Shown: positions 1 to 64,000 of the stretch, one piece after another
How positions within the stretch are numbered: position 1 is the first letter of the stretch
Layout of the letters: every line of letters starts with the position of its first letter
Assembly: GCA_002898375.1 (NCBI GenBank)
Contig: BEIN01000001.1
Location: 1-64,000 of the forward strand
Direction: 5' to 3'
Length of the DNA stretch: 64,000 bases
From: a bacterium HR37
GTDB lineage: Bacteria > Desulfobacterota_D > UBA1144 > Nemesobacterales > CSP1-2
The notes under the pieces: generated by a model
Databases searched by the model: none
Told to the model about the DNA's origin: nothing
What the model saw: the letters and a program-made list of their open reading frames with translations, nothing else
Translations under genes and position numbers: made by a program

Positions 1-1341
1 TGGTTGTGAAGCATCTACTGCCTCCTGAATTGTAGTGTAGTCACAACCAGATGCACAAACCGTCTTTATAACCTCACCCACACATACTATGGGAGCATCA
101 GATACTCCTGAATCAGGCTCGGAAAAAGATGGATCCGGGGTTGGGGTTGGGGTTGGAGTTGGAGTTGGCTCTGGAGCTGGAGTAGGTGTGGGAGTAGGCG
201 TAGGTGTAGGTGTAGGTGTTGGTTCCGGAGTTGGTGTAGGTGTTGGAGTAGGGGTAGGGCTTGTCTCCGTTTGTGATATAACCTCTATAACCACTGAATC
301 CAGAGCTTCTTTGCCAGCATTGTCTACAACCACAACTGTAGCCTGATAGGTTCCCGGTTCTGTATAGGTATAGGAGACCGGGTTTGAGTATGTTATCTCA
401 TCAATAATCCCATCACCGTTAAAATCCCACCTGTATTCTGTGATCTCACCATCAGGGTCGTAGGCGTTTGATTCAAATGTAACCGTAAGGGGAGAACTTC
501 CGCTTGAGGGTGTTGCCTGAAGTGCAAGTGATGGGGGTTGGTTTTGAGAGACAGTGTTTGGCAAAGTGTATTCAATGTAGAGAAGGGGTTTATTTGAAGA
601 GCTTTCCCTACTGTTAAAGTAGAGCTCTCCTCCTCCCTCTGACTTAACCGTAACCCCAAAGTTCTCTACTGCTCCATCAATCCAGTTCTGAACAAGGTTT
701 GTTACATCCCACTCAAAGTACTTATCGGTTGCTGTTACCGATATACTGTCCTCATAGAGGGAAGCTATGTTGGGTTTTGTGTTCCATACGGTTTTTTCAT
801 CCCAGGGATTCAGGTTTGCATAGACCCTTGTAGCACTATCAACCCTGAATTTGCGGTCGTATCTGCTGTAGAGCATTAGATAGGCTCTATTAATCTCGGC
901 ACCACCTGGAATCTGGGAAAGGTCAAACAGAAGAAGAACCTCTCTTCCCTTAGAGGTAGATTTAAAACGGGAGCCTCTGCGCAGGGAAAATCCAGAATCC
1001 CTTGAAGATCCTCCTCTTCCCCACTGTGAGGGTCTTTTTCCCCACCGTGTCTCTCTTGATTGCCTTCCAAAGGAATCTACACCTGCATAACCTGCCCCGG
1101 TGGTTGAGGTGGTGGTTGAGTCTGCATCTGGGTCGTATACTGCACTCAGCTTTGAGCTGCTTCCGTATGATCTTGTAGGTTTAGCCTTATCTACGTATGT
1201 ATCCATAACCGGTGTAAGGGTTATGCTCTCGGCCAGTGATGAGGCCGGATAGAGAATAAAGATTAAAATTAAAAGACATCTTGTAACTCCAGCATTGGTA
1301 TCTGAGAGTTTCCATCCCGTGGATGTGCAGTAGGTAAACAT
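1..1341 (-). CDS. Secreted surface protein (partial; C-terminus beyond window edge): signal peptide, DNRLRE domain, PKD domain, Pro-Thr linker, start of a probable beta-helix domain
   Basis: Manual minus-strand translation from ATG at 1341 after [56 protein letters not shown]...; '[42 protein letters not shown]' is PKD-like; then (PT)n; then '[17 protein letters not shown]', typical of right-handed beta-helix proteins. Frame open to base 1. Confidence 0.85.
137..260. repeat. Degenerate GGTGTT/GGAGTA-type tandem repeat encoding a (Pro-Thr)n linker on the minus strand
   Basis: Visible low-complexity repeat ggttggggttggagttgg...; minus-strand reading is [13 protein letters not shown]. Confidence 0.9.
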
Positions 1342-1348
1342 TTTGTAA

Positions 1349-1380
1349 CCTCCCTGAGGCTTTTGAAATCCACCTCAAGG
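1349..1380 (-). promoter_or_regulatory. Putative riboswitch expression platform: Shine-Dalgarno-overlapping hairpin
   Basis: Minus-strand CCTTGAGG (1373-1380) pairs with CCTCAGGG (1352-1359, one G-U), overlapping the GGAGG SD (1349-1353) of the downstream CDS. Confidence 0.6.
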
Positions 1381-1417
1381 CGGCACACTCCTACTGTTGC
1401 CATCACGGGGAGCGGCA

Positions 1418-1536
1418 CTTGAAATCCTACTTCGGCAGCCCAGCCACCATGGGTTGCTCCTACAACCTTTAGGTCTGTGGCTTTGCGTCCCACCCTTTCA
1501 GATGGTTTGCCCTTGTCGGTTAGGATTTCAAAAGCC
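1418..1536 (-). promoter_or_regulatory. Cyclic di-GMP-I (GEMM-I) riboswitch aptamer
   Basis: Minus strand: GGCTTTTGAAATCCTAACCGACAAGGGCAAACCATCTGAAAGGGTGGGACGCAAAGCCACAGACCTAAAGGTTGTAGGAGCAACCCATGGTGGCTGGGCTGCCGAAGTAGGATTTCAAG. Has the GEMM-I features: GGGCAAACC, GAAA tetraloop stem, GGGACGCAAAGCCAC, CCTAA receptor side, GGCTGGGCTGCCG, closed by an 11-bp P1. Confidence 0.93.
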
Positions 1537-1602
1537 ATACTTGGTATTTTCATGTTTGCGTAAGTCCCTACTTGCAAAACCCATGCCATCTAAAGCAGGA
1601 TA

Positions 1603-1628
1603 GAAAAAGCCCTTTAAATAAAGGGCTT
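1603..1628 (-). terminator. Intrinsic terminator (minus-strand direction)
   Basis: AAGCCCTTT-ATTT-AAAGGGCTT stem (9 bp perfect) followed by TTTTTC on the minus strand. Confidence 0.7.
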
Positions 1629-1665
1629 CTAATATGTTCTTTTGATCCGGGTAAGGTTCTGCTTT

Positions 1666-1709
1666 ACAAAAATTGGCAAAAAGTCCGGGGAGGGTTTGAC
1701 AATTTTTGT
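1666..1709. repeat. Long imperfect inverted repeat (15 bp arms, 1 mismatch, 14-nt loop), possible structured RNA
   Basis: ACAAAAATTGGCAAA (1666-1680) vs TTTGACAATTTTTGT (1695-1709); loop aagtccggggaggg. Confidence 0.7.
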
Positions 1710-1826
1710 TTGGCTAATACTTTCTCTCTAACCTAAATTAAGCCCTATGTCCAGTTTACTTAGCCCTTGTAATGGTTTAGTATCTAAATACAAAGGATAA
1801 GAATAAACGGTTAAAAGGGGGTAATT

Positions 1827-2069
1827 ATGCAGGAGAAAGGGACTGTAGATACGGTAAATAGTGCACGGAGACGGCTATTACAAATTGGGGTGTATTCTAT
1901 ACCTGCAGTTCTTCTTATAGGTACCGCCTCTCAAGCAAGAACAAGTAGAAGGTTTGGAAGAAGGAAAAGAAGGTCTTTTACCCCGGGAGGTAGACCAACA
2001 GGTGGAGGCTCAGGTTTAAGAAGTGGAAGGGGTTCAAGCTTTTTTAACAGGTTTAGAAGAGGACGCTAG
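1827..2069 (+). CDS. Small Arg/Gly/Ser-rich protein with twin-Arg-like hydrophobic leader; possible modified-peptide precursor
   Basis: ORF preceded by a purine-rich GGGGG region; MQEKGTVDTVNSARRRLLQIGVYSIPAVLLIGTASQA then a 43-aa tail with 14 Arg and 10 Gly; co-directional with HprK/PqqD/NTase genes. Confidence 0.7.
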   Translation: MQEKGTVDTVNSARRRLLQIGVYSIPAVLLIGTASQARTSRRFGRRKRRSFTPGGRPTGGGSGLRSGRGSSFFNRFRRGR

Positions 2070-2118
2070 GAGAGTACCACATTTCCTGCCTTTCCCCGGG
2101 TAAAAGAAGAGAGTTTTT

Positions 2119-2988
2119 ATGTTTAAGGTAAAATCTTCTAATTACAGATACTCTTGTTTTCTTAAAGCAATTTCATTCTGTGCTAGGGTCTATACAAACT
2201 CAAGGCTTTTTTTTAATGAGCTCTTTACAATTACACCCTTTTTCCAATTCCCTGGTGAGAATGGTAAGAAGGTAAGTGTTGAGTACGTGGCTCTAAAGAG
2301 AAAGGGAGGTTATATACTCCTTAGAGATGGAAGGCCTATATACGAGACACCTTACCACAGTGAGCTTTTACTTTTTCTCCTTGATTGTTTCCTGGATGAT
2401 TTCATTAAGTCAATAGATGGTTATCTTCTTATTCATGCAGCCGTTCTTGTAAAGAACGGAAGAGCTATAGTTTTACCTGCAAAATCAAGAAGCGGAAAAA
2501 GCACCCTTAGCATAGCCCTTATAAAAAGTGGTTTTAGGTATCTATCGGATGAGGTAGCGGCTATAAACCTTAAAACCCTCAAGGTAAGGGGCTTTCCAAG
2601 GTCAATAGCGATAAGAAAGAAGACCCTTTCGCTTTTTCCCTCCCTGGAGCCGGAAATAAATTACAGGTTCTTTAGCTTCCCCGGTGCAAAAGGAACGGTT
2701 GAGCTTCACTTTGGTATCCCCTCAAGAAGGAAAACCGCCTCCATTACAAAATCCTTTCCCGTATCCTCCATTATCTTTCCTGTCTATACCCCAAACGGTA
2801 CTACCTCTATTGATGGGCTTGGTAAGGCTCAGGCAGTTTTTAATGTGATGCGCTGCTCTTTTAACCAGCGTAAGCTAAAGGATAAGGTGTTTAAAACAGC
2901 CGTTAACCTTGTAAGACAGACTGACTGCTATATACTTCGGACAAAAGAGCTTAGTAAGGCATGTGAGATAATAAGCAATCTTATTTAA
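2119..2988 (+). CDS. HprK-related (HPr kinase/phosphorylase-like) kinase
   Basis: 'LLIHAAVLVKNGRAIVLPAKSRSGKSTLSIALIKSGFRYLSDEVAAI': P-loop and SDE motif as in HprK-related kinases. Confidence 0.85.
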   Translation: MFKVKSSNYRYSCFLKAISFCARVYTNSRLFFNELFTITPFFQFPGENGKKVSVEYVALKRKGGYILLRDGRPIYETPYHSELLLFLLDCFLDDFIKSIDGYLLIHAAVLVKNGRAIVLPAKSRSGKSTLSIALIKSGFRYLSDEVAAINLKTLKVRGFPRSIAIRKKTLSLFPSLEPEINYRFFSFPGAKGTVELHFGIPSRRKTASITKSFPVSSIIFPVYTPNGTTSIDGLGKAQAVFNVMRCSFNQRKLKDKVFKTAVNLVRQTDCYILRTKELSKACEIISNLI

Positions 2989-3001
2989 CGGGTAGTGTGT
3001 T

Positions 3002-3295
3002 ATGTCAAGTGAGAAAAAAGAGATTTACAGGGACAGAAAGTTTAGAAGAAGGGAAGGGGTGTTTAGTGAGGAGCTTGAAGGAGAGATCATACTCTTTGAC
3101 TCAAGAACCAAAAACACCTATGTCCTTAATCAGATTGCAGGTGTTATATGGGATCTATGTGATGGAGAGAATACCCCTGCTCAGATATCACTTGAGATCT
3201 CAAGTGCTTTGAAAGTAGATTCTGAGGTTGTCCTAAACGATGTCTTAAACACAATAGAGTATATGCTTGAGAAGGGGCTTGTTGAGGTTGAATAG
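3002..3295 (+). CDS. PqqD family (RRE-type) peptide-binding protein
   Basis: 'ILFDSRTKNTYVLNQIAGVIWDLCDGENTPAQISLEISSALKVDSEVVLNDVLNTIEYMLEKGLVEVE' matches PqqD architecture. Confidence 0.85.
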   Translation: MSSEKKEIYRDRKFRRREGVFSEELEGEIILFDSRTKNTYVLNQIAGVIWDLCDGENTPAQISLEISSALKVDSEVVLNDVLNTIEYMLEKGLVEVE

Positions 3296-4505
3296 AAACG
3301 GATCCATAAGCCCAGAAAAAGAGGAAAGACTTCTTCTCCTTCTCTCAAGAACGACTCTAACCCCGAAGCAAAAAGAAGAGTCGCTTGACATTATAAGGGA
3401 TGGGATTTTGTGGGAGCGTTTCTTATCAAAGGTATCTGAATTAGAGGTTTCTCCCCTTGTTTACAACACACTTTCTTCTTTGATAGGGGAATACAAATAC
3501 ATAGAAGACCTTATCCCGAGGGTTTATGTAGATGGGCTTAAAAGAAGCTACTACCTAAATGCCTCAAAAAACATGGTTCTTTTCAGGGAGGTTGGCAGGA
3601 TACTTTCCTCTCTAAACAGGCTTGGCATTCCCTTTATAGTCTTAAAGGGTGCTTACTTTGCTGAGCTTGTTTACCCAAACAGGGCTCTAAGAACAATGAC
3701 CGATGTGGATATTCTGGTTAGAAAGGAGGATATAAAAACCTGTGAGGCCCTTTTAAGGAAATCCGGTTACAACCCTTGTAGGGATTCTGCACCCAGTGAT
3801 TACTACGCTGACCTACACCATATCGTCCCATACGATTCCGGTGATGGGCTTATTCGTATAGAGGTGCATACCCATATCGTTAAGCCGACCTTTCCCGTTG
3901 TGCTTGATATAGAGGGGCTCTGGAGGAGGGCAAAAAGGGTAGAGATAGCCGGAAACGATACCCTTGTCCTCTCACCTGAAGATACGGTTTTACACCTTTG
4001 CCTCCACTTCTGTGTTCACCTTGTAAACGGCCGATCTTATGCCGGAAGGTTTAGGGGTATGTGCGATATATGCGAGTTTCTTGAGAAGTTTAAAACGGAG
4101 ATAAACTGGGATTTTATTTTAAAAGAGTCAAAGGAACACAGAATGGCACCCTGCATATACTATCCACTCTGGTTTGCAAAGGAGTTTTTGGGTGCCGACA
4201 TTCCGGAGGATGTTTTGGTTAGGTTAAAGGGAGCTATCCCCTTTGGTTCGCTGGAGGATAGGGTTTTAAAGGCCCTAATAAAGAGGTTTGTTTTTTTATC
4301 ATCGGATACTGAAGGGGGTTTTATCCCGGAGGGCTTTATCTACTCTTTCTCAAAGAGGGTGCTTACTGGCTGTGGGGAGAAAATGGGTTTTACCGGGGTA
4401 TTTTTTGGAGCTGTTTTGGAGGTGATCTGGGCTTACTTAAGGGCTTATTTTGTGTTTGCTTCAAGAGGCATAAGGCGTCTTTCATTTAGGGAAGCTGGGA
4501 ATTAG
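3267..4505 (+). CDS. Nucleotidyltransferase family protein (NTP_transf_5-like)
   Basis: 'GIPFIVLKGAYFAELVYPNRALRTMTDVDILVRKEDIKTCEALLRKSGY', with 'LHLCLHFCVHLVNG'; overlaps the end of the PqqD gene; TTG start uncertain. Confidence 0.8.
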   Translation: MRRGLLRLNRNGSISPEKEERLLLLLSRTTLTPKQKEESLDIIRDGILWERFLSKVSELEVSPLVYNTLSSLIGEYKYIEDLIPRVYVDGLKRSYYLNASKNMVLFREVGRILSSLNRLGIPFIVLKGAYFAELVYPNRALRTMTDVDILVRKEDIKTCEALLRKSGYNPCRDSAPSDYYADLHHIVPYDSGDGLIRIEVHTHIVKPTFPVVLDIEGLWRRAKRVEIAGNDTLVLSPEDTVLHLCLHFCVHLVNGRSYAGRFRGMCDICEFLEKFKTEINWDFILKESKEHRMAPCIYYPLWFAKEFLGADIPEDVLVRLKGAIPFGSLEDRVLKALIKRFVFLSSDTEGGFIPEGFIYSFSKRVLTGCGEKMGFTGVFFGAVLEVIWAYLRAYFVFASRGIRRLSFREAGN

Positions 4506-4644
4506 GTCTAAAGTCCTACCCAGATGGAAGCACAATACCTATGTATGTAATAAAAAAAGACAAAAGTCCAATTGAAAATCCTCTAGAAAAGACTAGGTTA
4601 TTAAGATATGGGTTATAACTAAAGGTAGAAGCAGGGGGAAGGTT

Positions 4645-5634
4645 ATGTTTTTAAGAAGTTCTTTCTTATTGGCTTTATTTGCAACAATAGCTCTTGCTGG
4701 TTGTGGTGGGGGGAAATCCCCGGAATCAATGATTCCAAGCAAATTTAAGACATCGGGTAACGATGAGGTTAAAAAGCTTAACACAAGGATTATAACAAGG
4801 TCTTCTACCGATTTTTCGGTAAGTGATTACAGGATAGGGCCAGGTGATCTGATAGAGGTTAAGGTGTATGAAGCCCAGGACCTAAGTACCGTTGCAAGGG
4901 TTAACTCAAGGGGAACCGTTACGTACCCCCTTCTTGGCGAGGTTGAGCTCGGCTCACTTACGGTTCAGGAAGCGGAGCAGAAGCTAAGGGATCTACTTGC
5001 GGCAAAGTACGTAAAGGACCCGCATGTAAGTGTGTTTATAAGGGAGTATAGAAGCAAAAACGTTGCTGTTGTTGGAGCTGTAAACAAGCCAGGAAACTAT
5101 GAGCTCTTAAACCAGGGACGTCTTCTCGATGCCCTTGCCCTGGCCGGAGGGCTTACTGAAAATGCAGGTAAGGTGGTTTACGTAACAAAGTACGGCACGG
5201 GTGAGCAGGTGGCAATTGACCTTGATGAGCTTCTTATGGATGGTAATACCGGTTTAAACATACCCGTTAGCATGGGGGATACGGTTTTTGTTCCCGAGGC
5301 GGGGGTCTTTTACGTAAACGGTGCTGTAAAGCGACCGGGAGAGTACAGAATAAGGGATCAGGTAACGGTTAGCAAAGCCATAGGAATGGCAGGTGGGTTG
5401 GTAACGGGAGCAAAATCCTCAGAGGTAAAGTTGATAAGGTTTGGCAAAAACGGGGAAAGGGAGATGGTTTCTGTTGACCTTAAGGCTATCGAGAGAGGGG
5501 AGCAGGAAGATATTGCCCTTCAGGACCAGGATGTGGTGTTTGTTGACCAGAATGCGATTATAGCCTTTTTCCAGACGCTAAGGCTTGGGTTTTTCTTCCC
5601 GCCCTTTAGTTTAAGTGGCTCTGCTCCACAGTAA
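4645..5634 (+). CDS. Polysaccharide export lipoprotein (Wza-like, SLBB domains)
   Basis: Lipobox 'LAGCGGG'; 'DYRIGPGDLIEVKVYEAQDLSTVARVNSRGTVTYPLLGEV'; SLBB repeats. Confidence 0.92.
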   Translation: MFLRSSFLLALFATIALAGCGGGKSPESMIPSKFKTSGNDEVKKLNTRIITRSSTDFSVSDYRIGPGDLIEVKVYEAQDLSTVARVNSRGTVTYPLLGEVELGSLTVQEAEQKLRDLLAAKYVKDPHVSVFIREYRSKNVAVVGAVNKPGNYELLNQGRLLDALALAGGLTENAGKVVYVTKYGTGEQVAIDLDELLMDGNTGLNIPVSMGDTVFVPEAGVFYVNGAVKRPGEYRIRDQVTVSKAIGMAGGLVTGAKSSEVKLIRFGKNGEREMVSVDLKAIERGEQEDIALQDQDVVFVDQNAIIAFFQTLRLGFFFPPFSLSGSAPQ

Positions 5635-5655
5635 ATTTAAGGAGAGTTGGTAAAG

Positions 5656-7950
5656 ATGAGAGACGAGGAAAAAAACGGAGAAAAAGGGCTTGTTCCTGCC
5701 AGGGTTAAGAGAAGGGTTATAAAGGATTACGTTGATGTTCCCAGAACCTCAGGCCCCAGAGAGGAGGAGATAGACCCTTATACCTATCTACAGGTAATAT
5801 GGAAGCACAGAAAGATAGGTTTCCTTTTCTTTTCCGTTGTTTTGATTACGGCAATTGTTGTCTCTTTTATCACAAAACCGATGTACTATGCTCAGTCAAC
5901 GGTTGAGATTGCCCTTGAGAGACCAAAGGTGGTTGCTTTTGAGGAGGTTGTTGAGGTAAACACCCAGGACCCTGAGTTCTTTAACACCCAAAGAGACCTT
6001 ATTAAAAGCCGTTCAATGGCAGAAGCAGTGCTTTCTAAGTTTAATCTGTGGGAGCATCCAGAGTTCTATACCTTTCAGCCAAATCTAAACCCCATATCTA
6101 TTGCGTTTTCCTACGCGATGCGCTTTGCCAGGGCTGTGGTAAATCCTATAAAACTTGCTCTTACCAGCTCAGAGACCGGTGTTGCAGGGGGAAGTGGGGT
6201 TGATGAGATAGACTGGGAGAGAAAGAGAAAGGATGGGATAATAGATGTTTTTCTCTCAAGGGTTCGGGTGGTTCCATCCCAGGACTCACGTATAATCTAT
6301 ATTGGCTTTGAGGCTTACAGCCCCTCTTTTGCTGCAAAGATGGCAAATGCCATAGCAGATACCTTTGTTGAGTGGAGCCTTGATAGGAGACTTGAGGCTA
6401 CACGTAATGCAAGGGAGTTTTTAGAGAGGCAGATTGAGGAGGTAAAGGCTGATTTGGAGAGATCAGAGCAGGCTCTTCACAGGTTTGAGGTGGAAAACAA
6501 CATAGTTTCCCTGGACAGAAACATGAACCTTGTATACCGTCAGCTTGAAGAGCTAAACTCCTCCCTTGCAAGAACCACCGCTGAGAGAACTGCAAAGGAG
6601 TCCCTTTATAAGTCAATTGAGTCGGGAGACCCATCTACCCTTATAGAGGTTATAGAGGACCCTTTAATCAGGGAGCTTAAAAGTGAGTACAACAGGCTTC
6701 TTGTTGAGTACAGCAATTTAAGTGCCGTGTTTAAACCCGAGTACCCACCTCTTAAGCAGCTTCAGGCCAAGATAAGCGGGATCAGAAACCGTATAAACGA
6801 GGAGACAAAGAAGAAGATACTTGCACTTCGTTCCGACTACCAGCAGACCATTTTAAAGGAAGAGGGGCTTAAGAAGCGGCTTGAGGAACAGGAAAAGCTT
6901 GCTATGGCACTAAATGAGAAATCAATCCAGTACAGGATTCTTGAAAGGGAGGTGGAAAGTAATAAATCCGTCTATGAGTCATTGCTTCAGCGCTTAAAGG
7001 AAACTGACGTTACAGGAGGGATAAAGTCCAATCCGATTCAGGTTCTTGACCATGCTGCTGTTCCACTTACTCCTTTTAAACCCAACATTCCCAGAAACGT
7101 TTTACTTGCCTTTCTGGTTGGGCTTATAGGGGCTGTGGGAATAGCCTTTGTAAGGGAGTTCTTTGATAGGTCCATTAAGACACCTGAGGAGATAACCGAA
7201 AAGATGAACCTTCCTGTTCTTGGTGCGATAGTTAAGTTATCGGGTAGCTCTAAAAAGAGGGTTGGGAGTTCCGCAAGGTTATACGTTGCTGAACCCGGCT
7301 CTCCTTTCTCAGAGGCCATACGTACGATTCGCACCTCCATTGTAATGTCATCTGAAAGTGGAGACTCGCTGTGTTCGGTGCTTGTTACAAGCTGCTGGCC
7401 AACTGAGGGTAAGTCTACCCTTGCCTCAAACCTTGCTCTCTCCCTTGCCTTTGGCCCAAATCGCGTGCTTCTTCTGGAGGCTGATCTCCGTCACCCATCC
7501 CTGGGAAGGGCATTTGGCATTGATAGAAACGAACCTGGACTGAGTAACTTCCTTCTGGCCGATGCTGAAATAGAGGATATAATTCATTTTACGGATACAC
7601 CCCAGCTGTTTTTCATCCCCGCTGGCTCTATTATCTCCTCAAGCCCATCTGAGCTCCTTCAGGCTGAGAAGATGAAGCGGCTTCTTGATTCACTAAAGGA
7701 GGATTTTGACTATGTGATTGTTGATAGCCCTCCAACAATAGGGCTTTCAGATTCACTTGTGCTTTCCAAACTTACGGATGCTACAGTGCTTGTTGTAAGC
7801 TCTGGGATAACCATGCAGCGTGATATAGTTCATGCTGTAAAGCAGCTTTCAAATGTTGGTGCCAGGCTTCTCGGCGTCGTTGTAAACCGCCTGGATTCAA
7901 AACACGAAAACTACTACTACCGCTACAACTACTACAGAAACAGCGCCTAG
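5656..7950 (+). CDS. Polysaccharide chain-length determinant / BY-type tyrosine kinase (Wzc-like)
   Basis: Wzz domain plus 'VTSCWPTEGKSTLASNLALSLA', 'VLLLEADLRHPSLG', 'DYVIVDSPPTIGLSDSL'; C-terminal Tyr cluster ENYYYRYNYYRNSA; start moved to ATG 5656. Confidence 0.93.
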   Translation: MRDEEKNGEKGLVPARVKRRVIKDYVDVPRTSGPREEEIDPYTYLQVIWKHRKIGFLFFSVVLITAIVVSFITKPMYYAQSTVEIALERPKVVAFEEVVEVNTQDPEFFNTQRDLIKSRSMAEAVLSKFNLWEHPEFYTFQPNLNPISIAFSYAMRFARAVVNPIKLALTSSETGVAGGSGVDEIDWERKRKDGIIDVFLSRVRVVPSQDSRIIYIGFEAYSPSFAAKMANAIADTFVEWSLDRRLEATRNAREFLERQIEEVKADLERSEQALHRFEVENNIVSLDRNMNLVYRQLEELNSSLARTTAERTAKESLYKSIESGDPSTLIEVIEDPLIRELKSEYNRLLVEYSNLSAVFKPEYPPLKQLQAKISGIRNRINEETKKKILALRSDYQQTILKEEGLKKRLEEQEKLAMALNEKSIQYRILEREVESNKSVYESLLQRLKETDVTGGIKSNPIQVLDHAAVPLTPFKPNIPRNVLLAFLVGLIGAVGIAFVREFFDRSIKTPEEITEKMNLPVLGAIVKLSGSSKKRVGSSARLYVAEPGSPFSEAIRTIRTSIVMSSESGDSLCSVLVTSCWPTEGKSTLASNLALSLAFGPNRVLLLEADLRHPSLGRAFGIDRNEPGLSNFLLADAEIEDIIHFTDTPQLFFIPAGSIISSSPSELLQAEKMKRLLDSLKEDFDYVIVDSPPTIGLSDSLVLSKLTDATVLVVSSGITMQRDIVHAVKQLSNVGARLLGVVVNRLDSKHENYYYRYNYYRNSA

Positions 7951-7958
7951 GTGGGGTT

Positions 7959-8579
7959 TTACCTCTGGTTAGAGGAGTTTTTCTCAGAACTTTGGGGTTT
8001 TTTGTTCTTTGCATAAACCATTAGCTGGTATCTGTTTTTGATATCCAGCTTTGTAAATATGCTTGTTAGGTGGGCCTTAACGGTCTTTTCACTGATACGA
8101 AGTTTCTTTGCTATATCTTTGTTGTTAAGGCCATGAGTAATAAGCTCAACTATCTGGGTTTCCATGGGTGTAAGCTTTTTTTTCTTCTGAAGGTTCTTTT
8201 TTGGCCCTTCGGTACCCGGTTTTTGCTTTTCCTTTATAAGGGAGAGGAGTTCTTGTGAGCTTGTATCCCTTGATACATAAAGGATATTTTGAAGAGGAGG
8301 CATCCTCTCGGGGTTGTTCTCAAGCATTATTATCCTGGTATTGGGGGTTTTTTTAGCCACCGTCTTTGAGATATCTACAGGGTCTATATTAAAGACTCTG
8401 TTATCGATAAACAGAAGATCAGGTTTTTTCTCCGTAACGCTTTTACTTATGTCTTCCCGGGAAAGAACCTCAGCCACAACACTTATCTCACCCGTTTCTT
8501 CAAGGATCTTCTTAAGCCCTTCTAGGAAGAGCCTTGAGGTGGAGGCCATAACTAAGTTTAGGGTTTTCTTTGAATCCAT
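7959..8579 (-). CDS. LuxR/FixJ-type response regulator with degenerate receiver
   Basis: C-term HTH 'LTPMETQIVELITHGLNNKDIAKKLRISEKTVKAHLTSIFTKLDIKNRYQLMVYA'; N-term REC-like fold 'PDLLFIDNRVF' without the N-terminal acidic pair. Confidence 0.85.
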   Translation of the reverse strand: MDSKKTLNLVMASTSRLFLEGLKKILEETGEISVVAEVLSREDISKSVTEKKPDLLFIDNRVFNIDPVDISKTVAKKTPNTRIIMLENNPERMPPLQNILYVSRDTSSQELLSLIKEKQKPGTEGPKKNLQKKKKLTPMETQIVELITHGLNNKDIAKKLRISEKTVKAHLTSIFTKLDIKNRYQLMVYAKNKKPQSSEKNSSNQR

Positions 8580-8891
8580 GTACTATCCTTATGTGCATAG
8601 AATCCTTGCAAATATCATACCAGTTAATATAATGGTATAGAGCACTTGGAGAATACTTCTTATTTTAGAAATAAACGTTAAAGAGTTCAATGGCTTATAT
8701 GCATATACACTATAGATTTCAAGATTTATCCTTTTCCCTTATGAGTTAAAATCTTGACATTTTTTGTCCCGCTTAATTGGCGCAATTTGAAATTATACTC
8801 CTTTTTACTTAAGAATTGAATCTAGATGGTATTTTTTATAAGCTTATTTATCCTTTATAATAAGTAAATCCGGTTAACTTAAGGAGGTTAG

Positions 8892-11024
8892 ATGCCTAAA
8901 TCCCTTGTAATAGTTGAATCACCTGCCAAGGCAAGAACGATAAAAAAGTATCTTGGCAAGGACTTTGATGTGGAAGCGTCTGCTGGACACCTTATTGACC
9001 TTCCCGACAACAGACTGGGTGTGGATATAGAGAAGGATTTTAAGCCCCAGTATGTGGTGATAAAGGAGAAGAAGAAGTTTCTTGATCAGCTTGAGAAGGC
9101 GGTAAGGAAGTCGGAGAAGGTCTACCTTGCCTCAGACCCGGACAGGGAAGGTGAGGCGATAGCATGGCACATAGTTGAGAGGCTAAAGATAAGGGACAAG
9201 GCATACAGGGTTCTTATCCATGAGATAACGGAGAAGGCAGTTCTTGAGGCTATAAGAAACCCAACAACCCTTAGTCGTGATAGGTTTGAAGCCCAGCAGG
9301 CAAGGAGGATTCTGGATCGCCTGGTTGGGTATCAGGTAAGCCCTATTCTCTGGAAAAAGGTAAAAAGGGGGCTCAGTGCTGGAAGGGTTCAGAGCGTTGC
9401 CCTAAGGCTTATAGTGGACAGGGAAAGGGAGATAGAGGGGTTTAAGCCAGAGGAATACTGGACAATAGAGGCCGAGTTAAAAAAGCTTCTTGGGGATTCA
9501 ACGCCGTTTGTTGCCACACTTATCAGGTTTAAAGACAAAAAGGTTGATATAAAGAGTGAGGAAGAGGCAAGGGGTGTAGTTGAGGCTTTAAGGGGAGAAA
9601 AATACAGGGTGGCTCTGGTTGAGAGGAAGGAGAGATTAAGAAACGCCCCTCCTCCCTTCATTACAAGTACGCTCCAGCAGGAGGCTTCAAGAAAGCTCAG
9701 GTTTCCCGTAAAGAAAACCATGTCTATTGCCCAGAAGCTCTATGAGGGGGTAGACCTTGGTGATGAGGGACCGGTTGGGCTTATAACCTACATGAGGACG
9801 GATTCCGTTAGGGTTTCTGAGCATGCGGTTGGTGAGGTTAGGGAGTACATAAGGAATACATACGGTCTGGAGTTTTTGCCGGAACAACCAAACACCTTTA
9901 AGGTCAAAAAAACCGCCCAAGATGCACACGAGGCCATACGCCCTACCTCCATTCTAAGAACACCTGAGTCGGTAAAGCCCTTTTTAACGGAGGATGAATA
10001 CGAGCTCTACAGGCTTATCTGGCAGAGGTTTATCTCTTCCCAGATGAATCCTGCGGTCTATGACCAGACAACTGTAGAGATTGAGGCTGGTGAGGGCGTA
10101 TTCCGTGTAACCGGTAGCCTGATTAAGTTTCCAGGGTTTACGCTGGTATACAGGGAAGGAAAGGAGGAGGAAGAGGAGGATAAAGACGAGGAGAAGAGGC
10201 TGCCTGAGCTTGTTGAAGGAGAGGAGTTGATGTTGGTTGGTCTTGAGGGAAAACAGCACTTTACACAACCCCCTCCAAGATACACTGAAAGCTCTCTGGT
10301 AAAGGAACTTGAGGAAAAGGGAGTGGGACGTCCTTCAACGTATGCAACGATTCTCTCTACCATCCAGGAGAGAGAGTACGTTATAAAGGAAAAAAACAGG
10401 TTGAAGCCCACAATTCTTGGCCGTGTTGTAACTGATCTTCTTGTGGAGGGGTTTCCGGAGATAATGGATGTGCAGTTTACAGCTGAGATGGAAGAGAAGC
10501 TCGATAAGGTAGAGGAGGGCAGTATAAACTGGGTTCAGCTTCTTAAGGAGTTCTACAAGGAGTTTAGCAAGCGGCTAAAGAACGCAGAGTCTTCTATGAG
10601 GAGTCTAAAGCGTGAAGGGGTTCCAACAGATGTAAGGTGCGATCAGTGTGGTGCGTATATGATAATAAAATGGGGTAGAAGGGGTGAGTTTCTTTCCTGC
10701 TCCCGTTATCCGGATTGTAAGAATGCAAAGCAGTTTGAGTACTCTGGTAACGGTGAGATAAGGATTAAGGAAAGGAGTGAACCCCAGATCAGACACGATA
10801 TAAGGTGTGACCTCTGTGGGGAGCCAATGGTGGTAAGGTCAGGTAAGTACGGGAAGTTTCTCGGGTGTAGTGGGTATCCTGCATGTAAAAACGTAAAGCG
10901 GTTTCAGGATGTGGAGAAAGGTGGGGATAGTGTGGTTAATCTGGAGGATGGGGGTAAGGGAAAAAAGCAGGGTAAGAGGAAGTCTTTTAAAAAGGTTTCC
11001 TCTTCTAAGGCCATAGAGGCTTAA
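8892..11024 (+). CDS. topA: DNA topoisomerase I
   Basis: MPKSLVIVESPAKARTIKKYLGKDF...; 'GLITYMRTDSVRVS'; C-terminal Cys4 zinc fingers; SD AGGAGG. Confidence 0.98.
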   Translation: MPKSLVIVESPAKARTIKKYLGKDFDVEASAGHLIDLPDNRLGVDIEKDFKPQYVVIKEKKKFLDQLEKAVRKSEKVYLASDPDREGEAIAWHIVERLKIRDKAYRVLIHEITEKAVLEAIRNPTTLSRDRFEAQQARRILDRLVGYQVSPILWKKVKRGLSAGRVQSVALRLIVDREREIEGFKPEEYWTIEAELKKLLGDSTPFVATLIRFKDKKVDIKSEEEARGVVEALRGEKYRVALVERKERLRNAPPPFITSTLQQEASRKLRFPVKKTMSIAQKLYEGVDLGDEGPVGLITYMRTDSVRVSEHAVGEVREYIRNTYGLEFLPEQPNTFKVKKTAQDAHEAIRPTSILRTPESVKPFLTEDEYELYRLIWQRFISSQMNPAVYDQTTVEIEAGEGVFRVTGSLIKFPGFTLVYREGKEEEEEDKDEEKRLPELVEGEELMLVGLEGKQHFTQPPPRYTESSLVKELEEKGVGRPSTYATILSTIQEREYVIKEKNRLKPTILGRVVTDLLVEGFPEIMDVQFTAEMEEKLDKVEEGSINWVQLLKEFYKEFSKRLKNAESSMRSLKREGVPTDVRCDQCGAYMIIKWGRRGEFLSCSRYPDCKNAKQFEYSGNGEIRIKERSEPQIRHDIRCDLCGEPMVVRSGKYGKFLGCSGYPACKNVKRFQDVEKGGDSVVNLEDGGKGKKQGKRKSFKKVSSSKAIEA

Positions 11025-11034
11025 GTTCTACAAA

Positions 11035-13482
11035 ATGGGTGAGCTCTTAAAGATACTTGAAGCGCTGGAAAAACCACTTAGATTTGCCTCTGGAAACAAT
11101 TTTCTTAACATACACAAGGTAAAGGGTATAGACAGGGTTGTAGAGGACCTCTCATTTAAGGCTCTTTCCCTGGAAGGTCTCTCTTCTGAGAGCGCCTCCA
11201 TTCTGGAAGGGCTCAGACGGTCTTTTGCACACTACAGCAAGCTCTCATTTCATGAGAAGAAGCGGTTGATAAGTGATTCTCTGCAGGCGGTGTCTGTGCT
11301 AAGGGAGAAAAACCTTTTTGTCTCCGGAAAAAGGGAGCAAAAAAACCTCTCCGAGATACCGATTCAGTATGTAAAGGGGGTAGGGCCAAAGATTGCCGCT
11401 ATACTGGCTAAAAAGGGTATAAAGACCGTTGAAGATGCCCTTTACTACCTTCCAAGGAAGTACGAGGACAGAAGAAGTATAAAGAAGATATCCCAGCTTA
11501 GACCCGGTACCAGGGAAACGGTTATGGGTAAGGTGGTGCTTCTTGGAACGGTTAGAACAAGACGCAGGGAGATATTTCAGGTGGTTTTATCTGATGGAAC
11601 AGGAACGCTTGTGCTTGTGTGGTTTCAGTTCAATGAATCGTTTCTTAGAGCCGTTTACAGAAAGGGGGTAACTGTGGTCCTAAGCGGTGAGGTTACACTT
11701 GACCCCTACAGCGGTTCCCTCCAGATTATCCATCCAAAACCTGAAGACGTTGAGATAGTGGATGAGGAAGAGGAGTTTGAAAAGGACTTTTTAAACTTTA
11801 ACCGTATAGTTCCCATATATCCTCTAACTGAGGGAATAGGACAGCGGCGCATAAGAAGGATTATGAAGTCTATTGTGGATACCTACTGTGGTTACGTTGA
11901 GGACCTTATCCCCGAGAGGATAAAGAGGAAAAGAGGAATTATCGCTCTTGGTGATGCCCTCTACAGGGCTCACTTCCCGGCTGAATCTGACCGATTGGTT
12001 GATCTTACGGACAGAAACTCAGTATACGCCTCAATTCCCCACAGAACGCTTTCCTTTTATGAGCTGTTTATGATGCAGCTTGGTCTTGCCTTAAAGAAGA
12101 GAGATGTTTCATCCTTACCAGGAATTGCCTTCCGTCCAACCGGTAAGATTACGGAGAGACTGCTTGCCAGGCTTCCGTTTGCACTTACCCAGGCTCAGAG
12201 GCGGGTTCTCTCAGAGATTGAGGCGGATATGCGCTCAGAGCGTCCGATGAACAGGTTGCTTCAGGGTGATGTTGGTAGTGGAAAAACGGTGGTTGCCCTG
12301 ATTTCAATGCTTAAGGCTGTAGAGAGCGGATATCAGGCCGCTATTATGGCCCCTACCGAGATCCTTGCAGAACAGCATTTTAGAACCATACGCAGGTATA
12401 CGGAGGGCCTTGGGGTAAGGGTCGCAATTCTTAAGAGCGGCTTGGGTAGAAGGGAGAAGGTTGCAATTTACAACGGCATAAGCTCAGGCGAGGTAGATAT
12501 TACCGTTGGTACCCACGCCTTAATTGAGGAGGGGGTGGAGTTTAAAAACCTCGGCTTTGTTGTAATTGATGAGCAGCACAGGTTTGGTGTGATACAGAGG
12601 GCAAAACTAAAAAGCAAGGGCAGGAATCCGGACGTCCTCGTTATGACTGCAACCCCTATCCCGAGAACCCTTGCCATGACGGTATATGGGGATCTGGATG
12701 TTTCCGTACTGGATGAGATGCCTCCCGGGAGAAAGGCGGTAAGGACCGTTGTGTTCTATGAAGAAAAGGGGATGAGGGAGAAGGCTTACAGCATAATACG
12801 TGAGGAGGTAAGAAAGGGAAGACAGGCCTATATCGTTTATCCCCTGATTGAGGAGTCTGTGAATCCGGATTTTAAGGACATAAGGTACGCTACAAAGATG
12901 GCAGAGGAACTAAAAAAGAGTGTGTTTCCTGAGTTCAGAGTTGGTCTTCTACATGGAAGAATGAGGACGGAGGAAAAGGATGAGGTAATGAAGAGGTTTG
13001 TATCCCACGAGCTGGATATTCTGGTTTCAACCACCGTTATAGAGGTGGGGGTGGATGTACCAAACGCTACGGTAATGCTTATAGAGAATGCTGAGAGGTT
13101 TGGACTATCTCAACTTCACCAGCTAAGGGGAAGGATTGGAAGGGGAGAGCACAGCTCCGTATGCATCCTCTTTTCAGGCTTGAAAAGGACAGATATAGCC
13201 CAGAGAAGGCTTTCAATACTGGAGAGAACCCAGGATGGTTTTAAGATAGCTGAGGCAGATCTCAGGCTACGTGGTCCTGGGGACTTTTTGGGAACGAAAC
13301 AGTCTGGTCTTCCGGAGTTTAGATTTGCTGATCTTATGCGTGATACAAGGATCCTCCTTGAGGCCAGGGAGGATGCATTTGAGATTGTAAGAGAAGACCC
13401 TGCGCTTAAGGATCATAAGGCCCTTTTATACGAAGTTATGAAAAGGTGGGGGGATAAACTCGAGCTTGCAGCCGTTTCCTAG
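11035..13482 (+). CDS. recG: ATP-dependent DNA helicase RecG
   Basis: 'IQYVKGVGPKIAAILAKKGI', 'LLQGDVGSGKTVVALI', 'DEQHRFGVIQRAKL', 'RLRGPGDFLGTKQSGLPEFRFADL'. Confidence 0.97.
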   Translation: MGELLKILEALEKPLRFASGNNFLNIHKVKGIDRVVEDLSFKALSLEGLSSESASILEGLRRSFAHYSKLSFHEKKRLISDSLQAVSVLREKNLFVSGKREQKNLSEIPIQYVKGVGPKIAAILAKKGIKTVEDALYYLPRKYEDRRSIKKISQLRPGTRETVMGKVVLLGTVRTRRREIFQVVLSDGTGTLVLVWFQFNESFLRAVYRKGVTVVLSGEVTLDPYSGSLQIIHPKPEDVEIVDEEEEFEKDFLNFNRIVPIYPLTEGIGQRRIRRIMKSIVDTYCGYVEDLIPERIKRKRGIIALGDALYRAHFPAESDRLVDLTDRNSVYASIPHRTLSFYELFMMQLGLALKKRDVSSLPGIAFRPTGKITERLLARLPFALTQAQRRVLSEIEADMRSERPMNRLLQGDVGSGKTVVALISMLKAVESGYQAAIMAPTEILAEQHFRTIRRYTEGLGVRVAILKSGLGRREKVAIYNGISSGEVDITVGTHALIEEGVEFKNLGFVVIDEQHRFGVIQRAKLKSKGRNPDVLVMTATPIPRTLAMTVYGDLDVSVLDEMPPGRKAVRTVVFYEEKGMREKAYSIIREEVRKGRQAYIVYPLIEESVNPDFKDIRYATKMAEELKKSVFPEFRVGLLHGRMRTEEKDEVMKRFVSHELDILVSTTVIEVGVDVPNATVMLIENAERFGLSQLHQLRGRIGRGEHSSVCILFSGLKRTDIAQRRLSILERTQDGFKIAEADLRLRGPGDFLGTKQSGLPEFRFADLMRDTRILLEAREDAFEIVREDPALKDHKALLYEVMKRWGDKLELAAVS

Positions 13483-13569
13483 GGAAGGGGTTTAAGTTGA
13501 CATTGTTTACGATATAAGTAAATTTTAGAATATAATAAAGTAATGAGTCTGGGGAGGTAGATAATAGAT

Positions 13570-14427
13570 ATGAGCAGCAGTATAAAGACGGCTCTTTTGC
13601 TGGCAGCACTAACCCTTATATTTGTTTATGCTGGTAAGCTGATAGGTGGAACGGCAGGTATGACATTTGCGTTCTTAATAGCGCTTGTTATTAACTTTGT
13701 ATCCTACTGGTTCTCCGATAGGATTGTGCTTTCAATGTATCGTGCACGAGAGGTTACCCCTGAGGAGGCTCCCACCCTCTATGGTATGGTAAGAAAGGTG
13801 GCCACACAGGCTGGAATTCCAACACCCAGGGTGTATATAGTTCCAACTCCCTCGCCCAATGCGTTTGCTACGGGTAGGGGACCAGAAAACTCCGCGGTTG
13901 CGGTTACCGAAGGGATACTCAGGCTTCTTGAACCACACGAGCTAGAAGGCGTTATAGCCCATGAGATTGCACACATAAAGAACAGAGACATTCTTATAGG
14001 TACGGTAGCGGCAACCATTGCCGGGGCCATAGGGTATCTTGCAAACATGGCTCAGTGGGCTTTTATATTTGGTGGGTTCGGTAGGGGTGATGACGATGAA
14101 GGGGCTGGTAACCTTATAGGTATGCTTATAATGGTAATCCTTGCTCCCATAATTGCCCTTATCATACAGCTTGCCATATCGAGGGCAAGGGAGTATAAGG
14201 CGGATGAAACCGGGGCCAGGTTGATAAGAAACCCTCTTGCCCTTGCAAGTGCCCTTAAGAAACTAAGCTATGGGGCGGAGAAACTGCCCTTAGATGCCAA
14301 TCCTGGAACCGCACACATGTTTATAATGAACCCGCTTAGAGGGGGAATAGCGGGTCTTTTCAGCACACATCCTCCTGTTGAGGAAAGGATTGCACGGCTT
14401 GAGAGGCTTGCCAGGGAGATGGTTTAG
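13570..14427 (+). CDS. htpX: M48 family membrane metalloprotease HtpX
   Basis: '[16 protein letters not shown]' HEXXH motif; '[14 protein letters not shown]'. Confidence 0.95.
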
Positions 14428-14431
14428 GTTG

Positions 14432-14785
14432 CTAGAAGCTTATAACCTTATTGGATTCTTTTATGGCCTTTGCAAGGTCAACCATGCTTGCCCACTCTAC
14501 GTTCTCTACCACCATATCCTCACTTATTCCTCTTGTCTGAGCACATTGCGTACATAGCTTAATCTTTGCCCCAATCTGTATAAGCTCTCTGATCTTTGCT
14601 CCTGTGTTCTGACCCGATATCTCTTCAGGAGGGGTTTGCCCCTTAAGGGCACAGAAAACCCCATCGTTTATTAAAAAAACCTCAACCCCCATATCCGCTC
14701 CTATAAGGGCTGCTGAGAGCCTGAATCCGTTCCATGCCCTCATGTTACTTGGTGCTTCGTTTATGATTACTACAGCCCTTTCCAT
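14432..14785 (-). CDS. DsrE family protein
   Basis: 'RLSAALIGADMGVEVFLINDGVFCALKGQ...GAKIKLCTQCAQTRGI' DsrE/DsrF-like fold with conserved Cys. Confidence 0.8.
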   Translation of the reverse strand: MERAVVIINEAPSNMRAWNGFRLSAALIGADMGVEVFLINDGVFCALKGQTPPEEISGQNTGAKIRELIQIGAKIKLCTQCAQTRGISEDMVVENVEWASMVDLAKAIKESNKVISF

Positions 14786-14807
14786 ATCTTTCCCTCCCTT
14801 GTTTTTT

Positions 14808-16130
14808 CTAGCCTTCCAGAAAGAGAGATTCAGGGTCTTCTATAAGCTCTTTTACCCGGACAAGAAACTGAACAGCTTCACGGCCATCCACTATACGGTG
14901 ATCATAGCTCAGGGCAACGTACATCATTGGTCTTATTACTATCTCATGGTTTACAACCACAGGGCGCTCTTCGATCTTGTGTAGGCCAAGTATACCAACT
15001 TGAGGGGGGTTCAGAATGGGTGTGCTAAGGAGTGAGCCAAAAACACCTCCGTTTGTAACGGTAAATGTTCCCCCCTGTAATTCTTCGAGGGAAAGGGTGC
15101 CTTTTTCGGCCTTCTCAGCAAACTCTTTTATCGCTCTTTCTATATCAGCAAAGCTCATTCTATCGGCATCCCTTAGTACGGGAACAACAAGGCCCCCTGT
15201 TGCTCCTATAGCCACACCGATGTCATAGTAGTATTTTATAACTATCTCATCATCCTGTATCTCAGCGTTTAGTAGCGGAAATTCTTTGAGGGCAGCTATT
15301 ACAGCCTTTACAAAGAATGAGGTGATACCGAGACTGACACCGTATTTCTGCCTGAAATACTCCTTCCTTCGCCTTCGTATCTCCATAACGGCACTCATAT
15401 CTATCTCGTTAAATGTGGAGAGTATTGCTGCTGTTCTTTGTGCCTCAAGCATGCGACGTGCAATTGTCCGCCGCCTTCGCGACATACGTACCCTCTCTTC
15501 CCTTCTGTACCTCTGAAGTGGGGGTATTTGAGGGGCTTCTAATGGTGTTTCTATCTCTGCCTTCTCCGTTAAGCGCTCTTCTTTTAGTTGGTATACCTTC
15601 TGCTCCTCGGTAACAGGGGCTTCTTTCTGCTGTGTCCTCTGCTCAATGTACCTCTGTATGTCTTCCTTTGTTATTCGGTTTCCAGGACCGGTTGCCGCTA
15701 CCTTTTCTATATCTTCTATACCAATTCCATGCTCCTCTGCAAGGCGTTTTGCCACAGGGGTGATTTTCTTCTTTAAAGCCGGTTCTTCTTCAGCGGGTAT
15801 TTCGGAGGGCTTTTCTTCTGCCTCTTTTGGCGTTTCTTTGGGGGCAGGTTTTACCGCTAGTTCTTCCCTTAGTGCCTTTTTTTCTTCCTCTGAGATCTCC
15901 TCTATTACACAGAGTACATCCCCCACCTTTACATCCTCACCTTCCTTTCTTTCTATGCGTGCCAGTATCCCCGTTTTCTCAGCTCCCACCTCAAAGTTTG
16001 CTTTTTCCGTCTCCAGCTCTACAATGGGTTCACCAGCTTTTACCAGTTCCCCTTCCTTTTTTAGCCAGCGAACCACTGTGGCCTCTATTATGGATTCCCC
16101 AAGTTGTGGTACTTCTACATTTATTGCCAT
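14808..16130 (-). CDS. odhB: Dihydrolipoyllysine-residue succinyltransferase (2-oxoglutarate dehydrogenase E2)
   Basis: Lipoyl domain 'PQLGESIIEATVVRWLKKEGELVKAGEPIVELETEKANFEV'; catalytic 'VALSYDHRIVDGREAVQFL'; adjacent to E1. Confidence 0.95.
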   Translation of the reverse strand: MAINVEVPQLGESIIEATVVRWLKKEGELVKAGEPIVELETEKANFEVGAEKTGILARIERKEGEDVKVGDVLCVIEEISEEEKKALREELAVKPAPKETPKEAEEKPSEIPAEEEPALKKKITPVAKRLAEEHGIGIEDIEKVAATGPGNRITKEDIQRYIEQRTQQKEAPVTEEQKVYQLKEERLTEKAEIETPLEAPQIPPLQRYRREERVRMSRRRRTIARRMLEAQRTAAILSTFNEIDMSAVMEIRRRRKEYFRQKYGVSLGITSFFVKAVIAALKEFPLLNAEIQDDEIVIKYYYDIGVAIGATGGLVVPVLRDADRMSFADIERAIKEFAEKAEKGTLSLEELQGGTFTVTNGGVFGSLLSTPILNPPQVGILGLHKIEERPVVVNHEIVIRPMMYVALSYDHRIVDGREAVQFLVRVKELIEDPESLFLEG

Positions 16131-16157
16131 GGTTGTTCTTCTCCAAAACTCCTGTTT

Positions 16158-18956
16158 TTATCTGTTTTTTAGCCAGATTACTCCTTCCGCCTCTATTTCC
16201 CTCTCCATGTTGAAGGCCTGCTCAATAAGTGCCTCCTGGTTGACCTTATGCTGTGCCGCCGAGCCTTCTGCGGGGCTTGAGCTTGGCCGACGCCCTATAT
16301 AGTGTAGTGGCCTTTGATCCGCTATTATCTCTTTAAGATAGGGCCATATGTATCTCCAGGCTCCCATGTTCTCAGGCTCTTCCTGAACCCATACAACCTC
16401 TTTTGCTTTATGATATCTCTCTACAACCTCCTTGAGTTCCTCAAAAGGTAGAGGGTAGAGTTGTTCAACCCTTACTATGGCAATCTCTGGGTGTTGCGCT
16501 CTGAATTCACTTGTTATGAGATCAACGTAGACCTTTCCGCTACACAGTATAAGGCGTTTTATCTGTTTTGGTCTCTTCTGGGCTTCCGTATCATCTATTA
16601 CGGGCTGCCACCTTCCCTCAGCAAGGTCGCGCAGCGGTGAGGCAACTTTTGGGTGACGTAAGAGACTTTTTGGTGTCATAACTATAAGGGGCAGTGGATC
16701 AACCTTAAGGAGTGCTGCCTGTCTTCTTAAGAGATGGAAGTACTGGGCGGCGGTTGTGCAGTTGGCAATACGCATATTGTTTTCTGCTGCCAGCTCAAGG
16801 AATCTCTCCAGACGAGCGCTAGAGTGGTCTGGTCCCTGCCCTTCATAACCGTGCGGCAGCAGAAGCACAAGGGAAGGGGTCTGTCCCCACTTTGCACGTG
16901 CTGAGACAAGGAATTCATCCACTATTACCTGTGCTCCGTTAATGAAATCCCCATACTGGGCTTCCCATACCACAAGCCTTTCTGGCTCCTGTATGTTGTA
17001 CCCGTATTCAAAGCCAAGGGTTGCGTTCTCCGAAAGCGGGCTGTTGTATATCTCAAAGGCGGCTTTTGCTTGTGGAAGGGCCTGAAGTGGTGTAAATGTT
17101 TCCCCCGTTTTTACATCGTGAAGAACCGCATGCCTCTGACTGAATGTTCCACGTTCGGTATCCTGACCTGTTATCCTTATGGCGATTCCATCCGCAAGTA
17201 TTGAGGCAAATGCAAGCTCTTCGGCCATTGACCAGTCTACAGATGGCTCATCCATATTCTCTAAGGCTATACGCTTTCGCTCTATCCACCGTTTTAGCTT
17301 GGGGTGCAGGGAGAAACCAGGTGGCACCCTTGTTAGGGATTCGATAAGCTCTTTAAGACGCTCGGCTGGAACTGCGGTTTTAACCCTTCGTGCTGCTCCA
17401 CGTGGGGGTGGCTTTGGCAGGGGTTCGATAAAGGCCTCCTCGTTTAACTCAACTGTCTCAAGGGCGCTATGGAGTTCCTTCATATACTTGTTTATAAGTT
17501 CTTCAGGCTCATCTTCCTTTACTATCCCCCGCTCTATAAGGGTTTTTGCCCATATCTCGCGAACAGTTGGGTGTTTCTCGATTTTCTGGTACATAAGTGG
17601 TTGTGTAAAAGTGGGTTCATCTGCCTCGTTGTGTCCGTGTCGTCTGTATCCCACAAGGTCTATGAGGAAATCCTTCTGGAACCTCATAAGGTATGCAAAT
17701 GCCAGACGTGCTGCCTCAATACAGGCCTCTGGATCATCTGCGTTTACGTGAACAATTGGGATTTCAAAGCCCTTTGCAAGATCACTTGCATAGAGGGTAC
17801 TACGTCCTGCTTCGGGAGGGGTTGTGTATCCCAGCTGGTTGTTGGTGATAATGTGGATTGTCCCCCCGGTTTTGTAGCCACGTAGCCTTGAAAGATTTAG
17901 TGTTTCTGCTACAACCCCCTGACCGCAGAATGCCGCATCTCCGTGTATAAGGATCGGTAGGTTTGCCGTGTAGTCAAACTCAGGTGCTCCGGGTTTATTA
18001 ACCCGGGTTCCAGCAGCGCGGGCCATACCCTCAACAACAGGGTTTACCGCTTCAAGGTGGCTTGGGTTAGGAGCAAGTGTAACAACAAGCTCTATTTCCT
18101 TGCCGTTAGTTAGTGCTCTTCTTGCCCCTTCATGGTACTTTACATCTCCCGTAAACCCCAGGTCATCACGGAAGTGGCTTGAGCGGACCGGATCCTTAAA
18201 CTTCGCAAGTATGTAGGGATAAGGCTTGTTTAACACATGGGCCATAACGTTTAGACGACCTCTGTGGGCCATACCGATAAGTATATTTAGGATCCCTGAT
18301 TCGGCTGCCTCTCCAATTATCTCGTTTAGCATGGGCACAAGCATATCAACGCCTTCTATTGAAAACCGGAACTTTCCCGGGAAGATCCGGTTCAGGAAAC
18401 GCTCAAAAACCTCTACCTGGGTGAGTTGCTCTAGAACGCTTCTGGGGTTTATAGGGTCTTTAGGTGGTCTGAACTGACCGGATTCTGCTGCGTACCTTAG
18501 CCACTGTCTCTCTTCCGGGGCATGTATGTGTTCGTAATCATAGCCGATTGTTGATGAATACACCCTTCTTAGGGCCTCTATCGCCTCTAAGGCGTTTGAG
18601 GCATTCTCAGCAACAGGTCCACCCACAAGGCTTGCAGGTAGTTGCCTTAGATCCTCTTCGGTTAGGCCATGGTATGCGGGATCAAGGGATGGGTCTCCAG
18701 GTGGTTCACTCCCAAGCGGGTCTATTCTGGCTGCAAGGTGTCCGTATGCACGTATTGCCTGGGCAAGATTTACCACACCCACTATTTTGTTTACATTAAC
18801 ACCAATGGCCTCAGGCATTCCATCTATATCTGGTTTCCACTTTTCAAAGAACGCCCTTGTTGTCCTGTCTACAGAGTTTGGATCCCTCAGATAGCGGTCA
18901 TAAAGTTCCATTATATAACCCAAATTGGGTCCGTGAAATTCTTTCCGGATATCCAT
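16158..18956 (-). CDS. sucA: 2-oxoglutarate dehydrogenase E1 component
   Basis: 932 aa; 'LIGMAHRGRLNVMAHVLNKPY', 'DLVGYRRHGHNEADEPTFTQPLMYQKI', 'PHGYEGQGPDHSSARLERFL'. Confidence 0.97.
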   Translation of the reverse strand: MDIRKEFHGPNLGYIMELYDRYLRDPNSVDRTTRAFFEKWKPDIDGMPEAIGVNVNKIVGVVNLAQAIRAYGHLAARIDPLGSEPPGDPSLDPAYHGLTEEDLRQLPASLVGGPVAENASNALEAIEALRRVYSSTIGYDYEHIHAPEERQWLRYAAESGQFRPPKDPINPRSVLEQLTQVEVFERFLNRIFPGKFRFSIEGVDMLVPMLNEIIGEAAESGILNILIGMAHRGRLNVMAHVLNKPYPYILAKFKDPVRSSHFRDDLGFTGDVKYHEGARRALTNGKEIELVVTLAPNPSHLEAVNPVVEGMARAAGTRVNKPGAPEFDYTANLPILIHGDAAFCGQGVVAETLNLSRLRGYKTGGTIHIITNNQLGYTTPPEAGRSTLYASDLAKGFEIPIVHVNADDPEACIEAARLAFAYLMRFQKDFLIDLVGYRRHGHNEADEPTFTQPLMYQKIEKHPTVREIWAKTLIERGIVKEDEPEELINKYMKELHSALETVELNEEAFIEPLPKPPPRGAARRVKTAVPAERLKELIESLTRVPPGFSLHPKLKRWIERKRIALENMDEPSVDWSMAEELAFASILADGIAIRITGQDTERGTFSQRHAVLHDVKTGETFTPLQALPQAKAAFEIYNSPLSENATLGFEYGYNIQEPERLVVWEAQYGDFINGAQVIVDEFLVSARAKWGQTPSLVLLLPHGYEGQGPDHSSARLERFLELAAENNMRIANCTTAAQYFHLLRRQAALLKVDPLPLIVMTPKSLLRHPKVASPLRDLAEGRWQPVIDDTEAQKRPKQIKRLILCSGKVYVDLITSEFRAQHPEIAIVRVEQLYPLPFEELKEVVERYHKAKEVVWVQEEPENMGAWRYIWPYLKEIIADQRPLHYIGRRPSSSPAEGSAAQHKVNQEALIEQAFNMEREIEAEGVIWLKNR

Positions 18957-19084
18957 GATTCCTTAAAGTTTCTCCAGAGTTTTGTTTTTAATAAACTAAA
19001 TATATCATAAATTGTTTCATAGTAAATAAACTTTATACTTGACAAAGATACCTTGTAGATTAAGTTTTTCTTAAAATTAACACC

Positions 19085-20011
19085 ATGATAAGAGTTCAAA
19101 ACCTTACAAAGCGGTATGGAGAGCGGATTGCGGTTAATGGGATTTCTTTTGAGGTTCAGCATGGAGAGATTCTGGGGTTTCTCGGTCCAAACGGTGCTGG
19201 AAAGACAACAACCATGAGGATCATTACTGGGTATATGCCTCCTACCGAGGGAATGGTTGAGATAGATGGTTTTGATATCGTGGAAGAACCAATAGAGGCA
19301 AAAAAGAGAATCGGTTACCTTCCCGAAAACCCCCCTCTTTATAACGATATGACGGTTGAGTCTTATCTGGATTTTGTAGCTGATATAAAGGGGGTTTCCA
19401 GAAACGAGAAGAGAGAGAATATAGAATTTACCCTTGAGAGGTGTGGGCTGGCTGAGGTAAGAAGGCGCCTTATAGGAAATCTCTCCAAGGGGTTTAAACA
19501 GCGGGTGGGTATTGCTCAGGCCCTTGTTAACAATCCTTCGGTTCTTGTTCTGGATGAACCCACAATTGGGCTGGACCCAAAGCAGATCATAGAGATTCGA
19601 CACCTTATAAAGAGCCTTGCTGGTGAACGCACGGTTATCCTAAGTACCCATATACTTCCGGAAGTTACCATGATATGTACACGGGTTGTGATAATTAACG
19701 AGGGTAAAATAGTTCTTGAAGAATCCTTAGAAAGGCTCTCAGGCAAGGTAGAAGGTGCTCAGAGTATCCTTCTAAGGGTAAGCCGTGGGGGCGAAGACAT
19801 CAGGGATAGGATCCTATCCATAAGGGGTGTTGTGGATGTGGATGAAGGCTCTTCTGGGGAGTTTATAGTCAGGTCAGGGGATGGTATTGATATAAGAGAA
19901 GAGCTTGCAAAAACCGTTGTAGAAAGCGGATGTGGTTTGCTTGAGCTTCGACCTCTAACGCACACGCTCGAAGAGGTTTTTCTTAAGGTTATCTCAACCG
20001 AAGGTGGGTAG
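19085..20011 (+). CDS. ABC transporter ATP-binding protein (GldA/CcmA-like)
   Basis: 'LGPNGAGKTTTMRIITGYMPPTEG', 'LSKGFKQRVGIAQALVNNPSVLVLDEPTIGLDPKQI'. Confidence 0.93.
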   Translation: MIRVQNLTKRYGERIAVNGISFEVQHGEILGFLGPNGAGKTTTMRIITGYMPPTEGMVEIDGFDIVEEPIEAKKRIGYLPENPPLYNDMTVESYLDFVADIKGVSRNEKRENIEFTLERCGLAEVRRRLIGNLSKGFKQRVGIAQALVNNPSVLVLDEPTIGLDPKQIIEIRHLIKSLAGERTVILSTHILPEVTMICTRVVIINEGKIVLEESLERLSGKVEGAQSILLRVSRGGEDIRDRILSIRGVVDVDEGSSGEFIVRSGDGIDIREELAKTVVESGCGLLELRPLTHTLEEVFLKVISTEGG

Positions 20012-20013
20012 AG

Positions 20014-20763
20014 ATGAGGGTGTATACTATCTTTAAAAAAGAACTAAAGTCTTATTTTGCTTCTCCAATTGCCTATATAGTTCTCTTTGTTTTCTCTGTT
20101 CTGTCCGGCATATTCTTCTTTATCTATCTACAGGGCTTTGTTGAATCCCAGTTTGATCCAAGGTTTCAGTTCTTCAGGGAAAGATTGAATTTAAACGAGT
20201 TTGTGATTCGCCCGTACTTTGGAACAATAAGCGTTGTCCTCCTCCTTATGATTCCCATTATAACAATGCGGCTTATAGCCGAGGAGAGAAAAAACCACAC
20301 AGCGGAGCTTCTTTTTACCTCTCCTTTAAAGGTGGTGCACGTTGTCTTTGGTAAGTTTCTTGCCTCGTTTTGTTTGTTCTGCTTTATGTTGGTTTTTCCC
20401 CTTATCTATATAGTTTTTCTGGGGATCTACGGGAATCCCGATATTGGGCCCGTACTATCAGGTTACCTTGGGCTTCTCCTTATTGGGGCAAGTTTTATCT
20501 CTGTTGGGCTCTTTTCATCCTCCCTTACCGATAACCAGATAGTTGCTGCGGTTTTTTCTTTTGGGATCCTGCTTTTTTTCTGGATAATTGGCGCTTCTTC
20601 TGATCCTGAAAGCTCTGTACTTGGATACATCTCCATAATAAATCACCTGGATGGTTTTACAAAGGGTGTTATCGAGCTAAAGGATGTTGTCTACTATGTT
20701 TCTTTTACTACCTTTGGACTTTTGCTAACATATGCTGCACTTGATTCGGAGAGGTGGAGATGA
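20014..20763 (+). CDS. ABC transporter permease (GldF-like, ABC-2 type)
   Basis: 'FKKELKSYFASPIAYIVLFVF', 'TMRLIAEERKNHTAELLFTSPL'. Confidence 0.88.
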   Translation: MRVYTIFKKELKSYFASPIAYIVLFVFSVLSGIFFFIYLQGFVESQFDPRFQFFRERLNLNEFVIRPYFGTISVVLLLMIPIITMRLIAEERKNHTAELLFTSPLKVVHVVFGKFLASFCLFCFMLVFPLIYIVFLGIYGNPDIGPVLSGYLGLLLIGASFISVGLFSSSLTDNQIVAAVFSFGILLFFWIIGASSDPESSVLGYISIINHLDGFTKGVIELKDVVYYVSFTTFGLLLTYAALDSERWR

Positions 20764-22124
20764 GAAAGAGGCGGGTACTAATCTACGGAACAAATACGTT
20801 TGTCTTTGTTCTTGCCGTCCTTGGAATCCTTGTTGTGTTAAACTATCTTGCGTGGAGTAAGGGGGGCAGGTTAGATGTTACAAGGGAGAAGCTCTACTCG
20901 ATCTCTGATCAGACAAAGAAGGTAGTGGATAATCTGGACAGAGAGATTGAGGTTCTTGCCTTCTTTAAGGAGGTTGGAACCGATAGGAAGGAGTTTCAGG
21001 AGCTAATAGGAGAGTATAAGCGGAGAAGCGGTAAAATTAAGGTCCGGTTTGTTGACCCTGATAAAGAACCGGGAGTTGCCAGAAAATACGGGGTTACGGA
21101 ATATGGGACGGTAGTGCTTGTAAGTGGCACCCAGAACATAAATCTAAGGCTTTCTGACCTTATATCGGGTGGAATAGTTGACAATGCTGAAGAAGAGATT
21201 ACAAATGCGCTTATAAAACTTTCAAAAGATATAAAAAAGACGATTTACTTTCTAAAAGGGCACGGTGAAAGGGATATTAACAACAACTCCGAACCACAGG
21301 GGTTTGGGAGATTGAGACAGCTACTTGAGAACGAGGGCTATGAGGTTAAGGAGTTACTTTTGCTAAGAGAACCAGAGATCCCTGTTAAAAACACGATGCT
21401 TGTGGTTGCTGGCCCGAAAAAGCCCCTGCTTCCCAAGGAGATGGAGTCGATTAAGAAGTATCTTAACGGCGGTGGAAAGGCTGTATTTATGCTTGAGCCT
21501 AGATTAAGTGGTGAGCTCGTTTCGTTTCTAAGGGATTACGGTTTTAATATAGGGGATGACATTATAGTTGATCCATCGTCAAAGCTTGTTGGTGGAGGAG
21601 ATGTTGCGCCTGTTGTGGCTAAATACTTGCCTCACGAGATTACAGAGGGCTTTAGGTTTGCAACCCTTTTCCCCTATAGCAGAAGCGTTGAGGTGATTAA
21701 CAGGGATGGAATCAGATCCACTGTGATTGCTAAAACGAGTGAGTACAGCTGGGCTGAGACAAACTTTGCGCTTTTTGACCAGGGAATTGCACAGCGTGAT
21801 CCTGGTGATAGGGTGGGGCCACTTGGGGTTTTTGCGGTTAGTGAGATTGGAGAGAATACTAGAATAGCTGTCTTTGGCAGTGTGGATTTGGTTTCTAACA
21901 GGTTTATTGATTTTTCAGGAAACGGTGACCTTTTCTTAAATACTGTAAACTGGATCTTTGGTGATACGCAGTTAATCTCTATAAGACCACGGGTAGCCAG
22001 AGAGGGGAAACTTGCTATTACCGGTAACCAGATGAGGGTTCTGTTTTCGTTTACCGTAATTTTTGTGCCTGCTCTTGTCCTGGTTTCGGGTCTGGTTGTC
22101 TGGTGGAGGCGAAAAAATATGTAG
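20754..22124 (+). CDS. GldG-like ABC auxiliary protein
   Basis: 'GRLDVTREKLYSISDQTKKVVDNLDREIEVLAFFKE...IYFLKGHGERDINN' and C-terminal TM segment. Confidence 0.85.
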   Translation: MEMRKRRVLIYGTNTFVFVLAVLGILVVLNYLAWSKGGRLDVTREKLYSISDQTKKVVDNLDREIEVLAFFKEVGTDRKEFQELIGEYKRRSGKIKVRFVDPDKEPGVARKYGVTEYGTVVLVSGTQNINLRLSDLISGGIVDNAEEEITNALIKLSKDIKKTIYFLKGHGERDINNNSEPQGFGRLRQLLENEGYEVKELLLLREPEIPVKNTMLVVAGPKKPLLPKEMESIKKYLNGGGKAVFMLEPRLSGELVSFLRDYGFNIGDDIIVDPSSKLVGGGDVAPVVAKYLPHEITEGFRFATLFPYSRSVEVINRDGIRSTVIAKTSEYSWAETNFALFDQGIAQRDPGDRVGPLGVFAVSEIGENTRIAVFGSVDLVSNRFIDFSGNGDLFLNTVNWIFGDTQLISIRPRVAREGKLAITGNQMRVLFSFTVIFVPALVLVSGLVVWWRRKNM

Positions 22125-22140
22125 TGGTCTTTTGCTTGAT

Positions 22141-23493
22141 ATGAGGTCATCCACGGCAAGGTTTTCAAAAACGTTAATTGCAGTTGTAGTTCTTGCTGCG
22201 CTTCTGGGATACCTCTACCTTCAGAGGTTGACTGAGAGGGAAGAGCAAAAGCAAAGAGTTTTCCCTGATATATCCGCTGAGCAGATAGTTGAGCTTGTGA
22301 TTAAGTATCCCTCGTACGAGGTTTTCTTCAGGAAGGAGGGGGGTGAGTGGGTGATAGTTAAGGGGTTAAAAAAGCTTGAGGCAAATGGGAGATTAATATC
22401 CAGAATCGTAGATGACATTAAGGGGCTGGAGGTTGAGAAGGTTATTCCTGAGGGTGCATCTGATTTATCGGGGTTTGGACTTGAGAGCCCCAGGGTGGAG
22501 GTGGTTTTTAGAACCCCTCTAAAGGAGCACCGTATATCTGTGGGAGATGAAAGCCCGGTTGGCTCTGGGGTCTATATACGTGTGGACGATAAGAGAAACG
22601 TTTTTCTTGTAGATAGGGAATTTTCATGGAACTTTGTCGGTAGGTCTTTTAACGATTTTAGAAACAAAACGATAATCAGCCTGGATACGGATAGTGTGGA
22701 TGGGTTGTTTTTCAGGGTAGGTGAAACCTCAATTGAGCTTGAGAGAAAAGGGGATAGCTGGTTTGTAAAGGGAATGCCAGAACATGTTGAGGTAGATAAC
22801 TCCAGGGTTTTAAACATTTTAAGAACCTTTTCCAACTTCGAAATAAAGGAGTTTGAAGACGAGGATCCAGAAAACCTTGAAACCTACGGACTCGACAATC
22901 CACAGGCTGAGGTTGTGCTCCATACATCTGATGAAAAAAAGATACAGATTCTCTTTGGCAATAAAAATGAAAACGGGGACTACTACGTTAAACTCGCCTC
23001 AGACCCTCAGGTCTACTCTGTATCTGACTTTGTTTTTGATGCCCTCCCAAAGCACCTTAGCGATATTCGGGTTAGAAGGCTTGTAAATCTAAATGCCGGG
23101 GATGTAAAACACTTAAGGATTAAAAACGGAGATAAGGTTGTTTCCCTCATTAGGGAAGGAGATGAGTGGAAGCTTAAGCAGAAAAACGGGGCAGTAAGGG
23201 TTGATCAGACAAAGGTATCTCAGGTTGTCTCAAGCATCGTTGGGCTTGAGGTTAGGGATTTTGTAAGCGACAGCCCTGAGGATCTATCCGTGTATGGACT
23301 TGATTCCCCCGCTGTTGAGGTTGCTGTGTCTTCTAAACCCGGGAAAAAGGGGATAACGCTGCTTTTTGGAAAGCACTCAGAAGATGATGGGGTCTATGTT
23401 AAGGTTGCGGGTAAAGAGCCTGTCTATACGGTTGAGGTTAAAGCCCTATCCAGGATTACCGGATCCCTAGAAGATATAAGCGGGCAGAGATAA
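22141..23493 (+). CDS. DUF4340 domain-containing protein
   Basis: Three internal repeats of 'L..YGLD.P...V.......LLFG.......YVK..........V'; follows GldG-like gene; ATG at 22141 chosen. Confidence 0.8.
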   Translation: MRSSTARFSKTLIAVVVLAALLGYLYLQRLTEREEQKQRVFPDISAEQIVELVIKYPSYEVFFRKEGGEWVIVKGLKKLEANGRLISRIVDDIKGLEVEKVIPEGASDLSGFGLESPRVEVVFRTPLKEHRISVGDESPVGSGVYIRVDDKRNVFLVDREFSWNFVGRSFNDFRNKTIISLDTDSVDGLFFRVGETSIELERKGDSWFVKGMPEHVEVDNSRVLNILRTFSNFEIKEFEDEDPENLETYGLDNPQAEVVLHTSDEKKIQILFGNKNENGDYYVKLASDPQVYSVSDFVFDALPKHLSDIRVRRLVNLNAGDVKHLRIKNGDKVVSLIREGDEWKLKQKNGAVRVDQTKVSQVVSSIVGLEVRDFVSDSPEDLSVYGLDSPAVEVAVSSKPGKKGITLLFGKHSEDDGVYVKVAGKEPVYTVEVKALSRITGSLEDISGQR

Positions 23494-23497
23494 CACC

Positions 23498-25288
23498 TTA
23501 CCTCTCCTTTACATCCACCCTTATTCTAAGCTCTAGTAGCTGTTTGGGGTCTACGGGTGAAGGGGCTTCTGTAAGCGGACAGAACCCTTTTTGCGTCTTT
23601 GGAAATGCGATTACATCCCTTATTGAGCTTGCTCCTGCAAGGAGCATGGTAAGCCTATCCAGTCCAAGTGCAATTCCGCCATGAGGTGGGGCACCGAATT
23701 CAAGTGCCTCAAGCAGGAAGCCAAACTTCTTCTTTGCATCCTCTTCTCCCAGGCCAATTCTTTCAAACAGCTTTCTCTGTATATCGCTTCTGTGTATTCT
23801 TATGCTTCCTCCTCCGATCTCAACCCCGTTTAGTACTATATCGTAAGCCCTTGCCCTTACCTTTTCCGGTTCCGTATCCAGTAGCTCTATGTCCTCTTCC
23901 TTTGGGGAGGTAAAGGGGTGGTGCATTGTAACATATCGGTTTTCGGTTTTATCAAATTCTAGTAACGGGAAGTCCACAATCCATAGAAATGCAAACCTGT
24001 TTTGCTCGATCATGTTAAACCGGTTTCCCAGGCGAAGTCTCAGGTTTGAGAGAACAAGGTTTACCGTGTAGCTTGTATCCGCTCCAAAGAATATAACGTC
24101 TCCGTCTTCTATGGTAAGAAGACGTTTTAGCTCTTTCTTCTCATGCTCGCTTAGGAATTTTGTTATGGGAGACTGCCATTCATCTCCTGAAACCCTGATC
24201 CAGGCAAGCCCCTTTGCACCGAGTGATTTTGCAAATTCGGTTAGCTCATCCAGTTCCTTTCTTGATAGGTGCTGAGCTTTGCCTTTAAGGTTAATAGCCT
24301 TTACTATACCTCCCTTCTTTACCGGATCGCTAAACACCTTGAATTCTGAGTTACGAAACACCTCGGTTATGTCATGGAGCTCAAGACCAAACCTTATATC
24401 CGGCTTATCTGTTCCATACCTTAACATGGCTTCATCGTAACTCATTCGTGGAAAGGGTATGTCTATATCTACTCCCTTTGTAGCTTTTAATATGGCCTTT
24501 ATCATCCCCTCAACCACCTCTATGACATCGTCTTCGGTAACAAAGGACATCTCAAGGTCAATCTGGGTAAACTCTGGTTGTCTATCAGCCCTTAGGTCCT
24601 CATCTCTAAAACACCTGACTATCTGATAGTATCGGTCAAAACCGGAGATCATAAGCGTTTGTTTAAGTAGCTGGGGAGACTGGGGAAGTGCGTAGAATTC
24701 ACCCGGGTTAAGTCTGCTTGGAACGAGAAAGTCTCTTGCTCCCTCAGGGGTTGATCTCGTAAGGTAAGGGGTTTCTATTTCTATGAATCCCTTTGAATCT
24801 AGGTAGCTTCTTGTTGCACGCATAACCTCGTGTCTAAGCATTAGGTTTTTTCTCATTACCGGCCTTCTAAGGTCCAGGAACCTGTATTTCATCCTGATAA
24901 GCTCATCAACTTTTATCTCATCTTCTACTGGAAATGGAAGGACCTTTGATCTGTTAAGTATTCTTAGTTCTCTGGCTATAACCTCAATCTCACCAGTTTT
25001 TATGTTTGGGTTTATCGTCTCATCCGGTCGTCTTACAACAGTTCCCTTTACTGCAATAACCCACTCATCCTTTAAAAGGTCTGCCTTTGTGTGTGATTCC
25101 TTGCTTACCTGGGGATTAAAAACGATCTGGACAACTCCTTCCCTATCCCTTAGATCCACAAATATGAGCCCTCCGTGATCCCTTTTTGAGTGAACCCATC
25201 CCATTAGGATAACTTCTCTGCCCAAGTCCTTAATTCCAAGGCTTCCACAGTAGTCTGTTCTTTTCCAGTCTCCAAGAAGCTCAAACAT
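23498..25288 (-). CDS. aspS: Aspartyl-tRNA synthetase
   Basis: 'MGWVHSKRDHGGLIFVDLRDREGVVQIVF', 'RCFRDEDLRADRQPEFTQIDLEMSF', 'GLDRLTMLLAG'. Confidence 0.97.
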   Translation of the reverse strand: MFELLGDWKRTDYCGSLGIKDLGREVILMGWVHSKRDHGGLIFVDLRDREGVVQIVFNPQVSKESHTKADLLKDEWVIAVKGTVVRRPDETINPNIKTGEIEVIARELRILNRSKVLPFPVEDEIKVDELIRMKYRFLDLRRPVMRKNLMLRHEVMRATRSYLDSKGFIEIETPYLTRSTPEGARDFLVPSRLNPGEFYALPQSPQLLKQTLMISGFDRYYQIVRCFRDEDLRADRQPEFTQIDLEMSFVTEDDVIEVVEGMIKAILKATKGVDIDIPFPRMSYDEAMLRYGTDKPDIRFGLELHDITEVFRNSEFKVFSDPVKKGGIVKAINLKGKAQHLSRKELDELTEFAKSLGAKGLAWIRVSGDEWQSPITKFLSEHEKKELKRLLTIEDGDVIFFGADTSYTVNLVLSNLRLRLGNRFNMIEQNRFAFLWIVDFPLLEFDKTENRYVTMHHPFTSPKEEDIELLDTEPEKVRARAYDIVLNGVEIGGGSIRIHRSDIQRKLFERIGLGEEDAKKKFGFLLEALEFGAPPHGGIALGLDRLTMLLAGASSIRDVIAFPKTQKGFCPLTEAPSPVDPKQLLELRIRVDVKER

Positions 25289-25382
25289 GCGCACTACTCC
25301 TTTTTAATACTTTAACAGTTTATAGTTAGTGTTTAAAATGTTAACCTTTATAACGAGTTTGGCAAGAAAGGACGTTCTTAAA

Positions 25383-26846
25383 ATGGTAAGAAGGTACGGT
25401 TTGTTTATAGGTGGCAGGTGGGTATATACCTCACCTGATAAAGTGGTTGAGATTACAAACCCTGCAAATCAGGATGTTATAGCTGAGGTTTCTTTTGCAG
25501 ATGAAGAGGATACCAAAGAGGCCATAGTGAGTGCAAGAGATGCCTTTGAAAACGGACCTTGGAGAACCATGAGCCAGGTTGAGAGGGGTAAGCTGCTTTT
25601 AGCACTTGCACGCGCAATCAGAGAGCGCTCAGAAGAGCTTGCTAGATTGGAGAGCCTAAACTGTGGAAAGCCCTTACGTGAATCAAGGGTTGATGTAAAA
25701 GAGGCTGCCGATTGCTTTGAGTTCTACGGAGGCCTTGCCGATAAGGTAAAAGGCGAGATTACCCCTACACCGGATACTGGTTTTTTGGGTATGGTGTTTA
25801 GAGAACCAATCGGGGTTATAGGCCAGATTATACCCTGGAATTTCCCGCTTCTTATAGCTGCCTGGAAACTTGCTCCCGCTCTGGCTATGGGAAACTGTTG
25901 TGTTCTAAAGCCTTCTGAGTTAACCCCTATTACGGCTTTGGAACTGGCAGGTTTGATTAAGGAAGTTGGGTTTCCCGATGGTGTTGTAAACGTTGTAAGT
26001 GGCCTTGGTCCCGTTGTTGGTATGGAGATTGCAAGAAACGAGTATGTGGATAAGCTCTCTTTTACCGGCAGTATCGAGGTGGGAAAACAACTTATGAGGG
26101 TTGCGGCAGAGGGTTTAAAGAGGATCTCTCTTGAGCTTGGAGGAAAGTCTCCTGCAATTGTTTTTGACGATGCTAACCTGCCTTTTTCTGCCAGGTGGGT
26201 ACAGTTCGGGATATTTATGAACCAGGGTGAGGTCTGCTCTGCTACTTCAAGACTCTACGTTCATGAAAGTGTATATGATAGCTTTCTGGAAGAGCTGCTT
26301 AGGATAACAAGGGGGATTAAAATAGGAGACCCTCTGGATGAGGCTACGGAGATGGGACCTGTAATATCCAAAAGGCACCTGGAGAGGGTTCTTCGCTATA
26401 TAGATCTGGGTAAAAAAGAGGGGGCAGAGATTCTCTGTGGAGGCTTTCGTCTTATGGATGAACGTTTTAAAAGGGGCTTTTTCCTATCACCTACCATTTT
26501 TGTGGGTTGTAGAAACGATATGGCCATAGTTCAGGAGGAGATCTTTGGCCCTGTGCTTGTGGTTTTTAAGTTTAAGGATGAGGATGAGGCTGTGGAGCTT
26601 GCAAATGCAACAAGGTACGGCCTTGGGGCGGCGGTCTTTACAAGAGACGTGGGTAGGGTATATAGGGTTGTGGAAAAGCTAAGAGCTGGGGTGGTATGGG
26701 TTAACTCTTCACAGTTGTGTTTTGTTCAGCTTCCATGGGGAGGGTATAAGCAGAGCGGTATCGGAAGAGAACTTGGTACGTACGCAGTTGAGGAATACAC
26801 CCAGCTTAAACAGGTTGTAATTAACGTTGGTTACGGAACTGTTTAG
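25383..26846 (+). CDS. NAD(P)-dependent aldehyde dehydrogenase (betaine-aldehyde dehydrogenase-like)
   Basis: 'IIPWNFPLLIAAWKLAPALAMGNCCVLKPSELTP', 'LELGGKSPAIVFDDANL', 'NQGEVCSATSRLYV'. Confidence 0.92.
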   Translation: MVRRYGLFIGGRWVYTSPDKVVEITNPANQDVIAEVSFADEEDTKEAIVSARDAFENGPWRTMSQVERGKLLLALARAIRERSEELARLESLNCGKPLRESRVDVKEAADCFEFYGGLADKVKGEITPTPDTGFLGMVFREPIGVIGQIIPWNFPLLIAAWKLAPALAMGNCCVLKPSELTPITALELAGLIKEVGFPDGVVNVVSGLGPVVGMEIARNEYVDKLSFTGSIEVGKQLMRVAAEGLKRISLELGGKSPAIVFDDANLPFSARWVQFGIFMNQGEVCSATSRLYVHESVYDSFLEELLRITRGIKIGDPLDEATEMGPVISKRHLERVLRYIDLGKKEGAEILCGGFRLMDERFKRGFFLSPTIFVGCRNDMAIVQEEIFGPVLVVFKFKDEDEAVELANATRYGLGAAVFTRDVGRVYRVVEKLRAGVVWVNSSQLCFVQLPWGGYKQSGIGRELGTYAVEEYTQLKQVVINVGYGTV

Positions 26847-26905
26847 TTTATTGTTTTGTGTAATATAGAATATGTTGTAAAACTTAATCAAAAGGGAGAG
26901 ATATC

Positions 26906-27820
26906 TTGGAATTAGAGGATGAGAAAAAAACAGAGCAGGGTTTCCGTTCGGGGTTTATCTCGATAATTGGGAGACCAAATGTGGGGAAATCTACGCTTCT
27001 AAATGTAATAGTCGGTGAGAAGATCTCTGCTGTCTCTGAAAAGCCCAACACAACAAGAAACAGAATAGTGGGTATAAAGACCCTTCCCCATGCTCAGCTT
27101 ATCTTTCTCGATACTCCCGGAATACATAAGGCAAAGGGTGAGTTGGGTAAAGCAATGGTTCAAGCTGCAGTAAATACAATAGGGGAAGCGGATGTAATCC
27201 TTATGATGATTGAGGTAAACGAGCCATTTGGACCAGGGGATCGTTTCATAATTGAGAGCCTGCCTAAGCCAGCCATACTGGTGATTAATAAGATTGACAC
27301 CGTAAAGAAAGGTAAGATACTTGAGATTATGGCTCAATCACAGGAGTTTGAGGGAAAGTTCCTAGAAGTTGTACCGGTTTCTGCCATCAGAGCAGACGGA
27401 ATTGATGACCTTATAAACACGATAATTAAGTATCTTCCTGAGGGCCCCAAGTATTTCCCTGAGGATATGATTACCGACCAGCCCGAGAGGTTTCTTGTAG
27501 CCGAGCTTATAAGGGAGAAGATATTTAACCTCACACGTCAGGAGATCCCTTACTCAACTGCCGTGGTGGTTGAGGAATTTAAGGATGTTCCTGATAAAAA
27601 CCTTGTAAGGATTTCTGCGGTGATCTATGTTGAGAAGGAAAATCATAAGGCTATAGTAATCGGGGAGAAGGGAAGGATGCTAAAGCAGATCGGAACCCTT
27701 GCAAGGGCTGATATAGAAAGGGTGCTTGGAGCCAAAGTCTATCTTGAGCTCTGGGTAAAGGTTAAAGAAAGATGGACACAGAGGGCTGATTTAATCAGAG
27801 AGTTTGGTTATGGAAGTTAG
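26906..27820 (+). CDS. era: GTPase Era
   Basis: 'GRPNVGKSTLLNVIVGEKISAVSEKPNTTRNRIVGI', 'DTPGIHK', 'NKID', C-terminal KH domain 'VIGEKGRMLKQIGTLARADIE'. Confidence 0.97.
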   Translation: MELEDEKKTEQGFRSGFISIIGRPNVGKSTLLNVIVGEKISAVSEKPNTTRNRIVGIKTLPHAQLIFLDTPGIHKAKGELGKAMVQAAVNTIGEADVILMMIEVNEPFGPGDRFIIESLPKPAILVINKIDTVKKGKILEIMAQSQEFEGKFLEVVPVSAIRADGIDDLINTIIKYLPEGPKYFPEDMITDQPERFLVAELIREKIFNLTRQEIPYSTAVVVEEFKDVPDKNLVRISAVIYVEKENHKAIVIGEKGRMLKQIGTLARADIERVLGAKVYLELWVKVKERWTQRADLIREFGYGS

Positions 27821-27837
27821 AAAAAAGACAGAGAGGT

Positions 27838-28632
27838 TTACTTCCCCTCAAACTTTGGTTTTCTCTTCTCAGAGAATGCCTTTTTCCCTTCTTTGTAGTC
27901 TTTGCTCTCCTGGACAATCTTAATCATCTGTTTTATACGTTCCTCATCTTCTGCGTTAAGCACCTGATTTCTTTGCCATCCGTTTATTATCTCTTTCATT
28001 GTGGTCATTGAAAGTGGTGCATTCTCGCATATCTCGGATGCAATCTCATAAGTTAGATCCTCAAGCCTTTCTCTTGGAACCACGTAGTTTACAAGCCCTA
28101 TCTTTTCGGCTCTTTTTGCATCAATGTTTTTCCCCAGTAGGAATAGCTCCTTGGTATAGCCAATCCCAATTAGGTTGATGAACTTACGTATGCCAATGTA
28201 AGAGTAGGTAACACCAAGCTTTGCCGGAGGCATACCGAAAACCGCATCTTCAACTGCTATCCTTAGATCACAGGTTACAGCAAGTTCCAGTCCCGCTCCG
28301 AATGCGTATCCGTTTATCATTGCCAAAATGGGGTAGGGAAAGCTCTCTATTGCTTTGGATACAACTGTTAGAGGGTGGTCTTCTATGTAGTCTCTCATCA
28401 TATCATCCTCTATGTCTTTTCCTATTGCCATTATGTCATAGCCTGCTGAAAATGCCCTGTTTCCGGCTCCCCGTATTATGACGCATCTTATCTTTTCTTC
28501 CCCTTTTAACCTCTCAAGTTCTTTGCTTAGCTCAAGTAGCATACCAGGTGTTAGGGAGTTTCTCTTTTCCGGTCTGTTAATGGTTATGGTGCATATTTGA
28601 TTGTCTTTCTGTAAGAGCAACTCACCGCTCAC
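27838..28632 (-). CDS. Enoyl-CoA hydratase/isomerase family protein
   Basis: 'INRPEKRNSLTPGMLLEL', 'GNRAFSAGYDI', 'INGYAFGAGLELAVTCDLRIA'. Confidence 0.9.
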   Translation of the reverse strand: MSGELLLQKDNQICTITINRPEKRNSLTPGMLLELSKELERLKGEEKIRCVIIRGAGNRAFSAGYDIMAIGKDIEDDMMRDYIEDHPLTVVSKAIESFPYPILAMINGYAFGAGLELAVTCDLRIAVEDAVFGMPPAKLGVTYSYIGIRKFINLIGIGYTKELFLLGKNIDAKRAEKIGLVNYVVPRERLEDLTYEIASEICENAPLSMTTMKEIINGWQRNQVLNAEDEERIKQMIKIVQESKDYKEGKKAFSEKRKPKFEGK

Positions 28633-28767
28633 AAGCTCCCTCCTTTAAGTGGTAAAGGATTAGTATTATGTTTAAAGATAATTTTTGTCAAATCTTAAGC
28701 CACTGTAAATACAACTGGAATATTTAGGAGATTTTTGTTAATATTGTTAAAACAGGAGGAATTGGCC

Positions 28768-29268
28768 ATGCCCGTATATGAGTATGAGTGTGATAACTGT
28801 GTTGATGAGTACAACTCTGACATATCAGCGCTTGTTGCAAGACTTAATAAATCAAACGCTTCAAGGATAATGAAGAAGAACCCAAAGTTTTTCTACATAG
28901 AGGTTTTTGATGATAAGAAAAACAAGCTTGTATTTGCCTTGGGTGAGAGGGGAAAACCTAACATAAGGAGGTTTCGCTATAAGCTTAAAAATAACAAGAT
29001 TCTTTATCTCGAGTTAAAGAACTTTAGGTTTTCTGAGTTAATATACGATAAAGAGGAAGAGAAGAATCTTATCTGTCCACTGTGTAATAGGGGCGATAGG
29101 ATAAGAAGGGTGTTTTCTACCTTTAAAGCAATTTTTGATAAAAGAGACAGGGCTCCTGGTCCGGGTGATGAGCTTGCCTGGCATCTGGATTATAAGAAGA
29201 TGAAGGATGAGGAGATAGCAAGCTCATGGGTTGGCCCTGAGTATCTGGAACAGTACTTTAACGATTAA
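28768..29268 (+). CDS. FmdB-like zinc-ribbon protein with large insertion between the two CxxC knuckles
   Basis: MPVYEYECDNC ... NFRFSELIYDKEEEKNLICPLCNRGDRIRRVFSTFKA aligns by eye with the next gene, apart from an extra ~75 aa. Confidence 0.75.
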   Translation: MPVYEYECDNCVDEYNSDISALVARLNKSNASRIMKKNPKFFYIEVFDDKKNKLVFALGERGKPNIRRFRYKLKNNKILYLELKNFRFSELIYDKEEEKNLICPLCNRGDRIRRVFSTFKAIFDKRDRAPGPGDELAWHLDYKKMKDEEIASSWVGPEYLEQYFND

Positions 29269-29281
29269 AAGGGGAGGTAAA

Positions 29282-29545
29282 ATGCCACTATATGAGTATG
29301 AGTGTTTAAAGTGTAAGCATAAGTTTGCTGAATTGGTAATGGAGAAAGAGGAGGAAAAAAAGCTAAGCTGTCCAAAGTGTAAATCAAAGAAACTGGAGCG
29401 TCTGTTTTCCTCATTTGCACTTGTTTCTGATCTCTCCACGGATATGCCAAAGCCAGACCTCTCAGGTTTACCCCCTGAGGTTCGGGCAAGAACAGTAATT
29501 ACCGACTATATAGAGCCTAAAGATAGGCATAAAACGATTAGATAA
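29282..29545 (+). CDS. FmdB family zinc-ribbon regulatory protein
   Basis: MPLYEYECLKCKHKFAELVMEKEEEKKLSCPKCKSKKLERLFSSFAL. Confidence 0.88.
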   Translation: MPLYEYECLKCKHKFAELVMEKEEEKKLSCPKCKSKKLERLFSSFALVSDLSTDMPKPDLSGLPPEVRARTVITDYIEPKDRHKTIR

Positions 29546-29563
29546 CCTCTTTGCTGGTAGAAA

Positions 29564-30229
29564 CTAAGGGGAAGAGCGGTATTTGTGTTTGGGTTTTCCA
29601 AACCTCCTTGCAAGCTCTTTGTATATATCTTCAGGGGTTATACCGAAGTATGCAAGCACTAAAAGAGAGTGAAACCATAGGTCTGCTGTTTCGTATACTA
29701 TCTCATCCTTGCTACCGTTTTTAGCTGCTATTATGGTCTCAGTTGCTTCCTCTCCCAGTTTCTTTAGTATCCTATCTATCCCGTTCTGGAAAAGAGAGCT
29801 TACGTAGGAGTGCTCTTTTGGGTTTCGTTTCCTATCTTCTACCACGTTGTATACCTCTTCTAGTGTTTTACCCAATCTTGGAGCTCCAAAGGTTGGGGCA
29901 TTTTTTTCCTGTCCTTCGATGGTTTTAAAAAAGCAACTCCTTTGACCTGTATGGCATGTAACCCCTCTCTGATTCACGGTTATAAGGATTGCGTCTTTAT
30001 CGCAATCAACAAAGACTTCCCTTACCTCCTGAAAATTCCCCGATTCTTCTCCCTTTTGCCATAGCTTGCTTCGTGATCTACTCCAGAAGTGGACCTTTGC
30101 GGTTCTAAGTGTTTCTTCAATTGCCTCTTTGTTTGCATAAGCGACCATAAGTACCTGACCGTTTTCAGCATCCTGAATAACAACTGGAACAAGCCCTCTG
30201 TCATCAAACTTTATATCCTCTGTATTCAT
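29564..30229 (-). CDS. hisIE: Bifunctional phosphoribosyl-AMP cyclohydrolase / phosphoribosyl-ATP pyrophosphatase
   Basis: '[40 protein letters not shown]', '[10 protein letters not shown]', '[16 protein letters not shown]'. Confidence 0.96.
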
Positions 30230-30252
30230 TTTGCTCCTCCATGGCTTATACT

Positions 30253-30310
30253 AACCCTCGGATTTTTCTGTATCGAGCTGATATCCAGAAAAACTTTACT
30301 ACCTTGGGTT
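30253..30310. repeat. Intergenic hairpin between hisIE and rpoZ
   Basis: TTTTTCTGTATC-GAGCT-GATA-tc-CAGAAAAA (30263-30293), flanked by AACCC...GGGTT. Confidence 0.5.
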
Positions 30311-30366
30311 TGTAGCTTATATTTTATAAAAAAAAGTAACAATAAACCAATAGGGGAGGGTAATGG

Positions 30367-30582
30367 ATGGCAAGAATCACAATTGAGGATTGCCTTGAGA
30401 AGGTGGGAAACAGATTTGCCCTTTCTATAGCTGCAATGAAGAGGGCAAAGCAGCTCGTTAAGGGAGCAAAACCTTTAAGTGAGGAATCCGAAAATAAGCA
30501 CGTTGTCCTTGCCTTAAGGGAGATTGCGGAAGGTAAGGTAAAGGTTATCTATCCTCCGGGTTACGATAACAAAACCAGGTAG
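30367..30582 (+). CDS. rpoZ: DNA-directed RNA polymerase omega subunit
   Basis: [58 protein letters not shown]. Confidence 0.95.
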
Positions 30583-31176
30583 ATGATAGAGTCTTTGGTT
30601 CTGTGCTTTATTCCCCTTTTTGTCGCTATAGACCCCGTTGGAATTATCCCTTTGTATCTTTCCTTTACAAGGGGTTTAACCTCTGAAGAGAGAAAGAAGG
30701 TTGCAAAGGATTCCATACTTACTGCGTGCGCTATAGGGATTGTGTTTGTTCTTGGCGGGAAATTCATATTCAGGATTCTGGGTATAAGTGTTTCAGACTT
30801 TGCAATTGCAGGCGGACTTCTTCTCTTTGCCTTCTCTCTTTTGGATCTTTTAAGGGGTGAGAATCCCGGGGTAAGAGGTATTAGTGGTTCTTCTCTCGGG
30901 ATATTTCCGATGGGTACTCCTCTTATAGCAGGTCCTGCTGTGCTTACCACCCTTATAATACTTGTGGATTCTCAGGGATTTTTTGCAACCTTGATTGCCT
31001 TTGGGCTAAATCTTTTCGTTCTGGGTGTTATCCTTTTTAAATCGGAGGTAATACTTTTATATCTTGGTGAAAGTGGTGCTCGTGCTTTTGCAAAGGTAAT
31101 GAGTATACTCCTTGCAGCCATAGGCATTATGATGGTGCGAAGGGGAATAATGGATATGGTTTCAGGAAAACTATAG
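30583..31176 (+). CDS. MarC family membrane protein
   Basis: 'FVAIDPVGIIPLYLSFTRGLTSEERKKVA', 'FPMGTPLIAGPAVLTTLIIL'. Confidence 0.9.
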   Translation: MIESLVLCFIPLFVAIDPVGIIPLYLSFTRGLTSEERKKVAKDSILTACAIGIVFVLGGKFIFRILGISVSDFAIAGGLLLFAFSLLDLLRGENPGVRGISGSSLGIFPMGTPLIAGPAVLTTLIILVDSQGFFATLIAFGLNLFVLGVILFKSEVILLYLGESGARAFAKVMSILLAAIGIMMVRRGIMDMVSGKL

Positions 31177-31191
31177 CAACGGGATTGCAGG

Positions 31192-33144
31192 ATGAAAGGT
31201 TCTTTGCGGGTTGGAGTAGATACAGGCGGGACATTTACGGACTTTGTTTTGATTGATGGAGAGAAGGTGGTTACTCATAAGGTGCTCTCTACTCCCTCTG
31301 ACCCTTCAAGAGCTGTTATAAAGGGGCTTTTTGAGCTTCTTGGAGAGGTTAGAGACATTGAGGTTATACATGGGACTACCGTTGCCACAAATACGCTTCT
31401 TGAGAGAAAGGGAGCTTGTGTTGCCCTTTTAACAACAAAGGGGTTTGAGGATGTTATAGAAATAGGCAGACAGAACAGGGAAAAACTCTATGATATTTTC
31501 TGGGAGCGTCCAAAACCACTTGTTGCACGGGAGTTTAGGCTGGGTGTTAGGGAGAGGGTTTCTTTCGATGGCAAGGTGCTAGAAGAAGTGGCCCTTGATG
31601 ATTTAAGAAGGATCTATGGGAAACTAAAAAGGTTAAAGGTTGATTGCATTGCAATCTCCTTTCTGCACTCTTATGCAAATCCTTTAAATGAGGAAAGGGC
31701 TGAGAGCTTTTTAAGCTCTCTTGGTATTCCTATATCAACCTCATCGAAACTTGTGCCGGAATTTAGGGAATACGAAAGAACCTCCACAGTTGTGGCAAAC
31801 TCTTATCTGTTACCCAGGGTAAGCCTGTATATGAAGAACCTAGAGGATGAGCTTAGTGGGTGTAGGGTATCTGTAATGCAGTCAAGTGGGGGTCTTATAT
31901 CACCCGAGCAGGCTGCAAAGGAGCCGGTCAGGATTCTTTTATCGGGGCCAGCAGGTGGTGTGGTGGGTGGATTTAGGATTGCAGAGGCAATGGGATACAG
32001 TAAGGTGATAACCTACGATATGGGAGGAACGTCAACGGATGTGGCTTTGTGTGATGGATCCCTTAGATTTACGACCGAAACCGTTATAGATGGTGTTCCC
32101 ATAAAGATTCCAATGGTTGATGTGGTAAGCATTGGAGCAGGAGGCGGTTCTATAGCCTATTTTGATGCGGGAGGGGCTTTAAAGGTAGGACCTATAAGTG
32201 CAGGAGCTGACCCAGGGCCTGCATGTTATGGAAGGGGCGAATTTGTTACGGTAACAGATGCAAATGTTGTACTTGGGAGAATTCTTCCCGATTGGTTTCT
32301 TGGGGGGAAAATGAGGATTTTCCCGGAGAGGGCGTTTTTTGCTTTTAAAAAGCTTCTATCTGGAAGGGAGATCCCTTTAAAAGAACTTGCAGAGGGGGTA
32401 ATTAGGGTTGCAAACGCTAACATGGAGAGAGCATTAAGGGTTGTATCGGTTGAAAGAGGTTTTGACCCAAGAGACTTTGCGCTTCTTTCCTTTGGAGGAG
32501 CAGGAGGGCTTCATGCTTGTGAACTTGCTGCTGGACTTGGAATAAAAACGGTGATCTTTCCTAAAAACCCCGGAGTGCTTTCTGCCCTTGGAATGCTAAT
32601 GGCTGATTCCTTTAAGGACTACAGTCTTACGACCTTTTTTACAAGCAAGCGTTTGTCTAAAGAGTCCTTGGAGAGGTCTTTCAGGGTTCTTGAGGAAAGG
32701 GCATATAGGGATTTTCGAGCCACCAGGATACGTTTTGAGCGTTTTGTGGATGCACGCTACAGAAGGCAGTCTCACGAGATTACTATTCCTTACTGTAAGG
32801 ATGTTGTAAGTGCCTTTCATAGAGCCCACAGGAGGTTGTATGGCTATGCAAAGCCTGATAGTGAGGTAGAGATTGTTACCCTAAGGGTAAGGGCAATAGA
32901 GAGGAGAGGCAGAATAGAGCTTCCTCTGTTAAATAAGGCAGCAGGTGAGGTTAGATTTAGAAAGGAGAGGGTGTTTTTTAAAGGTAGTGAGATAGAACTA
33001 AAGTGTTACATAAGGGAGGATTTCTTTTCAGGGTTTAAATTCCAGGGACCTGCTTTGGTTGTAGAGGATACCTCAACGCTTTTTATCCCTCCTGAGTTTA
33101 GATGCGAGGTGGATGACTGGGGTCACATTATAGCAAGGGTATAG
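31192..33144 (+). CDS. Hydantoinase/oxoprolinase family protein (HyuA-like subunit)
   Basis: 'RVGVDTGGTFTDFVLIDG', 'HGTTVATNTLLERKGA', 'GGTSTDVAL', 'VERGFDPRDFALLSFGGAGGLHACELA'. Confidence 0.92.
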   Translation: MKGSLRVGVDTGGTFTDFVLIDGEKVVTHKVLSTPSDPSRAVIKGLFELLGEVRDIEVIHGTTVATNTLLERKGACVALLTTKGFEDVIEIGRQNREKLYDIFWERPKPLVAREFRLGVRERVSFDGKVLEEVALDDLRRIYGKLKRLKVDCIAISFLHSYANPLNEERAESFLSSLGIPISTSSKLVPEFREYERTSTVVANSYLLPRVSLYMKNLEDELSGCRVSVMQSSGGLISPEQAAKEPVRILLSGPAGGVVGGFRIAEAMGYSKVITYDMGGTSTDVALCDGSLRFTTETVIDGVPIKIPMVDVVSIGAGGGSIAYFDAGGALKVGPISAGADPGPACYGRGEFVTVTDANVVLGRILPDWFLGGKMRIFPERAFFAFKKLLSGREIPLKELAEGVIRVANANMERALRVVSVERGFDPRDFALLSFGGAGGLHACELAAGLGIKTVIFPKNPGVLSALGMLMADSFKDYSLTTFFTSKRLSKESLERSFRVLEERAYRDFRATRIRFERFVDARYRRQSHEITIPYCKDVVSAFHRAHRRLYGYAKPDSEVEIVTLRVRAIERRGRIELPLLNKAAGEVRFRKERVFFKGSEIELKCYIREDFFSGFKFQGPALVVEDTSTLFIPPEFRCEVDDWGHIIARV

Positions 33145-33160
33145 CTCCTGGTTTGTTACC

Positions 33161-34057
33161 CTATTGTCCTTTTAATAGAATCTTTAGCCTTTCAGTGATC
33201 CTTATTCCCCTTACAATGAAGAAGATAGAGAGCACTTTGAGTTTATGGCTTAATGTGCTTAGCTCTTTAAATCTTTTATCGGAGCAAATGCGTGTTATGG
33301 ATATTACTGGAGGTAGCAGTTCAATAAAAAGGGCTATAAGTAATCTTAAAAATGGGTAACGGTATTTTATCCTGAGCAGATCGCACTGTCCTTTGGTTAT
33401 CCTAGAGTGTTTTTTGTATAGCTCTCGTAAAGTTTGCCTTGCTGGATGGTATACACATGTGTCATCTGCATAAACCACTTTATATCCGTATGAGGATATA
33501 CGTTGTCCAAGTTCAACATCTCCACAGGATTTAAGTTTGTCGTTAAACATACCTACCTTATTTATAACCTCTCTTAACGTAAAAGTGTTTGCGGTTGCTC
33601 CAAAACCCATTTTCTCTACAAAGTGCTTTTGGGGAAATGCTAGGGTAGCCTCATAGAGTTCTACCGCTGTAGGTCTTTGGGGGTTTTTAAAGAAAACGAT
33701 TATCTTCCCAGCCAGAAGACCACAGTGGGGTATGTTAAGTATGTTTATAACCCCCTTTTCAATCCAATCAGGAGCTGGAATGCAATCTGAGTCGGTAAAA
33801 GCTAGGATATCGCCTTTTGAGAAGGAAATTCCCTTGTTTCTTGCAGCATATGAACTGCGTTTCTTCTCATGCAGTAAAATTACACTGTTAAATTCTCTTA
33901 CCACCCCTTCTGTGTCTTCATCTGATCCGTTGTCTACCACTATAATCTCATATAGGTTTTGTGGATACGTTTGGTTCTGCAGGGCTTTAAGGCATAGTTT
34001 TAATCTTTCGGAGTCGTTAAAAACGGGGACTATAACAGAGACAAAAGGGGTTTTCAT
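33161..34057 (-). CDS. Family 2 glycosyltransferase
   Basis: 'FVSVIVPVFNDSERLKLCLKALQNQTYPQNLYEIIVVDNGSDE', 'AFTDSDCIPAPDWI'. Confidence 0.9.
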   Translation of the reverse strand: MKTPFVSVIVPVFNDSERLKLCLKALQNQTYPQNLYEIIVVDNGSDEDTEGVVREFNSVILLHEKKRSSYAARNKGISFSKGDILAFTDSDCIPAPDWIEKGVINILNIPHCGLLAGKIIVFFKNPQRPTAVELYEATLAFPQKHFVEKMGFGATANTFTLREVINKVGMFNDKLKSCGDVELGQRISSYGYKVVYADDTCVYHPARQTLRELYKKHSRITKGQCDLLRIKYRYPFLRLLIALFIELLPPVISITRICSDKRFKELSTLSHKLKVLSIFFIVRGIRITERLKILLKGQ

Positions 34058-34123
34058 TTTATTTGAAATACATCGAAGCTTTCGAGATTTACTTTTTAAA
34101 AAATTATTTTAAATTTTCTTTGT

Positions 34124-35632
34124 TTGATGTCTATAGCCAATATCAGGTACATGGTTGGTGACCTTTTAAAACCTGGGGAGAGCCTTTACCAGAGGGTTTT
34201 GGTAAGTGGGTTTTGGGTATTTGCTCTGAGGTTAATCCAGGCGCTGTTTAACTTCATAAGACTTGTTGTGCTTGCTCGTTTGCTCTCCCCTTACGATTTC
34301 GGTTTAATGGGGATAGCTCTTCTGACTATGTTGGTTCTGGATACATTTTCTCAAACGGGTTTTCAAAAGGCCCTTATACAGAAGAATGAAGACATATCAG
34401 GCTACCTTGATAGTGCATGGACAGTTTCTATTTTAAGGGGTTTCTCTCTGTTTATGTTACTCTTTCTAGGAGCTCCTTATGTGGGTATGTTTTTTAATAC
34501 ACCTGAAGCGGTATTGGTTGTTCGTGTAATAGGTACTTCTTTACTTTTTAAATCTCTTACCAATATTGGGATTGTGTACTTTCAGAAGGAGCTTGAATTT
34601 GATAAAAGGTTTGTTTACGAGTTTCTGGGTACACTGATAGATTTTACGGTTTCTATACTGAGTGCTTTGGTTTTGAGAAACGTGTGGGCACTTGTTTTTG
34701 GATTGCTGGCTGGAGAAGTAACTAGGTGTTTTACGAGCTATATTATCCATCCTTACAGACCTAGGTTGAGCTTTGAGTTAAACAAGGTAGCAGAGTTATG
34801 GAGGTTTGGAAGGTGGATTACGGGTTCTGGTATTCTTGTTTTTCTTATTACCCAGGGGGATGATATTTTTGTAGGTAAGTTTTTAGGTGCAACCGCCCTT
34901 GGATTTTATCAAATGGCTTATAGGATATCAAATATGCCTGCAACTGAGATTACTCATGTCCTTTCTCAGATAACTTTTCCGGCTTATGCAAAGCTACAGA
35001 GCAATTTATCCAATTTAAAAAAGGCGTATTTAGAGGTTTTGCAAACCACCTCGGTTTTCTCTTTTCCGATTGCTGGATTAATCTTTGCAATGTCACCGGA
35101 TTTCGTTGTTGTATTTTTAGGGGAAAAATGGGTGTCTATAGTTCATCCAATGCAGGTTTTGGTACTTTGGGGGCTTATCCGCTCTGTCGGAGCAACCACA
35201 GGACCCCTTTTTCAAGCTACCGGATTTCCTCAAGTAGGAGTTAAGCTTCAGTTTGCAATTTTGGTTTTACTTGCGCTTCTAATCTATCCTCTTACGAGGT
35301 GGTTGGGGATTCTTGGAACTTCACTGGCAGTACTTTTGAGTGCGCTTGTAATCAATCCGGTGGCTATTTATAAAAGTGCTAAGATAATTCATGCAGGTAT
35401 ATGGGAAGTCCTTCGATTGATTCTGTTTCCTTTATTTGCCACAGTGTTTATGTGTGTTTCTTTATTTACGCTAAAGAGTTTTGCCTTGTTTAGTGTTGGC
35501 ATCGTTTCTTTTACTGTATATCTGTTTGCAGGAATAGCTCTTTATATATGTGTTATAGTTGTCATAAAAAGCTTGTTCAATTATGATTTATTAAATTTGC
35601 TTAGACAGTGTTTAACTGAACTCGGTAAGTAG
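34124..35632 (+). CDS. Polysaccharide flippase (MOP superfamily, Wzx/WzxC-like)
   Basis: 'LVVLARLLSPYDFGLMGIALL...FQKALIQKNEDI', many TM segments. Confidence 0.9.
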   Translation: MMSIANIRYMVGDLLKPGESLYQRVLVSGFWVFALRLIQALFNFIRLVVLARLLSPYDFGLMGIALLTMLVLDTFSQTGFQKALIQKNEDISGYLDSAWTVSILRGFSLFMLLFLGAPYVGMFFNTPEAVLVVRVIGTSLLFKSLTNIGIVYFQKELEFDKRFVYEFLGTLIDFTVSILSALVLRNVWALVFGLLAGEVTRCFTSYIIHPYRPRLSFELNKVAELWRFGRWITGSGILVFLITQGDDIFVGKFLGATALGFYQMAYRISNMPATEITHVLSQITFPAYAKLQSNLSNLKKAYLEVLQTTSVFSFPIAGLIFAMSPDFVVVFLGEKWVSIVHPMQVLVLWGLIRSVGATTGPLFQATGFPQVGVKLQFAILVLLALLIYPLTRWLGILGTSLAVLLSALVINPVAIYKSAKIIHAGIWEVLRLILFPLFATVFMCVSLFTLKSFALFSVGIVSFTVYLFAGIALYICVIVVIKSLFNYDLLNLLRQCLTELGK

Positions 35633-35646
35633 GTATTTGTCTGTGA

Positions 35647-36102
35647 ATTGAAGACCAAGTAAGAAATTCGAAGAATACGATAGCTTCTTTGTTTAGAGTT
35701 ACAAATGCCTATCCTGAATTTTGGGGAGGAAAACGTTCCATTGAGCAGTGTATAAGACGATGGAAAAAAGATATTAGGTTTTCTTTAAGTTGTTTTGGTA
35801 AACCCGGCCATCTCTTAGTTAGATACGAGAATTTGGTGTCTAGAACCCCTGAAGTGTTAAAAGAGGTGTGCACGTTTTTGGGTGTGGATTATGTGGAGTC
35901 AATGATAGAGAAACACAAGTTCGCTGCTGAGAGGGTTATCTTACCTCATCAGGATTGGGTTAAAGATGCGATGCTGGATATAAAAATTAATCTTCGTGGA
36001 AGAACGGGTGATGTGGTTTTTGATCCTTTGGAAAGAGATAAGATAAAAAGAGAGTTAAAGGATACGGAAAGAGAACTTGATTTGATCTTACCTGTATTGT
36101 AA
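35647..36102 (+). pseudogene. 5'-truncated sulfotransferase remnant (PAPS-binding N-terminus missing)
   Basis: Frame after TGA 35644-35646 reads IEDQVRNSKNTIASLFRVTNAYPEFWGGKRSIEQCIRRWKKDIRFS...HLLVRYENLVSRTPEVLKEVCTFLGVDYVE: C-terminal half of a sulfotransferase, no P-loop upstream. Confidence 0.65.
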
Positions 36103-36116
36103 GACCCTTAACTTAA

Positions 36117-37184
36117 ATGATGAATGTAGTTTTTATTCCTTACTATGATTCTAACCCTTATCAGAAACTGTTAATCAAGTCACTATCAAAAAAAGGTGTA
36201 CTTGTCTCTACTATATCTCTTGCCGGTTACTACCCTTTTTCTTTAATCCTCAAGGTGCTTTGTCACTGGAAGCCACAAATACTTCACGTTCATTGGCTAC
36301 ATCCTTTTCTACTTAGTGATTCTTGGGTAAAGGCTTTTGTAAAGTCGGTCTTCTTTATAAGTGAGGTGGTTATGGTAAAACTCCTTGGAATAAAAATCGT
36401 GTGGACCGTTCACAATGTTTTAAGTCATGATTCCCGTTTTATTCGTTTGGAATTATTCTTTACAAAAATCATCTCTAGGCTCTGTAGTCGAATAATTGTG
36501 CATGGAGATTATGTAAAGAGTAAGGTAATAGAATTGTATGGTGTGGATCATTATGTAATCAGAGTGATACCTCATGGGCACTACATTGGTTACTACAGAA
36601 ATGAAGTCTCTAAAAAGCAGGCTAGAGAGCTTCTTGGGCTTGATGAGAGGGAGTTTGTGTTTTTGTATTTTGGTATGATAAGGCCTTATAAGGGGGTGAT
36701 TGAGTTAATAGAGGCTTTTAAGAGATTAAAACACAGAGGTTCAAGATTGCTTATAGTTGGTAAACCTGTTAATAAGGATATAGCTGAGTGTGTTCTTAAA
36801 GAGTGTGGGGATGATAAACGTGTTAGGGTTGTATTTGATTTTGTCCCGGATGATGAGGTTCAGATATATATGAACGCTGCAGATATTGTGGTTCTTCCCT
36901 ACAGGGAAAGCTCAACCTCGGGTTCGCTTGTGCTTTCTATGTCCTTTAGCAAACCTGTTATTGCTCCCTCTATAAGAAGTATAACCGAGATTTTACATCC
37001 AAGGGGTGGAATTGTATATGATCCTTCGGATAAGTGTGGTTTGGTTGGTGCTATGAGGCAAGCGTTAACTTCTAAGCTCTCAGAAATGGGTAAGTATAAC
37101 TTAGAAATTATAAGAAATTTTGGCTGGGATTATATAGCTAATGAGACATACAGGGTTTATATGGACTGTCTGGATGGGGGCTGA
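36117..37184 (+). CDS. GT4-type glycosyltransferase
   Basis: 'YFGMIRPYKGVIELIEAF', 'ADIVVLPYRESSTSGSLVLSMSFSKPVIAP'. Confidence 0.88.
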   Translation: MMNVVFIPYYDSNPYQKLLIKSLSKKGVLVSTISLAGYYPFSLILKVLCHWKPQILHVHWLHPFLLSDSWVKAFVKSVFFISEVVMVKLLGIKIVWTVHNVLSHDSRFIRLELFFTKIISRLCSRIIVHGDYVKSKVIELYGVDHYVIRVIPHGHYIGYYRNEVSKKQARELLGLDEREFVFLYFGMIRPYKGVIELIEAFKRLKHRGSRLLIVGKPVNKDIAECVLKECGDDKRVRVVFDFVPDDEVQIYMNAADIVVLPYRESSTSGSLVLSMSFSKPVIAPSIRSITEILHPRGGIVYDPSDKCGLVGAMRQALTSKLSEMGKYNLEIIRNFGWDYIANETYRVYMDCLDGG

Positions 37185-38515
37185 TTTGTATGTTCTATTA
37201 TCTCTAGTATGGTTTCTTCAAGTTTATCTGCTAATTTATCCCAGCAGAACTCATCTACCTGCTCTAGATTGAAGTTTCTTTCTATTTCCTTTTTCTTCCA
37301 CAGGCTATATAGGTATGCTATTGCTTCACTTATATGTTTGGGATCGTTTTTAACAGAGATTCCTCTTCTTAGCCTCTCTATAATCGTTGATGCTATATCA
37401 TTTTCATCCATTTTGATGGAGAGTATGGGACGCTGGGCAGCTATGTACTCATAGGTTTTTCCAGGAATCTGTAGGCCTCCTCCATGTCCTAGCAGCAGCA
37501 AAACAGATGCGCCCTTCTGAAGTGATATAGCCCTCTGTTTGGAAACAAAACCAACGAAGTAGACAACCTCTGAGAGATTGCTTTTTTCTATATACGACTT
37601 GTATATCTCGTTTGGTATGTTCCCTGCAATGATTACTTCAAGTTCTTTGCACGTATTTTTTATGAGGTTAAGTGCCTTAAAGAAGGCAAAGGGTTCCGCA
37701 TCTCTGTAGAATATGCCCGTATAGACAATCCTGAATCTCTCTGTGGTTTCTGGCTTGGCCTCCATGAACTCTTTTTTAGAAAACCCCTGTGGTATAACTT
37801 CTATCTTCTCGGGTTTTAAAAAGGGATAGAGTTTAAGGTAGTGTTCTTTTGTCTTATCTGTGGTTACTATTATCTTGTTAGAAGATCTAACTATTCTAGA
37901 TTCTATTTCTTTGTCTATATAAGACCGCCATTTCGGTAAGGGAAAAGATGGATTATGTACCCAGGGATCACCGTAATCTGTAATCCAAGGTGTTTCTCTA
38001 ATGAGCTGTTTTAGATAAAAACCCAGTATATGACAGGTAAAAGGGAATCCAGAGGATATGGTCAGAGTGTATTTGTTTTCCTTAATGAGTTTCCTTGCCT
38101 TTATAAGAGCAAATGGAAGCCACGTTATCGTTTCATCAGGGATAAATATTGGTCTTAGGGTGCTTTCAAATAGCCTAAATAAGAGTTTTCCACTTTTCCT
38201 AGTAAATGACTCAAAAAGGGTAGTAGCGGGATTATAGTTTCTTTTATTGATAGTGGTTCTTAATAGAAGGCTTGAGAGGTGGTGCATGAATCCAGGGTAG
38301 GTTCTAAAAACCCTTACGCCCTCTGGTATGTCTTTAAGGAGTGTGTAATCGTAGTTTGGATGAGTGGGGAATGAGTATATGGTAAGAACGTCTATATCCC
38401 AGTTCTTCGAGGAAAGGTGTTTTACAAATTCCACCCATCTGTAGCTTCTTGGCGTTCCTATGGGGGGAAAGTAGTAGGTGCATATAAGTAGATGACCTTT
38501 CTTTTTGCTACTCAT
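37157..38515 (-). CDS. GT4-type glycosyltransferase
   Basis: 'YFPPIGTPRSYRWVEFVKHLS', 'KIEVIPQGFSKKEF', 'PGKTYEYIAAQRPILSI'. Confidence 0.88.
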   Translation of the reverse strand: MSSKKKGHLLICTYYFPPIGTPRSYRWVEFVKHLSSKNWDIDVLTIYSFPTHPNYDYTLLKDIPEGVRVFRTYPGFMHHLSSLLLRTTINKRNYNPATTLFESFTRKSGKLLFRLFESTLRPIFIPDETITWLPFALIKARKLIKENKYTLTISSGFPFTCHILGFYLKQLIRETPWITDYGDPWVHNPSFPLPKWRSYIDKEIESRIVRSSNKIIVTTDKTKEHYLKLYPFLKPEKIEVIPQGFSKKEFMEAKPETTERFRIVYTGIFYRDAEPFAFFKALNLIKNTCKELEVIIAGNIPNEIYKSYIEKSNLSEVVYFVGFVSKQRAISLQKGASVLLLLGHGGGLQIPGKTYEYIAAQRPILSIKMDENDIASTIIERLRRGISVKNDPKHISEAIAYLYSLWKKKEIERNFNLEQVDEFCWDKLADKLEETILEIIEHTNQPPSRQSI

Positions 38516-39602
38516 TTGAAAGGGTATCTTTAGAACTAGAGGGTTGTTGAAATTGAAAACGGTATCTATCTAAGATTAACTTTTCAAACTCTTTGAAGCT
38601 ATTTTCAATACTATGCTCTCTGGCGGTTTTAAAGCCCCCCTGCTTTATTGCTTCTCCTAGTTTCTCGTCTTTTAGTATAAGTTCAAGCTTTTCTTTAATC
38701 TCATCCACCCTTTCTATATTGCAGACAAGAGCATTTTCTCTGTTTTTAGCATAGGGAACAGCTTTTGTCGTCACTACAAGACATCCACATGCCATGGCTT
38801 CAAGAGGGAAAAGGGGAAACCCTTCGTGTCTTGTTGGATAAAGAAAGATATCGGCACTGCTAAGGAGCTTTCTTAGTTTTTCCTCGTTAACCCAGCCAAA
38901 GTTTCTAACCCTAAGCCTTAGTACATCTTCTCTTAACTCTTCTCCACATGTCCATATCTCTACCTGATCCCTTAGTTCTGCACTTAGCTTGTTTATAACT
39001 TTTACTGCAATATCAAACCCTTTTCTGTGATCTCTTCTGGACAATATAAGAATGGCTTTTCTATTGCCTTTGAGTTTTAAAAGCTCTTCGTCGGGCTCTG
39101 GGTAAAAGGTTTGGGTATGTATACCATTTTCAACTACGCTTACGTCGGCACTATAGTTATCTTTAAAAAGCTTTGCAAGGTCCTTGGATACGGTTATGGT
39201 TTTTATTTTAAAGAGTTTTAGACAAAGGAAGTACAGTGATCTTATAAGAAGTTTTAAAACTGGATTCTTATAGTAAGATTCATCGTAGTCTTGTGCAAAG
39301 TATATCAGGTGGGACTTGTATCTTATAGATACTGCTAGTGCAAGTGGAATTATATCTACGATTATAAAGTCCGAAGTAAACCTTCTAAAGAGCAAAAAAA
39401 GGATCGTTCCTATCTTTGTGGGTAAAGGTATCTTTTTTAGTGATATATGGGGGGTTAATCTAAAAACCGTATTTTGTATATTATACCAAAGTGTAACCTT
39501 ATAGCCTTTTTTGCTGAAATAGTTTGCATACTCAACTATCATCTTATCCCCGCCTCTGTTGAGAAGAGAGTGCCTGTAAAATTCTATGCTTAAAGTGCTC
39601 AT
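38508..39602 (-). CDS. GT4-type glycosyltransferase
   Basis: 'MSTLSIEFYRHSLLNRGGDKMIVEYANYFSKKGYKVTLW', 'ILSRRDHRKGFDIAVKV', 'FLYPTRHEGFPLFPLEAMACGCLVV'; start trimmed from ORF 39788 to ATG 39602. Confidence 0.88.
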   Translation of the reverse strand: MSTLSIEFYRHSLLNRGGDKMIVEYANYFSKKGYKVTLWYNIQNTVFRLTPHISLKKIPLPTKIGTILFLLFRRFTSDFIIVDIIPLALAVSIRYKSHLIYFAQDYDESYYKNPVLKLLIRSLYFLCLKLFKIKTITVSKDLAKLFKDNYSADVSVVENGIHTQTFYPEPDEELLKLKGNRKAILILSRRDHRKGFDIAVKVINKLSAELRDQVEIWTCGEELREDVLRLRVRNFGWVNEEKLRKLLSSADIFLYPTRHEGFPLFPLEAMACGCLVVTTKAVPYAKNRENALVCNIERVDEIKEKLELILKDEKLGEAIKQGGFKTAREHSIENSFKEFEKLILDRYRFQFQQPSSSKDTLSNE

Positions 39603-39705
39603 TTCTATTTTGGGTTTTATTTTAGCTACTTTATCTTGGCAATACAAACGAATCTGTTGCCCCCTAGGGGATGGGTTTGTAAAATATCTAGAGAGGTGTT
39701 TTGCC

Positions 39706-40221
39706 ATGGGTTCCAGAGAAAAGATAGAGATAGTAAAAGGTGATATCACTGAGATGGAAGTTGATGCCATAGTGAATGCTGCAAACACCAGTCTCTTCCT
39801 TGGAAGTGGAGTTGCCGGGGCTATAAGGAAAAAGGGTGGAGATGTGATTCAGGCAGAGTGTGATAAACTGGGTCCAGTTCCTCTGGGGGAAGCAGTTGTT
39901 ACGGGAGCTGGAAACCTTAAAGCAAAATACGTTATTCATGCTGCTGGGATGCATCTGGGTGGTAGTGTAAGTGAGGATTCCCTTAGAAAAGCTACAAAAA
40001 ACAGCTTGCTTAGGGCTGAGGAAAAGGGTGTTAAGACGATTGCCTTTCCTGCAATTGGAACCGGGATTGGAGGATTTCCGGTAGAAAGGTGTGCAGAGGT
40101 TATGATAGATACTGTTTTGGAGCATCTGGATGGGGAATCTTCAATAGAGAAGGTTTATTTTGTTTTATTTGATGATGCTGCTTTTAGCGTTTTTAAGAGA
40201 TATCTGGATCAAAAAAAGTAG
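39706..40221 (+). CDS. Macro domain protein (ADP-ribose/O-acetyl-ADP-ribose binding)
   Basis: 'IEIVKGDITEMEVDAIVNAANTSLFLGSGVAGAIRKKGG', 'AFPAIGTGIGGFPVERCAEVM'; ATG 39706. Confidence 0.92.
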   Translation: MGSREKIEIVKGDITEMEVDAIVNAANTSLFLGSGVAGAIRKKGGDVIQAECDKLGPVPLGEAVVTGAGNLKAKYVIHAAGMHLGGSVSEDSLRKATKNSLLRAEEKGVKTIAFPAIGTGIGGFPVERCAEVMIDTVLEHLDGESSIEKVYFVLFDDAAFSVFKRYLDQKK

Positions 40222-40270
40222 ATTTATTGCCTCTGGTTTGAGAGTGCAGAATAAATAAGAAAGAGTATTC

Positions 40271-40876
40271 ATGCCTTCCAACAGCACAATACTAAGAGAT
40301 ATTGAAAGGATCATAAAAGGACGAAAAAGTCTAAAGGTAAGGGAAAAAGGAACTTTTGTTCATGCTTCAGTTATGATAGTTCTTAGAGAAGAGGATGGAG
40401 AGTACTTTATCCTTCTTATAAGGAGACCTGAGAACACAAACGATATCTTCTCAGGTCATATGGCTTTTCCTGGTGGTAAGATGAAAGAAGGAGATAGAGA
40501 TAAGCTTGATACCGCAATTCGTGAAACGTTTGAGGAAACCGGTATAGATATAAGAAAGAAAGGAGTTATCCTGGGAGAGCTTGATGATTTTAATCCGGTT
40601 AATCCGGAAGCAAAACACTATGTTGTTTCTCCCTTTGTTGCTTTTCTTACAGATAAGGTGGAAATAAGAGAGAACAAAAAAGAGGTAGCAGAAGTCGTTT
40701 GGATTCCGCTTTCCTTCCTAAAAGAACCAGGAACCCTTAGTATAAGAACTGTAGAGAGGGACGGAAGGTGTATAAAGGATTATGTATTTAAGTACAGAGG
40801 CTATACGATTTGGGGGATAACGGGAAGGATTCTCTTTCAGTTTCTCTCTTTAGTGGGACATTTATTTAATAAGTAG
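40271..40876 (+). CDS. NUDIX hydrolase (CoA pyrophosphatase-like)
   Basis: 'GHMAFPGGKMKEGDRDKLDTAIRETFEETGI' Nudix box. Confidence 0.9.
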   Translation: MPSNSTILRDIERIIKGRKSLKVREKGTFVHASVMIVLREEDGEYFILLIRRPENTNDIFSGHMAFPGGKMKEGDRDKLDTAIRETFEETGIDIRKKGVILGELDDFNPVNPEAKHYVVSPFVAFLTDKVEIRENKKEVAEVVWIPLSFLKEPGTLSIRTVERDGRCIKDYVFKYRGYTIWGITGRILFQFLSLVGHLFNK

Positions 40877-40961
40877 GGTTTGATCCTTCTGGATTTTCCG
40901 GATTTGTGATGATAAACTTCCCTCAAGTAAAAACAGCAAAAAGGATGGGGGAAATTGATAA

Positions 40962-41393
40962 ATGCGAGGTGTAAACAAAGTAATTTTAATAGGTTATTTA
41001 GGGCGTGATCCAGAAATCAGGTATACAACGAGCGGACAGGCGGTTGCCAATTTTACCTTGGCTACCACGGAAACAAGGACAAACAAAAACGGTGACAAAC
41101 AGGAATTTACGGAGTGGCATCGCATTGTAGCTTGGGGAAGATTGGCTGAGATATGCGGGGAGTATTTGTCTAAAGGTAAGATGGTCTATATAGAGGGTAC
41201 ACTTAGGACCCGCTCTTGGGAGGATAAGGAGGGCAGAAAAAGATGGACCACTGAGGTATTTGCTCAAAACATGCAGATACTTAGCCCATATGATAAAGGG
41301 GAAACAGCAATTGTTGAAGAAGAGGAGAAACTTCCAGAAGACATAGAGGATATAGAGGAATCTTTTACCTCTGACGATGATGTCCCTTTCTAG
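40962..41393 (+). CDS. ssb: Single-stranded DNA-binding protein
   Basis: '[32 protein letters not shown]', acidic C-terminus DDDVPF. Confidence 0.95.
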
Positions 41394-41420
41394 AATTTCC
41401 CTTGCTAAAGTAAGTGGATT

Positions 41421-41801
41421 ATGGATGAGGAAAGAATAAGACAAAGAAGGATAAATGCTGTAAAGAGGATTGAAAAGCCCTGGGGTTATGAGTTATGGTG
41501 GGCTTATACGGAGAAGTACGTGGGAAAGATACTTTTTATCAAGAAAGGGCATAGCCTCAGTTATCAGTTTCACAGGGTAAAGGATGAAACGTTTTACCTT
41601 CAAAAAGGCACCATGATCCTTGAGATTGAAGATGAAGGAAAACCGAAAGAGGTTATAAAGATACTCCCTGGTGACTCTGTAAGGATTACTCCCCTTACGA
41701 AGCACAGGATGACCGCCGTTGAGGATTGTTATGTGCTTGAGGTATCTACTCCCGAGGTGGATGATGTAGTAAGACTAGAGGATAGGTACGGGAGGGTCTA
41801 G
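41421..41801 (+). CDS. Cupin-type mannose-6-phosphate isomerase/guanylyltransferase C-terminal-like protein
   Basis: 'KPWGYELWWAYTEKYVGKILFIKKGHSLSYQFHRVKDETFYL' and 'SVRITPLTKHRMTAVEDCYVLEVSTPEVDDVVRLEDRYGR'. Confidence 0.85.
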   Translation: MDEERIRQRRINAVKRIEKPWGYELWWAYTEKYVGKILFIKKGHSLSYQFHRVKDETFYLQKGTMILEIEDEGKPKEVIKILPGDSVRITPLTKHRMTAVEDCYVLEVSTPEVDDVVRLEDRYGRV

Positions 41802-41803
41802 AT

Positions 41804-43192
41804 ATGGGACTTGCTGTTATAGTTCTTGCAGCTGGAATGGGAAGAAGGATGAATTCACGTATCCCAAAGGTGCTTCATCCTATATTTAAGCGTCCTATGC
41901 TGGCTTATGTTATGGATACCGTTAAGAAACTGCTTCCCGAAAGAACGGTGGTGGTGGTTGGATACGGTGCAGAGGCAATTAAGGGTGCAATGGGCTTTTC
42001 TGAAGGTATTGAATACGTTTTTCAGCCTGAACAACTTGGTACCGGAAACGCTGTTTTATGTGCAAAGGAGGTGTTAAGAGATTTTAGTGGGGAAATAGTT
42101 ATACTCAGTGGAGATTCTCCTCTTATAGATGCTAAAACTATAGGTGGGCTGGTAGATGCTCATAGAAAAGCAGGGGCCTGTGTCTCTGTTATTACAGCGG
42201 TTGTTGAAGAGCCTTATGGTTATGGGAGGATCTTGAGGGGCTCTAGTGGTAAGATAGTTGGAATTGTAGAGGAGAGAGATGCGACTTTAGAGGAAAAAAA
42301 CATAAAAGAGATCAATTCGGGTGTGTACTGTGTGGATTCAGAGTTTCTCTGGGAAGCACTTGAGCAGATTGGTTCTGATAACAAGCAAGGGGAGTACTAT
42401 TTACCAGATATAGTTAAGGTAGCTTCCGGTTTGGGTAAACTGGTTTTAGGAGTTGTTGCAGAGGATGCCTGTGAGGTTTTGGGCATAAACAATCGCCTCG
42501 AGCTTGCCAGAGCTGAGCGGATTATTAGGAATCGTGTTAACAGAGAGCTTATGCTCTCTGGGGTAACCTTAATAGATCCCGAGGTTACATACATATCCCC
42601 TGAGGTTATTATTGAAGCTGATACGGTTGTATATCCTAATACGTTTATCTACGGTAGAACAAGGATAGGAAGTGGGTGTAAGATAGGCCCATTTGCTTGG
42701 ATTGAGGATTCTTTCTTGGGAAATGGGGTTACCATTGGTTTTTCCTGTTACATAGTACAGGCAAGAATAGAAGATGAGGTAACCATTGGTCCATTTGCTC
42801 ATATTCGTCCTCAAACGGAGATAATGAGTGGTGCAAAGATTGGCAATTTCGTTGAGATCAAGAAGTCAACCATTGGAAGAAAGTCAAAGGTTCCCCATCT
42901 CTCCTATATAGGAGATGCTTGTGTTGGCAGTGAGGTAAACATTGGTGCTGGAACGATTACCTGCAACTATGACGGTTTTGATAAGCACAAAACCACAATA
43001 GATGACCATGCATTTATAGGAAGTGATACGATGCTTGTTGCTCCTATAAAAGTGGGAAAAGGTGCTACAACTGGGGCTGGTTCTACCATAACGAAAGACG
43101 TTCCTCCTGGGGCTTTAGCAATTGGTAGGGCTAGGCAGGTTATAATTGAGGGGTGGAAAAGGCGACCCAGGGGAAAGAAAGAAAAGGATTAA
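41804..43192 (+). CDS. glmU: Bifunctional UDP-GlcNAc diphosphorylase / GlcN-1-P N-acetyltransferase
   Basis: 'VLAAGMGRRMNSRIPKVLHPI', left-handed beta-helix hexapeptides, 'GAGTITCNYDGFDKHKTTI'. Confidence 0.97.
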   Translation: MGLAVIVLAAGMGRRMNSRIPKVLHPIFKRPMLAYVMDTVKKLLPERTVVVVGYGAEAIKGAMGFSEGIEYVFQPEQLGTGNAVLCAKEVLRDFSGEIVILSGDSPLIDAKTIGGLVDAHRKAGACVSVITAVVEEPYGYGRILRGSSGKIVGIVEERDATLEEKNIKEINSGVYCVDSEFLWEALEQIGSDNKQGEYYLPDIVKVASGLGKLVLGVVAEDACEVLGINNRLELARAERIIRNRVNRELMLSGVTLIDPEVTYISPEVIIEADTVVYPNTFIYGRTRIGSGCKIGPFAWIEDSFLGNGVTIGFSCYIVQARIEDEVTIGPFAHIRPQTEIMSGAKIGNFVEIKKSTIGRKSKVPHLSYIGDACVGSEVNIGAGTITCNYDGFDKHKTTIDDHAFIGSDTMLVAPIKVGKGATTGAGSTITKDVPPGALAIGRARQVIIEGWKRRPRGKKEKD

Positions 43193-45025
43193 ATGTGCGG
43201 TATTATAGCCTACATAGGTAAACCTGATAAAACACTTCATGTTTTGATAGAGGGACTAAAAAGACTTGAATACAGGGGGTATGACTCTGCAGGTATCGCT
43301 GTTTTAGGAAGCAGTGGGATAAGGATAGTAAAGAGTGAAGGAAAGCTATTAAATCTTTTAAGCAGGCTGGAGGGGGTTTCCTTAAACGGTTCCCCTGGAT
43401 TGGGGCATACAAGGTGGGCTACCCACGGGGTTCCAAGTGAAAGAAATGCCCATCCCCATGTTTCGGGAAAAACTGTAGTGGTTCATAACGGGATAATAGA
43501 GAACTATCAGGAATTGAAAGATGAGTTAAGAAGAAAAGGATACCGTTTTAACTCCGATACGGATACAGAAGTTATAGCACACCTTATAGAGGATTTTTCT
43601 CTTAAGGGGTTTTCACTTGAGGAATCTGTAAGGGAGGCTTTTAAGTTATTAGAGGGAACGTATGCGGTGGCTGTTATCTCCGAGAGAGAGCCTAATAAGG
43701 TTGTGGGCATTAGAAAGTTCCTTCCCCTTATACTTGCAATTGGAGATGGTGAGGTGTTTTTGGCATCTGATATCCCCGCTGTTTTGCCTTTTACCAGAAA
43801 TGTGGTTTTACTCGAGGATGGTGACATTGCTATATTGGAGAAAAACAGATTCAGGATTACTGATCCCGAGGGAAGGGAGGTAAAAAGGGATGTTTTTTCC
43901 ATAGATTGGGATCCCATAACGGTGGAGAAGGGTGGATATAAACACTTTATGTTAAAGGAGATACACGAACAGCCACAGGCCGTTTTGGATACTATAAGAG
44001 GAAGGGTTTTTTTGGAAGAGGGAAGGGTGTTTCTTAAAGGAATAGAGGATTCTTGGGTTGCTGATGTAAATAGAATAGTGGCAGTTGGTTGTGGTACTTC
44101 TTATCATGCTTGTCTTGTTGGACGGTATATGATTGAGAAGCTATCTAGAATCCCTGTGGATGTGGATTTAGCTTCGGAGTTTCGCTACAGGGAACCTGTG
44201 GTTGATGAGAAAACCTTGGTTATAGCAGTTTCCCAGTCCGGGGAAACTGCTGATACCTCTTATGCCCTTTTAGAGGCAAAAAGAAGGGGGGCAAAAACGC
44301 TTGCGATTACAAATGTGTTTGGCAGCAAAATCGCAAGGGAATCGGATGTGGTTGTATATACCCATGCAGGACCTGAAATAGGAGTTGCTTCCACAAAGTC
44401 TTTTACAGCCCAGCTGGTTGTGTTCTACTTGCTTTCCCTGTTTTTGGGTATATCAAGAAACAGATTGACAGATGCTTACTCTTTGCAGCTTATTAAAGAT
44501 ATTCTTGCCCTGCCACAGCTTTTGCAACATGTTCTCAGATTGGATAGTGAAATTAGCGCACTTGCCGGAGAGTTTTACAAGTACAAAAACTTCATATACC
44601 TGGGAAGGGGTTTAAACTATCCAATCGCACTTGAGGGAGCATTAAAACTAAAGGAAGTCTCCTATATACATGCAGAGGGGTATGCTGCAGGGGAGATGAA
44701 ACACGGCCCCATAGCGTTAATAGATGAGAAGATGCCTGTTGTTGTTGTTGCTCCTCAGGATGAATTGCTTTACAGGAAGCTGGTTGGAAACATACAGGAG
44801 GTAAAAACGAGAAAGGGAAGGGTTATACTTCTGACATCGAAGGGCAGTGTGAATGAGTTTTACGGATGGGTGGATAGGTTTGTAGAGATCCCTAAAACCC
44901 CTTACCTCATCAGTCCTCTTATCTCTGTTGTACCGCTTCAGCTTCTGGCATACTATATTGCCAGTTACAGGGGGACGGATATAGACCAACCAAGGAATCT
45001 TGCTAAGGTTGTTACCGTTGAGTAG
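43193..45025 (+). CDS. glmS: Glutamine-fructose-6-phosphate aminotransferase (isomerizing)
   Basis: MCGIIAYIG..., 'RLEYRGYDSAGIAV', 'GHTRWATHG', SIS domains, 'QPRNLAKVVTVE' C-terminus. Confidence 0.98.
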   Translation: MCGIIAYIGKPDKTLHVLIEGLKRLEYRGYDSAGIAVLGSSGIRIVKSEGKLLNLLSRLEGVSLNGSPGLGHTRWATHGVPSERNAHPHVSGKTVVVHNGIIENYQELKDELRRKGYRFNSDTDTEVIAHLIEDFSLKGFSLEESVREAFKLLEGTYAVAVISEREPNKVVGIRKFLPLILAIGDGEVFLASDIPAVLPFTRNVVLLEDGDIAILEKNRFRITDPEGREVKRDVFSIDWDPITVEKGGYKHFMLKEIHEQPQAVLDTIRGRVFLEEGRVFLKGIEDSWVADVNRIVAVGCGTSYHACLVGRYMIEKLSRIPVDVDLASEFRYREPVVDEKTLVIAVSQSGETADTSYALLEAKRRGAKTLAITNVFGSKIARESDVVVYTHAGPEIGVASTKSFTAQLVVFYLLSLFLGISRNRLTDAYSLQLIKDILALPQLLQHVLRLDSEISALAGEFYKYKNFIYLGRGLNYPIALEGALKLKEVSYIHAEGYAAGEMKHGPIALIDEKMPVVVVAPQDELLYRKLVGNIQEVKTRKGRVILLTSKGSVNEFYGWVDRFVEIPKTPYLISPLISVVPLQLLAYYIASYRGTDIDQPRNLAKVVTVE

Positions 45026-45097
45026 AGCCTTAAACCATACGAATTCTTCTTTTTGTATGGTAAATTAAATCTGTTTCTGTAAGGAGGTTGTAGGTTC

Positions 45098-46372
45098 ATG
45101 AAGGTTCTTGTAGTTGGAAGCGGAGGAAGGGAACACGCTCTTTGCTGGAAGATAAGGCAGAGCCCACTTGTAGAGGCAGTTTACTGTGCTCCAGGTAATG
45201 CTGGAATATCAAAACATGCGGAGTGTGTAAATATAAAGGCCACCGATATAGAGAACCTGATCAGGTTTGTAAAGGCTGAGGGGATTGAGCTTACGGTAGT
45301 GGGACCTGAGCTTCCTTTGGCACTTGGAATAGTGGATAGGTTTACCGAAGAAAAACTAAGAATCTTTGGTCCAACCAGGTTGGCTGCTGAAATCGAAAGC
45401 AGCAAGGTTTTTGCTAAAAACCTTATGAGAAAATATAAAATCCCTACGGCTTTCTTCTCCACGTTTTACAGTTTTGAGGATGCGGTTAGATGGGTAAAAG
45501 AGGTAAAGCCACCGCTTGTTGTAAAGGCTGACGGGCTTGCCGCTGGTAAGGGGGCTGTGGTATGCCACACAGAAGAAGAAGCCATTGAGGTGCTTGATGC
45601 CATGATGAGGGGAGGGATCTTTGGTGATGCAGGAAGCAGGGTTGTGATCGAAGAGTTCTTGGAAGGAGAAGAAGCCTCATTTTTTGTATTTACAGATGGG
45701 GAGGCTATTGTTCCGCTTGAAACTTCTCAGGATCATAAGGCTTTGCTTGATGGGGATCAGGGACCAAATACCGGTGGGATGGGGGCTTATTCTCCTGCCC
45801 CGGTTGTTACGCCTGAAGTTTATAAAAAGATAATGGATCAGATAGTTGTTCCAACCATAAATGCTCTGAGGGAAGAGGGGAGGAGATATAAGGGGGTTCT
45901 TTATGTAGGGCTTATGATAAAGGATGGAGAGCCAAAGGTTTTGGAATTTAACTCCAGATTTGGAGACCCTGAAGCCCAGGTTCTTATAACAAGAATGAAG
46001 TCAGATATTGTTCCGGTGCTTAATGCCGTGGTTGATGAGAGGCTTTCAGAAGAGATTGTAGAGTGGAAAAACGAGGCTTCTGTGTGTGTTGTTATGGCAT
46101 CACGGGGATACCCTGGTGACTACAAAAAGGGGATTGAAATTAAGGGATTGGAAAGCCTTGAAGCTATGGAAAATGTCTTTGTCTTTCATTCTGGAACGGC
46201 TTTTAGCAACGGAAAGATTGTTACGGACGGAGGAAGGGTGCTAAGTGTTACCGCCCTTGGGAAGACTATACCTGAGGCTATTTATCTGGCATACAGTGCT
46301 GTCTCAAAGATTGACGATGGCTCTCTTTACTACAGAAAGGATATAGGAAAGAAGGCGCTTAAATATCTTTAG
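45098..46372 (+). CDS. purD: Phosphoribosylamine-glycine ligase
   Basis: 'MKVLVVGSGGREHALCWKIRQSP', 'VVKADGLAAGKGAVVC', 'EFNSRFGDPEAQVL'. Confidence 0.97.
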   Translation: MKVLVVGSGGREHALCWKIRQSPLVEAVYCAPGNAGISKHAECVNIKATDIENLIRFVKAEGIELTVVGPELPLALGIVDRFTEEKLRIFGPTRLAAEIESSKVFAKNLMRKYKIPTAFFSTFYSFEDAVRWVKEVKPPLVVKADGLAAGKGAVVCHTEEEAIEVLDAMMRGGIFGDAGSRVVIEEFLEGEEASFFVFTDGEAIVPLETSQDHKALLDGDQGPNTGGMGAYSPAPVVTPEVYKKIMDQIVVPTINALREEGRRYKGVLYVGLMIKDGEPKVLEFNSRFGDPEAQVLITRMKSDIVPVLNAVVDERLSEEIVEWKNEASVCVVMASRGYPGDYKKGIEIKGLESLEAMENVFVFHSGTAFSNGKIVTDGGRVLSVTALGKTIPEAIYLAYSAVSKIDDGSLYYRKDIGKKALKYL

Positions 46373-46447
46373 GGTTATTGCTAAAGCGCGTTATTTAATT
46401 ATAATAATTAAAATTAGAATAAATGAGTTTTGGAGAATACAGCGGCG

Positions 46448-46786
46448 ATGGCTGAAGTGTGGTACCTCGAGATGGAAACAAAGACACTGGAGAATAAAGA
46501 GCCCAGGTACAGGTTTGACTTCGACAAGTGCATAGAGTTGTTTAATCTCTCTCCAGGGCGTTGGAAGTGTGAGCCGGATGAGGTTCCTGACCTTAGAACT
46601 GGTAATCCTCTTATAGATCAGGTAATGGGTTACGTTGGTGTTTTGATCAGGGTAACCCAAGATGAACTCGAGGGCTTTAAGGATAAGAGGTGGAAGCCTG
46701 GTTGGTACTTATCCCCGCTTACCCCAATAGGTGCCGAAAAGGTACTTGCAAGGAAAAAAGCTGAAGAAGATTTTCCACCTGATTAG
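46448..46786 (+). CDS. Conserved-looking hypothetical protein
   Basis: ORF with coherent composition 'AEVWYLEMETKTLENKEPRYRFDFDKCIELFNLSPGRWKCEPDEVPDL'; no family recognised. Confidence 0.6.
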   Translation: MAEVWYLEMETKTLENKEPRYRFDFDKCIELFNLSPGRWKCEPDEVPDLRTGNPLIDQVMGYVGVLIRVTQDELEGFKDKRWKPGWYLSPLTPIGAEKVLARKKAEEDFPPD

Positions 46787-46821
46787 CTTTAACGTCTTTA
46801 TTTTTGTGTGCTGTTTGCTTC

Positions 46822-46850
46822 TTGACAAGATTTAATTTTTATGCAAATAT
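46822..46850 (+). promoter_or_regulatory. Putative sigma70-type promoter for the str operon
   Basis: TTGACA (46822-46827), 17-nt spacer, extended TGC-AAATAT -10; 46 bp before rpsL start. Confidence 0.4.
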
Positions 46851-46895
46851 TTAAAGATTCACTTTTGACAGATCAGCAAAGCAAGAGAGGGGTTA

Positions 46896-47267
46896 ATGCC
46901 TACAATTAATCAGTTAGTCAGAGAGGGTAGAGAGCAAGTACAGAAGAAAAGCAAGGCCCCGGCGCTTCAGGGATGTCCTCAAAAGCGGGGGGTTTGTGTA
47001 AGGGTATATACCACAACACCCAAAAAGCCTAATTCTGCTCTTAGAAAGGTTGCTCGTGTTAGGCTAACTAACGGTATAGAGGTAACGGGTTACATACCTG
47101 GGGAAGGGCATTCTCTTCAGGAGCACTCTGTTGTGTTGGTCAGAGGTGGTAGGGTTAAAGACCTGCCTGGTGTGAGGTACCACATCGTTAGAGGTGCTTT
47201 GGATGTAACAGGGGTTGAGAACAGGCGCAAGAGTCGCTCTAAATATGGTGTTAAAAGACCTAAGTAA
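46896..47267 (+). CDS. rpsL: 30S ribosomal protein S12
   Basis: [13 protein letters not shown]..., '[22 protein letters not shown]'. Confidence 0.99.
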
Positions 47268-47281
47268 AAGGGAATACTAAG

Positions 47282-47752
47282 ATGCCGAGAAAGGGTCCGG
47301 TTCCAAAAAGACAGATACCTCCTGATCCCAAATACGGGGATGTAACTGTTGCAAAGTTTATAAACTCGCTCATGTATGACGGGAAGAAAAGCAAGGCTGA
47401 GAAGATCCTATATACGGCGCTTGAGATGGTGGGTGAAAAGACTGGGAAAGACCCACTGGAAGTGTTTCACTCTGCCATTGATAATGTGAAACCGGTACTT
47501 GAGGTAAGATCACGTCGGGTGGGTGGGGCGACCTATCAAGTTCCTATGGAGGTTAATCCTTTTAGGCGACAATCTCTTGCTATAAGGTGGATAATAAATG
47601 CTGCCAGGGAAAGGCAGGGGAAATCTATGGAAGAAAAGCTTGCTGCTGAGCTGCTGGATGCATCTCAGGGAAGGGGTGGGGCGGTTAAGAAAAAAGAAGA
47701 CACACATAGGATGGCAGAAGCAAATAGAGCTTTTGCTCATTATAGGTGGTAG
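47282..47752 (+). CDS. rpsG: 30S ribosomal protein S7
   Basis: '[18 protein letters not shown]...[14 protein letters not shown]'. Confidence 0.99.
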
Positions 47753-47770
47753 GTTGTAGGAGGTTTTAAG

Positions 47771-49849
47771 GTGAGTAAGATACCTATGGAAAGAATAAGG
47801 AATATTGGAATAGTAGCACATATAGATGCGGGGAAGACAACGACCACTGAGAGAATACTGTTTTATACCGGTTTAACCTATAAGCTGGGTGAGGTTCATG
47901 AAGGCACTGCAACAATGGACTGGATGGAGCAGGAAAGAGAGAGGGGAATTACAATCACTGCTGCTACCACAACCTGTTTCTGGCGTGATCACAGGATAAA
48001 TATAATAGACACACCCGGACATGTGGACTTTACGATCGAGGTTGAGAGATCTCTAAAGGTTCTTGACGGCGCGGTTGTCATATTTGACGGTGTTGGAGGA
48101 GTTGAGCCACAGTCTGAGACGGTATGGCGTCAGGCGGACAGATACAAGGTTCCCAGGATTTCCTTTGTAAACAAGATGGACAGGGTTGGGGCTGATTTCT
48201 TTAGGGTTGTTGAGCAGATTAAGAGCAAGTTAAATGCCCATCCGGTTCCAATTCAGATTCCTTGGTTTAAGGATGACGAGTTTAAGGGAATAATAGATCT
48301 AATAAGAATGCAACTTGCTGTGTGGGATGAGGAGTCTCTTGGTGCTAAGTATGAACTCGTTCCTGTTCCTGAGGATATAGAGGATCAGGTGAGTTTATCT
48401 AGGGAAAGACTTATTGAGGCACTTGCTGATTTGGATGAAGAGATAATGGAGAGTTATCTTAATGGGGAGTCTATATCTGAAGAGAAAATAAAGGGGGTTT
48501 TAAGAAAGGGAACGATTGAGTTAAAGCTGGTTCCTGTTTTATGTGGTTCTGCCTTTAAGAACAAAGGTGTTCAGCTTCTTCTTGATGCGATTGTAGATTA
48601 CCTACCTTCTCCTCTTGATTTGCCCCCGGTTAAGGGAATTAACCCTAATACAAATCAGGAAGAAGTCAGGTACCCCGATGAATCCGAACCGTTTTCTGCG
48701 CTTGCTTTTAAGATAATGACGGATCCCTTTGTGGGTCAGCTTACCTATTTAAGGGTGTACTCTGGAAAGCTAAGTTCAGGAAGCACAGTGCTTAACTCCA
48801 CAAAGGGGGTAAAGGAGAGGATAGGAAGGCTTCTTAGGATGCATGCAAATAAACGTGAAGAGATTAAGGAGATAAACGCAGGAGATATAGCTGCGGCTGT
48901 TGGTCTTAGAAATACGGTTACGGGTGATACGCTATGCGATGAAAATAGGCCAATTGTACTTGAGAGCCTCTCCTTCCCTGAACCTGTTATCTCGATAGCC
49001 ATAGAGCCCAAAACGAAAGCGGATCAGGAGAAACTGGGTATATCCCTTAGCAAGCTTGCTCTTGAAGATCCCTCTTTTAGGGTTAGGTACGATGAGGAAA
49101 CTGGGCAAACGCTTATTTCTGGAATGGGAGAGCTTCATCTTGAGATAATAGTTGATAGGCTTAAGCGTGAATTTAAGGTTGATGCAAATGTTGGAAGGCC
49201 TCAGGTAGCCTATAAGGAAACCATAACCACAACTGCGCATGCTGAAGGGAAATTTATACGTCAAACGGGTGGACGTGGTCAGTACGGTCATGTAAAGATA
49301 AAGGTTGCTCCTGCTCCGAGAGGAAGTGGGTTTAAGTTTATAGATGAGATAAAGGGTGGAGTGATTCCAAAGGAGTTTATACCTGCAATTGAGAAGGGGA
49401 TTAAAGAGGCAATGGAAACCGGCGTTATTGCTGGATACCCGGTTGTTGATGTTGAGGTTACCCTCTATGATGGTTCCTATCACGAGGTGGACTCATCAGA
49501 GCTTGCTTTTAAGATTGCGGCCTCCATGGCATTTAAGGATGCGGTAAGAAATGCCTCTCCTGTGATACTCGAGCCTATTATGAAGGTAGAGGTTGTGGTG
49601 CCTGAAGAGTTTATGGGTGTTGTAATAGGTGATCTAAATTCAAGAAGGGGAAAGATAATAGGAACCGAGCTCAGAGGCAATCTGCAAGCCATAAGGGCGG
49701 AGGTTCCCCTTGCCGAGATGTTTGGTTACGCAACGCATCTGAGGTCTATAACCGAGGGTAGAGGCTCGTTCACTATGGAGTTCTCGCACTATGCTGAGGT
49801 GCCTCAGACTCTTTCTCAGGGTATTAAGGCTAAAGCGAAAGGAATGTGA
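47771..49849 (+). CDS. fusA: Elongation factor G
   Basis: '[25 protein letters not shown]', '[16 protein letters not shown]', '[10 protein letters not shown]'. Confidence 0.98.
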
Positions 49850-49873
49850 TTAAAAGTTTAAGGAGGTATAGTT

Positions 49874-51073
49874 ATGGCGAAGCAGAGGTTTGAGAGGAGG
49901 AAGCCTCATTTAAACATAGGGACTATAGGGCATGTGGATCATGGGAAGACGACTTTGACTGCTGCTATAACGAGGATACTTGAGAGGAGGGGTATGGCGA
50001 AGTTTATACCTTTTGAGGAGATAGACAAGGCGCCTGAGGAGAAGGAGAGGGGGATAACGATAAACATAGCGCATGTTGAGTATGAGACTGACAAGAGGCA
50101 TTATGCGCATGTAGACTGTCCTGGGCATGCTGATTATGTTAAGAACATGATAACTGGTGCTGCGCAGATGGATGGGGCGATATTAGTGGTTAGTGCTCCT
50201 GATGGTCCGATGCCTCAGACGAGGGAGCACATATTGCTTGCGAGGCAGGTAGGGGTTCCGTATATAGTTGTAGCTTTGAACAAGGTAGATGCTATGGATG
50301 ATGAGGAGTTATTGGATTTAGTTGAGTTAGAGGTTAGGGAGTTGCTTACGAAGTATGGTTTTCCTGGGGATGAGGTACCTGTTGTTAGGGTTAGTGCGTT
50401 GAAGGCTTTGGAGTGTGGGTGTGGGAGGGATGAGTGTAGGTTTTGTGGTGGTATAGTTGAGTTAATGAATGCGGTAGATTCTTATGTACCTGAGCCTCAG
50501 AGGGAGGTAGACAAGCCTTTTTTGATGGCTATAGAGGATGTGTTTTCGATATCTGGTAGGGGTACTGTAGTTACTGGCAGGGTAGAGAGGGGCAGGATAA
50601 GGGCTGGTGATGAGGTAGAGATAGTGGGTTTTAGGGAGACGAGAAAGACTGTAGCTACGAGTATAGAGATGTTTAGGAAGATACTTGATGAGGCTATAGC
50701 TGGGGACAATGTAGGGATATTGTTAAGGGGTATAGGGAAGGATGAGGTAGAGAGGGGTCAGGTGCTTGCTGCTCCTGGGAGTATAACTCCGCACAGGAGG
50801 TTTAAGGCTGAGGTTTATGTGTTGAGGAAGGAGGAGGGTGGTAGGCACACTCCGTTTTTTAGTGGTTACAGGCCTCAGTTTTATTTTAGGACAACGGATG
50901 TTACAGGTACTGTTAAGTTGCCTGAGGGTGTAGAGATGGTGATGCCTGGGGACAATGTGAACATGGAGGTGGAGTTGATTGTGCCTGTTGCTATGGAGGA
51001 GAAGCTTAGGTTTGCTATAAGAGAGGGTGGAAAAACAGTGGGCGCAGGAGTAGTTACAGAGATTATTGAATAA
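49874..51073 (+). CDS. tuf: Elongation factor Tu, with Cys4 insertion
   Basis: '[23 protein letters not shown]', '[26 protein letters not shown]', 'NKVD'; insertion [14 protein letters not shown]. Confidence 0.98.
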
Positions 51074-51098
51074 GACCAGTTAGGATTAGGGAAGAGAT

Positions 51099-51419
51099 AT
51101 GAATCGTGCTCCTAAAATAAGAATAAAATTAAAGTCATTTGATCACAGGTTGCTTGATAAGTCTGCAATGGAGATTGTGGAGACGGCCAAGAGAACCGGT
51201 GCCAGGGTAGCCGGACCGGTTCCTTTGCCTACCCATATAAGCCGTTACTGCGTGCTTAGATCTCCACATGTAGATAAAAACTCAAGGGAACACTTTGAGG
51301 TTAGAACTCATAAAAGATTGGTTGATATATTTGAACCTACACAGCAAACAATCGATGCGCTTATGAAGCTGGATCTGGCTTCGGGGGTTGAGGTTGAAAT
51401 AAAACTTACAGGATCGTAG
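51099..51419 (+). CDS. rpsJ: 30S ribosomal protein S10
   Basis: '[40 protein letters not shown]'. Confidence 0.99.
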
Positions 51420-51427
51420 GGGTTCAT

Positions 51428-52081
51428 ATGATAGAAGGATTGATAGGAAGAAAAATAGGAATGACCCAGTTCTTTCTAGAAGATGGCACGGTGGTGGTTG
51501 CTACCGTGATAAAGGCGGGACCTTGTTTTGTTGTGCAGAAAAAGACTGCTGAAAAAGATGGATATGAGTCCGTTCAGTTGGGGTTTGAAGAGGTAAAGCC
51601 CCAAAGGGTTACAAAGCCCCTACTTGGCCATTTTAGAAAGGCAGGGGTTCCTCCTTTAAGGTTTTTAAGGGAATTTAGGTTGCTTGACGGTAGTTTGGAT
51701 GATTATAATCCCGGCGATGTGGTCAAGGTTGATATCTTTAAAGAAGGTGACATTGTAGATGTCACCGGAAAAAGCAAGGGAAGGGGATTTGCCGGTGTTA
51801 TGAAAAGGCATGGCTTTTCCGGTCAGCCTGATTCTCACGGTGGCATGGCTCATAGAAGGCCGGGTTCAATAGGTCAGCATTCTTTTCCTGCTAGGGTTTG
51901 GAAAGGGCTTAGAATGGCTGGTCATATGGGGGCGGAAACGGTTACCGTTCAGGGGCTCAAGGTGGTTAAGGTTGATCCCGAAAGAAATCTGATCATGGTA
52001 AAGGGGTCGGTTCCTGGGCCTGACGGTGGTATGGTTATCATCAAGCATACGACAAAGGGGAGATTAAGACGTGCAGTATGA
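51428..52081 (+). CDS. rplC: 50S ribosomal protein L3
   Basis: '[20 protein letters not shown]', '[30 protein letters not shown]'. Confidence 0.98.
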
Positions 52082-52690
52082 GGTCTATGATTTAGATAAA
52101 AACAAAGTGGGCACTGTAGAGCTTAACCCAAAGGTTTTTGGAGGTCCTGTAAAGGAGCACCTGTTCTACTATGTTGTAATTGGCAATTGGCCAATAGACG
52201 CAGTGGTACTGCTTCAACAAAGACAAGGGGTGAGGTAAGGGGAGGAGGTAGAAAACCTTGGAGGCAGAAACATACGGGGCGTGCCCGTCAGGGAAGTATA
52301 AGGGCTCCACACTGGAGAAAAGGAGGGGTTGTTTTTGGACCTAAACCCAAGGATTGGTCTTTTGATTTGCCAAAGAAGGTAAGACGTGAGGCTCTTAGGT
52401 CGGCCCTTTCTCTAAAATGTAAGGAAGGGAAGCTGATTATCCTAAAGGATTTTTCCCTTTCCCAGATAAAGACAAAGCAGGTTGTTGAATTTGCTAAAAG
52501 ATTTGATCTGGATAAGGCTTTAATAGTTGTAAATGAAAACAATGAGAACCTTGAAAAGTCAGCTAGAAACTTGGATAACATAAAGATTCTAAAAACTATA
52601 GGACTAAATGTTTATGATATCCTTAAGTTCGATACGCTGGTTCTTACCCTAGATTCGCTTTCTAGAGTGCAGGAGGTGTTGACCAATTGA
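52071..52690 (+). CDS. rplD: 50S ribosomal protein L4, apparent frameshift near 52178
   Basis: GTG 52071 frame: [36 protein letters not shown], then out of frame; the -1 frame continues [46 protein letters not shown]. Confidence 0.9.
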
Positions 52691-52974
52691 AGGATCCAAG
52701 AGATGTAATAAAACGCCCTATTATAACGGAGAAGGCTTCATTTATAAGGGAGAAAGGGTGGTTTGTTTTTGCTGTGGATAAGGACGCAAACAAGAAGGAA
52801 ATAAAGGAAGCGGTTGAGAAGCTTTTTAAGGTAAAGGTGGATAAGGTAAGAACCCTTATTCTTGCAGGAAAGAAGGTTAAGAGATTTGGAAGGCCCGTTG
52901 GTAAAAGGTCTCCTCTAAAGAAGGCGTATGTAAAGCTAAAAGAAGGTACGATTGAGTTTTTTGAGGGAGTTTAA
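52687..52974 (+). CDS. rplW: 50S ribosomal protein L23
   Basis: '[46 protein letters not shown]'. Confidence 0.97.
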
Positions 52975-52976
52975 TT

Positions 52977-53828
52977 ATGGCAATAAAGAAATATGATCCC
53001 GTAACCCCTGGAAGAAGGTTTATGACCTCTTCGGACTACTCTGAGCTTACAACGGATAGCCCTTATAAGCCCCTTACCGTTCCTCTAAAGAAACGGGGAG
53101 GTAGAAACTCAGACGGAAGAATTACTGTTCGTCATCGTGGTGGTGGCCACAAGCGCCTTTACAGGATTATAGACTTTAAGCGCGATAAGTTTGATGTCCC
53201 TGCAAAGGTTGTTTCTATCGAGTATGACCCTAATCGTTCTGCAAGGATTGCGCTTCTTAGTTACGCTGATGGCGAGAAGCGGTACATACTGGCTCCAGAG
53301 GGATTAAATGTTGGAGATACGGTGGTATCCAGCCTTACCGGAGAAAACGTTGATATAACGGTTGGTAATGCATTGCCCCTAAGGCATATCCCTGTTGGAA
53401 CCTCTGTTCATAACGTAGAGTTAAAGCCCAGGGGTGGTGGTAAGATAGCCCGTGCTGCTGGTGCATTTGCTCAGATCGTTGCCAAGGAAGGGGATTACGC
53501 ACAACTAAAACTTGGTTCGGGTGAGATCCGTCTTGTCCATCTTGATTGCATGGCAACGATTGGCAGGGTTGGAAATGTTGAGCACGAGCTTGTAATTATT
53601 GGAAAGGCCGGAAGGAGCAGGCATATGGGGTGGAGACCGCATGTAAGAGGTGTAGCAATGAATCCGGTTGATCACCCTCATGGCGGTGGAGAGGGAAAGG
53701 CTCCTCAGGGTAATCCTCATCCGGTCTCACCTTGGGGTTGGATTACCATAGGGTATAAAACCAGAAAGAATAAGAGAACGGATAAGTTTATAATAAAACG
53801 TAGAAGAATAGGTTACGGAATGGATTAA
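52977..53828 (+). CDS. rplB: 50S ribosomal protein L2
   Basis: '[17 protein letters not shown]', '[20 protein letters not shown]'. Confidence 0.99.
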
Positions 53829-53837
53829 GGAGAGGAG

Positions 53838-54134
53838 ATGGCAAGATCAAAGAAGAAAGGACCTTATGTTGATCCGAAATTGCTTAAGAAAGTAGAGGCT
53901 GCCAGAGCCTCGGGGGAGCAACGTATAATTAAAACATGGTCAAGGGACTCAATGGTTATTCCTGAGATGATTGGTCTTACTTTCGCTGTCTACAATGGGA
54001 AGAAGTTTATTCCGGTCTACATAACCGAGCACATGGTAGGCCATAAGTTGGGAGAGTTTGCTCCCACACGTACCTTTACCGGGCATCCAGGTGGGGATAA
54101 AAAAGCAAAACTTGCTAGGGAAAAAACCAAATAA
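53838..54134 (+). CDS. rpsS: 30S ribosomal protein S19
   Basis: '[19 protein letters not shown]...[30 protein letters not shown]'. Confidence 0.98.
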
Positions 54135-54155
54135 TTTGTTTAAAGGTGAGATAGA

Positions 54156-54497
54156 GTGATGGTTTCTCAAGCGCTGCTTAAATACGCAAAAACTTCACCC
54201 AAGAAGGTTAGGTTGGTACTCGATTTGATAAGAGGGATGAACGTTGAAGAGGCATTTACCGTTCTTTCTTCGTTAAGAAAGAAACCTGCACGTATAGTGG
54301 CAAAGCTTTTAAAATCGGCAGTTGCAAATGCTGCTGAGAAAGGACATACCGATACCGAAACCCTATACATAAAGGAGGTCTATGCCTCTCAGGGAAGTGC
54401 CCTTAAGAGATTCAGGCCACGTGCCATGGGAAGGGCCTATATGAGAAAGAGAAGAACAAGCCACATAAAGATAGTTCTGGATGAAAGGGGGTTATAA
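54156..54497 (+). CDS. rplV: 50S ribosomal protein L22
   Basis: '[26 protein letters not shown]...[18 protein letters not shown]'. Confidence 0.98.
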
Positions 54498-54499
54498 CA

Positions 54500-55153
54500 T
54501 TGGGACAAAAGGTTTGCCCTATAGGACTTAGGATTGGAATTACAAAGAGTTGGGACTCTAAGTGGTTTGCTGAAAAGAAGAGGTACACAGAACTCCTTCA
54601 TGAGGACATAAAGATAAGGTCTTTTATAAAGAAGGGTTTTTATCAAGCTGGTATCTCTAGAATAGAAATAGAGAGGGCAACATCTGAGAGGGTCAGGGTG
54701 GTTATTCATGCAGCCCGTCCGGGAATGATAATAGGAAGAAGAGGTCAGGAAATAGAGTTGCTTAGGCGTGAGTTAAATAAGATGACTGGGAAAGAGGTCT
54801 TTATTGACATAAGGGAGGTAAAGCGACCGGAGGTTGATGCCCAGTTGGTTGCTGAAAATGTAGCTTTGCAGATTGAAAGACGTGTTGCTTACAGACGTGC
54901 AATGAAAAGAGCGATGGCTTCTGCGCTTAGGCTTGGAGCCCTGGGGATAAAGATAATGGTTGCTGGAAGGCTTGGAGGTGCAGAGATTGCAAGGAAAGAA
55001 TGGTACAGAGAGGGAAGAGTACCTCTTACTACGCTTCGTGCTGATATTGATTACGGTTTTGCCGAGGCAAAGACAACGTATGGGATAATAGGGGTTAAGG
55101 TTTGGATTTTTAAAGGAGAGGTTTTAGAGCGAAAGGCAAAGCAGGTTAGTTAA
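54500..55153 (+). CDS. rpsC: 30S ribosomal protein S3
   Basis: '[27 protein letters not shown]'. Confidence 0.98.
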
Positions 55154-55176
55154 CAGAATCTAAGAGGGTGGTTATT

Positions 55177-55602
55177 ATGCTTCAACCAGCAAGAACAAAA
55201 TACAGGAAACAGCGCAAGGGAAGAACACGAGGACGTGCAACAAGGGGTGCAACCCTTGCCTTTGGTGAGTATGGTCTTCAGTCTCTTGAGTGTGGTAGGC
55301 TCACTGCCCAGCAAATTGAGGCTGCACGTATTGCAATAACACGTCATGCGAAACGAGGGGCAAAGTTGTGGGTAAGGATATTTCCTGATAAGCCTATAAC
55401 GAAGAAACCGGCTGAGACAAGAATGGGAAAGGGTAAGGGTGATGTGGTTGGTTATGTTGCACCTGTAAAGAGGGGAACCATGCTTTATGAGGTGAGTGGG
55501 CTTTCAGAAGAAGATGCACTTGAGGCTTTGAGGTTAGCTTCTCATAAGCTACCTGTAAAGACACGTATAGTGATTCGTAAAGAGGGGGTTCTTCTGATAT
55601 GA
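55177..55602 (+). CDS. rplP: 50S ribosomal protein L16
   Basis: '[24 protein letters not shown]'. Confidence 0.98.
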
Positions 55603-55802
55603 AAGCAGATGCCTTTAGGGAGCTAAGTGACAGTGAATTGAGCAGGAAAAAGGAAGAGTTAAAGGATGAGATATTTAATCTAAGGATTCAGATTGCCACT
55701 CACCAAACAACCAACGTTGCACGTGTAAGGAAACTAAAAAAGGATTTGGCACGGGTACTTACTATACTTAGAGAAAGGGAGCTTGGAATAAGGAGAAGGT
55801 AA
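55599..55802 (+). CDS. rpmC: 50S ribosomal protein L29
   Basis: '[52 protein letters not shown]'. Confidence 0.95.
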
Positions 55803-56111
55803 ATGGCACGAGGTAAAAAGAAAACCAGAGTTGGTGTGGTTGTAAGCGATAAGATGGATAAGACAGTGGTTGTTAGTGTAATGCAGATAATAAGGCATCC
55901 AAAGTATAAAAAGCCTATAAAGAGGCTCTCCAAATTTAAAGCTCACGATGAAGGAAATAGGTGCAGGGTTGGTGATAAAGTTCTTATAATAGAGACAAGA
56001 CCTCTTAGTCGTACAAAGCGGTGGAGGGTTAGTAAGATTCTAGAACGCAAGGTGGCTGTTGAAGAACAGATTCCTGAAGAGCTTTCTCAAGAAGGAGGAA
56101 ATGTAACATGA
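55803..56111 (+). CDS. rpsQ: 30S ribosomal protein S17
   Basis: '[57 protein letters not shown]'. Confidence 0.97.
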
Positions 56112-56476
56112 TCCAACCAACAACGGTTCTTGAGTCTGCAGATAATACGGGAGCAAAAAAACTGTTTTGCATTAGACTCCTTGGGGGTTCTAATAGAAAA
56201 TATGCCAGGCTTGGAGATGTGGTTGTGGTTTCTGTGAAGGAAGCAATACCAAACTCCAAGGTAGAGAAGGGAGACGTTCATAGGGCGGTTATTGTTCGAA
56301 CAAGGAAAGAGCAAAGACGTCCAGATGGATCATATGTCAGGTTTGATGACAATGCTGCGGTTCTTATAACAAAAGAGTTGGAGCCCATTGGAACTCGTGT
56401 CTTTGGTCCCGTTGCTAGAGAGCTTCGTTTTAAAGGATTTATGAAGATAATTTCACTTGCACCGGAGGTTGTTTAA
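56108..56476 (+). CDS. rplN: 50S ribosomal protein L14
   Basis: '[46 protein letters not shown]'. Confidence 0.98.
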
Positions 56477-56480
56477 GCCG

Positions 56481-56816
56481 ATGGAGGTTATCCAGAAGAA
56501 GTTTCATATTAAAAAAGGTGATACTGTTTATGTAATTGCGGGAAAAGAGAAGGGTAAGACGGGAAAAGTGCTGAGGATCCTAAGGGATAAGAATAAGGCT
56601 ATAGTTGAAAGGTTAAATATAGTGAAGCGTCATATGCGTCCTTCCCCTAAGAATCCAGCGGGTGGTATAGTGGAAAAGGAAGCTGGTATTCATATATCAA
56701 ATCTTATGCTTTACTGTCCAAAGTGTAGTCGTCCTACTAGGGTAGGAAGGAAGAGGTTGGGAAGTGGAGAAAAGGTCAGATACTGTAAAAGATGTGGTGA
56801 GGAGATTAAGAACTGA
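56481..56816 (+). CDS. rplX: 50S ribosomal protein L24 with Cys4 C-terminal motif
   Basis: '[44 protein letters not shown]...[34 protein letters not shown]'. Confidence 0.97.
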
Positions 56817-57370
56817 TGGTTCCAAGACTTAAGGCTTTATATAAAGAAAAGGTCGTATCGTTGCTTACAGAGAGGTTTGGATACAAAAACCCCATGCAGG
56901 TTCCACGTCTTGAGAAGATAGTGATTAACATGGGACTTGGAAAGATAAGCGATGCCGGGAGAGATTCTAAAGTTATAGATGATGCTGTAAGGGAGCTTTC
57001 TTTGATAACTGGGCAGCGACCTGTAGTAACAAGGGCCAGAAAGTCTATAGCTGGATTCAAGTTGAGAGAAGGAGCTCCTATTGGATGCATGGTTACCCTC
57101 AGAGGGGATAGAATGTATGAGTTCTTGGACAGGCTGATAAACATCGTTCTTCCTAGGGTAAGGGACTTTCGTGGGGTGCCAGATGATGCTTTTGATGGCA
57201 GGGGCAACTATACCTTGGGACTTAAGGAGCATATAATATTTCCCGAAATTGAATACGGTAAGGTCGATAGACCTAAGGGAATGAACATAACTATAGTTAC
57301 AACTGCAAAGACGGATGAGGAAGCAAGAGAATTGCTTAGGGGTTTTGGTATGCCTTTTAGAACAAATTAG
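56816..57370 (+). CDS. rplE: 50S ribosomal protein L5
   Basis: '[18 protein letters not shown]...[30 protein letters not shown]'. Confidence 0.98.
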
Positions 57371-57381
57371 AGGGGAGACGA

Positions 57382-57567
57382 ATGACACGAAAAGCGCTTT
57401 TAGAGAAATCAAAAAGAGAGCCTAAATTCAGGGTAAGAGCTAGAAACAGGTGTCCTTTATGTGGTAGACCACGTGCTTATCTGCGCAAATTTGGTATGTG
57501 TAGGCTGTGTTTCCGAGAAAAGGCAAGTTTTGGAAAGATTCCCGGGGTAAGAAAGGCCAGTTGGTAA
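57382..57567 (+). CDS. rpsN: 30S ribosomal protein S14, zinc-binding type
   Basis: 61 aa; '[41 protein letters not shown]'. Confidence 0.98.
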
Positions 57568-57597
57568 TTATTTATCTTTACAAAGAGGGGAAATCCT

Positions 57598-57990
57598 ATG
57601 ACTGATCCTATTGCTGATATGCTTACAAGGATAAGAAACGCTCTTGTAGCCAGGCACAAAACTGTAGAGATTCCTGCATCAAGGATTAAGGTTGAAATAG
57701 CACGGATTCTAAAAGAAGAGGGCTATATTAGTGATTATACGGTTGTGGAAGAGGGGGTTGCAAAAAAGATAAAAATTGAGCTTAAGTATACACCCGAAGG
57801 AGAGGCAGCAATAAGAGAGATTCGAAGAATTAGCAAGCCTGGGTGCAGGATATATGTAAACAAAAGGGAGATTCCAAGGGTGATAAGTGGATTAGGTATC
57901 ACTATACTATCAACATCAAAGGGGATTATGACAGGTGCACAAGCGCGCCGTTTGGGAATTGGAGGAGAACTTATATGCACAGTCTTATGA
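57598..57990 (+). CDS. rpsH: 30S ribosomal protein S8
   Basis: 'MTDPIADMLTRIRNALVARHKTVEIPASRIKVEIARILKEEGYI'. Confidence 0.98.
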   Translation: MTDPIADMLTRIRNALVARHKTVEIPASRIKVEIARILKEEGYISDYTVVEEGVAKKIKIELKYTPEGEAAIREIRRISKPGCRIYVNKREIPRVISGLGITILSTSKGIMTGAQARRLGIGGELICTVL

Positions 57991-58000
57991 GGTGGTTGTT

Positions 58001-58549
58001 ATGTCGAGAATAGGAAGAAAACCAGTTGCTATACCAAATGGGGTAAAGGTAGAGTTAAGAGATGGTTTTATAGAGGTAGCGGGTCCCAAGGGAAAGTTAT
58101 CCAGGAGTTTGCCTTCCGGCATAAGGGTCAGGATTGAGGGTAACGAGATTTTTGTTGAGAGGGAAAGTGAGGAAAAAAAGATAAAGGCCCTCCACGGGCT
58201 TACCCGTGCTCTTATATCAAATATGGTAACAGGGGTTACGGAGGGATTTACTAAATCACTAGATATAGTGGGTGTTGGTTACAGGGCAGAGCTTTTAGGT
58301 AAAGATACTCTTAAACTTAGTTTGGGTTATTCAAAGCCTGTTGAGTTTTCTCTTCCTCAGGGTATTAGTGCTACGGTGGAGGAAAGGGGAACTAGGGTTC
58401 TTATACATGGCATAGATAAGGAGTTGGTAGGGGAGACAGCGGCAAGAATCAGAAGGCTTAGGCCTCCAGATTCCTATAAGGGAAAAGGAATAAGATATAC
58501 CGGAGAGATTCTTAAGCTCAAACCTGGAAAGGCAGGTGCTAAGAAATGA
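58001..58549 (+). CDS. rplF: 50S ribosomal protein L6
   Basis: '[19 protein letters not shown]', '[19 protein letters not shown]'; ATG 58001. Confidence 0.98.
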
Positions 58550-58920
58550 TCAAGTTAAAAAGCAGGAAAGAAAGGCGTGCTATAAGACACAGAAGGGTAA
58601 GAAAGAAGGTAAAGGGAACTTCAAGCGTGCCAAGGCTTTCGGTTTTTAAGTCATCCAAGCACATCTACGCCCAGGTGATAGATGATGAAAGGGGACACAC
58701 ACTTGCAGCTGCTTCATCCCTTACCCCTAGGATCAGAGAGATTCTGGGTGGGGAAAAAAAGAGGAAGGTTGAGATTGCAAGGTTGGTTGGTAAGTATATT
58801 GGAGAGCTTTGTTTATCTAAAGGAATAAAGAAGGTATGTTTTGATCGTGGTGGATATCCATACCACGGTAGGGTAAAAGCCCTTGCTGAGGGGGCAAGAG
58901 AAGCAGGTTTGGAGTTTTAA
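58546..58920 (+). CDS. rplR: 50S ribosomal protein L18
   Basis: '[34 protein letters not shown]...[26 protein letters not shown]'. Confidence 0.98.
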
Positions 58921-58945
58921 ATCCAATTAAGGGAGGCAATGAGGA

Positions 58946-59470
58946 TTGCAGAGAGAAAGAATTGATCCAACAGGTCTTGAACTGAAGGAGAAGATCGTTC
59001 ATGTAAGAAGGGTTGCAAAGGTAACAAAAGGGGGAAAGAGATTTCACTTTACGGCTCTTGTTGTTGTCGGCAATGGTGACGGTGTTGTGGGGGCTGCTTT
59101 GGGAAAGTCCAATGAGGTTCCCGATGCTATCAGAAAAGCTATAGAGAAAGCAAAAAAGAACCTTATAAGGGTTCCTAGGCGTGGGACCACAATTCCTCAT
59201 GAGGTTATGGCAGAGTATGGTTCGAGCAGGGTTATTCTAAAACCTGCTACCCCTGGGACAGGGGTAATTGCCGGAGGTGCTGTAAGAGCTGTTGTTGAGC
59301 TTGCTGGAATTCAGGATATTCTTTCAAAGGTTTTGGGATCAACCAATCCTTTAAACGTAGTGGGTGCTACGATTAAGGGGCTTTCTTCCCTTAGAACTCC
59401 TGAAGAGGTTTCAAAGATAAGGGGAAAGGATTTAAAAGAGCTTGATTTGCCAAGGTATTTTGGATTTTAA
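58946..59470 (+). CDS. rpsE: 30S ribosomal protein S5
   Basis: '[46 protein letters not shown]'; TTG start. Confidence 0.97.
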
Positions 59471-59491
59471 GTTATTTTTGGGAGATAAGAG

Positions 59492-59923
59492 ATGTTAAAC
59501 AGGTTAAAATACCCTGAAGGTGCGGTAAAGAGAAGGAAAAGGGTAGGAAGAGGTCCTGGTTGTCATGGAAAGACTAGTGGAAGGGGTCACAAGGGACAGA
59601 AATCCCGTTCAGGGGGTAATGTGTCTGTCTGGTTTGAGGGAGGACAGACTCCTATAAGATTAAGGACCCCTAAGAGGGGGTTTAAAAATCCTCTTAAGGT
59701 GGTTTATGATGTGGTAAACGTTAAGGATTTAAATCGTTTTAACGAAGGTGAACAGGTAACTCCAGAAGAGCTTAAGAGGGTTAGACTGGTTAGCGGGAGG
59801 AACCCTGTTAAGGTTTTGGGTGATGGGGAGCTTGAACGTGCTTTGGTTGTAAAGGCTCATAGGTTTAGCAAAACGGCAATTAAAAAGATTGAGGAGCGTG
59901 GTGGTAGAGTAGAGATTATATGA
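59492..59923 (+). CDS. rplO: 50S ribosomal protein L15
   Basis: '[39 protein letters not shown]'. Confidence 0.98.
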
Positions 59924-61239
59924 ATAGAAATATCTCAACCATACCTAAGATTCCTGAGTTAAACAGAAGGCTGCTTTTTACAGCCCTGATGTTGATTGTG
60001 TATAGGCTGGGTGTGTTTATCCCAACACCTGGTATAGATCCTGAGCAACTTATAAAGCTCTTTGAGCAAACCAGGGGAACGATTTTTGATCTTCTTAACC
60101 TGTTTTCAGGTGGAGCCCTTGAACGTGCGTCTATCTTTGCTTTGGGGGTTATGCCCTACATTACCTCCTCTATTATAATGTCTCTTCTTGTAAAGGCCTT
60201 CCCTACATTAGAGGCTATACAGAAGGAGGGGGAGGCTGGAAGAAGGAAGATCAATCAGTACTCCAGGTACGGTACCGTACTTATATCCTGTATTCAAGGT
60301 TTTATGCTGGCTGTTACCCTTGAAGGGGGGCTGGGAATAGGTGCATCTGTAGTAAGGGAGCCCGGATGGATGTTTAGGATTACAACGGTTATTACGCTTA
60401 CTGCAGGAACACTGTTTGTTATGTGGATAGGAGAGCAGATATCTGAAAGAGGCGTAGGAAATGGTGTATCGCTTATAATTGCTGCTTCCATTATAACAAG
60501 GGTACCTGGGGGACTATGGGATTTGGTAAGGCTGGTTAAGACGGGTGAGATGACCGTATTTGGTATGTTGCTTCTTCTTATGTTTTTTGCTGTTATAATT
60601 GGGATTATTGTTTTCTTTGAGAGATCCTATAGAAGGATTCCAGTTCAATATCCAAGACGGGTTGTGGGAAGAAAGGTATATGGGGGACAGACATCTCATC
60701 TGCCGTTGAAGGTAAATACAGCTGGTGTGATTCCTCCCATTTTTGCTTCTTCTCTTATGATTTTCCCCGCCACCATTCTTACCTTTGTAAACGTTCAATT
60801 TCTAAGGGATATAACTGATACGTTTTTGGTTAGGGGTTTTGTTCACGACATTATATACGCTGGTCTTATAATATTTTTTGCCTATTTCTATACTGCTATC
60901 ATATATAATCCTGATGATTTGGCGGAGAATTTAAGGAAAAATGGGGGTTTTATTCCAGGAATTAGACCTGGAAAGAAAACGGCCGAGTACATTGAGAAGA
61001 TACTCTCTAGGATTACTTTTATAGGCGCTATATACGTTGCCTCCGTTTGTGTGCTTCCCTCAATACTCCAAGGAGCCCCTTTTAATCTTCCCTTCTTTTT
61101 TGGGGGAACTTCTCTTCTTATAGTTGTAGGGGTTACGCTGGATACGCTACAGCAGATCGAATCTTTTCTTATTACTCACAGCTATGAGGGTTTTATAAGA
61201 AAACGGGGTATGAAAGGACCTAGAAGATACGGTATATAG
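59920..61239 (+). CDS. secY: Preprotein translocase subunit SecY
   Basis: '[30 protein letters not shown]', '[16 protein letters not shown]', '[14 protein letters not shown]'. Confidence 0.98.
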
Positions 61240-61267
61240 TAAACACATGATGCATAAGAGGTGAGGA

Positions 61268-61957
61268 ATGAGATTGATACTGTTTGGACCACCAGGTGCA
61301 GGGAAGGGTACCCAGGCATCGCAGATTTCCCAAAAGTATGGTATAATACATATTTCTACCGGTGATATTTTAAGGACTGCTGTAAAAGAAGGGACACCGC
61401 TTGGAAACCTTGCAAAGTCGTATATGGACAAAGGGGAGCTTGTACCTGATGAAGTGGTTATAGGCATAATAAAAGAACGTATCAGAAAAGAGGACACTCG
61501 AAATGGCTTTATGCTTGATGGTTTTCCTAGAACCATACCTCAGGCAGAGGCGCTGGATAATATGCTAGGCAGTGAGGGGCTCAAGATAGATGCTGTTATA
61601 TCGATTGAAGTTGAGGATGAGGAGGTTATTAAGAGGATAAGCGGTAGGAGGGTTTGTGAAAAGTGTGGTGTAATGTATCATATTATTTATGATCCACCTA
61701 AAAATAACGAATTGTGTGATAGGTGTGGTGCAAGACTTTTCCAGAGAGATGATGATAAAGAAGAGGTGGTGCGCAGGAGGCTTCAAGTTTACAGAAACCA
61801 AACAGAGCCTCTAAAGGAGTACTACAAAAAGATAGGGATACTACAAAGCATTGATGGTACCGGAACTGTTGAGCAGGTATTTGGCAGAATAGATAGAGTT
61901 CTTCAATCTTTGATTGAAAAAAAAGATGATTTTTTTAAAGAGCAAGGAAGAGATTGA
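61268..61957 (+). CDS. adk: Adenylate kinase (zinc-type lid)
   Basis: 'MRLILFGPPGAGKGTQASQI', 'GFPRTIPQAEAL', lid 'CEKCGVMYH...CDRCGARLFQRDDD'. Confidence 0.98.
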   Translation: MRLILFGPPGAGKGTQASQISQKYGIIHISTGDILRTAVKEGTPLGNLAKSYMDKGELVPDEVVIGIIKERIRKEDTRNGFMLDGFPRTIPQAEALDNMLGSEGLKIDAVISIEVEDEEVIKRISGRRVCEKCGVMYHIIYDPPKNNELCDRCGARLFQRDDDKEEVVRRRLQVYRNQTEPLKEYYKKIGILQSIDGTGTVEQVFGRIDRVLQSLIEKKDDFFKEQGRD

Positions 61958-62693
61958 AAAAATAAGGGCTGCATCACGGGTTGTGGTTGAGGTATTGAGG
62001 AGACTAAAGCAAGAGGCCCAACCCGGGGTTTCAACCTGGGATCTTGATAGGATTGCCGAGGAGCTCTGTATAAGTATGGGTGCAGTGCCGGCTTTTAAGG
62101 GGTATAGAAACTATCCGGCTTCGGTTTGCTTTGCCATTAACAGCGAGGTTGTTCATGGGATTCCTTCTAAGAAGAAGATTCTTAAAGAGGGTGATATACT
62201 GGGTATGGACTTCGGTGTGTGTTTGGATGGGTTCTACAGCGACTCGGCTATCACTATCCCTATAGGTCATGTGTCTCCCATAGCTCAAAGACTTTTAGAG
62301 GTTACAAGAAATTCTCTCTACAGGGGAATAGAGAAGGCATACCCACACAATCGGCTTTTTGATATCTCCCATGCTATAGAGAGTTATGTGGAGCAGGAGG
62401 GGTTCTCAGTTGTAAAGACATTTGTTGGACATGGGATAGGAAGAAGTCTTCATGAGGAACCCCAGGTACCTAACTTTGTTCCCCATAATGGGAACTGGAG
62501 TAAAGGGATAAGATTAAAAGCCGGGATGGTAATTGCAATTGAGCCCATGGTAAATGTTGGAAGACCGGATGTAAGGATTCTGGATGATGGTTGGACAGCA
62601 GTTACGGTAGATGGTTCCCTCTCAGCTCACTTTGAACATACCGTTGCAATACTTGAGGAAGGACCGGTTATTTTAACTCAGTTTGAAGAGTAA
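61926..62693 (+). CDS. map: Type I methionyl aminopeptidase
   Basis: 'SKEEIEKIRAASRVVVEVL', 'NSEVVHGIPSKKKILKEGDILGMDFGVCLDGFYSDSAIT', 'GHGIGRSLHEEPQVPN'. Confidence 0.96.
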   Translation: MIFLKSKEEIEKIRAASRVVVEVLRRLKQEAQPGVSTWDLDRIAEELCISMGAVPAFKGYRNYPASVCFAINSEVVHGIPSKKKILKEGDILGMDFGVCLDGFYSDSAITIPIGHVSPIAQRLLEVTRNSLYRGIEKAYPHNRLFDISHAIESYVEQEGFSVVKTFVGHGIGRSLHEEPQVPNFVPHNGNWSKGIRLKAGMVIAIEPMVNVGRPDVRILDDGWTAVTVDGSLSAHFEHTVAILEEGPVILTQFEE

Positions 62694-62702
62694 AGGAGAG
62701 AT

Positions 62703-62924
62703 ATGGGAAAAGAAGAAAGATTGGAGTTTGAAGGTGTAGTGGTTGAGGCACTTCCCAACGCTATGTTTAGGGTTGAGATTGAAGGAGGGCATAAGATACT
62801 TGCTTATGTATCTGGTAAGATGCGAACCAACTTCATACGCATTCTACCGGGAGACAAAGTAAAGGTTGAGCTTTCACCTTATGATCTTACAAAGGGTAGA
62901 ATTGTGTACAGGTTAAAAAAATAA
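62703..62924 (+). CDS. infA: Translation initiation factor IF-1
   Basis: '[66 protein letters not shown]'. Confidence 0.98.
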
Positions 62925-62943
62925 TTACACAGGAGGTTTCGGG

Positions 62944-63057
62944 TTGAAGGTAAGAGCCTCGGTAAAAAAGATATGTGATAAGTGCAAGATAATCAGGAGA
63001 AAGGGTACTATACGCGTAATCTGTGAAAACAAGAAACACAAACAAAAGCAAGGGTAG
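62944..63057 (+). CDS. rpmJ: 50S ribosomal protein L36 (TTG start; below the ORF-track length cutoff)
   Basis: Manual translation: [37 protein letters not shown]; zinc-type Cys residues. Confidence 0.95.
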
Positions 63058-63068
63058 GAGGAGAAAAG

Positions 63069-63449
63069 ATGCCAAGGATAGCCGGTGTGGATATACCTGC
63101 GGATAAGAGAATAGAGGTTGGGCTTACATACATATACGGTATAGGTCGTTCGACCTCTAGGAAGATTCTGGCTGAAGCAGGTATAGATATGAACAAGCGC
63201 GGACACGAACTTACTGAGCAGGAAATTGCCAAGATAAGAGAGATCATTGAGCAGAATTACACCGTTGAGGGAGAGCTAAGAAAAGAAATCCAAAACAACA
63301 TTAAACGTCTCATAGAGATAGGCTGCTACAGGGGTATAAGGCACAGGCTTCACTTACCCGTTCGTGGGCAGAGGACTCGTTCTAATGCAAGGACAAGAAA
63401 GGGGCCAAGGGGTGCAGCTATTGCTAAAAAGAAGAAGACCAAAGGATAG
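63069..63449 (+). CDS. rpsM: 30S ribosomal protein S13
   Basis: '[40 protein letters not shown]'. Confidence 0.98.
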
Positions 63450-63463
63450 AGTGGAGGTAAAAG

Positions 63464-63847
63464 TTGGCTAAGAAAAAGGGAGCTAAAAAAACCAAAAAGT
63501 TTGTAGAACATGGTATAGCACATATTCAAGCCACATTTAACAACACCATAGTTACGATAACCGATCCTCAGGGTAATGTGGTTGCTTGGTCGAGTGGTGG
63601 TGTAAAGGGGTTTAAGGGAACGAGGAAGGGAACACCATTTGCGGCTCAGGTAGCCGCTGAGGATGCTGCTAGGAAGGCTTCTTCAATGGGAATGAAGAGT
63701 GTAGCAGTTTATGTTAAAGGACCTGGTCCAGGTAGGGAACCTGCAATAAGATCTCTTCAGGCTGCAGGACTTAAGATAACTCTTATAAGAGATGTTACAC
63801 CTATACCTCATAACGGGTGTAGGCCACCTGGTAGACGAAGGGTCTAA
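63464..63847 (+). CDS. rpsK: 30S ribosomal protein S11
   Basis: '[52 protein letters not shown]'. Confidence 0.98.
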
Positions 63848-63885
63848 TTTGAATGATCTAGTATTTGATAAGGAGGTTTATATAA

Positions 63886-64000
63886 GTGGCAAGATATACA
63901 GGGCCAGTTTGTAGACTTTGTAGAAGAGAGGGGATGAAACTTTTTCTAAAAGGGGAGAAATGCTATACCCCCAAGTGTCCTGTTGAAAGACGTCCGGAAC
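63886..64000 (+). CDS. rpsD: 30S ribosomal protein S4 (partial, runs off right edge), zinc-type N-terminus
   Basis: GTG start after [44 protein letters not shown]... Confidence 0.95.

What the first reader, a model, noticed from the sequence alone, without database searches (positions are those of the whole stretch)
1349..1536. c-di-GMP-I riboswitch with exactly complementary alternative arms and an SD-sequestering hairpin
Seen directly: on the minus strand the 5' P1 arm GGCTTTTGAAATCC (1523-1536) can pair with the 3' P1 arm TAGGATTTCAAG (1418-1429), closing the aptamer. It can instead pair with GGATTTCAAAAGCC (1358-1371) over 14 perfect base pairs. The second pairing is incompatible with the CCTTGAGG/CCTCAGGG hairpin overlapping the GGAGG ribosome-binding site. 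Inference: ligand-bound = P1 closed and SD partly sequestered (OFF); ligand-free = long alternative helix and SD exposed (ON). The regulated gene encodes a secreted DNRLRE-PKD-PT-linker protein, so c-di-GMP would tune a large surface protein next to an EPS operon.
Basis: partly seen in the sequence, partly recalled or inferred. Interest (0 to 1): 0.8.

Follow-up and report, generated by a model that had tools for sequence, protein, structure and literature searches.

The report
c-di-GMP riboswitch controlling a surface protein
An RNA switch that very probably senses the bacterial signal c-di-GMP sits in front of a gene for a secreted, carbohydrate-binding-type surface protein in an uncultured Dadabacteria species; the class is well known, but its off/on wiring is unusually easy to read from the sequence and is kept in a related genus.

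Summary
Rfam gives one hit in the window, c-di-GMP-I (RF01051), at 1521-1431(-), 83.1 bits against a cut-off of 35. The 5' P1 arm (1523-1536) and 1358-1371 form the only exact 14-base inverted repeat with a 20-300 base loop in the 64 kb. Folding supports the two-state model: P1 closed leaves the Shine-Dalgarno site (SD) about 20% accessible, the alternative helix about 96%. The alternative helix is favoured by about 8.6 kcal/mol when its strand is just transcribed and is near parity once the SD hairpin is out, which fits co-transcriptional control. With codons 2-10 included, equilibrium favours OFF even without ligand. A homologous leader in another genus of the same family keeps the 5' arm 14/14, the alternative strand 12/14 and the anti-SD strand 8/8, while flank and spacer diverged. 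Farther homologues of the gene keep the riboswitch, but not demonstrably the arms. Among 35 leader groups of related genomes, 7 show significant 5'-arm/SD-region complementarity (1.75 expected). This is a new member of a known kind: a translational OFF strand-exchange riboswitch that uses the 5' P1 strand. Ligand binding and regulation are untested.

The parts
1431..1521 (-). c-di-GMP-I (GEMM-I) aptamer core: P2/P3, GAAA tetraloop, G at the position taken as 'G20'
   Evidence: Rfam RF01051, 83.1 bits, full-length model 1-87
1523..1536 (-). 5' strand of P1, the switching strand (GGCTTTTGAAATCC)
   Evidence: read directly; identical 14/14 in the G001 homologue
1418..1429 (-). 3' strand of P1 (TAGGATTTCAAG), closes the aptamer in the OFF state; predicted in the ON state to pair with the anti-SD strand (AUUUCAAG/CUUGAGGU)
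1390..1396 (-). spacer CAGUAGG, predicted to pair with CCUACUG of codons 3-5 (1328-1334), extending the OFF structure
   Evidence: free and P1-constrained folds; not tested further
1373..1380 (-). anti-SD strand CCTTGAGG (5' side of the sequestering hairpin)
   Evidence: the aligned segment 1372-1379 is identical 8/8 in G001
1358..1371 (-). alternative strand GGATTTCAAAAGCC, lying in the loop and 3' side of the SD hairpin; 14 perfect pairs with the 5' P1 strand
   Evidence: 12/14 aligned identity in G001, where 13 pairs with one bulge remain possible
1352..1359 (-). 3' side of the SD-sequestering hairpin CCTCAGGG
1349..1353 (-). Shine-Dalgarno sequence GGAGG (7 nt spacer to ATG)
   Evidence: accessibility 0.20 (P1 closed) vs 0.96-0.98 (alternative helix) for transcripts ending at or before the ATG
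1..1341 (-). regulated ORF (447 aa in the window, cut by the contig end): N-terminal hydrophobic segment, CBM96/DNRLRE, PKD, Pro-Thr linker
   Evidence: start codon supported by M-x-T-Y-C shared with the G001 homologue

Best explanation
A class-I c-di-GMP riboswitch that represses translation when bound. Ligand binding locks P1 (1523-1536 with 1418-1429). The downstream copy of the P1 3' strand (1358-1371) is then left unpaired with the 5' strand, so the hairpin 1373-1380/1352-1359 forms and hides the SD. Without ligand, RNA polymerase exposes 1358-1371 before the SD; this strand captures the 5' P1 strand in a 14-bp helix, dissolves P1 and prevents the SD hairpin, and a ribosome loads before the thermodynamically stable OFF fold can re-form. 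High c-di-GMP would therefore lower synthesis of a secreted carbohydrate-binding-type protein. Shown here: sequence, aptamer match, exclusivity of the pairings, predicted energies, conservation in one other genus. Inferred: ligand, polarity in vivo, kinetic control, protein function.
For: RF01051 at 83 bits. Unique 14-bp inverted repeat. Constrained folds: ensemble dG(ALT-P1) -8.6 kcal/mol when the ALT strand is complete, -3.7 as the SD begins, +1.0 to +2.4 through the ATG; SD accessibility 0.20 vs 0.96-0.98. The same profile holds in the G001 homologue (-4.7 falling to about -0.3; 0.14 vs 0.95). G001 keeps the 5' arm 14/14, anti-SD 8/8 and ALT 12/14, while upstream (11/44) and spacer (10/31) are not conserved, and its P1 3' arm no longer matches the outer GGCTTTTG that ALT still matches. 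The cognate 5' arm raises SD accessibility from 0.21 (arm masked) to 0.67, and 0 of 16 swapped arms does as well. In 49 related leaders, 7 of 35 groups show 5'-arm/SD-region complementarity at p<0.05 (binomial p=0.0015; 6 of 34 without the window's group, p=0.006). The genome has 4 GGDEF matches and 1 PilZ match.
Against: With roughly 20 or more nt of coding sequence included, the OFF fold is favoured by 5-8 kcal/mol without ligand, so an equilibrium two-state switch would sit OFF. Of the other DNRLRE homologues with c-di-GMP-I leaders (L089, L062, L045, L078), none shows significant alternative pairing (p 0.25-0.93). The accessibility test without forcing ALT does not support L101. No probing or expression data.
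Confidence: 0.75

Rival explanations
1. P1 and the SD hairpin form and c-di-GMP represses, but the 5'-strand/ALT helix is only a transient folding intermediate; relief of repression comes mainly from opening of the SD hairpin by other means.
For: OFF fold favoured 5-8 kcal/mol once codons are included; distant homologues keep the riboswitch without detectable ALT pairing.
Against: Perfect 14 bp, retained in another genus where P1 no longer uses the outer half; ALT favoured by 8.6 kcal/mol at the right transcript length.
Confidence: 0.13
2. Repression acts partly or mainly at transcription, for example Rho-dependent termination on the untranslated OFF mRNA.
For: Coupling of translational riboswitches with Rho is known (cited in PMC10907184); an untranslated leader could be a Rho target.
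Against: No intrinsic terminator between aptamer and ATG; all switching geometry converges on the SD.
Confidence: 0.06
3. The aptamer senses a related dinucleotide (3',3'-cGAMP) rather than c-di-GMP.
For: A GEMM-I aptamer with the G20A change binds 3',3'-cGAMP (discussed in PMC6274999).
Against: The position aligned to G20 is G here (the mapping of Vc2 numbering is from my knowledge); GGDEF and PilZ proteins are encoded.
Confidence: 0.04
4. The 14-bp complementarity is a chance or duplication relic of the P1 3' strand.
For: ALT resembles the P1 3' strand (shared GGATTTCAA).
Against: ALT matches the 5' strand better than the P1 3' strand does (AAAAGCC vs AAGTGCC); only such repeat in 64 kb; retained in G001.
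Confidence: 0.02

Closest known systems
Vc2 c-di-GMP-I riboswitch of V. cholerae tfoY
   Same: Class-I aptamer; bound state restricts translation (PMC7371385); P1 is the switching element (PMC9262584, citing Inuzuka 2018)
   Different: Different gene and, as far as I could check, a different platform; here the 5' P1 strand has an explicit 14-nt partner in the SD hairpin; the target is a surface protein, not a regulator. The original Vc2 platform paper was not readable here
Cd1 c-di-GMP-I riboswitch of C. difficile
   Same: OFF switch by strand exchange around P1 with co-transcriptional timing (PMC9262584)
   Different: Cd1 acts on a transcription terminator and its competing fold uses the 3' P1 strand (A with T); here the SD is controlled and the 5' P1 strand is captured
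Bc1 c-di-GMP-I riboswitch of B. thuringiensis mcpE
   Same: Ligand-bound form traps RBS and AUG (PMC11218506)
   Different: Bc1 also has a dual terminator; none found here
Vc1 c-di-GMP-I riboswitch of V. cholerae gbpA
   Same: Controls a secreted protein (GbpA, which binds carbohydrate by general knowledge)
   Different: Vc1-dependent expression falls when c-di-GMP is lowered, and no anti-SD or terminator was found there (PMC4744006)

Membership tests
c-di-GMP-I riboswitch (RF01051) | Covariance-model match above gathering score | tested here: met
   83.1 vs 35 bits, model 1-87 complete
c-di-GMP-I riboswitch (RF01051) | P2 with GAAA tetraloop and P3 with tetraloop receptor | tested here: met
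   CUGAAAGG and CCUAAAGG...CCCAUGG align to the consensus
c-di-GMP-I riboswitch (RF01051) | P1 closing helix | tested here: met
   12-bp P1 plus GGC/GCC extension in the MFE
c-di-GMP-I riboswitch (RF01051) | G at position 20 (c-di-GMP rather than cGAMP type) | tested here: met
   G in the alignment; assignment of Vc2 numbering from own knowledge
c-di-GMP-I riboswitch (RF01051) | Binds c-di-GMP | not testable with these tools
   needs in-line probing or ITC
Strand-exchange translational riboswitch | Switching strand shared by two mutually exclusive helices, one of which leaves the SD hidden | tested here: met
   (prediction only)
Strand-exchange translational riboswitch | Alternative helices conserved by covariation | tested here: inconclusive
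   conserved in one other genus without clean compensatory changes; not detectable in four distant homologues of the gene; recurrent complementarity in 7/35 leader groups
Strand-exchange translational riboswitch | Ligand-dependent change of expression | not testable with these tools
   needs reporter fusions

The most novel reading that the evidence does not exclude
Dadabacteria c-di-GMP-I riboswitches commonly use a distinct expression platform in which the loop of an SD-sequestering hairpin carries a mimic of the P1 3' strand that captures the 5' P1 strand: a kinetic OFF switch built on the opposite P1 strand from the Cd1 example, used across a regulon of surface and envelope proteins.
Probability: 0.35. 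Interest if true: 0.45.

Novelty: new member of a known kind. Interest (0 to 1): 0.33.

Why it matters
It gives a clean, testable example of how a c-di-GMP riboswitch may control translation by strand exchange, a process whose details are described as poorly understood (PMC10907184). It also links c-di-GMP to a conserved secreted protein family in an uncultured lineage: c-di-GMP-I leaders precede homologues of the same kind of gene in five other genera of the order. The outer part of the 5' arm (GGCTTTTG) pairs mostly in the ON state, so the two states can be separated by mutation.

Tried and rejected
Intrinsic terminator between aptamer and gene: none found. Tandem or second aptamer upstream, prompted by GGGACTTACGCAAA near 1555-1570: no Rfam hit even at E 0.1. 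A general two-strand duplex score with long loops was too noisy and was replaced by a local pairing score with swap and shuffle controls; the swap control is weakened because P1 arms share CCTAACC-like sequence. The shuffle test has low power: P1 itself reaches p<0.05 in only 6 of 49 leaders. Search for the regulated protein in genome contigs with the single sequence found nothing; with an alignment it gave two same-order genomes and otherwise distant DNRLRE proteins. The chance/duplication explanation was considered and rejected on the better match of ALT to the 5' arm and its conservation. Other leaders with apparent hairpin-loop mimics by eye (L065, L039, L059) were not counted as support because they miss significance.

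Full report
Observation. One Rfam family matches the whole 64-kb window: c-di-GMP-I, RF01051, at 1521-1431 minus, 83.1 bits (cut-off 35), covering the complete model. The pair 1523-1536 / 1358-1371 is the only exact 14-base inverted repeat with a 20-300-base loop in the window, and its local pairing score beats all 1000 dinucleotide shuffles of the SD-proximal leader (p=0.001).

Anatomy on the minus strand, 5' to 3': 5' P1 strand (1536-1523), aptamer (1521-1431), 3' P1 strand (1429-1418), spacer, anti-SD strand CCTTGAGG (1380-1373), alternative strand GGATTTCAAAAGCC (1371-1358), whose last bases begin the hairpin's 3' side CCTCAGGG (1359-1352), SD GGAGG (1353-1349), ATG 1341. The unconstrained fold has P1 closed and the SD in the hairpin, z = -3.4 against shuffles.

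Mechanism by computation. Forcing P1 or the alternative helix at successive transcript ends gives ensemble dG(ALT minus P1) of -8.6 kcal/mol just after the alternative strand, -3.7 when the hairpin's 3' side is out, +1.0 when the SD is out, +2.4 at the ATG, between -1.3 and +1.8 over the next few codons, and +5 to +8 when codons up to about the tenth are included. SD accessibility at the ATG is 0.20 with P1 and 0.96 with the alternative helix. When more coding sequence is present, the SD in the ALT state can pair with codons and accessibility falls to about 0.35-0.5. In the ALT state the freed 3' P1 strand is predicted to pair with the anti-SD strand (AUUUCAAG/CUUGAGGU), a second contribution to SD release. 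The simplest reading is a kinetic OFF switch: ligand must hold P1 before the alternative strand is made. This is inference; no kinetics were run.

Conservation. The best homologue is in another genus of the same family (G001, contig 68; locus L101). Segment identities: 5' arm 14/14, segment 1372-1379 8/8, alternative strand 12/14, aptamer core 3' part 14/15, against 11/44 just upstream and 10/31 in the spacer. In G001 the P1 3' strand no longer matches the outer GGCTTTTG, but the alternative strand still does, so that outer half appears to be kept for the alternative helix. The G001 leader shows the same energy crossover (-4.7, then -0.3 at the ATG, then +4.8 with codons) and SD accessibilities (0.14 vs 0.95). 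Changes between the two leaders are a one-base deletion in ALT and one-sided changes in the SD hairpin; none is a clean compensatory double change.

Wider set. RF01051 was found in 21 of 61 genomes searched, in all six other genomes of the family and in none of the 14 same-class genomes outside the order. Leaders were fetched, and 49 with a start codon within 135 nt were testable. In 35 similarity groups, 7 have 5'-arm complementarity in the SD region at p<0.05 (expected 1.75; binomial p=0.0015; without the window's group 6/34, p=0.006). Independently, the cognate 5' arm ranks in the top two of 17 against 16 swapped arms for SD accessibility in 13 of 49 leaders (5.8 expected), though that count is not corrected for relatedness and includes some leaders where the difference is negligible. 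L079, L103, L077 and the L049/L050/L066/L082 group behave like the window; many others do not.

Regulated gene and surroundings. The ORF encodes CBM96/DNRLRE (PF24517, E 6e-27), a PKD domain and a Pro-Thr linker; it runs off the contig end. Homologues in five other genera of the order (G001, G003, G019, G008, G035) also have c-di-GMP-I leaders, so the riboswitch-gene link is conserved. A further match in G004 covers only the PKD part. Divergently transcribed are a PqqD-like protein, a nucleotidyltransferase, a polysaccharide export protein and a Wzz/GNVR/AAA protein. Record titles of same-order genomes (contigs of identical length to G003:C662 and G035:C3) name a Desulfobacterota bacterium and Candidatus Dadabacteria UBA2774, so the window is assigned to Ca. 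Dadabacteria by inference. The genome has four GGDEF matches and one PilZ match.

Comparison. [quoted passage not shown] Vc2 is a translational OFF switch in which P1 is decisive (PMC7371385, PMC9262584). In Cd1 the competing fold uses the 3' P1 strand (PMC9262584). Strand exchange with a switching sequence most often in the first helix is the commonest binary-switch mechanism (PMC10907184). The present element is therefore a new member of a known kind; the capture of the 5' P1 strand is a variation I did not find described, but the subscription literature was not searchable. One paper in the library mentions both Dadabacteria and riboswitches (not read) and none mentions DNRLRE with riboswitches.

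Verdict. Observation confirmed; interpretation supported in silico with the kinetic qualification. Interest is moderate: clean and testable, but ordinary in kind.

Noticed in passing
G000:C3:102452-102553(+) = L065; G000:C22:5874-5960(-) = L097: Two further c-di-GMP-I riboswitches in the same genome. The C22 copy lies 1.4 kb from the genome's only PilZ-domain match (C22:7337-7633).
   Followed up: partly
L034, L035, L036, L038, L044, L057: In another family of the order, c-di-GMP-I leaders precede a gene that by eye resembles a PilZ-like N-terminus fused to an aminotransferase-class protein, possibly a c-di-GMP receptor under c-di-GMP control; domains were not checked by search.
   Followed up: no
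window 1604-1628 (-): AAGCCCTTTATTTAAAGGGCTTTTT, a terminator-like hairpin on the minus strand just upstream of the riboswitch, with no minus-strand ORF just upstream that it could serve (the simple terminator scan did not list it).
   Followed up: no
window 1555-1578: Imperfect palindrome TTTGCAAGTAGGGACTTACGCAAA just upstream of the riboswitch, perhaps an operator or promoter element; not conserved in G001.
   Followed up: partly
window 1328-1335 and 1390-1396: Codons 3-5 (ACCTACTG) are identical in the G001 homologue and are predicted to pair with the leader spacer in the OFF fold in both, with different partners, so coding sequence may be part of the switch.
   Followed up: partly
window 1: The window starts at the contig end, so the regulated gene is cut; the G001 homologue is an 868-aa open frame.
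   Followed up: no

What the first reader, a model, noticed from the sequence alone, without database searches (positions are those of the whole stretch)
1827..4505. Possible RiPP-like module: Arg/Gly/Ser-rich peptide + HprK-like kinase + PqqD (RRE) + NTP_transf_5 nucleotidyltransferase
Seen: four consecutive + strand genes. The 80-aa product has a hydrophobic twin-Arg-like leader (ARRRLLQIGVYSIPAVLLIGTASQA) and a 43-aa tail with 14 Arg and 10 Gly plus several Ser (RTSRRFGRRKRRSFTPGGRPTGGGSGLRSGRGSSFFNRFRRGR). Established: PqqD-like proteins are RiPP recognition elements. HprK-like kinases and nucleotidyltransferases occur as tailoring enzymes in some lasso-peptide clusters. Similar HprK/PqqD/NTase trios are also seen near exopolysaccharide genes. 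Inference: the peptide could be a precursor whose Ser residues are phosphorylated or nucleotidylated, possibly linked to the wza/wzc export genes that follow.
Basis: partly seen in the sequence, partly recalled or inferred. Interest (0 to 1): 0.7.

Follow-up and report, generated by a model that had tools for sequence, protein, structure and literature searches.

The report
Tat-type leader peptide with RRE-kinase module
A tiny bacterial gene beside a peptide-binding protein, a kinase and a nucleotidyltransferase looks like the raw material of a modified, exported peptide: its export-signal-like start also carries the docking motif for the modification machinery, and the same pairing recurs in several bacterial phyla, which points to an undescribed variant of known peptide-modification systems.

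Summary
The four genes are real and in the stated order: an 80-aa peptide (1827-2069), an HprK-like kinase, a PqqD-like RRE and an NTP_transf_5 nucleotidyltransferase, followed by wza/wzc. The small ORF is not chance. Its leader is conserved in five more peptides from its own genome and two relatives. In one of these (G004) it again sits directly before kinase and RRE. The tails differ completely. Inside the hydrophobic core of this twin-arginine-like leader lies YxxPxVxxxG (Y23-G32), the motif that lasso and LPP peptides use to bind PqqD-like RREs. Peptides with [KR]Rx[FL] plus [YF]xxPx[IV] and variable low-complexity tails sit beside HprK+PqqD in 20 of 40 loci fetched, across about six phylum-level groups, against 0 of 44 control windows. 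In loci fetched after the motif was stated it was 7 of 12. The predicted RRE structure best matches lasso RRE-leader complexes. Best explanation: a RiPP-like system related to the 2026 "linear polyphosphorylated peptides" of Bacillota, but with a Tat-type leader in place of the dedicated peptidase and transporter. Docking is well supported. Phosphorylation site, Tat export and the exopolysaccharide link are inferred. Verdict: new variant of a known kind.

The parts
1827..2069 (+). 80-aa precursor-type small protein: Tat-like leader (residues 1-37) plus Arg/Gly/Ser-rich tail
   Evidence: leader relatives; motif context
1866..1880 (+). R14-R-R-L-L18, twin-arginine-like motif of the leader
   Evidence: R14, R15, L17, L18 invariant in 6 peptides
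1893..1922 (+). Y23-S-I-P-A-V-L-L-I-G32 = YxxPxVxxxG, predicted RRE-binding motif
   Evidence: Y23, S24, P26, G32 invariant; motif definition in PMC13381572
1944..1946 (+). Ser40 codon, invariant Ser just after the A-x-A leader end; predicted phosphorylation site (inference)
   Evidence: S40 invariant in 6 peptides; LPP precedent
2119..2988 (+). HprK-like peptide kinase with H106, K127, D144-E145
3002..3295 (+). PqqD-like discrete RRE; N43, I45 and D80 match the leader-binding positions N33, V35 and D70 of LppB
3267..4505 (+). NTP_transf_5 nucleotidyltransferase with conserved K127-G128, R142 and D146xD148
4645..5634 (+). Wza-like polysaccharide export protein (Poly_export + SLBB); linked by context only
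5647..7950 (+). Wzc-like chain-length determinant/tyrosine autokinase; linked by context only
1431..1521 (-). c-di-GMP-I riboswitch upstream of the divergent surface-protein gene; context only
   Evidence: RF01051, 83.1 bits

Best explanation
This is a RiPP-like peptide-modification module. The PqqD-like protein (RRE) binds the YxxPxVxxxG motif in the leader of the 80-aa peptide and presents the tail to the HprK-like kinase. The kinase phosphorylates a Ser, most likely S40 just behind the A-x-A leader end, and the nucleotidyltransferase then modifies the phosphopeptide. The leader is also a Tat-type signal peptide, and the RRE motif lies in its hydrophobic core, so the RRE should shield the signal until modification is done, as the chaperones DmsD/TorD do. 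The peptide is then exported by Tat and cut by an ordinary signal peptidase, which would explain why no dedicated peptidase or ABC exporter is encoded. The product probably acts in the cell-surface/exopolysaccharide context of the neighbouring wza/wzc genes. Shown here: conservation, motif, association across phyla, RRE fold, intact catalytic residues, a tatC gene. Inferred: binding, site and chemistry, Tat export, exopolysaccharide link.
For: Leader conserved while the tail changes completely, in six peptides, with gene order peptide-HprK-PqqD kept in G004. The motif equals the [Y/W]xxPx[L/V/I..] motif recognised by discrete RREs. 33 small ORFs with Tat-like leader and YxxP in 510 kb near HprK hits, 0 in 433 kb of control DNA. 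By locus 20 of 40 against 0 of 44, Fisher p 1e-8; 7 of 12 in loci fetched after the motif was stated, p 3e-6. PqqD model pLDDT 93.3; best PDB fold matches are TbiB1 and TfuB1 bound to lasso leaders, TM 0.71-0.85; the profile finds LppB, E 3.5e-11. Kinase H-K-D kept; NTase has the nucleotidyltransferase fold (LnuA/ANT(2'')-like). LPP precedent: same enzyme trio, (poly)phosphorylation of core Ser3, capsular loci. TatC present. 22 of 30 peptides have a Ser around the predicted cut.
Against: No binding, mass-spectrometry or export data. Two own-genome paralogues and both G005 peptides are not next to the trio, and no HprK relative was found in G005, so the leader can exist without a local kinase. 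Half of the HprK+PqqD loci lack such a peptide. Some leaders have KR instead of RR, which Tat uses poorly; no signal-peptide predictor was available. The window RRE has Thr84 where LppB has the pocket Phe74. A Ser near the cut is missing in the G058, G105, G270 and G426 peptides.
Confidence: 0.68

Rival explanations
1. RiPP-like precursor modified by the trio, but the leader is not a Tat signal: the basic-hydrophobic stretch is only an extended RRE/kinase recognition sequence or a Sec/membrane anchor, and export (if any) is by another route.
For: Several leaders have KR rather than RR (L096, L027, L120). Related HprK+PqqD loci use soluble YxxP leaders without any Tat motif (L099, L111, L118).
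Against: [KR]Rx[FL][LI] followed by a hydrophobic core and A-x-A fits Tat signals in most of the 30 peptides; no dedicated peptidase or exporter is encoded; tatC is present.
Confidence: 0.17
2. The trio belongs to exopolysaccharide synthesis or to other substrates, and the 80-aa gene is an unrelated small exported protein that merely lies next to it.
For: wza/wzc follow directly. Peptides without a local kinase exist.
Against: The cross-phylum association and the shared RRE motif inside otherwise divergent leaders.
Confidence: 0.1
3. It is a true lasso-peptide or LPP cluster that has lost genes.
For: Same RRE, kinase and NTase types; YxxPxV motif; polysaccharide context.
Against: No cyclase, B2, SipW-like peptidase or transporter among the genes around it. 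Its RRE falls with other Tat-leader RREs, apart from lasso/LPP RREs (branch 96/87). No such gene was seen beside the module in the G004 relative either, though its contig is short.
Confidence: 0.05

Closest known systems
Linear polyphosphorylated peptides (LPPs), Popov et al. 2026, PMC13381572
   Same: Discrete RRE, HprK-like kinase and NTP transferase; linear precursor with conserved YxxPxV leader and highly variable C terminus; polysaccharide loci; phosphorylated Ser close behind the cleavage site (there shown, here predicted).
   Different: LPPs have a SipW-like peptidase and MsbA-like exporter, the longer motif YxxPxVLxHQxIxFETxxS, and are reported as restricted to Bacillota. Here the leader is Tat-like, neither gene is present, and the RRE lies outside the lasso/LPP group.
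Paeninodin/pseudomycoidin-type lasso peptides (kinase PadeK/PsmK, NTase PsmN), PMC9266682
   Same: RRE + HprK-like kinase + nucleotidyltransferase acting on a Ser of a precursor with [Y/W]xxPxL leader.
   Different: No macrolactam cyclase and no B2 protease here; the modified lasso Ser is C-terminal, whereas the conserved Ser here is next to the leader.
HPr-rel-A system of NCBIfam (TIGR04352 kinase, TIGR04353 PqqD_rel_X)
   Same: Same protein types and pairing.
   Different: Kinase 129.8 bits against cut-off 200; PqqD 14.8 against 35. No target peptide is named in the family titles shown and no paper was found.
Tat signal-peptide chaperones DmsD/TorD, PMC3316669
   Same: A chaperone binds the hydrophobic part of a twin-arginine leader and reduces membrane binding of the precursor.
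   Different: Different cargo (redox enzymes) and, from general knowledge, an unrelated fold; the analogy is functional and inferred.

Membership tests
LPP (linear polyphosphorylated peptide) system | Discrete RRE, HprK-like kinase and NTP transferase clustered with a precursor | tested here: met
LPP (linear polyphosphorylated peptide) system | SipW/SpI-like leader peptidase and MsbA-like transporter in the cluster | tested here: not met
   neither among the ORFs of 1-8 kb; elsewhere in the genome not searched
LPP (linear polyphosphorylated peptide) system | Leader motif YxxPxVLxHQxIxFETxxS | tested here: not met
   only the YxxPxV part is present
LPP (linear polyphosphorylated peptide) system | RRE in the LPP clade | tested here: not met
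   RRE tree, branch 96/87 separates it from LppB; only 90 columns, LppB on a long branch
LPP (linear polyphosphorylated peptide) system | (Poly)phosphorylated Ser near the leader | not testable with these tools
   candidate S40 conserved; needs mass spectrometry
Lasso peptide | Asn-synthetase-like cyclase and B2 protease | tested here: not met
   absent around the locus; a B2 was seen only in the separate C27 cluster
RiPP with RRE (general) | Conserved leader and variable core beside an RRE protein | tested here: met
RiPP with RRE (general) | Enzymatic modification of the core | not testable with these tools
   no expression data
Tat substrate | n-region with twin Arg, hydrophobic core, A-x-A | tested here: met
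   pattern scan only; no trained predictor available
Tat substrate | tatC-dependent export | not testable with these tools
   tatC is present
NCBIfam HPr-rel-A system | Scores over TIGR04352 and TIGR04353 cut-offs | tested here: not met
   129.8 vs 200 and 14.8 vs 35 bits

The most novel reading that the evidence does not exclude
A multi-phylum class of RiPPs whose leader is both the RRE ligand and a Tat signal, with the RRE acting as a proofreading chaperone that releases the peptide to the Tat translocase only after phosphorylation and nucleotidyl/glycosyl tailoring, so that low-complexity phosphopeptides are delivered to the cell-surface polysaccharide.
Probability: 0.3. Interest if true: 0.82.

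Novelty: new variant of a known kind. Interest (0 to 1): 0.62.

Why it matters
HprK-like kinase/PqqD/NTase modules recur in many bacteria, often near exopolysaccharide genes, and for most of them no substrate is known. The shared Tat-type leader with an embedded RRE motif names a substrate class for about half of the loci examined, gives a simple bench test (Y23A/P26A, S40A, tatC), and would extend phosphorylated linear RiPPs from Bacillota to other phyla, with general protein export in place of a dedicated peptidase and transporter.

Tried and rejected
Close-relative scan of the NTase in genome contigs found nothing, and one with the leader alignment found only the G005 contig. Phylum scans around G270, G105 and G058 held only 1-3 genomes. 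Considered and rejected: lasso cluster (no cyclase or B2 here), true LPP cluster (no peptidase or exporter, RRE outside the clade), random ORF (leader conserved). The idea that the Arg/Gly tail is methylated here, as suggested by PRMT-like genes beside other HprK/PqqD pairs, found no support in this genome (one query only, so weak). Promoter and terminator scans were at chance level. No paper found combines RRE and Tat leaders. The complex of RRE and leader could not be folded: only unchanged single proteins may be predicted.

Full report
Observation. All four genes are present at the stated coordinates. PqqD (PF05402) and NTP_transf_5 (PF14907) are over their Pfam cut-offs. The kinase is related to HprK_rel_A but below its curated cut-off, with His, P-loop Lys and Asp kept in an alignment of 15 relatives. 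Wza- and Wzc-like genes follow. The small ORF has no hit in Pfam or NCBIfam at E up to 1.

Is the small ORF real? A search of 61 genomes with the peptide found two more copies in the own genome (C6, C14), one in G004 and two in G005. Six peptides align with invariant R14, R15, L17, L18, G21, Y23, S24, P26, G32, A37 and S40. Behind this leader the tails are unrelated: Arg/Gly (window), Pro (G004), two-Cys (C6, G005), Lys-rich (C14). In G004 the order peptide-HprK-PqqD is the same. A conserved leader with a variable tail next to an RRE is the layout of RiPP precursors.

The motif. Y23-S-I-P26-A-V28-L-L-I-G32 fits [Y/W]xxPx[L/V/I/A/F/Y], which discrete lasso RREs bind (PMC13381572). It lies inside the hydrophobic core of a leader that begins with RRRLL and ends with A-x-A, that is, a Tat-type signal by pattern.

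Other phyla. Regions around TIGR04352 hits in 387 genomes, and later in the phyla of G194 and G201, were read for small ORFs. Peptides of the same make-up occur in family f3 of the same order, up to five per locus, many with tails of only a few residues. They also occur in G058, G105 (beside PqqD-HprK-NTase and next to wza/wzc-type genes, as in the window), G194 and five relatives, G201/G411/G426, and G270 (two peptides with Arg/Gly tails). Counts: 33 in 510 kb near HprK against 0 in 433 kb of random regions, taken mostly from the same genomes; 20 of 40 HprK+PqqD loci against 0 of 44 windows. The motif was stated in the notebook. Of the 12 HprK+PqqD loci fetched later, 7 have it. Loci of one phylum are related, so the p-values overstate independence. 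A common form outside the window's subfamily is [YF]xxPx[IV]x[ST][FLV].

RRE and enzymes. AlphaFold2 of the PqqD gave pLDDT 93.3. The nearest solved structures are TbiB1 and TfuB1 with bound lasso leaders, and a profile also finds LppB, PbaB1 and PqqD. Positions N43, I45 and D80 correspond to LppB N33, V35 and D70, which hold the Tyr and Pro of the motif (mapping by alignment), but the pocket Phe74 is Thr84 here. The NTase model (pLDDT 81.3) matches LnuA and ANT(2'')-Ia, so nucleotidyl transfer is plausible; PsmN of the pseudomycoidin cluster, however, leads to hexosylation of phospho-Ser (PMC9266682), and LppN showed no activity in its test.

Mechanism. By analogy with LppK (core Ser3 of AQSNWK, polyphosphorylated), the invariant S40 just behind the leader is the best candidate site. 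22 of 30 peptides have Ser around the predicted cut, and several f3 peptides even read A-Q-S-N there. Because binding site and export signal coincide, the RRE should delay export until modification is complete, as DmsD does for its Tat substrate (PMC3316669). This is inference.

Membership. The system is not a lasso cluster and not an LPP in the published sense: peptidase, exporter, full leader motif and RRE clade are not met. It works like an LPP with respect to RRE, kinase and NTase. The tree rests on 90 columns and has long branches; it places the window RRE with G004 (100/96) and, on a 96/87 branch, on the side away from lasso/LPP RREs.

Limits. No experiment; Tat assignment by pattern only; most loci are from fragmentary genomes; peptides without a nearby kinase exist (G005, C6, C14), so action in trans or another role remains possible. 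Organism: the G005 contig carries the same peptide and length as JACPIY010000019.1, labelled Deltaproteobacteria; a Dadabacteria-like identity of the phylum is a guess from genome sizes in its class.

Noticed in passing
L019 (G000 contig C27) 184-9400: Second RiPP-like cluster in the same genome: PqqD fused to an MslH-like (lasso Trp epimerase) domain, a GMC oxidoreductase-type pair (by eye), PqqD, HprK-like kinase, lasso B2 protease, NTP_transf_5 and an ABC transporter; no cyclase seen.
   Followed up: partly
window 1431-1521 (-) and 1-1341 (-): c-di-GMP-I riboswitch (83.1 bits) ahead of a divergent CBM96 + PKD surface protein, next to the peptide module.
   Followed up: partly
L027, L105, L114, L133, L096 next to HprK: PRMT-like arginine methyltransferases (PF22528; in L096 a contig-edge fragment with weak PF05185) recur beside HprK+PqqD; in L096 the precursor tails are Arg/Gly-rich, a typical substrate of such enzymes.
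   Followed up: partly
L026:5728-6345, L022:8320-8943, L024:2007-2624: The same leader is fused to a Hint/intein-like domain in the gene next to HprK (PF13403 24.2 bits, TIGR01445 23.5 bits for L026, both just below cut-off); the other two by sequence similarity.
   Followed up: no
L172:721-1278, L175:2163-2597: PqqD proteins with a Tat-like leader fused to their own N terminus, beside HprK.
   Followed up: no
L052:689-1478 (G000 contig C14): Repeats translating as FQFPTGIRGIST with unique spacers, probably a CRISPR array, close to an orphan leader peptide.
   Followed up: no
L097 (G105 contig C12) 7246-9207: Two HprK-like genes, each next to its own small Tat-like peptide with YHxPSI motif and Met/Gly/His tails.
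   Followed up: no
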